DNA of 64,000 bases from Spiroplasma chinense (GTDB taxonomy: Bacteria > Bacillota_I > Bacilli_A > Mycoplasmatales > Mycoplasmataceae). The stretch lies in assembly GCF_008086545.1 (NCBI RefSeq), contig NZ_CP043026.1, positions 62,001 to 126,000 of the forward strand, in the 5' to 3' direction. The notes beneath the pieces were generated by a model. The model was not told where the DNA came from, did not search any database, and saw only the letters and a list, made by a program, of their open reading frames with translations. Every line of letters starts with the position of its first letter. Positions within the stretch are counted from its first letter, which is position 1. Shown here one piece after another: positions 1 through 64,000 of the stretch. Position numbers and translations under genes: made by a program.

Positions 1-24
1 AAAAATAAATTTCTTCTTATGCAT
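1..24 (-). CDS. Start of a minus-strand gene running off the left edge (partial)
   Basis: Read on the minus strand there is an AGGAG Shine-Dalgarno three bases before ATG at 24, followed by eight open codons (MHKKKFIF) to the window edge. The Lys-rich then hydrophobic start resembles a signal peptide or membrane N-terminus. It would be divergent from the lipoprotein at 167. Too little sequence is present to say more, and the short SD spacing makes the start tentative. Confidence 0.35.
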
Positions 25-166
25 CACTCCTTTTCTATTCTATATAGTGATGTATAAGCTTCATGAGAATTACAAATGCATAGGTGAACAATATACATAT
101 TTATGTATTTGTTTTTCTATGAAAAATTAACAATCAACAAATAAAAAAAAGAAAGGAAGGAGCGAT

Positions 167-1849
167 TTGAAAAAAATTCTTGCTTTCTTGGGATCATTTT
201 CTCTGATAACATCTGGAAGTTCTCTAGCTGTTTCTTGTTATGGAGATATTAATTATCCTTGAGAAGTTGCTGTAAATAACTTAAAAGTTAAAACAAAAGA
301 AATAACAAATATTAATAATGGATGAAGAAAATTAGGGAATGCTATTTCTGCTTTAAATACACAAATGGAATCTGATCATTCTAAAGGTGTTTTTGTCGGA
401 GATGAACAACCAACAAATGACTTTCAAGTTTTGTATGTAAATGCAGAAACCTTTGAAAGTAGAGATGAGTTAAGAATATACTACAGAGTTTCTGATTACG
501 AAAAAGGTGATCATAAAAATCTGGTTTGAGGCGAACTTCAATCATTTACCCAAGAAGTAAAAATCAACTCATTCCAAATTTCTGTTATTGAAGACCAAAA
601 AATAACACTTGGAGAAACCAAGGTATTAAATATTAACTTAAATGTTTTTGAAGAAGACATAACATTGGGTATGGATGATGCCGAAATAATTGAAGTTAGC
701 AATTCTAGCGAACAACTTTTTATAACGGGTTTAAAAAAAGGAGAAACTCCTTTAACTTTAAATTTTGGCGTGGATGATAAAGTAACATTTAATGTTCAAG
801 TTGTTGATAGAGTAATTGACTGAGAACAAGTAGAAATTAGTGATCAAGTAGTTGAAGTAAATTCACAAAAAGAAGCGAACTTACATTTGAATAATTGATC
901 AAATAAATATACAAAATTATCGTTTGCAGATAAAGATCTAGTAACTGGAGAATTAACAGAAACAGGCTTTATAATTTATGGACATGTACGAGGAGAAACA
1001 ACTGGTTTCTTACATATTGATGAAAATAGAGTGGTTCCGTTTAATGTCTTTGTTATTCCGTCAAGTTTAATCCCAGAAATATTTAGTATTTCAAATCAAA
1101 AAATAAACTTAGGGGAAACTAAAAAAATAACAGTAAGAACTAAAAATTTAGATCCTAAGTTATTAATTATTCAAAACGAAAAGCCATTAACAGTAAAAAC
1201 AACTTTAAACAATGGAGAACTAACATTATTTGGATCAAGAGATGGAACTAGTGAAATTGTAATATTTGCTCATGATGTAGCGCCAGTTAAATTCACTGTA
1301 ACTGTTTATAACCAAGATAAACCAGAGATTTCCAAACAATCCGATTATGTAGCAATAGTGGGTGGAGGTTTAACAAGAAGTTTGAATGTTTCAAATCATA
1401 TATTAGGCACTGAATTAAAGATAAAAGCTTCTAACTCCTTAATAGATGTAAGAGTAGTTGCACAAATACATGAAAATGGAAACGGCTCTATTGGTATTGT
1501 TGCAAACGGGCAAGTTGGAAGAACTTTGGTTACCTTAACTTACAACAGAGCAGAGAATGTTACATTTTGGGTTACTGTTGTAGAAATACCAGAGATTTTG
1601 CCTATTGAAAATGTAGCTATTGCATTAGGTGAAGTAACTAGGCTTGAAGTGAATTTCACTACAGGCCCCTCTTTCCTAATTTTTAAAGTTGAACTCGAAG
1701 TTGAAGGAATTGTAGAAGTTGCCAAAATTTCTACAAGTTCAGCAAAGGGAAATTTTGAAATAACAGCACTTAAAGTTGGTGAAGTTAATGTTACTATTAC
1801 AACAAGATACAATACCAAACCAAGAACGTTTAAAATAACAGTTATATAA
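167..1849 (+). CDS. Surface lipoprotein with about five tandem Ig-like/BIG2-like units
   Basis: Predicted 560-aa lipoprotein. Start is TTG at 167, directly after a strong GAAAGGAAGGAG ribosome site; no ATG fits as well. Residues 1-24 are a lipoprotein signal peptide (KK, hydrophobic core, lipobox LAVSC with Cys24). The rest contains a repeated motif of the form (hydrophobic)-x-LGET-(K)-x-hydrophobic beta strand, recurring about every 255-260 bases near 573, 826, 1073, 1336 and 1597 (for example QKITLGETKVLNI, QKINLGETKKITV, AIALGEVTRLEV). This periodicity fits stacked bacterial Ig-like beta-sandwich domains, typical of adhesive or structural surface proteins. Several UGA codons read as Trp break the reading in the standard code, but the frame is continuous. 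A strong terminator follows directly, so it is probably monocistronic. The lipoprotein call is firm; adhesion is inference. Confidence 0.85.
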
Positions 1850-1888
1850 AAATAAAAACAAACTTTATATGAAAGTTTGTTTTTATTT
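1850..1888 (+). terminator. Intrinsic terminator of the lipoprotein gene
   Basis: A perfect 17-bp hairpin (left arm 1850-1866, loop of 5, right arm 1872-1888) whose right arm carries the T run. It overlaps the last base of the stop codon. Confidence 0.85.
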
Positions 1889-1966
1889 ACCCATTTTGTG
1901 TATTTTTGTAATACATGTAGCAAACAAATTTTTAATGTTAAAAATAAAAGAAAAATCAAAAAACCA

Positions 1967-1995
1967 TTGATTTTAGCGTTTATTTCATATAGAAT
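1967..1995 (+). promoter_or_regulatory. Probable rpoB promoter
   Basis: TTGATT (1967-1972), a 17-base spacer, then TAGAAT (1990-1995). This is a good match to the housekeeping -35/-10 pattern, 36 bases before the rpoB start. No rplJ/rplL genes lie upstream, so rpoBC probably starts its own transcript here. Confidence 0.55.
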
Positions 1996-2030
1996 TTGTT
2001 TGCGTATGTTTTGCTTGAACGGAGGCCATT

Positions 2031-5885
<3,855 letters not shown>

Positions 5886-5904
5886 TTAGGAGGAAGTTAA
5901 AAAA

Positions 5905-9661
<3,757 letters not shown>

Positions 9662-9663
<2 letters not shown>

Positions 9664-9688
9664 AAAATACCCGAAAGGGTATTTTTTT
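9662..9688. terminator. Bidirectional terminator between rpoC and a minus-strand lipoprotein
   Basis: An 11-bp hairpin with a GAAA tetraloop (arms 9662-9672 and 9677-9687) flanked by an A run and a T run, so it can work in both directions for the two convergent genes. Confidence 0.85.
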
Positions 9689-9693
9689 GATTC

Positions 9694-10422
9694 TTAATTT
9701 AATTCCAATGTTATTTTTTCTGTTGTTAAATTCACTCAAATTAAAAACGAACCTCTATAAGCAGCCTTGTTTGTTACATTGCCATTTGCAATGATGGTTC
9801 AAACAATATTTTCTTCTTCTTTTTCGTTGTAAATAGTTTTAGGTTCAATATTATAATATTTCCTGTTTGACGAATCGTCAATCTTAAGATTTTTTAAAAT
9901 TTCACGAAGTAGAGTGATTGTGCTTGAGTTTGTATCCTTCAAAAGTCTACTAAAAATTTTGTCTTTAACATCGGTTGGATTTCAAAAAGTTTTTTCTTCA
10001 ATTTTTGTTTTTAAATTTTCAACAACTTGTGAACTAATTTGAATAGTTGTATCCTTGTTTTCATTTCAACTATGTGTGAATTTGGTGGTTCCAAAGTAAT
10101 CGGAAGTATTTTCTTCATCTATTGAAAGAACATAATTATCACTGTGTTCTTTAGCTAACTCATAAGAAAAAGTTTCAACTTCTGGTGAAACTTTTTCAAG
10201 ACTAAATTTATCATCTAGCTTTAAAAATTCTTTTAATAAATCTCTCAGTTCAGTAATTGTAAAACTTTCGAGAGGTTTCTTTTGATTTACCAAGTTTTCT
10301 ATTTGAGACTTTGCAGTAGAAACTTTTCAATCTTTTGGAACAGAAGATCCGCAAGAAACAGAAAGAGTTGTGATTGGTAAAGTTGTCGACACAAAACTTA
10401 TAATACCAAGTAATTTTTTCAT
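9694..10422 (-). CDS. Lipoprotein of unknown function
   Basis: Predicted 242-aa lipoprotein on the minus strand. ATG at 10422 follows TAAGGGGAA. Residues 1-24 are a lipoprotein signal peptide ending in lipobox LSVSC, with Cys24 (the same position as in the 167 lipoprotein), then GSS. The mature part is hydrophilic and Lys/Glu/Thr-rich, with two weakly similar segments that fit a repeated domain (a TITELRDLLKEFLKL segment and a later TITLLREILKNLKI segment). This spacing resembles repeat pairs in spiroplasma lipoproteins. UGA codons are read as Trp. No enzyme motif was recognised. It is convergent with rpoC and divergent from the coiled-coil gene at 10533. Confidence 0.8.
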
Positions 10423-10468
10423 TTTTTTATTCCCCTTATAAGATGATTATAATTTTTTTTGAAAGTTT

Positions 10469-10500
10469 TTGTACATTTTTCTTAAAACCATGACGATAGT
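10469..10500 (+). promoter_or_regulatory. Conserved upstream element of the coiled-coil gene (copy 1)
   Basis: TTGTACATTTTT begins at 10469 and CATGACGATAGT ends at 10500. The two blocks recur with identical 20-base spacing before the paralog at 14267. TTGTAC can serve as -35; the -10 is unusual (GATAGT), with longer than normal spacing, so the second block may instead bind a regulator. Confidence 0.45.
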
Positions 10501-10532
10501 TATATTGAGGGGTAATCCTTGAAAGGAGAAAT

Positions 10533-11063
10533 ATGGAACAATCTTTTGATATATATACATTTAGACTTACTTTTACTAATGGAACAGTAATTCCTGAGGT
10601 AAAAATTATTACTTCAAGAAGTGACCCTGAATTAAATAATTGTTATGTTAAAATATACCTAGAAAACGAGAAGGGTAAGAAGGGGTTAGATATGTTAAAC
10701 AAGGATTTTAGAGATGTATTAAAACCAACTAGTCAGTATTTTTTTGATGTAAATTATATTGAGTCACCGTTGGTAATAGAGTTGAGAAGACAAATAAAGG
10801 AACTAACTGATGGTTGAGCAGCTGATAGAGAAGCTTGAAAAATTGAAAAAGCAGAACTGCTTGAAATTATTTCAGTTCAACAAAAAACTATTGAAACTCA
10901 ACAAAAAACTATTGAAACTCAACAAAAAACAATTGAAACTCAACAAGTTACTATAAATGAACTTCAATTAGAAGTAACATCTTTAAAAAGTGAAGTAAGC
11001 TCACTTAAAAATGAAATTAGTAGATTAAAAAACTTACTCGATGCAAATGGCATCAAATATTAA
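10533..11063 (+). CDS. Coiled-coil protein of unknown function (paralog of 14267)
   Basis: 176-aa protein. ATG 10533 follows GAAAGGAG. The N-terminal 90 residues form a compact domain (FRLTFTNGTVIPEVKI, SRSDPEL, GKKGLDMLNKDFRDVL, ESPLVIELRRQIKELTDG) with no transmembrane segment or signal peptide. After two UGA-encoded Trp (WAADREAWKIEKAELLEII) comes a long coiled coil with three QQKTIET heptads and further SLKSEV/SLKNEI heptads to the C-terminus. A paralog at 14267 shares the whole architecture and is almost identical over the Trp-containing linker. The family is not recognised. A terminator follows, so the gene looks monocistronic. Confidence 0.75.
10878..10940 (+). repeat. Three tandem 21-base repeats coding for coiled-coil heptads
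   Basis: A 21-base unit beginning CAACAAAAAACTATTGAAAC is repeated three times (10878-10898, 10899-10919, 10920-10940), with one base change in the third copy. Each unit encodes exactly one heptad (QQKTIET), so copy-number change would keep both frame and heptad phase. Confidence 0.85.
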
Positions 11064-11086
11064 ACTAGATTTTGAGTCTAGTTTTT
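11062..11086 (+). terminator. Intrinsic terminator of the coiled-coil gene
   Basis: AAACTAGA (11062-11069) pairs with TCTAGTTT (11077-11084), followed by a T run. Confidence 0.75.
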
Positions 11087-11132
11087 TATTTTCTTGTTTT
11101 TAGTGTATAGTTTTAAAAGGAGGAAATGAAAG

Positions 11133-11576
11133 ATGAAAATATTTATTGGAAATGATCACACAGCTGTTGAAATGAAAAATATAATAACAAAACATCTAGA
11201 GGAACAAGGATTTGAAGTTGTTAATCTAGGGACAGATAAAGACAGTTCAGTGGATTACCCAGACTTTGGAAAAGCTGTTGCAAGAGAAGTTGTTGCAAAC
11301 AAAGGTTCATTTGGTATTATAATTTGTGGAAGTGGAATTGGAATATCAATTGCTGCAAACAAAGTTGAAGGTGCAAGAGCTGCACTTGCATATGAAGAGC
11401 AAGGTGCAATGCTTGCAAGAGCACACAATAATGCAAACATTCTTGCACTTGGAGCAAGATTTATAGCAAATCAAAAAGCTTTAGGTTTAGTTGATGTATT
11501 TTTATCAACTGAATTTGAAGGAGATAGACATCAAAAAAGAATTGATAAATTGACAATAGAAGGACAGGGAAAATAA
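11133..11576 (+). CDS. rpiB: Ribose-5-phosphate isomerase B
   Basis: 147-aa RpiB, the usual length. It interconverts ribose 5-phosphate and ribulose 5-phosphate in the pentose phosphate pathway. The phosphate/active-site loop CGSGIG starts at Cys65, with His98 in ARAHNNAN and the N-terminal GNDHT motif. Start ATG 11133 follows AAAAGGAGG. upp begins one base after its stop, so the two are cotranscribed. rpiB-upp upstream of the ATP synthase operon is a conserved Firmicute/mollicute arrangement. A -10-like TATAGT lies at 11106-11111. Confidence 0.95.
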   Translation: MKIFIGNDHTAVEMKNIITKHLEEQGFEVVNLGTDKDSSVDYPDFGKAVAREVVANKGSFGIIICGSGIGISIAANKVEGARAALAYEEQGAMLARAHNNANILALGARFIANQKALGLVDVFLSTEFEGDRHQKRIDKLTIEGQGK

Positions 11577-11577
11577 T

Positions 11578-12201
11578 ATGGGATTAAATATAATTAATCA
11601 TCCATTAATTTTGGATAAATTAACTAGAATGAGAAAAATAGAAACTTCATCAAAAGATTTTAGAGAGAACTTAAATGAAATTGGTCAACTAATGGCATAT
11701 GAAATTTTTAGAGATGTACCATTAAAAGAAATTGATATTGAAACACCAGTTACTAAAACTAAAGGATACACAGTTGATTTACCAGTGGTTCTAGTACCAA
11801 TCATTAGAGCTGGACTTGGAATGACTGAAGGAATTCAAAGACTTGTTCCAACTTCAAGAATTGCACACATTGGTTTATATAGAAATGAAGAAACTTTAGA
11901 ACCAGTTCAATACTATGCAAAACAAACTGAAGACATGGATAAAAGTTATGTTTTAGTTGTTGACCCAATGCTTGCAACTGGAGGAAGTGCTGCAAAAGCA
12001 ATTGAAATTGCAAAAGAATGAGGAGCTAAAAACATTAAGTTTGTTTGTTTAGTAGCTGTTCAAGAAGGTGTTGATAAAATTCTAGCATCTCACCCAGAAA
12101 TTGAAATCTATACAGCAAGTTTAGACCCTGTATTAAATGAAAAAGGATATATTTCACCAGGTCTTGGAGACGCTGGAGATAGAATCTTTGGAACTAAATA
12201 A
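11578..12201 (+). CDS. upp: Uracil phosphoribosyltransferase
   Basis: 207 aa, the standard family length. It converts uracil plus PRPP to UMP (pyrimidine salvage). The PRPP-binding motif DPMLATGG is at residues 129-136. The C-terminal [13 protein letters not shown] ending is the uracil-specific signature. It starts one base after the rpiB stop, with AGGACAGGG inside rpiB as ribosome site. One UGA Trp interrupts the standard-code reading at about 12019. It ends at a clear terminator. Confidence 0.97.
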
Positions 12202-12213
12202 TAATATTTTTTT

Positions 12214-12243
12214 AAACACACTCTAGAGAGAGTGTGTTTTTTA
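12214..12243 (+). terminator. Terminator of rpiB-upp
   Basis: An 11-bp hairpin (12214-12224 with 12229-12239, loop AGAG) followed by T residues. Confidence 0.85.
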
Positions 12244-12477
12244 ATTTTGTAACTAAAATTGTTATTTAAAAGTCAGCAATATATAAACTAGTAATATCTA
12301 AGGAATGATATATAGTTAAATATTATAACCAATAAAATTTTACGATTTAAAGCATTTATTTAATTCTTAAAGGTTATTTTTAAAAAAATATGATTATTAA
12401 CTTATAAAAATAATGAAATTATGGGTTAGTGTTTTTTTAATTAACCGATTTTTTCAAAATGAAAGGGAGTTTTATAA

Positions 12478-13401
12478 ATGAGAAAATTACTAATTATACT
12501 ATCAGCTATCAGTTTAACCACAACATTACCTAGCAACCTTCTTGTGTCAGCCAAAAAAGTCGATATAATTGGAAAAAACATTGAATCCGAAAAAATTGAA
12601 TTGGAGGATGTGCGTACTTCTATTAATAATACATTTCAACAATTATTATCCGAAGAAAAGAGCCCAAAAATCTCGAAAAGTGCTACGGTAGGTGCAGAAA
12701 CAGAAAAATCTAGTTTTTCTCTTTCTGAAGAGGAATCAGAAATTGTGTTGAGTAAAGCAAATGAATTATTAGAGAAATTAACGAACAGTAATTATGAGTT
12801 AGAAGATTATATGGATTTTGTTTTAGAAGAAAGTTCAGAGTTTAATGAAGAATTCAAAAAGATGCAGTTAATAAATAATGATTTTATTTTACCAAGTGAA
12901 ATTTCTAGTGTTGCAAAAAATGAAGATGAAAAATCAAATAGAGCATTAGATTTAGGGGGAACGTTGGGTAACGAAAATCAGATGATTGACAAAAATAAGA
13001 ATTTAGTCTCTAGTCTTAAAAATGTACGTAGGGCGATTAATACGGGAGGTGCTGCTGCTGCAATACTGGCAGCTGCCTTATATGCTTCAGCTCCATGGCT
13101 CTTTTATTCCACTTTAAAAGCTGCAATTGCTTGTACAACGGCTGCTCTAATTTCTTCTGTAGCTGCAGCGAGTATTACTGTAATGTTGGCTATTTATTAT
13201 AAAGATTCTAATGATCATGAAAAGTTTGGTAATGTTTTTAATGCTGCCATTATTGTTGGATTTAAGCTAGCCAGAGCAGCTCTTTGAGCTTTTGAAGTTT
13301 ATGTGCTTGGAGTTATACCCACCAAATGAGCAGCCCCTTTTTTAGCGGCGGTTGTAGTGACTGTGACTACCACATGAGATTGAACAAGAAATAATTATTA
13401 A
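12478..13401 (+). CDS. Exported protein with acidic middle and Ala-rich hydrophobic C-terminal region
   Basis: 307 aa. ATG 12478 follows GAAAGGGAG. Residues 1-25 are a signal peptide (MRKLLIILSAISL..., ending near LLVSA) without a lipobox Cys. Residues 30-180 are hydrophilic and Glu/Ser-rich. From about 187 the protein becomes strongly hydrophobic and Ala/Gly-rich (NTGGAAAAILAAAL, AAIACTTAALISS, AAASITVMLAIYY, then a second stretch ending AAVVVTVTTTWDWTRNNY), enough for several helices. No known family is recognised. The plan of leader, acidic propeptide and small hydrophobic helical core is reminiscent of pore-forming bacteriocin precursors, but that is inference. UGA encodes Trp in the C-terminal part. 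It is followed 17 bases later by a membrane protein gene, probably in one operon. Confidence 0.7.
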
Positions 13402-13418
13402 TCTATGAGGAGTTTTTT

Positions 13419-14162
13419 ATGGATTTTGAATTAGGAACATATTTATATGTTGTAGCAGGTTTTACCTCGAATTTATTTTTTTTCTCATATCTTCATCACC
13501 TTAATGAAGATTATAAAAAGAAAAAATTGTCCACTACTATATTTATTTTTGATGATATATTAGATCCAAAAACTTTTCCCTACCTATTACCAATAGAACG
13601 TAAAACCCATTTTATTGATCATTATATAAAAATATCAATAATTATAATGACATATATACCGATTGTATTATTTGCACCAAGAGATTCAAAATGATATTTA
13701 TTTTTTTTGCTATTAATTTCATTAATGCAAGTAATTTTTCTAGTCGAAGCTATAATCTATATACTTTACATAAAAAAACGTGTTTCAAAGTATAAATTTT
13801 TCTCAAAAGAAGAATCTATTATTAATTTTAAGAAATCAATTCTTGAAATGGAAAAACACCATGAATGTATGACTTTTATTTTTACAAAGGAAAAGAAAAA
13901 TAAAAAAGCTATAAGTAGAATTAAAAAGGCTCAATTAAAAATGGGAAAAGAACTTTTATTATTAGGAAAAGAAAATCAAGATTATAAGGTTTTAAAAATA
14001 TTTTTAAAATATATCAAGAAAATAAGTTGAGGAACTTTATTATTTAAGGATACTAAAGGATTAGAGATTATTTGTAAAGATAACACATACCCATACAGTG
14101 AATTGCCAAGAATTGCTATTGAAAACTTTTTGTTAGTCTTAGAAGAAGCTGTTAAAACTTAA
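13419..14162 (+). CDS. Membrane protein with cytoplasmic C-terminal domain, unknown
   Basis: 247 aa. ATG 13419 follows TGAGGAG. It has one hydrophobic segment near residues 5-26 (YLYVVAGFTSNLFFFSYL), a second around 67-87 (IKISIIIMTYIPIVLF) and a third around 93-117 (FFLLLISLMQVIFLVEAIIYILYI), followed by a Lys-rich soluble domain of about 130 residues. UGA Trp codons at about 13692 and 14028 split it in the standard code, but the frame is intact. It sits directly behind the exported Ala-rich protein and shares its terminator, so a role as partner or immunity protein is possible. No homology was recognised. Confidence 0.65.
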
Positions 14163-14169
14163 ATTATAT

Positions 14170-14209
14170 AAAATGTACAATTTTTTAAAAAAAGTTGTAC
14201 ATTTTTTTT
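14170..14209 (+). terminator. Terminator of the 12478-14162 pair, overlapping the next promoter
   Basis: AAAATGTACAA (14170-14180) pairs with TTGTACATTTT (14195-14205), followed by a T run. The right arm is the same TTGTACATTTTT block that begins the conserved upstream element of the next gene. Confidence 0.7.
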
Positions 14210-14226
14210 GATTTCATGACGATAGT
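14195..14226 (+). promoter_or_regulatory. Conserved upstream element of the coiled-coil gene (copy 2)
   Basis: TTGTAC (14195-14200), a 20-base spacer, then GATAGT (14221-14226) inside CATGACGATAGT. Both blocks and the spacing match copy 1 at 10469-10500. Confidence 0.45.
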
Positions 14227-14266
14227 AATAAGGGAAGACAGTATTCCAAAGAAAGGAGGAAAAATT

Positions 14267-14734
14267 ATGGAAGAATATGATTTATATATTTTTTCTGTAA
14301 GTTTTGCAAATGGAAAGATTATACCAAGAATCAAAATTTTAATACCTAGAAGTGACCCGAAGTTAAGTGAGGAATATGATAAAATATATTTGCAAAACAC
14401 AAAAGGAAAGAAAGGTTTAGATTTGATGAATAGGGATATGAAAAATGTATTAAGCCAAGAAAAGCAATATTTCCTAGATCTAGATTATGCAGAGTCACCA
14501 TTAGTTATGGAATTAAGAAGACAAATAAAGGAATTGACAGATGGTTGAGCAGCTGATAGAGAAGCTTGAAAAATTGAAAAGGCAGAACTTCTAGAAATTA
14601 TTTCATTACAAAACCAAAAAATTGAGATGCAACAAGTTTTAATTGATGAACTTAAAGATGAAGTTGTTGATCTTAAAGCAAAAATAGTCGGTTTAGAAAC
14701 TGAGTTGAAATGATACAAAGATAAATACGATTAG
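14267..14734 (+). CDS. Coiled-coil protein of unknown function (paralog of 10533)
   Basis: 155 aa. ATG 14267 is preferred over upstream in-frame starts because GAAAGGAGG lies just before it. The N-terminal domain matches the 10533 product (FSVSFANGKIIPRIKI, RSDPKL, GKKGLDLMNRDMKNVL). The segment RRQIKELTDGWAADREAW and the following KIEKAELLEIIS are identical between them, and the DNA there is almost identical, pointing to recent duplication or gene conversion. The coiled coil is shorter and lacks the QQKTIET repeats. No transmembrane segment or signal peptide. Function unknown. Confidence 0.75.
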
Positions 14735-14770
14735 AAAATAAAAACTGAATTTGATTCAGTTTTTATTTTC
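14734..14770 (+). terminator. Terminator of the 14267 gene
   Basis: A perfect 17-bp hairpin (14734-14750 with 14754-14770, loop TTG) overlapping the stop codon and rich in T on its 3' arm. Confidence 0.85.
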
Positions 14771-15108
14771 TTTGTGTACTATATTTCATAAATAAAATAT
14801 ACATTATGAGTTGAATTAAACTTCGTGATAAAATGATTGTGAGAATGATACTTTTTAGTCTCATAACAATTTAAAAGTAAAAGTATTAGGAAATTGACTT
14901 AAAACAGTTCAAATAATATATTTTTTTCCTTCTTATAGCTTTTTATATAAGAATATAAAAAGCTTTTAAATAATAATATGAAAATTGTAACCAGAATTTT
15001 TAAAGTGCTTTACAAGGGCATTATTTTTATAATATATATTTCCATTTTATTGATATGCAAAATTAATAGGAGTATTATTATGTAGATGGAACCTATTAGA
15101 GGTGAAGC
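14771..15108. other. 338-base gap before the ATP synthase operon with stem-loops
   Basis: No convincing gene is seen. One arm pairing is ATTGT-GAGA (14836-14844) with TCTC and ACAAT (14859-14870). A competing one is ATACTTTT (14848-14855) with AAAAGTAT (14879-14886). A third, perfect 11-bp hairpin is at 14937-14947 with 14954-14964. A 22-codon open frame (14806-14874, MSWIKLRDKMIVRM...) has no ribosome site and may be a gene remnant. The likely atp promoter lies at the right end. Confidence 0.5.
15009..15038 (+). promoter_or_regulatory. Probable promoter of the ATP synthase operon
   Basis: TTTACA (15009-15014) with an 18-base spacer to TATATA (15033-15038); a perfect TATAAT also lies at 15028-15033. 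Either places the start of transcription about 65 bases before atpI. Which -10 is used cannot be decided by eye. Confidence 0.45.
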
Positions 15109-15474
15109 ATGTTAAAAAATCTGTTAGAAAAGAATAAAAAAAGAATGCTAATATTTTTATTGCCAATAGTCGCTGGTATAGTCAGCATATTGGCTGTTTT
15201 ATGTATATTTGAAATAGTAGGCTATTCTTGAATAACTGGTTTTATAATTGCAATAACTTTTGGTTTTATTTCTTTTATATGTCTAAGATTTGCTATAGAC
15301 AAAATTGTTGATGATCAAAATGTATTTACATTTATATTTTTGGCAATTTTGCGAATTGGGATGTATATGGTTCCATTCCTTATAAGCATTTATTTATCTA
15401 ATCACATCAACCCCATTGGAGTTGTAATTGGTTTTTTAATAATAGTTATTTTTCCAGTTATTATTAAAGAATAA
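15109..15474 (+). CDS. atpI: ATP synthase protein I-like membrane protein
   Basis: 121 aa. ATG 15109 follows AGAGGTGAAG. Four hydrophobic segments (about 13-35, 40-60, 72-95, 98-118) in a small basic protein. Position directly before atpB and this topology match AtpI, an assembly factor for the c-ring. Sequence conservation in this family is low, so the call rests on context. A UGA Trp occurs in GYSWITGF. Confidence 0.7.
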
Positions 15475-15532
15475 ATTATAAAAATGCCTATACCGTTATT
15501 TTTTTATAAAAAAATGAAAAGGGGGAATTTAA

Positions 15533-16396
15533 ATGTTTCTAGTCAGTGAACTGTTAGAATCTTGAAAAGATATAACACCCCAATTAATGTCTATTTTTTT
15601 AACTACGATTATAATCTGTACTTTTTGTATAGTTTATAATGTTAAGATAAGAAATTTAAAGGAAGGCGAAGAGTTGAGCGGGTTTTTAGTACTAACTGAA
15701 AGCTTTATTGTGTCTATGGAAGGCATGGTAGTTAATGTTATGGGTAAAAAATTTAAACACCTAACACCTTATATAATGTATTTATTTTTATACATTATGA
15801 TCTCTTCAGTAATTGCCCTTCTGGGATTTGAACCATTAACAAGTTCTTATTCAGTAACCCTAGCTATGGCTTTGGTTTCATTTTTTGGGATTTATTATTA
15901 TGGGTTAAGATATCAAAAACATATGTTCTTTACAAAGTTCATATTTAACCCGGTAGAAATAATTACACAATTTGTTCCCATATTATCTTTATCATTTAGG
16001 TTATTTGGAAACATATTGGCAGGTTCAATTATTTTAGGACTAATGTATGGTACTTTAATTGGAGCTCAAGGAGCTCTATTTGGACACGCAAGTGCTTCAA
16101 GAGAAATTTGATTTGGAGCATATTCAGCTCAGTTCAAATATTTTTGAACTGGATTTAACTTTATGTCAGTGGCATTATTGCCATGACTTCACCTTTACTT
16201 TGACCTCTTTGACGGTTTAATTCAATCAATTGTTTTTGTAATGTTGACTCTATCATACTGAGCAAATGCAAAAAACGGTGAACATGAAAAATCAACAGAA
16301 CCTGTTGAAAGAGAAAATGTAAAGAAAATTAAAGTTAAAAAAATTAAAATTAAAAGTCATGTAAATGAAATAAAAACAAAATTAAAAAATAATTAA
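15533..16396 (+). CDS. atpB: ATP synthase F0 subunit a
   Basis: 287 aa. ATG 15533 follows AAAAGGGGGAA. Subunit a forms the proton half-channels of F0. The essential arginine is Arg156 in the LSLSFRLFGNILAG motif. The final transmembrane region near residues 205-250 is rich in UGA-coded Trp (WFGAYSAQFKYFWTGFNF). The C-terminus ends in an unusually Lys-rich tail of about 45 residues (KIKVKKIKIKSHV...), presumably cytoplasmic. Second gene of the atp operon. Confidence 0.95.
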
Positions 16397-16414
16397 TAAA
16401 AGGAGAAAAAAATT

Positions 16415-16732
16415 ATGTTAGCAGAATTATACACAAACGTATTTTTAACATTTGGAGGTAACTTAATTACATTATTACCAATCTTATTTGCTAGTGAAAA
16501 CGCAACAACAGGTAGAGGATTAATCGGAGTTGGTGCTGGATTAACTGGTATTGGTATGATCGGAGCAAGTATCGGTCAAGGAATGGCAGGTTATGGAGCT
16601 TGTCTTGCAATTGGACGTAACCCAGAAGTTGCTGGTAAAATTACAACTACATTGATTATTACAGCAGGATTCTGTGAATCTGGTGCTATTTATGCTTTAG
16701 TTATTGCATTGCTACTATTATTCGTATTCTAA
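16415..16732 (+). CDS. atpE: ATP synthase F0 subunit c
   Basis: 105 aa, longer than the usual 70-80 because of an N-terminal extension of about 30 residues with its own hydrophobic stretch. Two c-ring helices follow, joined by the polar loop GRNPEV (RNP at 68-70). The ion-binding carboxylate is Glu88 in [12 protein letters not shown]. Start ATG 16415 after AAAGGAGAAAA. Mollicute c subunits often carry this N-terminal extension. Confidence 0.96.
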
Positions 16733-16734
16733 TA

Positions 16735-17286
16735 ATGGATATTTTAAACCACGTAAGTTTATTAGCAGATGATGGATTTCCAGGGATACCTGAAATCACT
16801 CAATCACTGTTTCCAAACTTACCAAACTTTATTGCGCACGTTTTATCTACAATAGTTATTATTATTTTTCTTTCAAAATTAGTTTACAAACCATTTAAAA
16901 AAGTTGTAGCAGAAAGAAGAAGAAAAATTAACGAATTACTTGATGATGCATCAAGCAAGCAAGCGCTTGCAAATAAAGATAAAAAAGATGCAGCAAAAAT
17001 TCTTGTTAAAGCAAGAGAAGAATCGAAAGAAATAGTTCTAAATGCAAAAGCAGAAGCAGATGATTTAAAATTTGATATTATTGATAATGCAAAATCAGAA
17101 GCACAAAATATTCAAGATCATGCAAAAATGGCAATTGAATTCGAAAGAAATGAAGCTAAAGAAAACATCCGTAAAGAAGTTATTGACCTAGCATTTATTG
17201 CCGCTGAAAAATTAGTAGAAACTAATGTTGATAAAAAAACTAATGAAAAATTAATTCAAGAATTCTTAGAAAGTATCGATAATTAA
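16735..17286 (+). CDS. atpF: ATP synthase F0 subunit b
   Basis: 183 aa, peripheral stalk. One transmembrane helix around residues 31-55 (FIAHVLSTIVIIIFLSKLVY), then a long charged amphipathic helix (VAERRRKINELLDDASSKQ and onward) typical of subunit b, ending VDKKTNEKLIQEFL. No lipobox is present, unlike some mollicute b subunits. It begins two bases after the atpE stop, with no clear ribosome site, implying translational coupling. Confidence 0.95.
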   Translation: MDILNHVSLLADDGFPGIPEITQSLFPNLPNFIAHVLSTIVIIIFLSKLVYKPFKKVVAERRRKINELLDDASSKQALANKDKKDAAKILVKAREESKEIVLNAKAEADDLKFDIIDNAKSEAQNIQDHAKMAIEFERNEAKENIRKEVIDLAFIAAEKLVETNVDKKTNEKLIQEFLESIDN

Positions 17287-17288
17287 TC

Positions 17289-17837
17289 ATGCTAGTAAAA
17301 GAAAGTTTACTTAAAAATTGATCAAAAGCAATTTGTGAACTTGCTGTTGAGAACAAAAAAACAAAAGAATTCTTAGATACCGCATACGATCTTAAAGTTA
17401 TCTTTTCAAGAAACCCTGAATTTTTAGCTTTCTTAACAAACAGAAATATATTATTAGAAACAAGACTTGAACTATTAGATAAAGTTTTTAAAAAGGATTT
17501 AGATAAAGAATTTTTAAATATCTTAAAACTTTTAACTGAAAGAGGCTTAATTGAAAATGCAAAACAAATTTTCAAACAAGTTGTAAAAGATTTATTAGCT
17601 CAAACAAATACTGTAAAAGGAATTGTATATTCAGTAGAAGAATTAAATAAAAAAACTATTGAAGACATACAAAAAAAATTAGAAAAAAAATTAAACAAAG
17701 CTGTGATTCTAGAAAATGAAATCAGAAAAGAACTAATTTCAGGAATCAGAGTTGTTGTTGATGGACAAAAATATGATTCATCAATGCAAGGTAAGATAGA
17801 AGATATGAAAAAAACTATCTTACAAAATAGAAAATAG
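17289..17837 (+). CDS. atpH: ATP synthase F1 subunit delta
   Basis: 182 aa, the usual length. It links F1 to the peripheral stalk. The N-terminal helical domain starts [19 protein letters not shown] and the C-terminal part contains the family-type [21 protein letters not shown]. Start ATG 17289 is two bases after the atpF stop. Poorly conserved at sequence level, but length, end motif and position between atpF and atpA make the call safe. Confidence 0.93.
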
Positions 17838-17845
17838 GTGATGTT

Positions 17846-19420
17846 ATGTCATTGAAAATAAATGAAATTTCAGAAGTTATTAAAAAGCAAATTCAAGATT
17901 ATGGCAAAGAAATAGTTGTTCAAGAATTTGGAACTGTTGCTGCGATTGGTGATGGAGTTGCTTTGTTATTTGGTCTAGACCAAGTGATGATGGGAGAATT
18001 ATTAATTTTCAACGATGATGTTTATGGAATGGCTCTTAACCTAGAAGATGGTGCTGTTGGTGCTGTTGTTATGGGTGATGATACAAAAATCAAACAAGGA
18101 GATAAAGTTAAAAGAACTAAAAAAGTTGTTGAAACTCCAGTTGGAGATGAATTACTTGGAAGAGTTCTTAATGGAATTGGATTGCCAATTGATGGTAATG
18201 GTCCATTAAAAGAGAAAAAAACTTCTCCAGTTGAAAAAATAGCATCAGGAGTTATGTCAAGAAAATCAGTTGACCAACCTTTAGAAACTGGAATCTTATC
18301 AATAGATTCAATTATTCCAATTGGTAAAGGTCAAAGAGAGTTGATTATTGGAGATAGACAAACTGGAAAAACTGCAATTGCAATTGACTCAATAATAAAT
18401 CAAAAAGGTAAAAACGTAAAATGTGTTTATGTAGCTATTGGACAAAAAGAATCTACTGTAGCACAAGTTGTAGAAAAATTAAAACAAGCTGGAGCAATGG
18501 AATTTACAACTGTAATTTCTGCATCAGCTAGTGAATCTGCTCCAATGCAATACATTGCTCCATATACAGGAGTTTCAATTGCAGAAGAGTGAATGGCAAA
18601 TGGTGATGATGTACTTATTGTTTATGATGATCTATCAAAACATGCGGTAGCTTATCGTACATTAGCATTACTTTTAAGAAGACCACCAGGTAGAGAAGCT
18701 TACCCTGGAGATGTATTTTATCTTCACTCAAGATTACTTGAAAGAGCTGCAAGAGTTAATGAAAAATTTGGAGGAGGAAGTATTACTGCTTTACCAATTA
18801 TTGAAACTCAAGCAGGAGATATTTCTGCATATATTCCAACAAACGTTATCTCAATTACTGATGGACAAATATTCTTATCAGAACAATTATTTAACTCAGG
18901 GATTAGACCTGCAGTAGATACTGGACTTTCAGTTTCTCGTGTTGGTTCTTCAGCACAAATTAAAGCTGTTAAACAAGTTGCAGGAACTTTAAAATTAGAA
19001 CTTGCACAATACTATGAATTACAAGCATTTGCAAAATTTGGAAGTGACTTGGATGAAACTACAAAAACAGTTTTAGACCATGGAGCAAAAATTGTTGAAA
19101 TCTTAAAACAAAGACAATTTTCACCAATGAGTCAAATTAATCAAGCAATTATTCTTTTAGCAATAAAAGAAAGATTGATTAAATGAATTCCTGTAACTGA
19201 AGTTGTAGGTTATAAAACTGAGATTTTAAAACACTTTAAAACAAATGAAAAAGCAAGAGCTTTAAGAAAATTATTAGAAACAGAAAAAGCTTTTGATGAA
19301 GAATTAACAAAAAAAGTCAAATCAGAATTAGTAAAAGTCTTGAAAGATTTTGTAAAAGAAATTCCAGATTGAAAAGTTGAAAACTATGGAACAGCAGAAG
19401 ACTGAAAGAAATTAGTGTAA
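17846..19420 (+). CDS. atpA: ATP synthase F1 subunit alpha
   Basis: 524-aa non-catalytic nucleotide-binding subunit. Walker [10 protein letters not shown] at about residues 169-177. The [30 protein letters not shown] block and the arginine-finger region [17 protein letters not shown] are intact. UGA Trp codons at 18590 and near 19183 do not disrupt the frame. ATG 17846 follows AGGTGATGTT, eight bases after atpH. Confidence 0.98.
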
Positions 19421-19421
19421 G

Positions 19422-21681
<2,260 letters not shown>

Positions 21682-21682
<1 letters not shown>

Positions 21683-21975
21683 TGAATAGACTTAAATTAA
21701 AAGTTATAACACCTAATGGAGTTTATGTTGATGGAATTGAAATAGATAACATAAATGTTCAAACTTCAGCTGGAGATATGACAATTTATGCACGACATGC
21801 ATCAATAGTTTCAACTTTAAAAGTTGGTCAAATTAAATATGTAAATGAACAAGGTGTAAAATATGTTCATGTGCATAGAGGAATCTTAAAAGTTTCTCAC
21901 AATGAAGTTAAAATTTTAACTCAATGACTTTATGAGGTTGACGAAAACGGGAAAAAAACCGGTCCAAGAAGATAA
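21682..21975 (+). CDS. atpC: ATP synthase F1 subunit epsilon (short form)
   Basis: 97 aa: only the N-terminal beta-sandwich domain (LKVITPNGVYVDGIEIDNI, TSAGDMTIYARHASIVSTLKVG). The two-helix C-terminal domain present in the usual 130-140-aa form is missing; the protein ends VDENGKKTGPRR. Because that hairpin inhibits ATP hydrolysis in other bacteria, such autoinhibition would be absent here (inference). A terminator follows at once. Confidence 0.93.
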
Positions 21976-22020
21976 AAATTTGAAACACTTAATAATAAAG
22001 TGATTTCAAATTTTTTTTAT
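21975..22020 (+). terminator. Terminator of the ATP synthase operon
   Basis: The arm at 21975-21990 pairs with 21998-22014, with a single bulged A, followed by a long T run. Confidence 0.8.
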
Positions 22021-22116
22021 TTTGTTTCAAATTTTAAAAGTTGTTTTTCAATTTGCTGTAACTATTGCTTTTTTCTTTTAATAAATTATTATTAGATTGT
22101 CAAAGGGGAATAAAAT

Positions 22117-22842
22117 ATGAGAAAGAGAAGAGAAGTTGTGGGATCCAACTATATTTTGTTGGGATGAACCGCACTTATTTGAGATTTATTAGTTGGTTTT
22201 ATTGGGGTTGCTTTAATCACACGAAATTGAAATGATAGCTTAGGTAAAACCGAAATAGTATTTTTAGTATTAATTGTTGCAGGATTTGTAAATGCTGTAA
22301 CAGAGAAAATGCAAATTTATACATATATGAATTTGCATTTTGAGGACAAGAATTATAAGTATTGAATTGTAATGTTTTCGTTAGTTCCAATTATTGGAAT
22401 ATTTATTTGGTTTTGTATAATGTTAGAATATTCTAAAACATATGAAAATAGTAAAGTATATTTAGAAGCAAAAAACAGTTCAGTTCCATTAACTATATTG
22501 TTTTTAGTTTTTATAAATGTTTTGTTAATTTCATGTATTTGTATTACAACATTTACTGTAGCTTTAAATGATTATGATAAAAACATTATTTTTATAGCTA
22601 TTATCTTTGGTATTGTAATTGGATGAATGTACTTATTAACTGTTGTTGTAAGTTACTTTATTTTAAAGGTTACAAAACCTAGAGAATCTTATGATAACGA
22701 AAAAATCAAGGTTTTTAAAATACTTGCCTATATACCGTTGGTTTCATTTGTGTCTTCAATGGTGTTTATAAAAAAATACTATAACAATCAATATGTTGAA
22801 AACTTGGTAATACTAAAAGAGCTAAGTAAAAAAGTTGTTTAG
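22117..22842 (+). CDS. Polytopic membrane protein, unknown
   Basis: 241 aa. ATG 22117 follows CAAAGGGGAA. Six probable transmembrane helices, including WTALIWDLLVGFIGVALI, IVFLVLIVAGFVNAV, WIVMFSLVPIIGIFIWF, LTILFLVFINVLLISC, IFIAIIFGIVIGWMYLL and a shorter one near 215-230. Ends in a basic LKELSKKVV tail. UGA Trp codons interrupt the standard-code reading several times near the N-terminus. No family recognised. Monocistronic between two terminators. Confidence 0.7.
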
Positions 22843-22851
22843 TAAGCATGA

Positions 22852-22886
22852 AAAAAACGATCATAAATTAATGATCGTTTTTTATT
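22852..22886. terminator. Bidirectional terminator
   Basis: A 13-bp hairpin (22852-22864 with 22871-22883, loop AAATTA) with A and T runs on either side, shared by the convergent genes at 22117 and 22882. Confidence 0.85.
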
Positions 22887-23874
22887 GTTCTGCTTTATTT
22901 AAGTTGATTCTGTGTTTGAAACAATAGTTTGGTGTTTCAACACAAGTGCATTCTGCTTCTTCAAGACGTTTTTGTCTTTCTAAAACTTGATGATTAACCT
23001 TATCTTCAATTACTTTTGTAAAGGCTCACATTTTTTCGCGTTTTAAGAATCCCATAAATCTAATGTAGTTAACTCTTAATGGTTTGAAGTTTATTCTACC
23101 AACATTTACATTTTTAAGAATCTTTGCAATTTTTTTATTTAAAAGAACTTGGTCTTTGCAATTTAAAAGTTTTTGTTGATGTTCTGGTGGGAAATCATCT
23201 AAGTTCTTAAATATATTTTCCACACATCCATATTTTTCAATTAACTTTATAGCTGTATTGTAGTGCATTCCCTTAACACCTTTGATGTTATCTGAATGAT
23301 CTCCAAGTAAACTTTTCATATCTGGTATTTGACAAGGTTTACAACCAAATTTCTCAAAAACATCTTTTTCTGTTACAACCTCTTTACAGGTTTTTTTTGA
23401 CTGTTGAGAAATAACATTTACATCTTTTGAAATTAATTGATATGTATCTTTATCATTTGAAATAATATCAACTTTATAACCTAGTTTAACTGCCACTCTA
23501 GCTACAGTTCCCATAATGTCATCACCTTCGTATTGTGATTTTTCATATCATGGAATGTTAGCTGAAGTTAAGAACTCACGTACAAGTTGCATTTGGGGAA
23601 TTAAATCACAAGGTGTTTCTTTTCTTGTAGCTTTATATGCTGGATAAAGCTCTTTTCTTCAGCATTCTTTTCCTACATCGAAAGTAACTATAATTGTGTG
23701 ATAATCTCCTGATGCTATCATTTCATTTATTTTTGCAACAAATACATAAACTGCATTTATTAAAACTCCATCACGATTAACGGCAACTTTTTTTCTTTTT
23801 AAAGACCCGTAATAACCCTTATGTAAAAGATGATAACCATCAACTATTACAATTTTTTTCTTTTCTGCTTCCAT
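22882..23874 (-). CDS. 5'-3' exonuclease (stand-alone PolA N-domain type)
   Basis: 330-aa FEN/PIN-type exonuclease that would remove primers and flaps during replication and repair. Seen motifs are IVDGYHLLHKGYYG (N-terminal Asp metal ligand), YEGDDIMGT (acidic cluster), ISNDKDTYQL, and the helix-hairpin-helix LLGDHSDNIKGVKG. No polymerase domain. Start ATG 23874 is chosen because AAGAGGT lies just upstream, overlapping the stop of the preceding gene; an in-frame ATG at 23907 would overlap that gene by 23 bases. A Cys-rich C-terminal end (ECTCVETPNYCFKH) is unusual and might bind metal. Confidence 0.9.
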
Positions 23875-23884
23875 TTTATACCTC

Positions 23885-24475
23885 TTAAAAATAATCTCAT
23901 TTGTCATCTATTACGCTAACTAATTTATTTACACTTTCTAACTTGCTTAGTTCTTCTATCAGAAATGTGAAATAGACAAGATTCTGATCAAAATGCTTAA
24001 CAATATTTTGGACTTTTAAAGTTCTCAAACAATTCAAAACCGCTTTTTGGTTTTGAATTTCAAACTTAATAGTAACTAAATGTAATAACTCTAATTTTTT
24101 TGTTGTAATAGTTTTTAAGAGTTGTATTGCACCGTTGCTATACGCTTTTTGTAATCCACCAGTTCCAAGTTTAATTCCACCAAAGTAGCGAACACAAAAA
24201 ATTATTATGTTTGTTAGATTGTTAACTTCAAGTAACTTAAGTAGAGGTTCACCTGCAGTCCCGCTTGGTTCACCATCATTGTTGTACCCGTATTGATTAC
24301 CGTCTGTTCCAATTTTGTAAGCTCAGCAATTATGTCTTGCATCATTTCTTTTGTACTTGTTAATAAATTGGTCTAGATCCTCTTTGGTGTTGACAACACC
24401 AATGTAAGTAATGAACTTAGATTTTTTTATTGTTTCTTCAAATGTGTAAACTTTGTTTTCACTTAAGACCTTCAT
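23885..24475 (-). CDS. YigZ/IMPACT family protein
   Basis: 196 aa, typical length. Family signatures are NCWAYKIG, GEPSGTAGEPLL and VRYFGGIKLGTGGL. The family (YigZ in bacteria, IMPACT in eukaryotes) is linked to translation/stress but its bacterial reaction is not settled. It lies 10 bases before the exonuclease start on the minus strand, so the pair forms an operon. UGA Trp occurs in the N-terminal half and near the C-terminal end (DDKWDYF). Confidence 0.88.
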
Positions 24476-24631
24476 AAAAAAACCACTTTCGTTACATATA
24501 TATTCTACACACTAGTTCTCTAAAATGAAACACTTATTCGCTAATTTTTTATAGTAATCTCCATTAAACTTTGTATATCTAAACATGTTTGCTTGGCTTT
24601 GTATTTCGTAATATTGTAATTATAAACAAAA

Positions 24632-24729
24632 AAAGGGAGGCAATCCCTTTTTTTTGTTATGTCGCTCCGCGCAACCTTCTTTGTCCTACTATAACCTGTG
24701 GTTAAGTACCCAACTACATATAGCTGATT
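24632..24729 (-). ncRNA. Putative structured small RNA with own promoter and terminator (unidentified)
   Basis: On the minus strand an extended -10 TGGTATTAT (24744-24736) sets a start near 24729. The transcript is GC-rich against a very AT-rich background (for example GTTGCGCGGAGCGAC), which in such genomes usually marks structured RNA. Pairings visible are AACC/GGTT around an ACA loop, GTTAT with ATAAC enclosing an inner stem GTTGC/GCGAC with loop GCGGA, and a terminator hairpin AGGGA-TTGCC-TCCCT flanked by A and T runs at about 24630-24656. It lacks the GGAAGGAAGCAG core of SRP RNA, so I do not call it that. It could also be read as a leader of the yigZ operon. Confidence 0.55.
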
Positions 24730-24916
24730 AATTTAATAATACCATATAATTTTAAAAAATCATATTTTAAATTTATTGTCAATAGGCATTGGAGTAAAAA
24801 CTTATTTAAAAGTTTTACTCTTTTTTTTGAGCCTTTAGCTGTAAAAAAAACAAAATAGGTCATTAAAACCTTTAAATTTAGAATTTTTACTTTATAGTTT
24901 TTAATTTGCCAGAGAA

Positions 24917-24922
24917 TATAAT
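24917..24922 (+). promoter_or_regulatory. -10 box of the first exported-protein/ABC unit
   Basis: A perfect TATAAT, 22 bases before the ATG at 24944. The -35 region is weak (ATAGTT at 17 bases). Confidence 0.45.
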
Positions 24923-24943
24923 TTAGTTGAAGGGAGAAAGAAT

Positions 24944-25561
24944 ATGAAAAATACATTTTTAAAGTTAGCATCCGTTTTTTTAGTGACAGGTTCAATGGTG
25001 CCTACCATTAATGAAATAAATAATAATTTAAAAGTAGATAAAAATATAGCTAGATATGGAACAACCAGTATTTATATTTCCAAATCTCACCCATATTATG
25101 TGGGTTACTGAGGAAAAGGTGTTGTTAGAAGGAATACTGACCATGAGGCCTTAAATTTAAATATCAATTTAAAAGGAGGACTTACTAATGCTCAACTATA
25201 TAGTTCGTTAATTACATTTGTTTTTGCATCATGGGGTTGAAACTTAAGTAGCGAAGCAAAGGGTCTGGTTAGTCCTGCGACTCACACTGTTACTGTAAGT
25301 TATGCGGATTGATATTTTGGTACTAGTAAATACTCAATAGGTACAATGTTGAGATTTGACTTGCCCAGACTTATTCAAAAAGAAACTAATTATATTTCAA
25401 TGATTCAGCAAAATTATTTCAAGTTGGATACAAAAGAAAATATTTTACATGCAACAATTTCATCCATTGTCGAGACATACGTAAAGTCTTATAATTCTGG
25501 AAATAACAGAGGAACAGCTTATTATGGGCTGTCCAAAATCGATTTTAAATACATCATTTAG
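24944..25561 (+). CDS. Exported protein heading the first ABC unit (paralog of 34286)
   Basis: 205 aa. ATG 24944 follows GAAGGGAG. Residues 1-22 form a signal peptide (MKNTFLKLASVFLVTGSMV) with no lipobox Cys, so it is probably released or held non-covalently. The mature part is beta-rich with many Tyr/Ser/Gly. It shares with the 34286 product a conserved core: SIG-x-M-L-x-x-DLP-x-LI-x-KETNYISMIQ, then TYVKSYNSGNN and a C-terminal aromatic/Ile end. Both copies stand immediately before a large ABC permease. Function unknown; substrate, modulator or product of the transporter are all possible. Confidence 0.7.
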
Positions 25562-25578
25562 CTATAAGGGGTAGAGTA

Positions 25579-27348
25579 ATGAGAAAAATTAATATTCCGA
25601 AAAATGTTTTTAAAATGGCAAAAATTAACTTAAAGATGGTTACACTAAGCAAAATAAATTTTGCTTTCTTAGGTGTAATCCTTTTTGTAAATTTTGCCTT
25701 TTCAGGCATCTATATATTTTTAAATTTTAACAGAACTAATAACGCTGATTATTCATATGTATTTGCAATAGAAAATGCATGTATATTATTTTTATTTTCT
25801 TTATTTTCAATCTATTGTACATCTAGGATTTATTTTTCAACAGAAAATAAAAGTTACCAGCTTTTGGAAAGACAATATGGTTTAAAAGGTTGAGTGTCAT
25901 TTTTTGTAAGATACTTTCTAATTTTCGTCTATTTGTTGACAATAGTTTTCATATACTTTTTGTTGCAAACAATGTTAACTCAAATTAATGGGGTGAAAAT
26001 ATCTTTTCCTTTAATTAGTGCGCCTAAATTAAATCTAATTTTATACAGTATATTAGTTTTGAATGTTTTTATACTTTTAACATTAATTGTTAAAAGCTTG
26101 GCGGGTTTATTTTTAACTACATTATATATATTGTCTTTAATATTTGGACCTATTGTAACAGCTGCTTTAAAAGATGATTCACACCCCCAAAACCAAAGGG
26201 TAGTAGAAGAACTTACTTTTAAAATAAATATTGGTAAACAATTTGTTAAGTATTCAGAAAAAGATAAACTAAATCTTTATGATGGAAGTTATGAGCAACT
26301 TTTTATGTGATATGAAGATGAATATTACTTTAAAGACTTTAATCTAATGTCAAATTTAAGTAGTTTTTATCCTTATCAAGGATCAAATGTTGTGGATGCA
26401 ATTATTTATAATGATGAACCTTTAAATTTCTACTTAGCTTTTTGGATGGGACAAACTTTAAATAGAAATGAAAATAATAAATATTTACTTGGATTTAGTG
26501 ATAAGTTATTACAAGCTCATTTAGACTTAAAAACTTCTATCGAATCTATAGAAAGAAAAACAAATGTCACATGATCTCAACTACCTTATTATGAATGAGT
26601 GGAAGATGAAAAATATGTTCCTATTAATTTTAAAAAAACTTTAAAACAATTAAGAAAAACAACCTTTGGTAAAAACTATAAAAATCTATTACAGTTTATT
26701 GAACTTAATTTAGATGATTTATTAAATTATAGAGACCCTTTTAGTGATAGATATCCTTTATTTTTTTCAACAAGATTTATTGGAGGAAGTGTAATTGATA
26801 CTCCTAAGAAAAATGAATTATGAGAAAAATATATTAATAATACAAATGAAGAAGTTAATGATTTTTATAAAGCATATCCAGAGTTTCTTGTAATTTCTCA
26901 AGTATTAAATATTGGTTTAATGAATTCTTATGCCATTTATACAGGAGCTCTTAACTTTTTTGAAAACAATTCATTACAATTTTTTTCTTTAGACTATTAT
27001 GATAAAACCCTTTCAAAAATTAAAAGTAGAAGTTATGCTAATTACTTTAACTACTCTTCTTATTTAAACACTTCTTATTACAATGGCATTTATTCAAATG
27101 CATATTTAAATCAAACTTATCAATTCTGATGATTAGAACCAAAAAATTATTATGTATTAAATGATGACTTATTAATTAGTAACTGGAAAAATAACTCCTT
27201 ATCTACAAAGTCATCAGTTCTTAAAAATGATTTGAAATTAAAAAATACTCAGATTGTAATATTTGCTTACGCTTTATTTATTGCTCAAGCTAGTCTAACT
27301 TTGTTGATTAGTTTTGTGATTTACAACAGAAGAAATATTGAAATATAA
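25579..27348 (+). CDS. ABC transporter permease with large extracellular domain (unit 1, A-type)
   Basis: 589 aa. ATG 25579 follows AGGGGTAGAG, 17 bases after the exported protein. About five N-terminal transmembrane helices (near residues 27-50, 64-86, 108-132, 152-175, 176-198), then roughly 350 hydrophilic residues, then one C-terminal helix (about 557-583) and a basic end. Motifs shared by all five permeases of the array are LLERQYGLKG in the loop before TM3, GQTLNRN, YKNLLQFIE, EEVNDFYKAYPEFLVISQ and YANYFNYSSYL. Multiple UGA Trp codons break the standard-code reading. The general architecture fits ABC export permeases with an extracytoplasmic domain; no named family recognised. Confidence 0.75.
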
Positions 27349-27370
27349 AAAATCAAAAGGAGAAATAAAA

Positions 27371-28102
27371 ATGATTAAAATTGAAAATTTATCTAAAAAA
27401 TATAAAGCATTTAGTTTATCCAATGTAAGTTTTGATTTTTTAAAAGAAGATTTAATTGCTTTTGTTGGAGATAATGGTTCAGGAAAGACCACAACCATAA
27501 AGTTAATTTTTAACTTAATAAAAAAAGATAATGGTGAAGTTTACTATAACAATGATAAATTACATACTAATTCTAATTTATCAAAAATAGCATTTTTTCC
27601 AGATTCAAATAACATACCTTTAGAACTTACAATCATCGAGTATATGGAATATATAGCAGCCATCACTGATGTTGAAAAAGAAGAATTCATTATAAGATCT
27701 GAGAATATTTTTAAAATGTTAAACTTAAAAGAAATTAAAAAGAAAAAACTAAAACAATTATCTGGAGGAATGAAAAAAAGAGCTGTGATGGCTGGGATTT
27801 TAATTTCAAAACCTGAATTTATAATTTTTGATGAACCTACAGCAAATCTTGATGTTGAGGCAAAGATTGAGTTTATTGAACTTATAAAAAAATTACATGA
27901 ACGAGGAGTTGGCATTTTAATTACCAGTCATATTATTGATGAACTTCAATCAATTGCTAACAAACTTATAATAATTAAAAGTGGAAGTATTGTTTATAAT
28001 GAAGCTTTTGATAACTCAAAATCAAGTATAAAAGAAATATATTTGAAATTTAAAGATAAAAGAGAATCAAATCTTAAAGAGTTGGATAAAATTTATGAAT
28101 AG
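27371..28102 (+). CDS. ABC transporter ATP-binding protein (unit 1)
   Basis: 243 aa. Start ATG 27371 (MIKIENL) chosen for AAAAGGAGAAA; upstream in-frame codons lack a site. Walker A GDNGSGKTT at residues 33-41, signature LSGGMKKR near 130, Walker B FIIFDEPTANLD, switch His in LITSHII. Nearly a twin of the 31739 product, with identical runs such as FFPDSNNIPLEL and VEAKIEFIELIKKLHE. The next permease starts inside its last codons with an 8-base overlap (ATGAATAG). Confidence 0.93.
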   Translation: MIKIENLSKKYKAFSLSNVSFDFLKEDLIAFVGDNGSGKTTTIKLIFNLIKKDNGEVYYNNDKLHTNSNLSKIAFFPDSNNIPLELTIIEYMEYIAAITDVEKEEFIIRSENIFKMLNLKEIKKKKLKQLSGGMKKRAVMAGILISKPEFIIFDEPTANLDVEAKIEFIELIKKLHERGVGILITSHIIDELQSIANKLIIIKSGSIVYNEAFDNSKSSIKEIYLKFKDKRESNLKELDKIYE

Positions 28103-29864
28103 TTTAAGGATGAATGTATTATTTTCTTGATTGAATTTCAAATTTATTTTTAAAAGTATCATTAACTTTGTTTTTCTAATCTCAATATCAGTTTTATTTT
28201 TCACGTTTTTGGGTCTTTATAGTTCTTATGATTTAAAAAGTGATTTTGAAATAAAGTATTACAAACTAATTTCAATTGAAAATACTTTGACTGCAATTTT
28301 GTTTGGTTTCTTTTCAATTATTTTAGTAGCAAAAGTTTATGTAACACCAGAAGCAAAAAACAGATATCTTATGGAAAAGCAATACGGTATAAAAACTATT
28401 AAATCTTTTGGCTTAAGATATTTGACCATAATTATGTATTTGTATTTAACTATTTTTGCATATTTTATTTTACAAATATTTACAATCCCTTTTATTGTTG
28501 CAACCAATATTTCAATAAAGATGATAGTAGTTCCAAAACTTAATTTACTTATTTTCTCTCTTTTAACTTCAAGTTTATCACTTATCTTTTTAACAATTTT
28601 TAACTCCTTTTATGGAATAATTGCTGCTATCACTTTAATTTCCTTTATGAGTTTAGGATCTATTTTTTCAGCCTTAGTTAAAGCTGACTGAAAAAATAAA
28701 AATGATATCATGTTAGGAGAAATAACTTATAACATAAAATTAGGTCAAGAATTTTATAAGGCGGCTGTTAAAGATGGTTTTAATTTTTATAGTGAGGATT
28801 ATCATCTTTTTAAATTAAATGAACAAGATGAAAATTACTATTATAAATATTTTGAAGGTTCTGAAAATCTATCATCATTTTATAAAAATAAAAATATTGG
28901 CAATATTAAAGCTGATTTTTCAAATTTCTATGCAACTTTTTTAAAAGGACAAAATCTAAACAGAGATATTTTAGAAAACAACGGTGAAGTCAAATTTATT
29001 TTAGGATTTGATTTACAATATTTAACTTTTTTCAACGAATTAAAAGAGTTTTTACAATCTAAAGACTTAATGTCAAATTTAAAATGACAAGATACACCAA
29101 GTTACAATGATATTTTAGAGATAAAACCTATTAAATTTGATTTAACTAACTTTGTATTGGAAATCAAAAAAAGTGAAATGATGAGTCGCTATAAAAATTT
29201 AATTTTATTTATTGAAAAAAATTGAAATTCACTTTTAAATAAAAATTATAATAACATTTTTAAATATAAAGTTTTTGAAGAAATAAATGTTTTACCAGAA
29301 GGTGACAACATTGAAGAAAAACTTTGAGAGAGTAGTGTTTTATTTCAAAACAAAGAAGTAAATGATTTTTACAAGAAGAACCCTGAATTCTTATTAATAA
29401 GTCAAATACTAAACAAAGGTTTTGTAAATTCATTTAATATCAATTTTTTAAATCATGTAATTTATACAGATAGGGTTAGAAATTATGTAATCACTTTAGA
29501 TGAGTATGATAAATACTTAAAAAACAATAAGACAAGTCAATTTATAAATATTTTCAATCTTAATGGTTATCTTAACTCTCAATACTTTAATAATTTTGAA
29601 AAAGCCATTTTTTTAAATCAAGTACAAGGGTTATGGGATATAAAACAAACTAAGTACTTTGATATTAGAAAACAAATAAAGTCAAATGATTATTGAAGTC
29701 AAGAACAAGATTGAGTAGATACCACAAGATCAATTTTTAGTGACTTTGGAAAACCTAAAAATTCCAATATTCTTATTTACATCTATGGTTTTTATCTTTT
29801 TGTTTTTACAATAGCTTCATTATTATCTTTCTATATTTTTTTAAAAAAAAGAGAAGTTTGGTAA
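28095..29864 (+). CDS. ABC transporter permease with large extracellular domain (unit 1, B-type)
   Basis: 589 aa, exactly the length of the permeases at 25579 and 32463. Start ATG 28095 overlaps the ATPase stop by 8 bases, as at the equivalent 32463 junction. Same topology: helices near 20-43, 60-82, 107-135, 150-170, 172-195, a domain of about 350 residues, and a C-terminal helix with end FLKKREVW. Shared motifs: LMEKQYGIKTIKSFGLRYL, GQNLNRD, YKNLILFIEKNW, EVNDFYKKNPEFLLISQ, QFINIFNLNGYLNSQY. Closest to the 32463 product. Several UGA Trp codons. No stand-alone terminator is obvious before the next unit. Confidence 0.75.
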
Positions 29865-29937
29865 TTAAATTTAGAGTCTGCAATGTGATAAATGTTGGCA
29901 ATTAATATTGAGTGGTTATAAGGCTTTTTTTCTATTG

Positions 29938-29943
29938 TATAAT
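29938..29943 (+). promoter_or_regulatory. -10 box upstream of the second ABC unit
   Basis: A perfect TATAAT in the 217-base gap between the permease genes at 28095 and 30082, with no convincing -35. The transcript would carry a leader of about 130 bases. Confidence 0.4.
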
Positions 29944-30081
29944 GATAAAGAAGTAAACGTTGAAAAAAACTTCTAACAATTATAACTATAGTGCTTTAAT
30001 TTTGGGATTCTTATGTTTATCTAAAAAACCCCAATAAATATAAATCAAGAATTAGATATTTTGTTAGAAAGGATGAACGCT

Positions 30082-31719
30082 TTGAAAATAATCTATAATA
30101 ATAATTTTTTACCTATTTTTAAATTAAATGCAAAAAGAACATTTTTAAATAAACAAAATTGTATCTGACTTGCATCTTTCTATATGTTTTACGCAATAAT
30201 GTTGTTATTGTTTTTCTCTCTAGGAAGTCTTGATAAATCAAATGAAAATTTTTGAAAGCTTTTAAGTTTCGAAAATATATTTAGTTATATTTTCATTTCA
30301 TTATATAGTGGTTTTATAATGATAAAACTTTATTTTTCCAGCGAAGCAAAAAGTTATTTACAAATTGAAAAACAATATGGTTTTAAGATATGAAAAACCT
30401 TTGTTGTAAGATTTTCTTTATTTTTTTGTTATATGTTTATATTTATATCAATAAAATTTTTACTATCTTTTATACTTACATTAAAATATGATCTTAGTTT
30501 TATAGTATTATATTTTTCCCTGCCAAATTTTAATTATTTATTAATAATCTTGTTTATTTTCAGTATAGCTTTTATAACTTTATTTTTATTTAATCAACTA
30601 TTAGGTCCTCTAGTTTATGCATCTATAGCGGTTTTACTTTCTGTGGGCCCAATAATTTCAAGTGCTATGAAAACCGAAATTGACCTTATGAATGTCAATT
30701 CTGTAAATACTCTACTTTTTAATGCACAAATAGGTAAAGATTTTTACGATGCTATTAAAAAAGATGGATTGACATTATATTCTGGAGAACAAAATCAACA
30801 ACTCTTTAAAATGGATGAAGACTCAGAATTTTATTATTCATATTTTGAAGAGTTTTTAGATACAGAGCCAGCTGAAAATTTTATACGTATATCAATTGAA
30901 GAAGATTTGTATAAACCTTATACATTAGGCCAAGCTTTAAATAAAAATTCTATAAACGGAGAAGATAAATATGTTATGGGTTTTGATAAAAGTTTTTTGG
31001 ATATGTTTTTTTCACTTCAAGATAGTGTAAAAGACTTAAATGTTAGTACAGAAAAAGCAAAACAGTTACCGTATAAAGAAATTGTAGAATATTTAAAAAA
31101 ACAGGAATTTGGAGAAAAATATAAACACTTGTTAAGTTTCGTTCAAGAACATAATGAAACCATTAGGGGTTATGTTTATGATGAAATGTTTAATCAAGAT
31201 GAGTATGATGAAAACAATTCATACAAAAAATTTTATATGGACAACCCCTCATTTTTGATTATTTCTCACACTCTGATTTTTGGATTTAAAAATTCCTTTG
31301 CTCTTGACAGTCGCTTTTTTCGTTTTACTTTAAAAGATGAAACAACTCGTAGAATGAGTGTAAGTGATTATTTTGATATAATAAAAGAGTCTAGGAAAAG
31401 ACAAATATTAAACTACTTTAATTTTAATAAGTATCTACAATTTCAATATACCAACCAAATTAAAAATGGGGAATATTTATATTTGGTTTATGGCTTTTGA
31501 GATAGTGAAATAATTGAATATTTTCAAATATCTCAAGACGCGATGAATAAAGGTGCAGACAATGAACCCTTAGATACAAGAAGCTCCATTTATTCAAAAG
31601 ATTTTGAAACCAAAAAAACTTATATTTTAGTTTATGTTTATTCGATCTATTTAATAAAAATAATTTTAGGCTTAGTAATTTCTTTTATTCTTTTTAAGAA
31701 AAAGAGTTTTAGAGATTAA
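30082..31719 (+). CDS. ABC transporter permease with large extracellular domain (unit 2, A-type)
   Basis: 545 aa from TTG 30082. TTG is preferred over ATG 30073 because AGAAAGGA lies 9 bases before TTG but abuts the ATG, and the paralog at 34971 also uses TTG behind a similar GTGAAC sequence. Topology as in the other permeases: N-terminal helices in the first 200 residues, a large soluble domain, a C-terminal helix with end FKKKSFRD. Motifs: LQIEKQYGFKIWKTFVVRF, GQALNKN, YKHLLSFVQEH, KFYMDNPSFLIISH, QILNYFNFNKYLQFQYTNQ. Most like the 34971 product, with which it shares the ILVYVYSIYLIKI C-terminal helix. UGA Trp codons at several points. Confidence 0.75.
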
Positions 31720-31738
31720 AAAAGAAAGAAGGGTTAAA

Positions 31739-32470
31739 ATGATTCGTATTGAAAATTTAACAAAAAAATATAAAGACTTTAGTATAGAGAATATATCTTT
31801 TCAGATCTTAAAAGATGAACTAATAGCTTTTGTTGGAGATAATGGTGCTGGTAAAACAACCACAATTAAAGCAATTTTCGATTTAATAAAGAGAGATGGG
31901 GGAGAAATTTATTATAATAACGAAAGTTTATTTTCAAATTCTAACTTAACAAAAATTGCTTTTTTCCCCGATTCAAATAATATTCCCTTAGAATTAACCG
32001 TTTTAGATTATATGGAATATATTGCTGCAGTTACAAGTTTGGGTAAAAAAGAGTTTTATGCTAGATCTGAAAACATTTTGGAAATGTTAGAATTTAGAGA
32101 TGCTAAAAAGAAAAAGTTAAAAAATTTATCTGCAGGTATGAAAAAGAGAGCTGTAATGGCAGCTATACTAGTTTCTAAACCTGAATTTATAATATTAGAT
32201 GAGCCAACAGCTAATTTAGATGTTGAGGCAAAGATTGAATTCATAGAACTAATTAAGAAATTACATGAAAAAGGTGTGGGTATTTTAATTACAAGTCATA
32301 TTATTGAAGAATTACAAGAAGTTGCTAATAAATTAATAATAATTAAAAAAGGTAAATTAGTGTTTAATGAAAAAATAGATAATAAAAATATAAGCATTAA
32401 AGAAATTTATTTGAAATTTAAAGATGATAAAGAATCGAAGCTTGGTGGTTTAGACAAAATTTATGAATAA
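31739..32470 (+). CDS. ABC transporter ATP-binding protein (unit 2)
   Basis: 243 aa. ATG 31739 follows AAGAAGGGTT. Walker A GDNGAGKTT, signature LSAGMKKR (Gly to Ala in the second position of the classical LSGGQ), Walker B FIILDEPTANLD, switch LITSHII. Same length as the 27371 ATPase and highly similar throughout, including stretches of near-identical DNA, so a recent duplicate. Overlaps the next permease by 8 bases (ATGAATAA). Confidence 0.93.
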   Translation: MIRIENLTKKYKDFSIENISFQILKDELIAFVGDNGAGKTTTIKAIFDLIKRDGGEIYYNNESLFSNSNLTKIAFFPDSNNIPLELTVLDYMEYIAAVTSLGKKEFYARSENILEMLEFRDAKKKKLKNLSAGMKKRAVMAAILVSKPEFIILDEPTANLDVEAKIEFIELIKKLHEKGVGILITSHIIEELQEVANKLIIIKKGKLVFNEKIDNKNISIKEIYLKFKDDKESKLGGLDKIYE

Positions 32471-34232
32471 TATACAGTTTAAGTATTTATTTAAAATTTC
32501 AAAAATTAATTTTAGATATATTACTAAAAATTATATAAACTTAGCATTCTTATCATCGTTTGCGATCATTTTTATAATTTTTTCAGCATTGTACTTAAAA
32601 ATAAATTCTAAAGAAAGTTATGACACTGTTTATTTAAATTTATTGGCTATAGAAAACACTGTTGTATATTCATTTTTTGGTTTCTTTGCGGGATTTCTAA
32701 CAATTCAAATGTTTTTCTCAAAAGAAGCTAAGAATTATCAAATTCTAGAAAAACAATATGGTTTGAAAGTTTATAAAAGTTTCTTAATAAGATATTTATC
32801 ATTAATGTCTTATGTCATGATGGTAACTTTATTATATATTTTATTAGAAGTTATGGTAATTTATCTAGGTCTTGGAAATGGAGATTTAGCAAAAATAATT
32901 GCCTTGTCAAAATTTAATTTACTAATTTTTATACCTGTTATATTTGGGGTTACTTTTATTCTTACAATACTTGTAAAGAATGAAATTGGAATAATGTTAA
33001 CTGTGATATATATTTTGTTTGTAAATATTGGACCTCTTTTTTCGGCTATATTAAAATCTGAATCTGCAAGAAAAAATGATATTTTAATAGGTGAGGTAAA
33101 TTTTAATATAAAAGTAGGTAAAGATTTTTTTGAAGCCTCACAAAGAGATGAATTAAATCTTTATGATGGAAAAAGTCACTTGTTTAAACTGAATAAGGAA
33201 GATGACAAATATTATTATAATTTTTTAAATGATTCAGAATTATTAACTAGCTTTAGAAATTTTTCAACCTCTAACGAAATAAAAGTTGATTTTAGGAATG
33301 TCTATTATACATATTTATCGGGGCAAACTTTAAATAGAGAATATGTGGGAGATGATGTTAAATATATTCTTGGTTTTAACAAAGAATATATTAATTTCTT
33401 TATAGAATTACAAGATTTTTTACAAAGTAGATCAAGATATGTTAGTTTTAGTTGAGAAGAAACTCCTTTCTTTGTAAAATCTTTTCCTCAAAAATTAAAG
33501 AAGTTTGATTTTAATAAATTGATCGATGAATTAAAACATTCAAATCTGAACACCAAATACCCCAATCTAATAAGATTTGTTGAGCAATATTGAGACTTTA
33601 TCTTAAATTACAACCTAAATGAGTTATTTTCTTATAAGCTTTTTACAGAAGATGGTGGAGTTGATTCTAAAGGAGATGAGGTTTGAGATAATTTTGTTTT
33701 AACACAAAATGAAGAGGTTAATGATTTTTATAATGAATATCCTGAATTTTTACTTTTATCACAAGTGATAAATATAGGATTCATAAATTCTTTTAATTTG
33801 AATATTTCAAAATACAATATATCATCTTCAAAAAATGTTGATATAGCTTTTGAAATTGATGAATATAAAAAAATGTTAAACAAAAATAAAGTTAATCAAT
33901 TTTTGAATTATTTTAACTATAATAGTTATTTAACAGGTCAGTTTTTATCTTCAAATAAAGCAACTCTAGCTTTAAATCAATTAAAGAAAACATGAACTTA
34001 TTCTTCTGTTAAAAACTTTGTTATAAATGAAGAAATGTTAAATAACCAAACAGATCTTGGATATGATTATGATTTTATAAATACTTCAGAATCAATATTT
34101 TCAAAATCTATAAAGGAAAAACATACAAACATATTGATATACATTTATAATGTAAATTTTGCTTTGATGGTTGTTTTGTCTGGTTTAAGTTTTTGAATAT
34201 ACGTTAAAAATTCTAAAAAAGATTGAAATTAA
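32463..34232 (+). CDS. ABC transporter permease with large extracellular domain (unit 2, B-type)
   Basis: 589 aa. Start ATG 32463 overlaps the ATPase stop. Helices near 22-46, 63-85, 108-135, 150-170, 175-198; soluble domain of about 350 residues; C-terminal helix (about 560-580) then VKNSKKDWN. Motifs: ILEKQYGLKVYKSFLIRYL, GQTLNRE, YPNLIRFVEQYW, EEVNDFYNEYPEFLLLSQ, QFLNYFNYNSYLTGQF. Closest to the 28095 permease. Several UGA Trp codons. A new promoter follows in the next gap. Confidence 0.75.
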
Positions 34233-34239
34233 GAAAATA

Positions 34240-34268
34240 TTTCCAATTTAACTAAATTATTATATAAT
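34240..34268 (+). promoter_or_regulatory. Promoter of the third exported-protein/permease unit
   Basis: TTTCCA (34240-34245), 17-base spacer, TATAAT (34263-34268), then GGAGGTGG and ATG 34286. The leader would be very short. Confidence 0.6.
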
Positions 34269-34285
34269 GTAGTTGGAGGTGGATT

Positions 34286-34918
34286 ATGAAAAAACTTATT
34301 ACTGTTTTAGCAAGTACATTATTAACTATAACTCCAATATCAGCTTCTTCGGGGGCAATTAAAGAAGAATACCAAGTTAACAATAAACTAAGGGTTGATT
34401 CTAGAAGTGTTATTAAAAAAACAATTTCATTAAATAGAGGAGAAACACACGATGTTGGCCCTAGAGACACCAAAGGCAGTTTAACCTTTAGACCAAATAA
34501 ATCAGCAGATTTTTTTATAGATTTAAAAAATATAGGGCTTACAACACAACAATTATATAGCTCTAAATTTACTTTTAATTTTAATAGTGTTTATTGAGAT
34601 TTAAGAAGTGATGCCAAGGGTTGAGTTATTCCGAACCCTGAAAGTTTTGAAGTTTCTTATCTGGAATGGTATACAGGACAGTCGGATCACTCAATAGGTA
34701 AGATGCTGGTCGTTGACCTACCACAATTAATTAAAAAAGAAACTAATTACATATCTATGATTCAAACAAACTTATTCCTGCTTGATGAAATAAATAGGGT
34801 TGTATATGGCAATATTTTCACTACAATTACAACCTATATTAAATCTTATAGTTCAGGAAATAATACCGGAACAGTATGATTCGGAATTAATAGTATAGAT
34901 ATTGAATATTTTGCTTAA
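34286..34918 (+). CDS. Exported protein heading the third ABC unit (paralog of 24944)
   Basis: 210 aa. ATG 34286 follows TTGGAGGTGG. Signal peptide at residues 1-21 (MKKLITVLASTLLTITPISAS), no lipobox Cys; cleavage near ISA-SS is plausible. The mature protein shares with the 24944 product the block HSIGKMLVVDLPQLI then KKETNYISMIQ and TYIKSYSSGNNTGT. Three UGA Trp codons (for example VYWDLRSDAKGW). Followed by a hairpin and then the permease at 34971. Function unknown. Confidence 0.7.
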
Positions 34919-34928
34919 TAACAAACAG

Positions 34929-34949
34929 CACTCACTTGTGAGTGTTTTT
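34929..34949 (+). terminator. Hairpin between exported protein and permease (terminator or attenuator)
   Basis: CACTCAC (34929-34935) pairs with GTGAGTG (34938-34944), then TTTTTA. Placed 10 bases after one stop and 22 before the next start, it may reduce rather than stop transcription into the permease. Confidence 0.55.
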
Positions 34950-34970
34950 ATAAATAAGGCGGTGAACAAT

Positions 34971-36599
34971 TTGGAAAACAAAAATATATTTAAGTTTTAT
35001 ACACTGGCAAAAATTAATGCCAAAAGATTATTTCTTAATAAGTCTAATTACATTTCTTCAATAATTTATTTAGGTTATTTTTTGGTTTTTTATTTATTGT
35101 TTTTATTTAACGGAGGGGCAACTAAAGACAATGCAGCTTTTTGAAAAATACTCGCTTTTAAGAGTATGTTTTCGTATATTGCATTAAACGTGTATCTTGG
35201 TTATTTTGTTTTAAAAATATTTTTCTCAAATGAAGGTAGAAATCTTTTAACTATTGAAAAGCAATTTGGAATTAAAGAATGGCAATCATTCTTAGTAAGA
35301 TATTTTTTAGTTGTATGCTACATATATTTATTTATAGGATTGGAATCTATATTGCTACTTTCGTTAGCGGTGAATTTTGATATTTCCTTTATTGCGGTTT
35401 ATGTCGCTTTGCCTCATTTAAACTATTTATTATTAGTGTTATTCATTATAAGTATTATTTTTATTTTAGTAATTTTATTTAGTAAAGTGTTAGGGACAAT
35501 TTTTTACACTACTTTAATGGTGTTAACAGCATCAAGTCCAATACTATCAAGTGCTTTAAAATCAGAAAATAATTTTGAACACGTCAGAAGTGTTGATGAG
35601 TTTTTGATTAATATAAATTTGGGTAAACAGTTTTATAGGGCAGCAAAAGATGACAACCTGACCCTATATTCCGAAAATGCTCAACAACTTTTTGGTGATT
35701 GATCAAATCCATTTTATTATTCTTATTTAGGCGATGATGGTTCCTTGATGGGGTTGAATAACTTTAATGAAAATGCCATGAAAAAATTTGATGAAAATTT
35801 ATGAAAGTCTTATTTTTATGGTCAAACCTTAAATAAAAACTTAATTAATGACGAAGAAATTTATATCATGGGATTTGATCCAAGTTTTTTAGACATGTTC
35901 TTATCGTTAAAAGAAACTTTAAAAGATATGAAAATAAATAAAGAATTGAATGGTTATTTACGAGTTGTTAATACTGTAAATGAATTAAAAAAGACAAATT
36001 TTGGTTCTAAGTATAGAAACTTAGTTAGCTTTGTTGAAAAAAACTATGAATTATTCCAATACAAAGAGAACGACTTTAAAATAGATGACAACAATTCGGA
36101 GAAAGAATTTTACCAAGAACATCCTGAATTTTTACAAATTTCAAGCTTATTTACACAAGGTTTTACAAAGTCATGAATGATAGAAATTGGTGATATTTTT
36201 ATCATTGATCAAAATTCAAATACAAGAAAAATGAATTTAAATGATTATTATGAAATAATTTCAAAATCTAAAAAACGTCAATTTTTGAATTACTTCAACT
36301 TTAGTAAATACTTACAATTTCAATATTCAGATCCTTTATACACTAATCAATATTTAAGTTCTGTATATTATTTCTGAGATCTTGAAATTACTAAATACTT
36401 TAAGGTCGAAGAAAACATGTTATATAATTCTGTTGCAAATTCTAATTTTTTAAACACAACCTCATCAGTTTTTGATAGTGGAGTTGAAGTTAAAAAAACA
36501 AATATTTTAGTTTATGTTTATAGTATTTATATAATAAAAATACTTATCGGATTTATTGTTTCTATTTTTCTTTTTCAAAAGAAAAGTTTTAGAAATTAA
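34971..36599 (+). CDS. ABC transporter permease with large extracellular domain (unit 3, A-type, no ATPase partner)
   Basis: 542 aa from TTG 34971, with AAGGCGGTGA upstream (an in-frame GTG at 34962 is the alternative). Motifs: LTIEKQFGIKEWQSFLVRYF, GQTLNKN, YRNLVSFVEKNY, KEFYQEHPEFLQISS, QFLNYFNFSKYLQFQY, end FQKKSFRN. Closest to the 30082 permease, including the ILVYVYSIYIIKI C-terminal helix. Unlike units 1 and 2 it is not followed by an ATPase and B-type permease; a terminator and secA come next. It may share ATPases from the neighbouring units or be a decaying copy. Confidence 0.75.
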
Positions 36600-36607
36600 T
36601 AATATCT

Positions 36608-36645
36608 AATTAAAAAAGAAATCTAAAGATTTCTTTTTTAATTAA
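36608..36645 (+). terminator. Terminator of the ABC array
   Basis: A perfect 16-bp hairpin (36608-36623 with 36628-36643, loop TAAA) with a T run in the 3' arm. Confidence 0.85.
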
Positions 36646-36692
36646 CATATATTTTTTTGAAGGGTTTTATACCAAAAAGTGTTAAAAAACTA

Positions 36693-36698
36693 TATAAT
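36693..36698 (+). promoter_or_regulatory. -10 box of secA
   Basis: TATAAT 54 bases before the secA ATG. The -35 is weak, as often in this genome. Confidence 0.45.
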
Positions 36699-36751
36699 TA
36701 TTTTGTTTATGATTTAGTTTAAATCATTTTTTAAGAGAGGGAGTTGCTTAA

Positions 36752-39700
36752 ATGGCACGCGATAAAGGCATAATTAAAAAACATGCAAAAATAGCAGATT
36801 TAATAATTGCAAATGATGCAAAATATAGTGGTTATACTGATGAACAATTGAAAGCAAAAACAGATGAATTTAGAGAAAGACTTGCAAATGGAGAAACTTT
36901 AGATGACTTACTAGTAGATGCATATTCTGTAGTAAGAGAAGTTGCTTATAGAGTTTTAGGAATGAAAGCATTTAAAGTGCAGTTAATTGGGGGTATTATT
37001 TTACACCAAGGAGATATTGCAGAAATGAGAACAGGGGAAGGAAAAACTTTAACAGGTCTTTTCCCAGGTTACTTAAATGCACTTTCAGGACAAGGGGTTC
37101 ATGTTGTTACAGTTAATGAGTACTTATCACAAAGGGATAGCGAAATAAACGGACAAGTTTATAACTTCTTAGGTTTAACTGTAGGGTTAAACGGAAGAGA
37201 TTTATCTAAGGATGCAAAAAGAGCTGCATATGCTTGTGATATTACATATACTACAAATGCAGAACTTGGATTTGATTACTTAAGAGATAACATGGTTTAT
37301 GCTTTTGAACAAAAAGCTCAAAGAGCATTAAACTTTGCAATTATTGATGAGGCTGACTCAATCTTGATTGACGAAGCAAGAACACCATTAATTATTTCTG
37401 GGGGAAGTCAAAACAGAATTAACATGTATATGGCAGCAGATGCTTTTGCAAAAACTTTAAAAGAACCTGAAGATGTAGAAATAGACTTGGAATCAAAACA
37501 AGTATATTTAACAGATCAAGGAATTCAAAAAGCACAAAAATACTTTAGTGTTGATAGTTTATTTGATGTAAGAAATACAGAGGTATTCCACTTAATTATG
37601 AATGCCTTGAAAGCAAACTTTACATTCAAAATTGAAATTGAATATACTGTACAAGACAATGAAATTGTATTGATTGACCAATTTACAGGTAGAACAATGC
37701 CGGGTCGTGCATACAGTGATGGATTACAACAAGCATTGCAAGCAAAGGAAGATGTTTCAATTGAAGAAGAAACTTCAACATTAGCTACAATTACTTACCA
37801 AAACTTCTACAGACTTTACAATAAACTTTCAGGTATGACAGGTACTGCTAAAACTGAAGAAGAAGAATTTATCAAAATTTATAACACAAGAGTTATTGTC
37901 TGTCCAACAAATAAACCAATCATTAGGGTTGATGAAGCAGATTTAACATTTGGAACAAAACATGCAAAACTTAAAAAAATGATGGCAGACATCAAAGAAT
38001 TAAATGATGAAGGTAGACCAATCTTGATTGGTACAACAAGTGTTGAATCTTCAGAACAAGTTGCTCGTTATTTAGAAAAGGCAAACTTTAAATTCGAAAT
38101 GATTAACGCCAAAAATCACCATAGAGAAGCTGAAATTGTTGAAAAAGCAGGACAAGTTAAAGCTATTACATTGGCAACCAACATGGCAGGACGTGGAACT
38201 GATATTAAACTGTCTGATGAAACAAGAAAACTTGGTGGGTTGTTTGTTATGGGAGTTGAGCGTAACGAAGCTAGACGTATTGACAACCAGTTAAGAGGAC
38301 GTGCTGGACGTCAAGGTGATCCAGGTTCATCAAGATTCTATATTTCTATGGAAGATGACTTGATGGTAAGATTTACAGCTCCAAAAGTAAGACAAATGTT
38401 CTTAAGACTTGGAGATGAACATATTAAGTCAAGAATGTTTACAAGAGCTATTACAAATGCTCAAAAGAAACTGGAAGGTTTAAACTTTGATCAAAGAAAA
38501 AATGTTCTAGATTATGACAATATTTTGAGTCAACAACGTGAAGCTATGTATGCTCAAAGAGATGACATTCTTTTACAACCTGATTTAAAAGTTGTATTAG
38601 CAAAATTCCAATACACAATGGCATTTGAAACTATTGAAGAATGTAGTGAACTTGTTCGTGGTGAAAGAACAGTTGACGTACCAAGATTAATTCAAGTTTT
38701 AAACAAAGACTTTATTATTCCAGGTTCTTTAAAAGAATCAGATATTATTGGTTTAGAAAAAGGTCAAATGGCAAAATTAATTCAAGAAAAAATGATGGAA
38801 CTTTATGTTGCAAAAACTTCATCAGTTCCTGAAAACGTAGTTCATGAACTTGAAAGAAGAACTATTTTACAATCATTTGATAAATATTGAACACGTCACA
38901 TTAACTTAGCACAAAAACTTAGAAGTGGTATTTACTTGCAACAATATGCTCAAAATAACCCACTTCATGAATATGTTGAAGAGTCTTCAAAACTATATAA
39001 TAGAATGAAAATTTCTATTGCCTTTGAATCAATGGAAAGATTGTTGAACTCATTTAACACAGCACCTCAAGAGCAAACAATTAATGTTGAAAAACCTCAA
39101 GAGAGAAAAGTTATTAATGTAACAGAAAAAGATATTGACCAAATACTTACTGAACTTGGAATTGATAAAAGAGAATTCTCAAGACCAAAAGTTCAAGAAA
39201 GATTAGTTGAATTAAGAGAACAATTTAAAGATGATTCAGAAATGCTTAGAAAATTAGATCTACAAGAACACGTTCTTGGAGGATTGATGGACAAGTTAGA
39301 TAACATGTTTGAAAAACAAAAAGGCATGATGGGAGAAATCTCAAAAGAAAAAATCGATCAAGTAGTTGAAAGATTTGGACTAACTGGAAAAGCATTTACA
39401 GCTGAAGAAGTAAAAGGTTCATTTGAAAAACTAATGGAAGAAACTCCTGACGAAGAAAAAGATGAACTATTAATTCATTCACAAATTTTAATGGCTATTG
39501 CAGAACAATTATCAAGAGCTAAAGAAAAAATTGAAAAAGCTGCAAAAGAAGAAAAAGCAGAAAACAAATCTGAGACAAATATGAAAGCTCCAGATTCTGT
39601 TAAAGAAAAAGAAATTGTTAAAAAACCAGAAGCGAAAGGTGACGAATATATTATTCGTGACAAAGATGGAAATATAACAAAAGTTATAAAAACAAATCCT

Positions 39701-39769
39701 GATGGAACAATTAACCAAGATGAAACTGAAGATACAGAACAAGTTGTAACTAAAGTTAAAATAGGATAA
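36752..39769 (+). CDS. secA: Preprotein translocase ATPase SecA
   Basis: 1005 aa. The motor that drives proteins through SecYEG. Start ATG 36752 after AGAGAGGGAG. Walker A MRTGEGKT at residues 92-99, DEAD-type IIDEADSILIDEARTP near 198, then LSGMTGTAKTEEEEF, TNMAGRGTDIKL and RIDNQLRGRAGRQGDPGSSRFY. One UGA Trp near 38890 falls within the helical scaffold region. After about residue 780 there is a long charged C-terminal extension with helical segments, a Lys/Glu-rich linker and the end TEDTEQVVTKVKIG; the zinc-binding Cys motif of many SecA proteins is absent. Monocistronic. Confidence 0.97.
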
Positions 39770-39794
39770 ACAATACTAAAAGTATTGTTTTTTT
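39768..39794 (+). terminator. Terminator of secA
   Basis: AAACAATACT (39768-39777) pairs with AGTATTGTTT (39781-39790), followed by T residues. Confidence 0.8.
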
Positions 39795-39823
39795 ATTTTC
39801 CTTTTATTTAGTCAAACAAAAGT

Positions 39824-39974
39824 TATAATAAAGATAAGAGTAAAGCTAATAATTACTCGATTATGAATGAGAATAGCGGGAAATAAAATACTAGCAATAT
39901 AAATTACAAAAATAATATAAATTATAAATAAATATAAATTACTAACCTATCAATTATAAAACCAAATCCGCTAT
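39824..39974 (+). promoter_or_regulatory. Long AT-rich leader before the 39992 ABC pair
   Basis: A TATAAT lies at 39824-39829. Downstream, ATAGCGG (39873-39879) is complementary to CCGCTAT (39968-39974), bracketing an AT-rich tract in which ATATAAATTA-like words recur. The right arm lies just before the ribosome site (CGGAGGAA), so pairing could affect translation. Confidence 0.3.
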
Positions 39975-39991
39975 AGGATCGGAGGAATAAA

Positions 39992-40729
39992 ATGATAGAG
40001 GTAAGAAATTTATCCAAGATATTTAAAAGTGGAGGTGGAGTAAATGACATCTCATTTTCCTTTCAAGAAGGAGACATAGTTGGTTTAATCGGTGATAACG
40101 GAGCTGGAAAATCAACAATAATAAAAACAATTTTTAATGAGTATAACAAAAATTCTGGAGAGATATTTATTGACAACCTACCTATTACAAAAGAGAGTTA
40201 CAAAAAAATGAGCTTTTTTCCAGATCAAAGTATCTATCCCAACAACATTTCAATAGAAGATTATTGTGTGTACTCTGGAATGTTGGCTGGTGTTAGCAAA
40301 AAAGATTGTAAGATCAGAACTGAAAAACTTTTAAAATTTTTAAGTTTAGAAGCTTATGCTAAGAAAAAGTTTAAGATTCTTTCTGCTGGAATGCAAAAAA
40401 GAGCAATGTTAGCAATAACTATGATTTCAAATCCTGACATAATAATTTTGGATGAACCAACTGCAAATTTAGATGTAACAACAAGATTTGAATTTATGGA
40501 TTATTTAAGACAATTGGCAGGAAACAAAAAAACAATTTTGATAACAAGTCATATCATTAATGAACTACAAGGACTTGTAAATAAAATAATAGTTATTGAT
40601 AAAGGGAAAAAAATATTTGAAAACTATTTAAAACCTGGTGATGAAATTTTAAAAATTTACAAAGACGCAACCGAAAAAGCTTTGCTTGGTCAAAGTCAAA
40701 GCAAAGATATAAACGATATTTTTGGTTAA
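39992..40729 (+). CDS. ABC transporter ATP-binding protein
   Basis: 245 aa. ATG 39992 follows ATCGGAGGAA. Walker A GDNGAGKST at residues 34-42, signature LSAGMQKR, Walker B IIILDEPTANLD, switch LITSHII. It is of the same subfamily as the array ATPases (shared FFPDQ/FFPDS and DEPTANLD contexts) but clearly more distant. Cotranscribed with the permease three bases downstream. Confidence 0.92.
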   Translation: MIEVRNLSKIFKSGGGVNDISFSFQEGDIVGLIGDNGAGKSTIIKTIFNEYNKNSGEIFIDNLPITKESYKKMSFFPDQSIYPNNISIEDYCVYSGMLAGVSKKDCKIRTEKLLKFLSLEAYAKKKFKILSAGMQKRAMLAITMISNPDIIILDEPTANLDVTTRFEFMDYLRQLAGNKKTILITSHIINELQGLVNKIIVIDKGKKIFENYLKPGDEILKIYKDATEKALLGQSQSKDINDIFG

Positions 40730-40732
40730 AAC

Positions 40733-42478
40733 ATGATAACTGTATTTAATTTTCATGCGTTAAGAATTTTAAAATCAAAGTTTTTTATACTTATCACAGT
40801 GGTTTGGATTTTATCAACTTTTTTATTCTCGTTGCTTGTAATAAATTTAGATAGTTATGATTCAAAAGTATTTAGAATGATAAGTTTTATATTTCTAATC
40901 ATTTCTTCAGTTCTAATTTTATGTACATGCAATATTGCATGAATTCCAAACTTTATGATTTCCGATATTGAAAACGGTATTCAAAGTTTGGAAGTAAGAC
41001 GTGGAGTAAATTTAAAGTATTTAATTTTTATTAAATTATTAATTGTCAAATTAATTACATTAAGTTTTATAACTTATGTTATTTTGCAATTTGTGATATT
41101 GCAATCTATTTTGAATCCATTAAATAATTGGGTATACAGTAAGGGCATACTTCCAGGACTATGTTCATTGTATGCTCTAGATATTTTAATGACAGGTATT
41201 ATTTTTATAATAGGTTCTAGTTTGAAAATAAAATTAACAGTGGCTATCCCTGCTTTTATTTCTTCGCTATTTACATTATCACCAATTGTTGGGGTAATAC
41301 AATTTTCTGCAATGGCAAGAAATTCCCATCACTATATGAGTGATGGGAAAAAAGTTATGTCAGAACTTTTAGATCAAAGGAAAGCTAAACCAAATGGTTT
41401 ATTTGATTGGATAGTAAAAAATTTAAAAGATCTAAATAGTTATAACCAATCTTTTTCATTAAAAGAATATGACGATTTGTCTCAAACTGAAAAAGATGTG
41501 GCAGAAAAAATAAAAAATGGATTATTTGAGAAAGAAGGTTTTTTGACAATAGCTTTTTCAAATACAGGTTTCCTAGTAGATGGAGAAGAAGTTTTAAATG
41601 AAATTAGAATTATAAAATCAATTGGATTGGTAGAACAAAGCAATTCATTTAAACAATCAAACATTTACAAATTTTTAAATCTTCCTGTTTTTACAGAGGG
41701 TTCAGGAAAATTTGAGGATACTTTTTTTAACAAACAAAGTCATGCAAATATTAGTGGTAAAGGTCAATTGGATGATGTGATAAAGGTTTTAAATTCACAA
41801 GAGAATATTGATGAGCTAAATAAAGAATTGAATTTAGAAATTGATAGAAATGAAATGATTGCATTTAACAAAATACTAAAAGATTATTTTGTTAATTATT
41901 TAGCACCGAATCATATTATTGTTGGTATCAATAAATATTTCGAAAGAAATTCTTTTGGAATAGGTGATACAAAATTTGAAATTGACGAAAAGGATGCACA
42001 TAATTTCAGTATGGTTAGAAACGGTGCCAAACTATATCAAAGTATTTTGTTCAATGCTATAAACGATTTGAATAGTTTACCAGATAAGGTAGCTGAGGAA
42101 ACTCAAGATATGTATGATGCTATTGTTGATAAAAAAATTACAAGTTTTGTACCCTATGTTTTAAATCCTTTAACTGGTTTCAATTACATGACAATTTTTT
42201 CTGGCATAAATACAGATTTTGAACAAGAAATTTATTTGGCAAGAAGTTTTTATATTGAATCTTTCACAACCATTAGATTAGCATTACCAATAACTGACAG
42301 GGAATGGGAAAAAAACTTTGGAGAAACCTATAATTCTGATGGTTTATTTCCAGTAAGTTCAGTGCTAATAACAAAAAAAATTATTCCAACAAAATCATTT
42401 TATATGGCTTATTTCTTTTCTGGATTGATATTACTGGTAATAGGTTACTTTATATATATTAAAAAAATAGTAATCTAA
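40733..42478 (+). CDS. ABC transporter permease with large extracellular domain
   Basis: 581 aa. ATG 40733, three bases after the ATPase stop. Plan like the array permeases: helices near 18-38, 46-70 (ending at a UGA Trp), 97-125, 135-160 and 165-190, then a hydrophilic domain of about 350 residues, then a C-terminal helix (SGLILLVIGYFIYI). The loop SDIENGIQSLEVRRGVNLKY replaces the EKQYG motif of the array, and the GQTLNRN and NYFNY motifs are not evident. A distant cousin with the same architecture. Confidence 0.75.
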
Positions 42479-42515
42479 ATTTAAAAGTGATCAATTTTAG
42501 AAGGGTTGAAATAAA

Positions 42516-43334
42516 ATGAAAAAAAGATTTTTTAAAAATCCAGTATGGTATTGTTATCTTGTTTTAACATTAAACTTAATGTTTTTCATGATGTGAGGAA
42601 TTTACATGGCTGGTTTTGTTGAAGGTTGATATAATATGGGTTCTTGATTTTTAAATTATGATACCCTTATGAGTTTTTTCTCGGTTCAAGTTAATATAAT
42701 GACAATTGTTTGATTGATATTTGTGGTTCTTTGTTTTGACAAAGAACCAAGAGGATTGACAAGTGAAGGTTTTAAAAAAACCATGATGAATTGAAATTTA
42801 ATAGTGTTTATAATTTTTTGAGCAGGTATTATTTTTGAATTGAAAGATTCAAATACAAAACTTTTAGATGAATACACAATTTCACAAATTGTGTGTACAG
42901 TAATGACACACTTTATTTGTACTCTAGCTTTGTTTTTTATATTCATATTTACAACAGGACATAAAAAGGAAAGTTACATAACTTGGTATAAGGAAAAAGA
43001 TATTTACTTTTCTTTGTTGTATCCTTTTCTATATTTATTTTATGTTTACATTAGAGGTTTAATTTATTTAAAAGATGGTGAACACATATGACCATATCCT
43101 TTTATGGAATTTGAAAAAGATAGTTTGTGATTGGGAACATCTGTTGGAGGTTATATGACCTTAGTGGTGGTTGTTTTTGTAATTTGGATTGTAACACAAC
43201 ACATTTTATTGATAGCAGTTAATAATTTGGTGTTCTACATAAGAGGTAAAACTAAAGTTTGAATAGCAAAATATAAAAAGAAATCTCCTAAAGAAGAATT
43301 GGTTAGTCAAAAAAGTAATAGTAAAACAACTTAA
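42516..43334 (+). CDS. Polytopic membrane protein, Pr6Pr/FAR-17a-like
   Basis: 272 aa. ATG 42516 follows AGAAGGGTTG. Six or more helices: LVLTLNLMFFMMWGIYM, FSVQVNIMTIVWLIFVV, NLIVFIIFWAGIIFEL, ICTVMTHFICTLALFFIF, IYFSLLYPFLYLFYVYI and a last one near 225-245. The block LYPFLYLFYVYIRGLIY followed by WPYPFMEF resembles membrane proteins annotated in mollicutes as DUF1600/Pr6Pr family; this is from memory and moderate. Many UGA Trp codons. Possibly in the same transcript as the ABC pair, 37 bases upstream. Confidence 0.55.
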
Positions 43335-43343
43335 TTAATATTA

Positions 43344-43392
43344 AAAATAACCCCATAAGATTAATCTCTTAAAAAATTTGGGTTATTTTTTT
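43344..43392 (+). terminator. Terminator after the 42516 gene
   Basis: AAAATAACCC (43344-43353) pairs with GGGTTATTTT (43380-43389), with a small AGATTAATCT inner hairpin, then T residues. Confidence 0.7.
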
Positions 43393-43430
43393 ATTCTAAA
43401 ATTTATTTTCATAGTTTTTATTTTTTATTA

Positions 43431-43439
43431 TGCTATTAT
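43431..43439 (+). promoter_or_regulatory. Extended -10 promoter of uvrB
   Basis: TGCTATTAT (43431-43439) is an extended -10 (TGn plus TATTAT), 67 bases before the uvrB start. Confidence 0.45.
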
Positions 43440-43505
43440 CTTAAAAGTTAAATAGAAGTACAGCTAGGGCCAAATCCTAGTGTTTTTCAATAGAGGAGTG
43501 AGCGT

Positions 43506-45488
43506 ATGAAAAAGGAATTTAAAGAGTTTGAATTAGTAACTGAATTTAAACCAAGTGGTGATCAACCAACAGCTATTGCAAACTTATTAAACGGGATTAA
43601 AGAAAATAAACAACATCAAGTTTTGTTGGGAGCAACAGGGACGGGAAAAACTTTTACAATGGCAAACATTATAAAAGAAGTTAATAAACCAACATTGGTT
43701 TTAGCTCACAACAAAACTTTAGCTATGCAATTATATATTGAGTTAAAAGAATTATTCCCAAACAATAGAGTTGAATACTTTGTTTCAAACTTTGACTTTT
43801 ATCAACCAGAAGCCTACTTACCCTCAAGAGACTTATACATTGATAAAGATGCAAAAAGAAACAATGATCTTGAAATGATGAGATTAAGTACAATGAATGC
43901 ATTGATGATTAGAACCGATGTAATAGTTGTTGCATCGGTTGCTGCAATTTATGCAACTCAAGATCCAAATGAATATAGTGAAGTATTTTTTGAATTGAAA
44001 GTTGGACAAACTATTTCAAAAAAAGAACTATTAACTTTTTTAGTTCAAACAGGTTATACAAGAAATGATACTGTTTTAGAAATGGGAAATTTTAGTGCTA
44101 AGGGAGATGTAATTAACATAGCACCAAGTTGAACTGATGATTTTAATTTAAGAATCTCAATGTTTGGAGATGAAATTGAAGCTCTAGATATAGTTGATGT
44201 TTTAAACAACACTGTAAAAGAAAAACTTAGAATGTTTACAATTTATCCAGCAGCAGCTTACGTAACTAATTTTGATAAAATGAAAAAAGTAGTTTCAAAC
44301 ATTGAAAAAGAATTAGAAGACAGGGTTAAAGTTCTTTTAGACGAAGGAAAAATGTTAGAAGCAGATAGGTTAAATAAAAGAACTAGATACGACATGGAGA
44401 CACTTTTAGAATTTGGAATGTGTAGTGGAATTGAAAACTATTCTGCACATTTAGATTTTAGACCTCCAGGAGTTATGCCTTACTCTTTAATAGATTTTTT
44501 TGGAGATGATTTTTTAACAATCATTGATGAATCACACATGATGATTCCACAAGTTAGAGCAATGTACAATACTGACAGAAGTAGAAAAGAAACTTTGGTC
44601 AATTATGGTTTTAGATTACCGAGTGCTTTGGATAACAGGCCATTAAAATTTGAAGAGTTTACTGCAAAGCTAAAAAATGTAATTTATACTTCTGCAACTC
44701 CTGGTGATTATGAAATGGAACTTGCAGATCACAAAGTTGCAGAACAAATTATTAGACCTACAGGTCTATTGGATCCAACAATTGATGTTCTTCCAAAAGA
44801 TAATCAAATGGAAGTTATAATTGAAAATATTCACAAGGTTGTTGCAAAGAATCAAAAAGTTTTTATAACTGCTTTGACTATTAAACAATCAGAAGCTATT
44901 ACAGATTTTTTACAAGAAAGAAATATTAAAGTAGCTTACCTTCACTCAGAATTAAAAACTTTAGAACGTAATCAAATTCTAACTGACTTACGTAAAGGAG
45001 TTTATGATGTAATTGTTGGAGTTAACTTATTAAGAGAAGGTATAGACATTCCAGAAGTAAGTTTAGTTTGTGTGCTTGATGCAGACAAACAAGGTTTCTT
45101 GAGAAATACAAGAAGTTTAATTCAGATAGTTGGTCGTGCTGCAAGAAACTCTGATGGTAGAGTAATCTTTTTTGCAAGCAACATGACAGATGGAATGAAA
45201 CTTGCAATTGAAGAAACTGACAGAAGAAGAAATAAACAAATTGAATATAACAAAAAACATAACATTACACCAACAACCATTATCAAAAAAATTAGTGACT
45301 TTGGAATGGATGCTTCAATTAGAAATAGATTAAATGATTTAAATAAAAAATCTAAAAAAGCTAGAATGAGCGAAAAAGAAAAAATGATTGAAGATTTAAG
45401 AAAACAAATGCTAGTAGCTGCAAAGGAACAAAACTATGAAAAAGCAGCAGAGCTTAGAGATTTAATTTTAGAAATCTCTGTAGATTAG
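43506..45488 (+). CDS. uvrB: UvrABC excinuclease subunit B
   Basis: 660 aa, typical. UvrB receives damaged DNA from UvrA and recruits UvrC in nucleotide excision repair. ATG 43506 follows TAGAGGAGTGAG. Walker A GATGTGKT near residue 42, the damage-loading beta-hairpin region YQPEAYLPSRDLYI, IIDESHMMIPQ, helicase motifs VGVNLLREGIDIPE and QIVGRAARNSDGR, and the C-terminal UVR domain (EQNYEKAAELRDLI). One UGA Trp near 44130. uvrA follows after 10 bases. Confidence 0.97.
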
Positions 45489-45498
45489 GAATGAAATT

Positions 45499-48342
45499 AT
45501 GAGTTTAGATAAAATTATAGTTAAAGGAGCAAGAGAACATAATTTAAAAAATGTAGATATTGAATTACCAAAAAATAAATTAATAGTTTTCACAGGATTA
45601 TCTGGTAGTGGTAAATCATCTCTTGCGTTCAATACAATTTATGCAGAAGGAGAAAGAAGATATATTGAATCACTTTCTTCATTCTCAAGACAATTTTTAA
45701 AATCAGTTGAAAAACCAGATGTAGATGACATTGAAGGATTAAGTCCAGCAATTTCTATTGACCAAAAAACTACAAGTCATAACCCACGTTCAACAGTTGG
45801 AACAACAACTGAAATTCACGATCACTTAAGATTGTTATTTGCAAACGTTGGAACTCCATATTGTGTAAATGGTCATGGACAAATAAAATCTTCTTCAATA
45901 AAAGAAATTGTAAATACAATTAAAGTTGAAACACAAGAAGATGATCAAATATTTATTTTATCTCCAGTTGTTAGAGATAAAAAAGGAACGCACAAAGATT
46001 TATTTTCAAGACTTCAAAGAGAAGGATTCATTAGAGTTCAAGTTGATGGAGAAATAAAATTATTAGAAGATGAAATTGAACTTGAACAAAACAAAAGACA
46101 CGACATTGATATTGTGGTTGATAGATTAATTTATAAAGCTAATGATGAAGAATTACAATCAAGAATTTTTTCAGCTATTGAAGTTGGTTTAACTTATTCA
46201 AATGGTCTTATAAAAATTTTCTATCCAAAATCAACTGGAGCAACAAGATTATTTTCAACAAAATATTCTTGTAGTGTATGTGGTTTTATAATTCCAAACC
46301 TAGAACCAAATTTATTTTCATTCAATAAAAAAAGTGGAGCATGTGAAACATGTGCTGGTCTTGGAGTAAATTTAGAAGCAGATCCGAGTTTAATGATTCC
46401 AGATCCAAGTTTATCAATTAACAATGGTGGAATACTTTATTACAAAAATCTTGTAGGAAGTCAAAACATTGAGTGACAAAGATTTAAAAAACTTTGTGAT
46501 TACTATCTTGTTGATTTAAATCAACCTATATCAACTTTAAAACAAAAACAAATCGACATGTTGTTATGAGGAAGTGATGAACCAATTGAGATTAGTATCG
46601 AATCTTCAAGTGGTAATAAATTTAATCAATTCAACTACATTGAAGGTGTAGGGAGTTTAATTGAAAGAAGATATGTTGAAACTAAATCAGAAGAAAACAG
46701 AAAATATTATGGAAAATACATGACTTCTAAAGTTTGCAAAACTTGTGACGGTAAGAGATTAAATGAAATTGCATTAAGTGTTAAACTTAATGAACTAAGC
46801 ATCGCAGATTTTGTTGAGTTAACAATTGAAGAAGGTTTAGAATTTTTATTAAACCTAAAATTAAGTGAGCAACAAGAAAAAATTGCATCACTAGTTTTAA
46901 ATCAATTGCTTTCAAGAATTAGTTTTTTAAATGAAGTTGGTTTAAATTACTTAACACTTTCAAGAAGTGCAACTACTTTATCTGGAGGAGAATCTCAAAG
47001 AATTAGATTGGCAAAACAATTAGGTTCAAAACTTTCTGGAGTTCTATATGTTTTGGATGAACCTTCAATTGGTTTACACCAAAGAGATAATGACAAACTA
47101 ATTGCAACTCTAAAAAAATTAAGAGACTTAGGTAATACTTTAATAGTTGTAGAACATGATGAAGATACAATGAAGGAAGCAGATTGAATTGTAGACATAG
47201 GACCTGGAGCTGGAATTCACGGTGGTGAAATTGTTTCACAAGGAACTTACAAAGATATTTGTAATGATGACAATTCTTTAACTGGAAGATATCTTTCTAA
47301 AAAAGAAATGGTACCTGTTCCAAAAAAACGTAGAGGTGGAAATGGTAAGAAGTTAGAGATAACAGAAATTACAGAAAACAACCTAAAAAAAATTGATGTA
47401 ACAATTCCTTTAGGAAAATTTGTAACCATCACTGGAGTTAGTGGAAGTGGTAAATCAACTTTAGTTGAAGAAGTTATCTACAAAGGATTAAGAAAAGAAA
47501 TTAATAAAGAATTAATTAGAGCTGGTAAATATAAAAAAATGAAAGGTTCTGAAAACATAGATAAAATTATTTATGTTTCTCAAGACCCAATCGGAAAAAC
47601 TCCAAGATCAAATCCTGCAACTTACACTGGTGTGTTTGACGACATAAGAGACTTGTTCGCAGAAATTTCTGAATCAAAAATCAGAGGATACAAAAAAGGA
47701 AGATTTAGTTTTAATGTTCCTGGTGGAAGATGTGATACATGTCAGGGAGATGGAATTGTAAGAGTAGACATGCAATTCTTAGGATTTGTTGAAGTAATTT
47801 GTGAAACTTGTGAAGGTAAAAGATACAATGACGAAACTCTACAAGTTAAATACAAAGGAAAAAATATTTGAGATGTTTTAAGTATGACAGTTGACGAAGC
47901 TGTTCAATTTTTTGAAAACGTTCCAAAAATAAAAGATAAGTTAGATACAATTCTTGCTGTAGGTCTTGGTTATATTAAACTTGGACAAAATGCAAAAACT
48001 TTATCTGGAGGAGAAGCTCAAAGAGTTAAACTTTCAACTTACTTATTAAAAAAACAAACAGGTAAAACTTTATTCTTACTTGATGAACCAACAACAGGTC
48101 TTCACATTGATGATGTAAAAAGATTAATTAGTGTGTTAGATATTTTAGTTGATCAAGGAAACACAGTTTTAACAATTGAACACAACTTAGACTTCATAAA
48201 AGTTTCAGATTATATTATTGACTTAGGACCTGAAGGTGGTTCTGGTGGGGGACAAGTTCTTGCAACTGGTACTCCAGAACAAGTTGCAGAAGTTAACGGA
48301 AGTTACACTGCAAAATATTTGAAAGAATATTTAAATGATTAG
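45499..48342 (+). CDS. uvrA: UvrABC excinuclease subunit A
   Basis: 947-aa damage sensor with two ABC ATPase modules. Walker [13 protein letters not shown] in module I and [14 protein letters not shown] in module II; ABC signatures [16 protein letters not shown] and [15 protein letters not shown]. Zinc finger Cys pairs CSVC/CETC near residue 258 and CDTC/CETC near 745. It ends with the overlapping start of folC (ATGATTAG). UGA Trp at four places. Confidence 0.97.
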
Positions 48343-49426
48343 TGTAAATGGAGAACTTGTAAAAACTAAAGTTCAGTTTGCAAAAGAATATAATCTAAAA
48401 AAACTTTTAGAGGAGAAAGGAAATCCTCAAAATAATTTCAAAGTAATTAATGTTGTTGGAACAAATGGAAAAGGTTCAACATCTAATTACATTTATCAAA
48501 ATCTTTTATTAAACAACAAAAAAGCAGGTATGTTTTTTTCACCAGCTTTTATTTTTCAAAATGAAAGAATTCAAGTCAACGGAAACTTTATTGGAGATAA
48601 CGATTTAAAAGAATTATTAGAAAAAAATAATTCTTTGTTTGAAAAATATAACCTAACATTTTTTGAAATTTGAACTTACATTGCAATAGAATATTTCAAT
48701 CAAAACAAAATTGAATATGCAGTTGTTGAAGCGGGAATTGGTGGAAGAAGAGATTCAACTAATTGTTTTGAAAATCAAATTGCAGTTTGTTTAACTTCAA
48801 TTGGTTTTGATCACACAGAAATTCTTGGTGATACAATTGAAAAAATTGTTTGAAACAAATTAGGAATTGTAAAAGGTAATTCTAAAATTTATACAACTGA
48901 AAAAAATAAAAAGTATGAAAAAGAATTTTTGCAAAACACAAATAATGAAATTGTGTTTTGTGAAAATACATCAGACTTTGGTTTTCAAAAATATAATAAA
49001 AGTATTGCAAAAAAATTAATAAAAGATTTAAATTTAAAATTTTCAGAAAATATAAAAGCTCCTCTTGGTAGAAATACAGTTCTGAAATCTGATCCAATTT
49101 GAGTTATGGATGGTTGTCATAATTTAGATGGAGCAACTGAACTTGCAAATTCTGTTAAAGATATTGATACCTACACAATGTTATTTGCTTCAAGTACTGG
49201 TAGAGAAAAAAATGAAATGATAAATTTTTTAGAAAGTAAAGTCAAGAATTTTTATGTAACAGAATTCGAACACCCTAAAGCTTGAAATATTAATGATGTA
49301 GAACACAAAAATAAAGTATATAATTGAAAAGAGTTTTTAGAAAAAAATAAAGATACTAAACTTATTATTTGTGGAAGTTTATATTTCATTCCACAAGTCT
49401 ATGAGTGATTTGAGGAGTTGAAATAA
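48335..49426 (+). CDS. folC: Folylpolyglutamate synthase (short form)
   Basis: 363 aa; family members are usually about 420, so the C-terminal domain is shortened. Adds glutamate to folates, retaining them in the cell. ATP loop GTNGKGST at residues 42-49, then [28 protein letters not shown] (Mur ligase-type catalytic region) and [12 protein letters not shown]. Starts inside uvrA (8-base overlap) and its stop overlaps the next start (TAATG). Next to a folate-type ECF S component, which supports a folate role. Confidence 0.9.
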
Positions 49427-50094
49427 TGAATTGATATTTAATAACAAATATAATTGGTGCAACTGGAGTTGCGTTAATTTTAGTTATAGCTTTAGCTATG
49501 GAAGGTTTTACATTTAAAAAGATTTCACTAAAGCACATAACATTGATTTCAATGTTTGGTGCTGTAAGTGTAATACTTACAAACTTTATTGGTTATAGTA
49601 TTCCTATATTTGGAAACGTAAGATTGGCATTTGGTGATTGAATAATTTTCTTACTAGGTTCTTTATTTGGACCCTTATGCGGAGTTGTTTCTGCAATTTC
49701 AATTGATAGTTTAGGAAGTGTGATTCCAAATAGTTATGGTTACCATGTGGGTTACATGTTTGGTAAAACATTACTTGGATTGTTTGGTTCATTTGTTTTT
49801 ATCACAAAGAGTCAAAACAGAATTGTTTTAAAAGTTATTTTGTATTACTCACTAGCTTATATAATTCAAAGTTTATTCTTAAATCAAATTTGAATGATGT
49901 CTTGAGCTGGACCTGCAGCGTGAGTGGACACTATTGCTAAAATAATTAAGTTACCAATAGCTTTACCTATTTATATATCATTTACTTACGGATCTCTAAA
50001 AGTTATCCAACCTTTATTGGATAGATGACCTAGTGAAAGTGTTTGATGTTTTAGAACTACAAAATGAGCTTCAAGAAAAAATGTTAATATGTAA
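49426..50094 (+). CDS. folT: Folate-type ECF transporter substrate-binding (S) component
   Basis: 222-aa membrane protein, hidden in the standard code by many UGA Trp codons. It translates as MNWYLITNIIGATGVALIL, TLISMFGAVSVILTNFIGY, VRLAFGDWIIFLLGSLFGPLCG, VVSAISIDSLGSVI and onward, with about six helices. The FG-x-VRLAFGD-WIIFL-x-G-x-LFGP-x-x-G pattern fits ECF S components of the FolT type. No ECF ATPases or T subunit are in this window, so it would use a shared energising module elsewhere. Coupled to folC by a one-base overlap. Confidence 0.8.
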
Positions 50095-50096
50095 TT

Positions 50097-50120
50097 AATC
50101 ACCCCTAGGAGTGATTTTTT
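50097..50120 (+). terminator. Terminator of uvrB-uvrA-folC-folT
   Basis: AATCACCCCT pairs with AGGAGTGATT with one mismatch, then TTTTTT. Confidence 0.65.
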
Positions 50121-50164
50121 CATTTCTTTTATTTATAATAAAGTTGAAACGAAGGTAAATGAGT

Positions 50165-50758
50165 ATGGAAGAAAAAGAAGTGAAAGAACTTTTTAGATAT
50201 CTCGCATGAATAGATAAAGAAAAAGAGTTTAACAAAATTACAATAGAAAATACCGAATTGAAATCAAATCTTGATTTACAAATAAAAGAAGCGAAAAAAT
50301 ACAGACTTAGAATAAATAAGTATCTTTACTATTTTTCTCTTTTTAATTACTTAGAGAATAACAAAATAAAAATCGATTTAAAATATTTTGCGGTATATGA
50401 AAAAGGGGTCTACTTATTTTATGCTAAAGAACTGATGAGTGAAGCTGTACATGAAATTTTAGATAAAAATTACTTATATGATGATTTTGAATTAAGTGAT
50501 GAAGATAAAGATTTATTAGAAAAAATATCATTTTATTTTTCAGATGTTAATGACGAGGAATTGGTGGATCTTAACCATGATGACCCATTATGAGGAAACC
50601 AATGAGGTTATAAAATAGGTATTTCTAATGAAAAGGATTGTTATAACAAATATGCAAAAACAAAAGATATGCTGCCCGCTTTTGAAAATATTGACATCAA
50701 CTTAAGAAACTATTTAAAGAATTTTTATGAATGAACTTTTAGAGAAATTAAACAATAA
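50165..50758 (+). CDS. Soluble protein of unknown function
   Basis: 197 aa. ATG 50165 is preferred to ATG 50159 because AAGGT then sits at proper distance. Promoter-like TATAAT at 50134-50139. Charged helical N-terminus (EEKEVKELFRYLAWIDKEKEF), a middle KIDLKYFAVYEKGVYLFYAKEL, acidic ELSDEDKDLLEKISFYF, and a C-terminal Trp-containing part with UGA codons (PLWGNQWGYKIG). No signal peptide or transmembrane segment. Family not recognised. It stands alone between folT and hprK with its own terminator. Confidence 0.65.
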
Positions 50759-50821
50759 GTTTTATTTGCCTAATAGTTAAGAAATGATACAAAACTTGTT
50801 GAACATTTTAAAAAAATCTAT

Positions 50822-50841
50822 AAGCCATAATGGCTTTTTTT
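50822..50841 (+). terminator. Terminator of the 50165 gene
   Basis: AAGCCA (50822-50827) pairs with TGGCTT (50831-50836), followed by T residues. Confidence 0.7.
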
Positions 50842-50876
50842 AGTTTCAAAACCTAAGAATTGTACAAAAAATGAGA

Positions 50877-50882
50877 TATAAT
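50877..50882 (+). promoter_or_regulatory. -10 box of the hprK operon
   Basis: TATAAT, 20 bases before the hprK ATG. TTGTAC at 50860-50865 is only 11 bases away, too close for a normal -35. Confidence 0.45.
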
Positions 50883-50901
50883 ACAAGTGGTGAGGTTAAA
50901 G

Positions 50902-51834
50902 ATGAAAAAGCTAACTTTAAATAAAATAATAAAAGCATTTGATCTTGAAGTTGTCTGTGGAAAAGACAAGATAGATAATGTAATTGAAGTTTATGGATTA
51001 AATAGAGCTGGGCTAGAGCTGACAGGTTATTATGAAAAAGGTGAAAAATCACATAGATTAATACTAATGTCAACAAAAGAATATAGCTACATTATGAACT
51101 TTGATGAAGAAGTAAGAAGAGAACGTTATAAAAACCTTTTACAAAAAAATATACCAGGACTTATCACTACTGCTAAGTTTAGAGATGAATTGTTATTTAA
51201 AGTTGGTGAAGAACTTGGAATGCCAATTTTAAGAACAGCTGCAGAATCAACAAGTGATTTTACAAAGGATGTTTTAGATTTATTTGATAATTATTTTGCT
51301 CCACAAATTGAGTTACATGCTTCATTTGTTAACATTTTCGGAAAAGGAGTATTATTAGTGGGTGAATCTGGTATTGGGAAATCAGAACTTGCAGTGGACC
51401 TTGTAAAACAAAACCACTTATTTGTTGGGGATGACAGAATTGTTGTAACCAAAAAAGCAGGTTACTTGTACGGAAAGAGTCATGAAATTTTAAAAAATCT
51501 TGTAGAAGTTAGAGGGATTGGAATAATTGATATTTCAAAAACTAATGGATACAAAGTTATTATGGAAGAGTCACCAGTTGACATGGTAATTGAACTTTCT
51601 ATGTTTAAAAAAGACGGTGTTGATGATTCAGAAAGATTGGGAAGAAACTTTGGAACTTACTCAATACTTGGAATGCAATTACCTTACATTAAAATTCCTG
51701 TAGCATCAGGAAGAAACATACAAACAATTATTGAAACAGCTGTTGCTAAATTAAAAATTACTCAAAGTGGTTTATATGAAGATGACACTAAACTATTAAC
51801 AGACAGATTTAGAGAGTTTGCAGAAAATGAATAA
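50902..51834 (+). CDS. hprK: HPr kinase/phosphorylase
   Basis: 310 aa, typical. It phosphorylates HPr at Ser46 and reverses it, linking PTS activity to carbon status. Start ATG 50902 after GTGAGGT. P-loop GESGIGKS at residues 154-161, conserved VGDDRIVV, family signature EVRGIGIIDI, and the C-terminal VASGRNIQTIIETAV region. It overlaps lgt by 8 bases (ATGAATAA), giving the conserved hprK-lgt pair of low-GC Gram positives. Confidence 0.97.
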   Translation: MKKLTLNKIIKAFDLEVVCGKDKIDNVIEVYGLNRAGLELTGYYEKGEKSHRLILMSTKEYSYIMNFDEEVRRERYKNLLQKNIPGLITTAKFRDELLFKVGEELGMPILRTAAESTSDFTKDVLDLFDNYFAPQIELHASFVNIFGKGVLLVGESGIGKSELAVDLVKQNHLFVGDDRIVVTKKAGYLYGKSHEILKNLVEVRGIGIIDISKTNGYKVIMEESPVDMVIELSMFKKDGVDDSERLGRNFGTYSILGMQLPYIKIPVASGRNIQTIIETAVAKLKITQSGLYEDDTKLLTDRFREFAENE

Positions 51835-53182
51835 TTTTTTAACAGACAATCCGTATTGAGAAGCACAAACTGATAGCCTCTCTTTTATGTACTCAATTTT
51901 AATGTTTATTGGTGTTCTTGCAGTTATTATTGCATCAACTGTAAAATTAGTTATTAAAAAAGTACCATTAAAAGATTTTATGAATTCAATTTACATAATA
52001 ATTCCAACTGGAGTTATGGGTGGTTCAATATTTGGTAAACTTGGAACGGGAGTTCCAATATATCAAATATTTTATATTTGAGAACCAGGTATGAGTATTT
52101 TTGGGGCATTAGTTTGTGGAGTAACTGGTGGTTTTGCCTGACTTTATTCAAGAAGAACAGTTACTAAAATTTCTATGTGAGTTTATGCGGATGCTATGCT
52201 TCCAAATGTTTTATTAGGACAATCTATTGGTAGATGAGGAAACTTGTTTAATCACGAAATTTTAGGAAAAGATACTGACATTACAAAATGACAATGACTT
52301 CCTGATTGAGTTTGACAAAGATTCTTTTACTTTTATAATCCAGAAACTGGAGAAGCTTATACTTCAATAGTTTATAAACAACCTTTGTTTTTAATTGAAT
52401 CAATGTTAACTTTAACAAGTTGAGTTTTAATTACTTTTGTAATTGCAAATTTAGGTAAATGGTTTAGTAAAAAACCTTGAAAAGTAAACCCAAATAAATA
52501 CCCTGTGAAAATAGCCTTGCCATTTGAAGATATAATAACTTCAGAGACTTATGTTGAATTAAAATATAAAAAACTTACAAACCAAAACGGAGTTGAGGTT
52601 TATAAGTTTTCAAAACAACAAGCATGATTAAAAGCTTATTTTGCATATGAAGCACCAGTTAAAGAAGCTGAGTTATTGCAAAATAAGATAGATACACATA
52701 AAGGTATGTGGTTGATGGATGTCGAAAAAAGAAAAAATATAAAATTTAAATTAAATAATGAAATTGAAAAACTAAAATTAAGATTAAAAAATAACAAAAT
52801 TAGCAAAGAAGAATACAAATTAAAAGTTAAAGAATTAAAAAAAGAAGCTAAAACAGAACTAAAACCAATTAAAGCTTCTAGTTTTAAAAACTTTATGACT
52901 TTAGATAGCAAAGAATTATATAAATTAAACAACCCTGAGAATTATTTTGTAATTCATAGTGGAGTTTTAGCATCTTGTTATGTCATAATTTATTCTATAA
53001 TTAGAATTATATTAGATTCCTTTAGAACACGTTATGAACTTGCATTTAAGTGACATCCAGCTTTAAACTACATGTCACTTACAGGTATTCTTATTCTTGG
53101 AATTTTATTATTGGTATGTGCACAATTTGTTGCACCAAAAAAATGGAGAGAAGAAGGTTGACTATATGAAAAATCATACTAA
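51827..53182 (+). CDS. lgt: Prolipoprotein diacylglyceryl transferase, divergent copy (lgt1)
   Basis: 451 aa, far longer than the usual 270-300. Transfers diacylglycerol to the lipobox Cys of prelipoproteins in the membrane. The Lgt signature is present (GRWGNLFNHEILG), but the conserved S-x-HGG motif reads SIFGAL: Phe92 stands where the catalytically important His is expected. Between the sixth and last helices is a charged insertion of about 170 residues with a Lys/Glu coiled coil (EKLKLRLKNNKISKEEYKLK). UGA Trp codons are frequent. Start ATG 51827 overlaps hprK. A second copy is at 54857. Confidence 0.85.
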
Positions 53183-54098
53183 TACAGATCACGATATCAT
53201 AATTGCAGGAGCAGGTCCTGCAGGATTAACTGCAGGAATTTATGCAGGAAGAGCAGGATTAAATGTTTTAATTCTTGAAAAAGAAGCACCAGGGGGAAAA
53301 GTAATTAAAACTGGAGAAATTGAAAACTATCCTGGTTTTACAAACATTAATGGACCAGACTTGGCTATGAACTTTTACGAACAAGCAATGGCTATGGGAG
53401 CACAACTTGAATACTCAGGACTTAAACAATTTGATAAAGTTGATGATATTTTCAAAGTGTCACTTGAAAACGGAAAAGAAATAACATCAAAAGCTTTAAT
53501 AATTGCAACTGGAACAAAAGAAAACCTACTTGGAGTACCAGGTGAAGGTGATCTTTATGGTAAAGGTGTATCTTATTGTGCTGTTTGTGATGGAAGTTTC
53601 TACAAAGAAATGCCAGTTGCAGTAGTTGGTGGTGGATATTCAGCTGTTGAAGAAGCTATCTTTTTAACAAGATTTGCATCAAAAGTATACTTAATCCACA
53701 GAAGAGAAGAATTTAGAGTTGATAATAAAACTTTAGATAAAGCAAAGTCAAATCCAAAAATTGAATTCATTTTAAATACTACTGTTGAAAAAATTAATGG
53801 ATCTAATAAAGTTGAAAGTGTTGATATCATTAATTTAAATGGTGAAAAAACAAACTTAACAGTTGATGCAATTTTCCCATTTATTGGTCAATACCCAATA
53901 ACTGAATTTATCAATCACAAAGATATATTAAATGATGAAAGACACATTAAAGCTGATGAAAACATGAAAACTTCAGTTGAAGGTTTATTTGTTGCAGGTG
54001 ATGTAAGAGTTACACCATTTAGACAAATAGCTACAGCTGTAAGTGACGGGGCATTGGCCGGTCAAAATGCTGTATATTACATTGAAAATCTAGACTAA
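53166..54098 (+). CDS. trxB: Thioredoxin reductase
   Basis: 310 aa. NADPH/FAD enzyme that reduces thioredoxin. FAD motif GAGPAGLTAGIYAGRAG near the N-terminus, redox pair C138-A-V-C141-DG, NADP motif VVGGGYSAVEEA, and the C-terminal GLFVAGDVR then QIATAVSDGALAG. Start ATG 53166 follows GAAGAAGGTTG and overlaps the end of lgt1 by 17 bases; upstream in-frame codons are inside lgt1. Confidence 0.96.
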   Translation: MKNHTNTDHDIIIAGAGPAGLTAGIYAGRAGLNVLILEKEAPGGKVIKTGEIENYPGFTNINGPDLAMNFYEQAMAMGAQLEYSGLKQFDKVDDIFKVSLENGKEITSKALIIATGTKENLLGVPGEGDLYGKGVSYCAVCDGSFYKEMPVAVVGGGYSAVEEAIFLTRFASKVYLIHRREEFRVDNKTLDKAKSNPKIEFILNTTVEKINGSNKVESVDIINLNGEKTNLTVDAIFPFIGQYPITEFINHKDILNDERHIKADENMKTSVEGLFVAGDVRVTPFRQIATAVSDGALAGQNAVYYIENLD

Positions 54099-54149
54099 TA
54101 ATTACCAATATTGCTAAAAAAGTATCACACAAAATAATGCTAATCGTTA

Positions 54150-54158
54150 TGTTATAAT
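54150..54158 (+). promoter_or_regulatory. Extended -10 promoter downstream of trxB
   Basis: TGTTATAAT (54150-54158): TGn plus a perfect TATAAT. It would give a leader of about 110 bases ahead of the 27-codon frame at 54278. Confidence 0.5.
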
Positions 54159-54277
54159 CAAAATGAAGTTATGTGGGATAAAAGTTTAGGAAGAAGACAA
54201 ATATTTAACAATATCAAAAAGAAGAATACAATCATATAAAAATCTATCTCTTTAACTTTTTGAATGGGGTTAAAAAA

Positions 54278-54361
54278 ATGAAAAAAAACAAAATATTTAG
54301 ATATTCTAGTAAATACAAAACCATAGTAACAAAAAATTATGGGAGATATAATGGAAAGTAA
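54278..54361 (+). CDS. Possible 27-aa leader peptide
   Basis: ATG 54278 after TGGGGTT; translates MKKNKIFRYSSKYKTIVTKNYGRYNGK, written here as a basic peptide starting MKKNKIFRYSSK and ending NYGRYNGK. Its end overlaps the start of the 54351 gene by 11 bases, so translation of one could affect the other. It may equally be chance. Confidence 0.3.
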   Translation: MKKNKIFRYSSKYKTIVTKNYGRYNGK

Positions 54362-54755
54362 AAAGACACCTATAATTGTTTTTTTAATTCTATGTTCTGT
54401 TATACTGCTTCCATTTTCAATTATGTTTCTTGTTGCAATTTTTATAGGTATTGCTTTGTTCTTTGACGATGTTGTTGTTACAGGAGATACTTGAATAGTA
54501 CAATATATTTATATTGCTTCTACTTTAATAATAATTCAACTTATATTTAACGTTATAGTTTGTTCATTGTTTTTAAAGTTTGACAATAATAATAAAATAA
54601 TGACAAATATCTTTATTTTTTGAAATTTATTAAGTATATATTCAATGCCTTTCTATTTTTTATTTGCAGGTTTTGCAATATATTTCCTTGTAAGCAAGAA
54701 AAAATTATTTCAAAAACAAGATAATGAATTGCAGCAACAAAATGCATATTTTTAA
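54351..54755 (+). CDS. Small membrane protein, unknown
   Basis: 134 aa. ATG 54351 after TGGGAGAT. Three or four helices: IIVFLILCSVILLPFSIMFL and VAIFIGIALFF, YIYIASTLIIIQLIFNVIVC, and NLLSIYSMPFYFLFAGFAIYFLV, with an acidic DDVVVTGD loop between the first and second pairs and a Gln-rich end (QKQDNELQQQNAYF). UGA Trp twice. Family not recognised. Confidence 0.6.
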
Positions 54756-54822
54756 AAAAGCTCTTAAAAATTCTTCGTGATATTGCAAATATCATTAGAG
54801 TATATGAGGAGTTTTTTTTATT
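54756..54822 (+). terminator. Probable terminator before lgt2
   Basis: The AAAAAAGCTC region near 54756 can pair with GGAGTTTTTTTT near 54810-54820, enclosing a perfect GATATT-GCA-AATATC hairpin, and ends in a T run. Confidence 0.5.
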
Positions 54823-54856
54823 TGTGTTAAAATTTTATAAGTAAGAGGTGAAGATT

Positions 54857-56236
54857 ATGGAGTGATGAGAAGCGGGTTGGTTCATAAATAATGAAAGTAA
54901 TCGTAATGATCATTGAACAATTTATGACAACTATGGTTTCGTTCACGTTTACGCGCTAACAATGTCGTTAGGTGTAATTGTTGCAATATTACTTGCAATG
55001 TGAAAATTATGAAGAAAAGGAATTAGTTTACAAGAAATTATGTATGGTGCTGCAATTGCAGTTCCAGCTGGATTATTTGGAGCTAGTTTCTTTGGAAAAT
55101 TAAATGCCCAAGGAGTTGGGTCAAATGCAGGAGGGGCTAAATTCTTTGGTCTATTTGCATTTTGAGAGGCTGGAATGTCAATACATGGTGCAATTCTAGC
55201 TGGAGCATTTGCTGGAATAGTTATTTTCTACTTCTTTGGTAGAAAAACAAAGGTTTCAGTATTGGTATATATGGATTGTATTTTACCAAGTATATTAATA
55301 AGTCAAGCGATTGGTAGATGAGGAAACTTCTTCAACCACGAGATTTTTGGAAGACCTGTAGGGACTTATGAATCAAGTGCATTAAGTTGATTACCAAATT
55401 GAATTCGTGATAATGTTACTTTTACATATGGTGGACCACAAGGACAAGTAATTAATGGAATTACTATGCAAAATGGAGTTGATTATGTAATGCAACCATT
55501 ATTCTTGGTGGAATGTTTAAGTTTTGTAGCAGCTTGATTAATAATAACTTTCTTAATTCCTGGAATTGGAAAATGAATTAGTAAAAAACCTTGAAAAATT
55601 CATCCAGATAAATACTCTTTTGATTTAAAATATTCATTTAAAAGAGCATTTGGTGGAACAAAAGAAGAAGGTAAATTAACTTATACTGAAATTTGAAATA
55701 AAGCATTTTATAGAAATGTAAATGTAGAGTGAGTTGAAAAATACAATAAAGAAGTAAACTCAATTGAAGGTAAAAATAAATTTATTAAACGTTGAAAACA
55801 AGGGCAATTCTTAGCACAAGCTAATAACCCTGATAACTACAAAATTATTAAATGTGGTGTGGAAGCAGGAGCTTACTTCTTCTTCTGAAATCTAGTAAGA
55901 TTCTCACTAGAACTTACAAGACCAAAAGACCACTTGTTCTTAAACTACTTACCAACAGCGTCATACACACTTGTTGGTCTAACAATGGTTGGAGGAGTAA
56001 TATTTGCATTGGTATCACAATTTGTGTTACCAAACCTAACAAGAGTTCCTGGTTATTATTATGAAAAACAATATTTCTATACTGAAGAGGCTATAGAAAA
56101 AGAATTTGGATCAAAAAGATCAAAAGAACTTAGTGAAGAAAAAGCAAAAGCATTAGCAGAAAAAGAAAGACAAAAAGAAGCTAAAGCTAAAGAAAAACTT
56201 GAAAAGTTAAAACAAAAAGAACAAAGAGATTTTTAG
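54857..56236 (+). CDS. lgt: Prolipoprotein diacylglyceryl transferase (lgt2)
   Basis: 459 aa. ATG 54857 follows AAGAGGTGAAG. So many UGA Trp codons that no long standard-code frame exists. It keeps the full catalytic pattern: SIHGAI with His110 and GRWGNFFNHEIFG, followed by RP. Like lgt1 it has an insertion in the second half and a C-terminal cytoplasmic Lys/Glu/Ala helix (KALAEKERQKEAKAKEKLEK). As the copy with the intact His, it is the more likely main lipoprotein diacylglyceryl transferase. whiA follows 30 bases later. Confidence 0.88.
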
Positions 56237-56266
56237 ACAAATAGAATATAAGAAAAGGTGAAGATA

Positions 56267-57205
56267 ATGTCGTTTGCAAGAGAAGTAAAAGAGGAAATTT
56301 TAAACCATACTTTCTCTCAAGAACAAGCAAAAGCTCTTTTATGTGGTTTTATTAAATATAATGGAGAACTTATTTTTACAAATAAGGGTTTTGCTTTAAA
56401 ATTAACTTCAACTTCAAATAACATCATTAGAAAGATATTTTCACTATTAAAAGAGATATACTCAGGAAATATCGACATATCAATTGTACAAACACAGAAA
56501 TTAAATAGAGACAAAGTTTATGAATTAGTGCTGACTGACAATATTCAAGAATTTTTAGCAAAAAACTATATCTATGACATAGGTAATAATGTTAAAATTA
56601 TAGAGATTAATTTAAAAAATGACCACGATAATAGTTTGGTAAGAGCATATATTTCTGGAGTGTTTATTGCGATTGGCAGCGTAAACAGCCCTGAAACTAC
56701 CAACTATCATTTGGAATTTCAAACAAAAGAGCTTGAGTCGGCAAACTATCTTAAAGAAATATTAAACAGCTTTGAGTTTGATTTTAAAGTGATCAACAAA
56801 CGTACAAAGTATATATGTTATGCTAAAAAATCCTTAGTTGTTTCAGATTTTTTGAAATTTGTTGATGCTTCAAGAGCAGTTATGAAATTTGAAACTACAA
56901 GAATCAATAGAGATGTTAGTAATAACGTCAATAGGATGATGAATATTGACATATATAACCAGCAAAAAACCTTATCTGCAGGTTCTCAGCAAGTTAAAGA
57001 AATAGAACTCATTATGGAAAAGCGACTCTTTAATGAACTTTCAGAAAAAGCTCAAAAACTAGCGACAATACGATTAGCAAATCGAGATGCATCATATTCT
57101 GAATTAGAGTTGATGATGAACGAAACAGGAATCGCGATTACAAAGTCGGGAATTAGTAATCTGTTTAAAATTATAAAAAAATTAGCAGAAAGCATTGGTG
57201 ACTAA
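56267..57205 (+). CDS. whiA: WhiA-family DNA-binding protein
   Basis: 312 aa. Start ATG 56267 with AAAAGGTGAAG upstream. N-terminal FAREVKEEI motif, a LAGLIDADG-like fold in the middle (AYISGVFIAIGSVNSPETTNYHLEF, written as AYISGVFIAIG then SVNSPETTNYHLEF), and a C-terminal helix-turn-helix (LATIRLANRDASYSELELM and GIAITKSGISNLFKII). In Firmicutes WhiA influences division and chromosome segregation; no sporulation role is possible here. trxB-lgt-whiA grouping is conserved in low-GC Gram positives. Confidence 0.93.
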   Translation: MSFAREVKEEILNHTFSQEQAKALLCGFIKYNGELIFTNKGFALKLTSTSNNIIRKIFSLLKEIYSGNIDISIVQTQKLNRDKVYELVLTDNIQEFLAKNYIYDIGNNVKIIEINLKNDHDNSLVRAYISGVFIAIGSVNSPETTNYHLEFQTKELESANYLKEILNSFEFDFKVINKRTKYICYAKKSLVVSDFLKFVDASRAVMKFETTRINRDVSNNVNRMMNIDIYNQQKTLSAGSQQVKEIELIMEKRLFNELSEKAQKLATIRLANRDASYSELELMMNETGIAITKSGISNLFKIIKKLAESIGD

Positions 57206-57206
57206 T

Positions 57207-57428
57207 ATGAAAAAAAACGATGTTATTGCTATATTCAGTCAAAATATGAAACTAATAAGAATAAAAAAAGAGATGACTCAAGAAGAACTAAGTTTTAAAT
57301 CTGGTTTGCACAGAAACTATATTTCAGATACTGAAAGAGGAAGAAGAAATATATCACTAAAAGCAGCAGAAAAAATAGCTGAAGGTCTTGAAGTTGACTT
57401 AAAAGAATTATTCTTAGCAATCGATTAA
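57207..57428 (+). CDS. XRE-family helix-turn-helix regulator
   Basis: 73 aa, little more than the HTH domain. Start ATG 57207, one base after the whiA stop, with GGTGA inside whiA. Helix-turn-helix spans residues 10-65 (MKLIRIKKEMTQEELSFKSG, then LHRNYISDTERGRRNISLKAAEKIA). The size and the ISDTERGRRNIS recognition segment resemble controller proteins of restriction-modification systems, but no such genes are in the window. Target unknown. Confidence 0.88.
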   Translation: MKKNDVIAIFSQNMKLIRIKKEMTQEELSFKSGLHRNYISDTERGRRNISLKAAEKIAEGLEVDLKELFLAID

Positions 57429-57456
57429 AAAATTCATGGACACATTTTATAGCAAA

Positions 57457-57488
57457 TAAAAACATCCTACTAGCAGGATGTTTTTTTT
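57457..57488. terminator. Bidirectional terminator
   Basis: AAAAACATCCT (57457-57467) pairs with AGGATGTTTTT (57474-57484), loop ACTAGC, flanked by A and T runs; serves both the HTH gene and the convergent rhodanese-like gene. Confidence 0.85.
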
Positions 57489-57882
57489 AATATATAACTA
57501 CTTTTGAGATTCTATCAACTTCTGGTTTTTCCATTAAAGCAGGATAGTTTGCATAAAGTAAGTATGTTTTAAACCCTTTTCTTTTAAGAGTTCTATAGAT
57601 ATCTAAGTTGCTTCTATAGTTTTGGTTTAAAATCAAAGTTTTTTTCTTTTTATCCATTTTTCTATAATAGTTAAAACTAAAACTTGTATGAGGGATATTT
57701 ATTGTGCCTTCAATATGATGTTCCTCATAAGACAACTTATTTCTAAGATCAATAACTTGTCATTTGTTACTTTTTAAGATTTTAAAAAGTTTTCTTTCTG
57801 ATTTAGTTTTGAATCTCTTTTTAAAAGAATTACTTTTAAAAAGAGTGTCAATTAATTTGAAAACATATTCTAGTCATTGCAT
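57487..57882 (-). CDS. Rhodanese-like protein lacking the active-site cysteine
   Basis: 131 aa. Minus-strand ATG 57882 follows TAGGTGAT; translation MQWLEYVFKLIDTLF then a Lys-rich linker and the rhodanese fold: WQVIDLRNKLSYEEHHIEGTINIP (shown as WQVIDLRN and EEHHIEGTINIP), then LILNQNYRSN where an active rhodanese has a Cys loop, then LKRKGFKTYLLY. The Cys is replaced, so sulfur transfer is unlikely; a binding or regulatory role is inferred. Two UGA Trp codons precede the fold. Confidence 0.8.
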
Positions 57883-57999
57883 CTATATCACCTAAAATAA
57901 ATTATAAACTAAATAGGTTAAAAGTCCTGTCATAAAAGTTTATAATTATATAGAACTTAGTAAAACTAAAAATATGAAGTATTAAGAATGGAGATAATT

Positions 58000-58389
58000 A
58001 TGTTATATTCAGATAAATTGTCCATTAAAGGAAAAGAGGTTTTGGATTTTTTAAGTGAAAGTCCAAAACCTGAAAAAGTTGAAGTAATTTTTAATGATGT
58101 AATTATAGAGATTGCGTATAGATTTTTAAAATCTGAAACGCCAGAAAAAAAAGACAAAAAAATATATGTGAAAAAAGCAAAAGTTGCAGAATTTAGAGTA
58201 TTTTTAAGACACTTTCTAGTAGAGGATAGTGATATTCCATTGAAAAAGTACACAAAAAAACATTATTTAAGAGCTGTTAATTTGTACTTTGCCAAGTTTA
58301 ATAAACTAGAAACTTTAGCATACAAAAAAAGATATGTAAGATTAAATATTTTTATGAGATTCTTTGAATCATTCACATTGATGTTTTAA
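58000..58389 (+). CDS. Unknown protein, first of a tandem paralog pair
   Basis: 129 aa. ATG 58000 preferred to ATG 57988 because the intervening GGAGAT forms the ribosome site. Charged, no transmembrane segment: LSIKGKEVLDFLSESPKPEK, VEVIFNDVIIEIAYRFLK, FRVFLRHFLVEDSDIPLKK, and an aromatic/basic C-terminus (RYVRLNIFMRFFESF). It shares these blocks in order with the next gene. Family not recognised. Confidence 0.65.
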   Translation: MLYSDKLSIKGKEVLDFLSESPKPEKVEVIFNDVIIEIAYRFLKSETPEKKDKKIYVKKAKVAEFRVFLRHFLVEDSDIPLKKYTKKHYLRAVNLYFAKFNKLETLAYKKRYVRLNIFMRFFESFTLMF

Positions 58390-58405
58390 AAAAAGGAAGA
58401 TTAAA

Positions 58406-58792
58406 TTGAAAAGAATAGATGAGTTAAATGACAAAGGACAAGAAATTTTAGAATTTCTTGAAAAAAAGCCAAAACCAAAAAAATGTAAAATTAAATTTGA
58501 GGATATATTATTAGAAATATCATATAGATTTTTAAAAGAGCAGGAATTTTCAAAGAAAAGATTGGGAGAATTTCGTAATAAAAAGAAGTTTAACGAATTT
58601 AAAGAATACCTCAAGAATTACCTAGTGAAAGATAGTGAGATTTTAAATGATATTATTGTAAAAAATTGTTATGGCAATGCACTGATTATAACTAACAATA
58701 ATTACGGATATATTGAAAAAACCGACTATCAAACAAGATATAATAGAAAAACATTTGCTGATTTTTTAGCAAATATATTTATATGATTTTAA
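58406..58792 (+). CDS. Unknown protein, second of a tandem paralog pair
   Basis: 128 aa. TTG start at 58406 with AAAGGAAGA 6 bases upstream, 16 bases after the first copy. Blocks matching the first copy: LNDKGQEILEFLEKKPKPKK, IKFEDILLEISYRFLKE, EFKEYLKNYLVKDSEI. The second half differs (NCYGNALIITNNNYGYIEKT). It ends with a UGA Trp (IFIWF). The clear divergence with conserved architecture suggests an old duplication. Function unknown. Confidence 0.6.
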
Positions 58793-58815
58793 AATTTATC
58801 ACTAATTCAAAAGTG

Positions 58816-58845
58816 TTGATTTTAGTGGTGAAATTATAGTATGAT
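58816..58845 (+). promoter_or_regulatory. Promoter of secG-rnr-smpB
   Basis: TTGATT (58816-58821), 18-base spacer, TATGAT (58840-58845), then GGAGG and the secG ATG. Confidence 0.55.
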
Positions 58846-58867
58846 TATAAAGATTGGAGGCGTGAAC

Positions 58868-59122
58868 ATGGGTGAATGAATAATACTTAGTATGGAAATA
58901 TCTGCATTGGTAGTGTCAATACTAATGATAATAGTTGGTATGATACAGAATAAATCATCACAAACTGGTTTAAGTGCCTTAAACGGGGGAAATGATGAAC
59001 TATTTTCCAACTCAAAAGAAAGAGGATTGGATAAAACTCTTTCAAACTGAATGTTTAGTTTGGGAATAATAATGTTTGTAATTACAATGACTATAGGTAT
59101 AGTAACAAACACTGTTTTATAA
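58868..59122 (+). CDS. secG: Protein translocase subunit SecG
   Basis: 84 aa with two helices: residues 8-26 (MEISALVVSILMIIVGMIQ) and 62-82 (WMFSLGIIMFVITMTIGIV), joined by the polar LSALNGGNDELF loop. This size and topology, the GLSAL-x-GG-x-x-E/D pattern, and position before rnr-smpB fit SecG. ATG 58868 follows TTGGAGGCG. It works with SecA and SecYE in export. Confidence 0.9.
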
Positions 59123-59156
59123 TAATGGTGTTTTTTTATTAGAAAAGAGAAATAAT

Positions 59157-61253
59157 ATGAAAGAGAAGATTTTAGCTTCAATTGCAGATGATAGTAAAAT
59201 TCATCTTAATGATTTAGTAAAAAAACTAAATTCACAGCAAGATGAATTAACAAATGCACTTAAAGAACTTCAAGATGAGTACAAATTGGCTTGAACTAAG
59301 GAAAATGTAATATATAAAATTGGTGACAAATTTAGATATGGTACTGTAAAGATTAATGAAAAAGGATTTGGTTTTGCAAAAGACTTAAATGATCCAGAAA
59401 ACGATTACTTTGTACCACCAGTTTCTTTAAAAGGTTCAATTTCAACTGATGAAGTTGTTTTTACTGTAGAAAAAGAAAGTGATGACAGATGAAAAGCTAC
59501 AATTGAAGATGTTGCTCTTAGAGTTAAAACAAGTTTGGTTGGGGAAATAGTTGAAAGTCGTGATAAAAGATTTTTAGACTTTATTCCAAACGAACCTGGT
59601 TTTAAAAACTATAGAATTGTAATGGTAAATCAAAAAGATTACAAAATAAAAAAAGATTTAATTTTAAAAGTAAAAATTTTAGATGTTAGAGATAGAAAAT
59701 TGTTTACAAGAATTCAAAAAGTTATTGGAGATGCAAACAAAGCAGTTGATAGAATTTTTTCAATTGCCTATGAATTTGATATTAAAACAGACTTTAATAG
59801 ACAAACAATTGATAATGCAGAAGCTGTTGCAAAACCAATTGATTATAATGACCCACTTGTTAAACGTCGTGAAAAGAATTTAATTCTAGACAAAAATCTT
59901 GTAACAATTGATGGTGCAGATTCTAAAGACTTAGATGATGCAGTTTATGTTGAAAAAACAACAAATGGTTACAAACTTTTTGTAGCAATTGCTGATGTTA
60001 GTTATTATGTAACTCCATTTTCTCCACTAGACAATACTGCTTTATTTAGAGGTAACTCAGTTTATCTTGCAAATAAAGTAATTCCAATGTTACCTGAAAA
60101 ATTAAGTAACGGAGTATGTAGTTTAAATCCAAATGAAGATAAATTATGTATGGTAGCTGAAATGGATTTCGACAAAGAAGGAAAAATGGTTGGTAAAAAA
60201 GTTTACGAATCAATTATGAATTCTAAAGCAAGATTAACTTATAGTGAAGTTAATGAATTATTTGAAACTGGAGCTTCAACTAGAACTAAACCAATAGTTG
60301 ATATGTTAATGGTTGCAAAAGAATTGCATGAATTAATTGACCAACAAAGAGTTAATAGAGGTTCAATTGAGTTTGATGTACCAGAACCAAAAATAATTCT
60401 TGATAAAGAAAGTAATGTTGTTGACATTGTTGCTCGTGATAGAGGAATAAGTGAAAAATTAATTGAAAACTTTATGGTTAGTGCAAACGAATGTGTTGCT
60501 CAAATTATTTTTGAAAAAGAATTACCTTATCTGTACAGAAATCACGGTGTTCCAAAAGAAGAAAACTTAATTGAATGACACACAATGTTAAGAGCATTGG
60601 GAATTAATGTTAAGTTAACTGATTTGGATAAAATTAATCCAAGAACTATAAGAAAAGCTCTTGAACAAATTGAAGAACAAGTAAAAGACCAAACTGAAAG
60701 AGATGTTATTAACGTGACTCTACTTAGATTCATGGAAAAAGCAGCTTATGAAATGGAAAACATTGGTCACTTTGGATTGGCAAGTGAATGTTATACTCAC
60801 TTTACAAGTCCAATTAGAAGATATAGTGACTTAATGGTTCACCGTTATTTAAAACAATACTTAGTAGAAAAAGATTTAAGACAATTCAAATTGGATCAAA
60901 ATGAAAAATTCATTCAAAAAGCTTGTTTAATAATTAATGATACTGAAAAAAATGCAGTTAGTTGTGAAAGAGAAGTTAACAAAGTTTGTATGGCAGAATA
61001 TATGACAAAACATATTGAAGAAGAATATGAAGGAGTTATTGCAGCTGTTTTAAAATTCGGACTTTTTGTTCAACTTCCAAACTGTGTTGAAGGTTTAATT
61101 CACATTAGTGAATTACCAGATTTTACTTTTGATGAAAAAACAAACATTATGGTTAATAAACAAAACAAAATGTTTAGACTTGGTCAAAAAGTAAAAATTA
61201 AAGTTAAAAACGCAGATGTTAAAAAAAGAATAATTGACTTTGTTTTAGCATAA
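59157..61253 (+). CDS. rnr: Ribonuclease R
   Basis: 698 aa. Processive 3'-5' exoribonuclease for structured RNA and, with SmpB-tmRNA, for faulty messages. ATG 59157 follows AAAAGAG. N-terminal cold-shock-like region (GFGFAKDLNDPENDYFV), RNB catalytic block DGADSKDLDDAV with D252, D258, D260 and D261, later LRFMEKAAYE and HFTSPIRRYSDLMVHR, and a C-terminal S1 domain (GVIAAVLKFGLFVQLPNCVEG, written GVIAAVLKFGLFVQL). Only two UGA Trp codons break the standard reading after 59535. Confidence 0.96.
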
Positions 61254-61274
61254 AATATTTATGGAGGTTCATTT

Positions 61275-61715
61275 ATGGGAGAGCATGTTATTTTAAAAAA
61301 TAAAAAGGCTTATTTTAATTATGAAATCCTAGATACATGAGAAGCTGGGATTGTATTAACTGGACCTGAAATAAAATCAATTAGAGCAAAAGAAGTTTCA
61401 ATTGAAGAATCTTTTGTTTTAATTAGAAGAGGAATTGTAGAAATTCTTAATATGAATATTAAGAAATATGAATTTGCAAATTATGTAGGACAAGACCCAA
61501 CTAGAAGTAGAGTTTTGTTGTTACATAAGGATGAAATTAAAAAGATTCTTAAAAGAATTCAATTAGAAAATTTAACTTTAGTTCCATTGAAACTATACTT
61601 CAAAGGAAATTATGCTAAGTTAGAAATCGGACTTGGACGAGGTAAAAAACTAATTGATAAAAGAGAAACTATTAAAAAAAGAGATGTCGAAAGAAGATTA
61701 AACAAACTTAAGTAG
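61275..61715 (+). CDS. smpB: SsrA-binding protein SmpB
   Basis: 146 aa, the standard length. It escorts tmRNA to stalled ribosomes. ATG 61275 follows TATGGAGG. Motifs: [61 protein letters not shown] and the basic tail [16 protein letters not shown]. It forms the conserved secG-rnr-smpB cluster. No tmRNA gene lies just downstream. Confidence 0.96.
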
Positions 61716-61726
61716 AGGATTAGAGT

Positions 61727-61975
61727 ATGAATAAAGAACAATACATTTTATTAGGAGCTGCAATTACTTTTACAGTAATTGCTCTTGGTTTAGTTATTCT
61801 TTTAATTTCAATTAAAAGAAAAGGTGGATCAAGTTCAACAATAACATTAAAAGAAACAAACAAAGGTGGATTGGCAGGAATTTGAAGTTTTACTAAAAGA
61901 AATATCTTGCCATTTGCAATCACTTTTTGTGCAGTAATGGCATTTACTTGTGTAGCTTTCATGTTCGGCTTCTAA
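61727..61975 (+). CDS. Small membrane protein with two helices, unknown
   Basis: 82 aa. ATG 61727 follows TAGAGGATTAG. Helix 1 near residues 7-28 (ILLGAAITFTVIALGLVILL), a basic Ser/Thr-rich loop, helix 2 near 60-81 (ILPFAITFCAVMAFTCVAFM). It follows smpB by 11 bases and would be cotranscribed. It has the size and two-helix plan of small Sec or holin-like proteins but no recognisable family motif. Confidence 0.65.
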
Positions 61976-62011
61976 TTACTAAAATCGTTGGAAAATATTA
62001 CACTTTGTTTT

Positions 62012-62052
62012 AGCAACTTTGGAAAAAAGGTTGCTTTTTTTTTTTTTTTTTG
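62012..62052 (+). terminator. Terminator of secG-rnr-smpB with a very long T tract
   Basis: AGCAAC (62012-62017) pairs with GTTGCT (62030-62035), followed by an uninterrupted run of 16 T. Confidence 0.8.
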
Positions 62053-62058
62053 TAAAAT
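62053..62058 (+). promoter_or_regulatory. Possible -10 of ptsG
   Basis: TAAAAT at 62053-62058 directly behind the T tract, 35 bases before the ptsG ATG. An imperfect palindrome around GTGTTAATTACAC (62067-62079) lies between it and the ribosome site and could be an operator. Confidence 0.35.
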
Positions 62059-62093
62059 ACCGGTAGTGTTAATTACACAAGAAAGGAAAAGTT

Positions 62094-63935
62094 ATGAACG
62101 AAAAACAACTTAAACAAAAGAGTGGTTCAGCTGGATGACAAAAATTCCGTCAAAGTGCTGGTGCTACCCTTTCTAAACTTAGTAAAGCGTTCCTACTTCC
62201 AATAGCACTTCTGCCAATAGCAGGGGTATTTTTAGGAGTTGGAGCTACCATCCAAGCAAATACAGCTGAGTTAAGCGGTATTTGATACTTAGGTTCAGTA
62301 ATGAACAAAATGGGTGATGTATGTTTTGGTAACTTACCGATATTATTTGCAATATCAGTTGCAATTGCTTATACTGAAGATTCGGGTGTTGCTGCCATTA
62401 CTGCCGTTGTAGGATTCCTAGTTATGAATGGAATTCAAGCAGCCTTAATTACACCAGAATATGCTGAAGGAAGTGCTGAAATTGCTTCATACAAAATGTT
62501 ATGATGAAAAGGAATTCCTACAGCTTTAATTACAGCTAATGTAGGTATAACATCATTAAATACTGGAGTTTTTGCAGCTATTTTTGTTGGTGCAATTGCA
62601 GCTGTAATGTACAACAAATTCCACAAAACTCAATTACCTTCATTTATTAGTTTCTTCTCAGGAAGTAAATTAGTACCAATCGTAACATTCGTTGCAGTTA
62701 TACCATTATCATTTGTATTCCTATTTATCTGACCAGGGGTTGGATTAGGATTAAACTGATTTGGAGTAAACTCTGGAAAACTTCCATTTGGAACAGACTC
62801 ATTAGTTTACGAAATTATTGAACGTTCACTAGTTCCGTTCGGACTACACCACGTTTTCTATGCACCATTATGATGATCAGCAGCTGGTGGAGGTATTAAC
62901 GATCAATTAGTTAATAACTTCGTTGATGCTGTTGCTAAAACTCCTGATCTATTTGAAAAATTAGGAGATGGAATTAAATCAGATTTAGCAGCTTTAGGTA
63001 CTACAAAAGATAATTTAGATGCTTTAAAAGAAAACCTAAAAACTGTATTTGAAAACAACAAATTATGAGGAGCATTGGGTGACCAAACAGCTCTATATGC
63101 AGTTATTGCACAAAAAACAGTTAAATTTACAGACTTATCATTGATGGGATTAAACTTAGGTAGATTCCAATCAGGAAAATTTGGATTTATGTTATTAGCA
63201 TTGCCAGCTGGAGCTGTTGCAATGTGATTAAATGTACCTAAAGAAAACAGAAAAAATGTTATGGGGATTTACTTCTCAGCTGCATTTACTTGTTTCTTAA
63301 CAGGAATTACAGAACCAATCGAATTTACTTTCTTATTCTTAGCTCCTTGATTATTCTATGGAGTTCACATGCCTTTAGCTTCAATCAGTTTCTGAATTAC
63401 AGGATTGATGAAAGTTCACGTAGGTATGACAGTTAGTGGTGGATTCATTGACTTTATCGTATTTGGTCTAGTACCATGACAATTAGGAACTAATGCAGTT
63501 CACGTATTTTGAATTGTGGCCTTAATGACCCCAGCTTACTTCTTTGCATTCTACTTTGCAGTAAAATATGCAGATGTAAAAGTACCAGGTCGTGAAGGAG
63601 ATGGAAAACTATTTACAAGAGCAGATGTAAAAGCTAAAAATTCAGCAAAAGGTTCAGCTAAAGTAGAAGAACAAATTGCTAAAGCTACAAAAATCATTGA
63701 ATACTTAGGGGGAGAAGCTAACATTACTAATGTTGATTCTTGTGCATCAAGATTAAGATTAACAGTTGTTGACTCTTCACTAGTAAACAAAGATGGAATT
63801 ATGTCTCTTGGAGGAACAACTGGTATCATTATTAAAGGTACAAGTGTTCATGTTGTGTATGGTGGAGAACAAGAAGTTATTAAACCACACATGAGAGAAA
63901 TCTTAAAAAAACAAAGAGAAGCTAAAAAAGCTTAA
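62094..63935 (+). CDS. ptsG: PTS glucose/N-acetylglucosamine-family IICB component
   Basis: 613 aa. Imports and phosphorylates a hexose, most likely glucose. The IIC domain has about ten helices, starting [18 protein letters not shown], with [31 protein letters not shown] and the conserved [15 protein letters not shown]. After the linker the IIB domain carries the phosphorylated Cys550 in [13 protein letters not shown]. No IIA domain, so a separate Crr-type protein would be needed. ATG 62094 follows AGAAAGGAAAAG. An inserted segment of about 90 residues rich in Lys/Asp ([13 protein letters not shown] through [13 protein letters not shown]) lies in the IIC middle loop. HprK in this window links to this pathway. 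Confidence 0.92.
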
Positions 63936-63942
63936 ATAGTTT

Positions 63943-63971
63943 AAAAATAACTCGTAAGAGTTATTTTTTTT
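63943..63971 (+). terminator. Terminator of ptsG
   Basis: AAAAATAACTC (63943-63953) pairs with GAGTTATTTTT (63958-63968), loop GTAA, in a T run. Confidence 0.85.
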
Positions 63972-64000
63972 GTATTATATGTTGCTAAAAAACACTGCTT

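What the first reader, a model, noticed from the sequence alone, without database searches (positions are those of the whole stretch)
12478..14162. Exported Ala-rich helical protein paired with a membrane protein: possible bacteriocin-like/immunity pair
The first protein has a signal peptide, a long acidic middle and a very hydrophobic Ala/Gly-rich C-terminal region (NTGGAAAAILAAAL onward) with a Trp-rich end. The second, 17 bases downstream and sharing a terminator, is a membrane protein with a Lys-rich cytoplasmic domain. Precursor plus small membrane protein is a common layout for secreted membrane-active peptides and their protection. No homology was recognised, so this is a hypothesis.
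Basis: inference. Interest (0 to 1): 0.55.

Follow-up and report, generated by a model that had tools for sequence, protein, structure and literature searches.

The report
Mollicute secreted toxin–immunity-like gene pair
A wall-less bacterium related to Spiroplasma carries a fast-evolving two-gene cassette that looks like an exported membrane-attacking protein plus the membrane protein that protects its maker, a kind of weapon hardly described in this group, but its activity has never been tested.

Summary
Under genetic code 4, window 12478-13401 (A, 307 aa) and 13419-14162 (B, 247 aa) are real, 17 bases apart, and followed by one hairpin terminator. A has a Cys-free signal peptide, a variable helical middle and a 137-aa Ala/Gly/Trp-rich hydrophobic domain; B has membrane segments and a basic C-terminal half. 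No known family explains either.

Relatives favour a toxin-immunity-like pair. A and B adjoin at 14 loci of 11 genomes, broken copies included, among them an 11-kb S. taiwanense plasmid and S. platyhelix. Neither gene follows upp in any of 19 congeners. B outlives a broken A at 6 loci, against 1 reverse case. Both evolve faster than housekeeping genes. In two other families of the order the A domain is often followed by other multi-TM proteins, including relatives of NCBIfam MAG0920, which occurs in tandem arrays.

Against: 10 genomes carry the A domain and no B, structure models were unusable, and no activity is shown. I favour an exported membrane-active antibacterial protein with a membrane immunity protein (0.55): a new family of a known kind; the paper searches named below listed no such system.

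The parts
12214..12239 (+). terminator hairpin of upp; upstream border, so A-B are probably transcribed apart from upp
   Evidence: 12205-12250 folds at -14.1 kcal/mol, z -3.6
12478..13401 (+). gene A: 307-aa protein with signal peptide and hydrophobic C-terminal domain (proposed toxin)
   Evidence: relatives
12478..12552 (+). signal-peptide region of A (about residues 1-25, no Cys)
   Evidence: NF038029 22 bits on residues 1-24, below cut-off 24
12988..13398 (+). conserved 137-aa Ala/Gly/Trp-rich hydrophobic domain of A (profile A9)
13402..13418 (+). 17-base gap with ribosome-binding site GAGGAG (13407-13412)
   Evidence: sequence; no terminator-like site listed here
13419..14162 (+). gene B: 247-aa membrane protein with basic C-terminal half (proposed immunity protein)
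   Evidence: relatives
14170..14205 (+). terminator hairpin shared by A and B
   Evidence: z -6.0 for 14163-14212
14267..14734 (+). coiled-coil-like gene that, like A-B, is not seen between upp and the atp operon of the congeners; paralogue of 10533-11063

Best explanation
A and B form a cassette for antagonism between bacteria. A is exported by the Sec route (signal peptide seen in the sequence; export inferred). Its C-terminal hydrophobic helical domain is inferred to insert into the membrane of related wall-less bacteria and disrupt it, much as membrane-depolarising bacteriocins do. B sits in the producer's membrane (hydrophobic segments seen; topology inferred) and is inferred to block its cognate A. 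The cassette occurs at different sites and on a plasmid, A and B diverge quickly, and B is kept as an orphan when A decays.
For: (1) Linkage: of 14 A genes that I place in the B group, 12 (broken copies included) have B as the next gene, including S. platyhelix with a 1-bp gap and the 11,138-bp plasmid of S. taiwanense CT-1. (2) Site: downstream of upp, A or B is found in 0 of 19 congeners; 16 have upp directly before the atp genes, 2 have other genes between, and in G030 the atp genes are not within 20 kb. (3) Asymmetric decay: A broken/B intact at 6 loci, A intact/B broken at 1, in a genome that keeps another intact B. The 7 family genomes with an intact B-group A all lie among the 18 of 60 with B (p 8e-5, phylogeny ignored). 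(4) Rates between G034 and G042 at dS 0.19-0.29: dN/dS 0.34 for A (one copy broken), 0.61 for B, 0.07-0.15 for upp, atpB, atpA. A and B distances correlate (r 0.63, p 0.007, 8 pairs, two with a fragment of A; shared descent alone could do this). (5) Other partners: in families f2/f3, 10 of 16 A-domain genes are followed by a 180-330-aa protein with at least 2 TM that is not a B relative, against 23 of 346 background genes of the same loci (p 5e-8; rows not all independent). (6) One such partner (L161) matches NCBIfam MAG0920 just below its cut-off (40.6 bits, cut-off 43). That family occurs in tandem: three genes in L187 after an apparently broken A gene (156, 42.8 and 33.1 bits) and four in L188 with no A domain in that 14-kb stretch (three over the cut-off, one at 39.7).
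Against: No activity data. Ten family genomes have an A-domain gene and no B: the A' clade (G018, G022, G023, G024, G027, G029, G041) and genus g9 (G047-G049); G043 has a broken A domain and no B. Of 17 A'/g9/L090 genes, none has a 180-330-aa multi-TM protein as next gene, no more than the background rate of 23 in 346. One intact A has a broken adjacent B (L104) and two have no adjacent B (L106, L173). The 6:1 asymmetry alone is not significant (two-sided p 0.125). Eight family genomes have B and no A domain at E 0.001, which loss of A explains but does not prove. AlphaFold models were unusable (pLDDT 34.1 and 38.7). No signal peptidase I was detected, so release from the cell is uncertain. 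No Pfam, NCBIfam, PHROG or PADLOC toxin family is hit.
Confidence: 0.55

Rival explanations
1. A is a secreted or surface membrane-active effector aimed at the animal or arthropod host; B is its membrane partner (chaperone, exporter part or self-protection).
For: All 33 genomes with the A domain in the phylum sample are of the window's order, whose known members live with hosts (recalled). A' proteins occur in genomes without B. One of 19 A3 members gave a weak hit to an inclusion-membrane protein family (NF052432, E 2e-4).
Against: B kept after loss of A, tandem MAG0920-like arrays and exchanged partners fit immunity better than an effector accessory.
Confidence: 0.2
2. A and B are subunits of a lineage-specific membrane complex (adhesion, envelope or secretion) with no toxicity.
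For: Linkage and A/B distance correlation; hydrophobic A; some A' genes keep the same neighbour, e.g. the same large ATPase-like membrane protein in G023 and G024.
Against: B is kept without A in many loci; only 3 of 20 genomes of the genus have an intact adjacent pair (G000, G034, G045); dN/dS is high.
Confidence: 0.15
3. The pair is a maintenance (addiction) or superinfection-exclusion cassette of plasmids or other mobile DNA.
For: Plasmid copy in S. taiwanense; absence from the homologous site in congeners.
Against: A has a signal peptide; of the 14 A-B loci only G045's lies on a small contig. No phage record matched, no relative in viral contigs, no PHROG hit.
Confidence: 0.07
4. A is the Sec-exported precursor of a short bacteriocin peptide cut from its C-terminus.
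For: Signal peptide, hydrophobic Trp-containing C-terminus.
Against: The conserved domain is 137 aa and part of the middle region aligns too; the adjacent genes are upp and a coiled-coil-like gene, not a peptidase or exporter; signal peptidase I was not detected.
Confidence: 0.05

Closest known systems
Pore-forming colicins and their membrane immunity proteins (recalled)
   Same: Hydrophobic helical membrane-active domain; small multi-TM immunity protein encoded next to the toxin; plasmid carriage.
   Different: No colicin family among the Pfam hits of A and no convincing PDB relative; signal peptide instead of lysis release; no receptor or translocation domain recognised; target would be wall-less cells.
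Secreted bacteriocin/immunity pairs of Gram-positive bacteria, e.g. circular and class II bacteriocins (recalled)
   Same: Two-gene layout, membrane immunity protein, membrane-active hydrophobic segment.
   Different: A is ~300 aa with a long helical N-terminal part; no exporter or processing gene beside it.
Polymorphic toxin/immunity systems with membrane-targeting effectors (recalled)
   Same: A shared domain with different immunity-like partners; orphan partner genes and arrays; fast evolution.
   Different: Here the shared part is the hydrophobic domain itself; no known delivery domain was hit in A.
NCBIfam NF045996 MAG0920 family (function unknown)
   Same: Three hydrophobic segments and a soluble C-terminal part; a relative directly follows an A-domain gene (L161); arrays.
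   Different: No significant sequence relation to B (L161 partner against B profile: probability 11%); only 6 of 148 genomes of the order, 0 of 14 controls.

Membership tests
Spiroplasma A-B family (defined here) | A and B each have relatives elsewhere, side by side in one orientation | tested here: met
   single-sequence searches: A 1.3e-19 and B 4.7e-12/2.4e-11 in G034, where relatives adjoin; 12 of 14 B-group loci adjacent. Profile scores of the window are by construction
Bacteriocin/immunity pair (works like) | linked membrane gene retained when the toxin gene is lost | tested here: inconclusive
   A broken/B intact 6, reverse 1, p 0.125 alone; many B with no A points the same way
Bacteriocin/immunity pair (works like) | killing or growth inhibition of related bacteria, cognate protection | not testable with these tools
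   needs expression experiments
Bacteriocin/immunity pair (works like) | every carrier of the toxin domain has an immunity partner | tested here: not met
   0 of 17 A'/g9/L090 genes have a 180-330-aa multi-TM next gene; 10 genomes with the A domain lack B
Pore-forming colicin | match to a colicin pore-forming profile | tested here: not met
   no such hit for window A (E up to 1) or for 19 A3 members (E up to 0.01)
Small processed class II bacteriocin | short mature peptide, leader peptidase or exporter nearby | tested here: not met
   137-aa conserved domain; no such adjacent gene; signal peptidase I not found
Known integral membrane structural protein | homologues of known structural function | tested here: not met
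   no informative Pfam, NCBIfam or PDB hit
Anti-phage defence system | match to PADLOC models | tested here: inconclusive
   none for window A or B; one 20-bit LeoBC hit to S. platyhelix A (6.9e-5), probably helical bias
Lipoprotein (LP_plasma) | Cys after the signal peptide | tested here: not met
   no Cys in the first 35 residues of window A; 22 bits, cut-off 24

The most novel reading that the evidence does not exclude
An order-wide toxin/immunity system of wall-less bacteria: an exported hydrophobic domain found here only in the window's order, in some f2 genomes fused to an extra conserved C-terminal segment, paired with exchangeable membrane immunity proteins (B, MAG0920-like and others), some of them kept in arrays. 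It would be a general mechanism of antagonism between mollicutes; the partnerless A' clade would be host-directed or domesticated versions.
Probability: 0.4. Interest if true: 0.75.

Novelty: new variant of a known kind. Interest (0 to 1): 0.55.

Why it matters
Weapons between bacteria are scarcely described for Mollicutes: full-text searches for Spiroplasma, mollicutes or mycoplasma with bacteriocin, interbacterial, toxin or immunity protein listed no title on such a system (two of the four lists were cut), and the passages found in three Spiroplasma toxin papers mention none. If right, it gives a function to two uncharacterised gene families and to NCBIfam MAG0920, explains part of the fast-changing 'hypothetical' content of Spiroplasma genomes and plasmids, and offers a small cassette for testing how minimal cells compete inside their hosts.

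Tried and rejected
Structure: window A and B were folded with one relative each (only window and L124 sequences were allowed) and gave pLDDT 34.1 and 38.7; no fold search was run because such models are meaningless. Solved structures: profile A3 best E 0.017 (ribonuclease HII, then helical bundles; taken as helical bias), A2 and A9 none. Family libraries: stray weak hits only, plus the signal-peptide model and MAG0920 for a partner. Viral contigs: no relative; phage records none; plasmids one record with the G034 protein, none with window A. Profile A1 hits limited to about columns 1-140 without the hydrophobic domain were dropped as signal peptides of other exported proteins. The first Mantel test (r 0.91) was driven by one close pair and replaced by r 0.63 without it. 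No Rfam or tRNA match in the window. MAG0920 is not mentioned in the paper library.

Limits: broken/intact calls rest on single assemblies and may include sequencing errors. The B-group label follows adjacency and the tree, is partly circular, and is uncertain for L106 (unresolved). The L121 B has an open frame but no ATG near its start, and L123 holds a broken B. In the tree 42 domain rows of at least 75 aa were kept; one search used 47 A-domain rows at E 1e-4. The window A branch is very long (1.82). dN/dS rests on single pairs. TM counts are a hydropathy threshold.

The retained-B membership row was lowered to inconclusive.

Full report
What is there. The window is contig 1, 62001-126000, of a 1,370,182-bp genome. 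Table 11 breaks both genes; table 4 gives A 12478-13401 (307 aa) and B 13419-14162 (247 aa). They lie between the upp terminator (12214-12239) and a strong hairpin after B (14170-14205; z -6.0). A has a signal peptide without Cys, a helical and in this copy acidic middle, and a 137-aa hydrophobic domain; B has 2 hydrophobic segments by threshold (3-4 in relatives) and a basic C-terminal half. No Pfam, NCBIfam, PHROG, PADLOC or PDB family explains either.

Relatives. Counts include the window's own genome. With single sequences, A matched 9 of 60 and B 11 of 60 genomes of the family at E 0.01. With profiles at E 0.001, the A domain (A9) is in 21 of 60 and B (A2) in 18 of 60: 10 genomes have both, 11 only the A domain (one, G043, broken), 8 only B. 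In the phylum sample the A domain is in 33 of 392 genomes, all of the same order, and B in 19 of 392, one of them (G382) weak and partial outside the family. Named carriers: the S. taiwanense CT-1 plasmid NC_021832.1, where both genes are annotated 'hypothetical protein' (STAIW_RS05460 and RS05465), and S. platyhelix PALS-1.

The pair behaves as a unit. In 12 of 14 B-group loci B is the next gene, from a 23-bp overlap to a 196-bp distance (the latter after a broken A). Downstream of upp, A or B is absent in 19 of 19 congeners: 16 have upp directly before the atp genes (49-358 bp), G044 and G036 carry other genes there, and in G030 the atp genes are not within 20 kb. Elsewhere the pair sits at other sites, for example after rpoC in G058. 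A coiled-coil-like gene next to B is also missing from those junctions; its only other copy in the genome lies upstream of rpiB-upp (62% identity over 126 aa).

Loss is one-sided. Both intact: window, two loci of G034 (L098, L099), the G045 plasmid (L097), G013 (L102), S. platyhelix (L124). A broken, B intact: L101, L103, L105 (N-terminus out of frame), L108 (internal deletion), L111 (35-residue remnant), L113 (cut after about column 98). A intact, B broken: L104, in the genome that holds the intact B of L103. Both broken: L100. A intact without adjacent B: L106 (intact B 20 kb away) and L173 (intact B elsewhere in G057). B open without detectable A: L107, L109, L110, L112, L114-L117, L118 (two), L119 (two), L121 (no ATG near its start), L122; broken B: L123. 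The 6:1 count alone gives p 0.125. That 7 family genomes with an intact B-group A all lie among the 18 of 60 with B gives p 8e-5, ignoring phylogeny and with labels set after seeing the data.

Rates. Between G034 and G042, at dS 0.19-0.29, dN/dS is 0.10 (upp), 0.15 (atpB), 0.07 (atpA), 0.34 (A, the G042 copy broken) and 0.61 (B). A and B distances correlate over 8 pairs (r 0.63, p 0.007), as shared descent alone could also produce.

Other families. In f2/f3 the A domain sits in proteins of 168-448 aa; for 10 of 16 the next gene is a 180-330-aa protein with at least 2 TM, against 23 of 346 background genes (p 5e-8; L159/L160 are near copies and L164 counts twice). The other six: L158 and L160 (same kind of partner, 1 TM by threshold), L120 (464 aa, 7 TM), L165 (101 aa, 2 TM), L162 and L187. 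Of 21 partner candidates none resembles B in profile comparison (best probability 15%), and among themselves only a few are related. The L161 partner resembles NF045996 MAG0920 (40.6 bits, cut-off 43). That family lies in 6 of 148 genomes of the order and in 0 of 14 controls. In L187 three tandem members (156, 42.8, 33.1 bits) follow an A-domain gene that appears broken; L188 has four tandem members (three over the cut-off, one at 39.7 bits) and no A domain in the 14 kb fetched; L190-L192 hold partial copies; L189 has one member without an A domain. Several f2 A proteins end in a conserved extra segment of unknown role.

What does not fit. The A' clade (13 rows, support 92/92) and the g9 clade (3 rows) have the A domain but no B as neighbour. 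Of 17 A'/g9/L090 genes none has a 180-330-aa multi-TM next gene (L090 has a 149-aa, 3-TM one; in two g9 loci a 2-TM protein is the second gene on). Some A' genes keep conserved neighbours, and two A' pairs have dN/dS 0.21 and 0.40, so fast change is not confined to B-paired genes. They may be host-directed or domesticated. Signal peptidase I was not detected in the genome, so A may stay anchored. Structure models failed.

Literature. Spiroplasma + bacteriocin: 60 papers, 25 listed; mollicutes + bacteriocin + immunity protein: 3; Spiroplasma + toxin + immunity protein: 10; mycoplasma + bacteriocin + interbacterial: 30, 12 listed; no listed title concerns such a system. I saw passages only of PMC12453411, PMC12422007, PMC10232968 and PMC5726471; the last says that nine antisense RNAs of S. 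taiwanense correspond to hypothetical proteins on its plasmid, not which ones in the passage seen. Comparisons with colicins, class II bacteriocins and polymorphic toxins are recalled.

Verdict. The pair is real, sits at changing sites, evolves fast and has an immunity-like partner. The favoured mechanism, an exported membrane-active protein aimed at related wall-less cells with B protecting the producer, is inferred; export, insertion, toxicity and protection are all untested.

Noticed in passing
10533-11063 and 14267-14734: Two coiled-coil-like paralogues, the only two copies found in the genome (62% identity over 126 aa), flank the rpiB-upp-A-B block.
   Followed up: partly
24944-29864: A 205-aa protein with a signal-peptide-like start followed by two 589-aa membrane proteins and an ABC-type ATPase between them (names by recall); looks like an exported-product and transporter operon.
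   Followed up: no
22117-22842: 241-aa membrane protein with a weak hit to NF045937 MSC_0624 (23 bits, cut-off 70).
   Followed up: no
L088 4025-6620, L091 4044-6086, L169 2644-4749, L171 3490-5768: Small proteins with a similar signal-like start (mostly MGTLLSLLGSIGI) and a Gly-rich hydrophobic C-terminal segment cluster around A' genes in genus g8; the one tested had no Pfam family and only a 13-bit NCBIfam hit.
   Followed up: partly
L188 4588-8988, L187 4171-6577: Tandem MAG0920-family membrane genes (four and three copies) in relatives of family f2, like immunity arrays.
   Followed up: partly
L158 3570-4916, L161 4450-5247, L166 3883-5154, L187 6585-6812: f2 A-domain proteins carry a conserved C-terminal segment (VVNETxxDKPY..GGVGG..HFKN in most) without a Pfam hit in the three tested.
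   Followed up: partly
L094 5349-8255, L096 4090-6807: Genus g9: A-domain gene, lipoprotein-like gene and a 323-326-aa protein with 2 TM in the same order in two species.
   Followed up: no

Follow-up and report, generated by a model that had tools for sequence, protein, structure and literature searches.

The locus considered here raises two questions, namely to which class of ABC systems a tandem array of permeases with large outside domains belongs, and how these permeases relate to the exported proteins encoded among them. The array is part of a window (the whole stretch of DNA analysed) of 64,000 nucleotides from Spiroplasma chinense, contig NZ_CP043026.1, positions 62,001 to 126,000 of the forward strand; coordinates below are those of the window.

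Composition and origin of the array

Array genes were read with genetic code 4 (TGA = Trp). As the preliminary description had stated, nine genes followed each other on one strand (Table 1), and all were intact in the announced order and places. Genetic code 11 was rejected, as it left the genes broken and reading TGA as Trp made them whole again. Permease C1 has an alternative start at ATG 30073, which yields 548 aa. The hairpin preceding C2 is possibly a partial terminator, in which case exp2 would be made in excess of C2.

Table 1. Features of the array and of the distant sister unit, in window coordinates
Feature	Position	Strand	Basis
exp1, 205 aa, Sec-type exported protein without lipobox	24944..25561	+	code 4 ORF
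permease A1, 589 aa, 5 TM + ectodomain + 1 TM	25579..27348	+	ORF, alignment, topology, tree
ABC ATPase 1, 243 aa	27371..28102	+	PF00005 E 4e-25
permease B1, 589 aa; 8 bp overlap with ATPase 1	28095..29864	+	sister of B2, support 0.96 (tree)
permease C1, 545 aa from TTG, AGAAAGGATG upstream	30082..31719	+	sister of C2, support 1.0 (tree)
ABC ATPase 2, 243 aa	31739..32470	+	75% identical to ATPase 1
permease B2, 589 aa; structure-predicted protein	32463..34232	+	AlphaFold model
exp2, Sec-type exported protein, 210 aa	34286..34918	+	ORF; 42% identity with exp1
hairpin then T run, between exp2 and C2	34927..34946	+	fold -8.6 kcal/mol, z -1.8 (weak)
permease C2, 542 aa from TTG, no adjoining ATPase of its own	34971..36599	+	ORF, tree
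ABC ATPase of the distant sister unit, secA-uvrB interval	39992..40729	+	42% identical to ATPase 1
permease D, 581 aa, 5+1 TM helices as in the array	40733..42478	+	deep branch of permease family (tree)

The unit formed by permease D and its ATPase (39992-42478) was absent from the preliminary description and is located just past secA; the secA-uvrB interval also holds a family unit in one relative (L105). The five array permeases formed one clade (support 1.0) together with one single-copy unit from elsewhere in the genome and one each from two relatives. In 11 of 19 relatives yigZ is immediately followed by secA; here the array is inserted between the two. It arose at this place by a tandem amplification specific to the lineage. 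The tandem amplification proposed earlier is upheld by the tree, but the strict repeat of exported protein, permease A, ATPase and permease B is not, the second unit being devoid of an exported gene and the third of its own ATPase and permease B. Nor did "permease A" represent a single type: in the tree the short permeases C1 and C2 paired with each other and A1 (25579) did not group with them, so that the label covered two types.

ATPase 1 displayed Walker A, an LSGGM signature and Walker B, and had no regulatory domain. The third positions of ATPases 1 and 2 were just 57% identical, which makes gene conversion between them a needless assumption. The best NCBIfam relatives of the ATPase were DrrA, GldA and the lantibiotic-protection ATPase, all far below curated cut-offs (array ATPases scored 132-140 bits against TIGR03740, for which the cut-off is 309.75). 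Nearly all intact family units had an ATPase of this kind next to them, and at several loci a single ATPase was encoded between or beside two paralogous permeases. The permease family (profile A3, which matched all five array permeases over full length) has expanded within the genus and closely related bacteria. It was present in all 20 genomes sampled from the genus, with 18 copies in the present 1.37 Mb genome, and was barely found beyond its bacterial family.

The permease family and its membrane fold

Array permeases were 27-45% identical to each other, with 52 invariant columns in their alignment. Hydropathy and the structural model agreed with the architecture described earlier, in which five helices at the N-terminus are followed by an outside domain of about 350 residues and a single helix at the C-terminus. 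The motifs announced as shared were present, though initially spelled too strictly; they read E[KR]Q[YF]GxK, GQxLN[RK], YxxLxxF, FYxxxPxFLxxS and NxFNxxxYL. The position of EKQYGxK falls in the cytosolic coupling-helix region between TM2 and TM3, outside the ectodomain.

A Pfam-A scan of 47 permease-family members returned nothing above gathering score (only four weak sub-threshold DUF matches, one member each), no Pfam ABC-2 match was obtained for the array permeases, and a PDB sequence search with the permease profile gave chance matches only, in coiled coils. No published description of the family was found in the open-access literature.

Permease B2 was modelled with AlphaFold as a monomer (47 sequences, pLDDT 81.3, pTM 0.82). 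The model displayed an N-terminal elbow helix at residues 6-22 (FKYLFKISKINFRYITK), amphipathic with lysines along one side, followed by TM1 (24-47), TM2 (54-85), a coupling helix (87-98), TM3 (103-137), TM4 (141-170), TM5 (173-197), the outside domain (about 206-552) and TM6 (557-588). E96, G100 and R110, the residues with the highest conservation, are carried by the coupling helix between TM2 and TM3. The large outside domain is, according to the model, a mostly helical insertion between TM5 and TM6, and so takes up the loop in which type V transporters carry re-entrant helices. Foldseek alone found no match for B2 at E 0.001. VIA-align of the Foldseek list led to type V chains, and alignments spanning some 250 residues, the last helix among them, gave NosY (Z 19.3, 260 residues), ABCG2 (18.3), ABCG5 (17.7), ABCA1 (16.6) and PmtCD (13.9). 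The six helices per permease are arranged as in ABCG (Z 17-19 to ABCG and NosY). As judged from this model, the array permeases are type V ABC transporters of the NosY/ABCG/ABCA fold. Their membrane part belongs to a known class, hence they are not a new transporter type. The earlier statement that no described family shows this combination holds in that no Pfam or NCBIfam family covers the permeases, and fails with respect to the fold class of the membrane part.

MacB and FtsX (type VII), named earlier as families to compare, likewise are ABC permeases with a large outside domain able to act mechanically. In type VII transporters, four TM helices go together with FtsX-like folds (PMC8386196, PMC11466899). 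Membership was rejected on account of the six helices and of the FtsX search (PF02687), which matched 14 places in the genome, none of them in the array.

Among type V transporters, the ABCG and ABCA proteins (ABCG2, ABCG5/8, ABCA1) share with the array the fold (Z 16-18), the elbow helix and an elaborated outer TM5-TM6 loop. The array differs from them by its ATPase on a separate chain and by a TM5-TM6 insertion much larger than in ABCG, and the sequences are unrelated at profile level. The "hybrid V/VI" exporters NatAB, YhaQP and LnrLMN of Bacillus subtilis also combine a type V-like membrane part, a large extracellular domain not assigned to any known family and separate ATPases (PMC11466899). 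Their ectodomain consists of a domain-swapped five-stranded sheet with flanking helices (PMC11466899), in contrast to the mostly helical TM5-TM6 insert of the array.

Exported proteins as proposed partners of the permeases

An exported gene immediately preceded, in the same orientation, 21 of the 51 non-core family units having a same-strand upstream gene, versus 24 of 354 (7%) in the background (Fisher, ~1e-9); after collapsing related units the count was 16 out of 43 (p 2e-7). Orthologous units from different species had homologous exported partners, which were co-inherited in at least five orthologous groups. They were usually the most divergent member of their unit, as in one orthologous group where identities reached 84-88% for the ATPase, 51-53% for the permease and 29-33% for the exported protein. 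At the level of the whole family, these data support the exported proteins as dedicated partners, as the preliminary description had supposed. Since exported proteins of different units mostly displayed no detectable homology in profile comparison, the term "partner" refers to position and co-inheritance. A single beta domain common to partners of distant units, suspected by eye, found no support in this comparison. A domain (A6) shared by three exported proteins near family units is not partner-specific, most of its 43 matches being located elsewhere.

exp1 matched no Pfam or NCBIfam family. No convincing match to the exp1/exp2 family was found elsewhere in 317 genomes of the order, so that the proposal of the preliminary description is not refuted by the condition set there, namely homologues commonly occurring apart from the permeases. 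The AlphaFold model of exp1 (pLDDT 51, pTM 0.44) consisted of nearly all strands; it suggests an all-beta fold with low confidence, and was too weak for fold matching.

The exported gene is not a constant companion. It was missing directly upstream in 30 of the 51 non-core units and in all 18 units of the conserved core locus (0/18), which indicates that the permease can function without an exported partner. This bears on the idea that the ABC system is a dedicated secretion route for the small exported proteins. Operon linkage is tight, with gaps of about 4-20 bp in many loci. However, partners bear Sec-type N-terminal signals or lipoboxes, which provide another way out, and a partner is missing from many units. 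Type V carriers, for their part, act on lipids, drugs and polymers, and their channels are not known to pass folded proteins of at least 200 aa. Export of the small proteins, contemplated earlier, is for these reasons very improbable.

Strong neighbour enrichment and co-inheritance likewise already disfavour the view of an ordinary multidrug exporter family whose exported neighbours are incidental. The ATPase resembles DrrA and the membrane fold is like that of ABCG2, but drug export needs no large conserved ectodomain, and this explanation appears improbable.

Possible roles at the cell surface

The structural and evolutionary part of the best explanation is regarded as highly probable. Two six-helix permeases, probably a heterodimer of different paralogues, are assumed (from a monomer model) to sit on a homodimer of a single ATPase; type V transporters pair two permeases with two ATPases, without domain swapping. 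In each permease, the outer TM5-TM6 loop would have expanded to a surface-standing helical domain of some 350 residues, with which the separately encoded Sec-exported protein would work. ATP-driven motion of the permeases could then take an amphipathic molecule off the outer leaflet or hand it on, while on the wall-less surface the exported protein would capture or accept it. That an amphipathic ligand is handled in this way at the outer face, in partnership with the exported protein, is quite possible.

Host antimicrobial peptides or similar membrane-active compounds would be the first choice of substrate, as for LanI-LanFEG. That system also consists of an exported protein, one ATPase and two permeases, and its ATPase counts among the best NCBIfam relatives. 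LanE and LanG, each of some 250 aa, lack an ectodomain, and no bacteriocin genes were seen near the array. Peptide defence specifically is weakly favoured and can be put forward only tentatively.

Lipids or sterols would be the second choice, as for ABCA1 with its acceptor. Wall-less bacteria of the Spiroplasma kind depend on host lipids, and a family of ABCA/ABCG-like flippases might have expanded from the need for host sterols and lipids, for acquisition or export, with the exported proteins as lipid carriers. Close structural matches are indeed human sterol and lipid transporters (ABCG5/8, ABCG1, ABCA1). The fold says little on the substrate, however, as type V members carry many kinds, and fast divergence with lineage-specific copies is more in keeping with an antagonist that changes than with a nutrient that stays constant; this alternative is unlikely.

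In a third reading no substrate is moved, and the ATPase cycle would move the ectodomain and thereby act on the exported protein (an adhesin, hydrolase or toxin-like protein), which would be activated, released or remodelled, on the model of NosFY acting on NosD. NosY was the best structural match, and NosDFY (type V, nitrous oxide reductase maturation) likewise joins this membrane fold to a separate ATPase and a separate exported partner. Ectodomain and partner also diverge together, and the exported partners are beta-rich. NosY differs, however, from the array permeases in having no 350-residue domain between TM5 and TM6, core units retain the ectodomain without any partner, and no NosD-type domain emerged when exp1, exp2 and another ten exported neighbours were scanned with Pfam. 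Such mechanical action is considered somewhat unlikely.

The type V ABC motor, the TM5-TM6 docking domain and the dedicated, co-inherited, fast-evolving exported protein may, with due hesitation, be viewed as an undescribed class of surface machines, whose exchangeable recognition modules would have diversified in tandem arrays by an arms race with hosts or competitors. The TM5-TM6 loop would represent an added site at which type V transporters can gain a large outside domain. In wall-less insect- and plant-associated bacteria, neither a wall nor an outer membrane shields the cell membrane from host defences. A surface ABC family that occurs throughout the genus, diversifies fast, is paired with exported proteins and has 18 copies in 1.37 Mb is a large investment outside curated families, and it supplies concrete gene sets bearing on peptide tolerance, lipid handling and host interaction.

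Composition and history of the array

The genome around the window (contig C1:62001-126000) was a single contig of 1.37 Mb. TGA encodes tryptophan in Mycoplasma and Spiroplasma, and the permease ORFs were open only under this reading; in code 4, all nine claimed genes (exp1, A1, ATPase 1, B1, C1, ATPase 2, B2, exp2 and C2) were intact on the + strand. The extent first attributed to the array was incomplete, another ATPase-permease pair of the same build (that of permease D) being found past secA. The five array permeases were clear paralogues (27-45% identity, 52 invariant columns) and displayed the described motifs, with small substitutions relative to the forms stated. Their division into types held in the tree for the short C1 and C2 (support 1.0) and for B1 and B2 (0.96), which overlap their ATPase genes; A1 fell outside both pairs.

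Coordinates of the features (window positions unless preceded by a handle; L, locus; G, genome)
Feature	Position	Strand
yigZ-like gene	ends 24475	-
yigZ-secA interval	24475-24944, 36599-36752
Hairpin preceding array	24628-24654	both
Array	24944-36599	+
Hairpin and T run 3' of exp2	34927-34946
secA	starts 36752
ATPase-permease pair past secA	39992-42478
Second S. chinense cluster (421-438 kb)	L100:4319-14335
Disrupted core locus	G192:C1:107074-111456
Exported proteins with common C-terminal domain	L110:11045-11848, L099:11987-13096, L100:10208-11764
Near-identical permease genes	L120:5195-6934 (G178), L201:5103-6841 (G196)

In the tree, the five array permeases formed a single clade (support 1.0) together with a single unit located elsewhere in this genome, at 788 kb, and one unit from each of two relatives, in agreement with the proposed tandem amplification. 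secA directly followed yigZ in 11 of 19 relatives and unrelated genes separated them in the remaining ones; the array was seen at this site in none of the 19. The single clade and this absence therefore indicate a lineage-specific insertion and amplification. Within the array, ATPases were conserved at 75%, permeases down to 38-45% and exported proteins down to 42%.

Across the genus, what lies between yigZ and secA varies: the site is empty in most species, and the others carry different inserts (a SnoaL-like gene, other unrelated ORFs, or the array in S. chinense). The perfect AT-flanked hairpin preceding the array (AAAAAAAGGGAGGCAATCCCTTTTTTT) can be read as a terminator in either orientation.

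Fold and class of the permeases

As the preliminary description had supposed, the array permeases matched no described Pfam or NCBIfam family; a Pfam scan of 47 family members was equally negative, and the PDB, searched with the permease profile, yielded no sequence relative. The AlphaFold model of B2, with 47 sequences as input, was confident (pLDDT 81, pTM 0.82). It begins with an elbow helix at the N-terminus; TM1 and TM2 follow, then the coupling helix (87-98), where the EKQYG motif lies, then TM3-TM5, and the outside domain, which is mostly helical, precedes TM6. Loop charges agreed with the positive-inside rule. VIA-align, run on chains proposed by Foldseek, ranked NosY first (Z 19.3, 260 residues), followed by ABCG2 (18.3), ABCG5 (17.7), ABCA1 (16.6) and PmtCD (13.9), unrelated chains remaining well below these type V matches (Z 7-9). 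In the structure-based classification, type V denotes the ABCG/ABCA/Wzm fold, which has an elbow helix and in which re-entrant helices lie between TM5 and TM6 (PMC8386196). Since the aligned range covers the first and last helices, these permeases are type V transporters into which the outside domain has been inserted between TM5 and TM6. Large domains on this fold have a precedent in Bacillus type V-like exporters, whose outside domains are of unknown fold (PMC11466899); no description of a mostly helical domain of such size at TM5-TM6 was found in the open-access literature. The family is securely an ATP-driven type V motor carrying a large surface domain, and the array permeases vary a known transporter class rather than forming a new one.

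Distribution of the family and its exported partners

A profile built from 18 diverse members matched every one of the 20 genomes sampled from the genus, at 3 to 19 places each; among 395 genomes sampled from the class, there were almost no matches beyond the bacterial family. From these matches we counted 18 intact family permeases in S. chinense. Its second cluster (three permeases, two ATPases and two exported proteins) belongs to a deep branch that includes permease D. Most genomes held a core locus in which the series ATPase-permease-ATPase-permease is flanked by a ribonucleotide-reductase-like gene and ptsI. Its permeases formed two separate clades in the tree, each with one member per genome, a pattern that fits an obligate heterodimer. 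The core locus of relative G192 was disrupted by many stop codons and is therefore dispensable in that genome. A family permease gene of 1.74 kb was 95% identical at the DNA level in the otherwise divergent species G178 and G196, with transposase-like ORFs adjoining it in one; this single permease gene has recently been transferred horizontally.

Exp1 and exp2 displayed Sec-type N-termini without lipobox, and their family had no convincing match elsewhere in 317 genomes of the order; other units carried different exported proteins at the equivalent position. According to a simple and crude signal-peptide rule, an exported gene lay directly upstream on the same strand in 21 of 51 units outside the core locus versus 24 of 354 ordinary gene pairs from the same regions (odds ratio 9.6, p 1e-9), in 16 of 43 once units with permeases at least 40% identical were collapsed (p 2e-7), and in none of the 18 core units. 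Gaps to the unit were mostly below 50 bp. Homologous exported proteins recurred across species in at least five orthologous groups, usually as the most divergent member; one group showed 84-88% for the ATPase, 51-53% for the permease and 29-33% for the exported protein, neighbouring housekeeping genes reaching 88-95%. Such divergence and co-inheritance would be expected of a dedicated, fast-changing partner; with the upstream enrichment, they bear out the claimed dedication at family level. Profile comparison detected no homology between partners of different groups.

Three exported proteins shared a C-terminal domain of ~150 residues (YSNVNWMKSYG...AYATAWNAxWAR). Of 60 genomes from the bacterial family, 27 contained it, with 43 copies in all, a few of them beside family permeases; the three tested proteins carrying it had no Pfam match.

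Possible mode of action

With its exported protein, ATPase and two permeases, the array resembles LanI-LanFEG. However, its ATPase scored far below the curated cut-off of the LanFEG ATPase family and neither the size nor the build of its permeases agrees, which is why this assignment was rejected. Export of exp1 and exp2 by the ABC genes, one of the roles initially considered, is unlikely because both have Sec signals. The hairpin and T run following exp2 (z -1.8) might conceivably let exp2 be made in excess of permease C2, as would suit a capture protein. Two permeases likely act as a heterodimer on an ATPase homodimer, and the exported protein probably cooperates with the transporter outside the cell. 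As a guess, amphipathic molecules may be removed or transferred at the outer leaflet, for which antimicrobial peptides would be the first candidate substrates and lipids the second.
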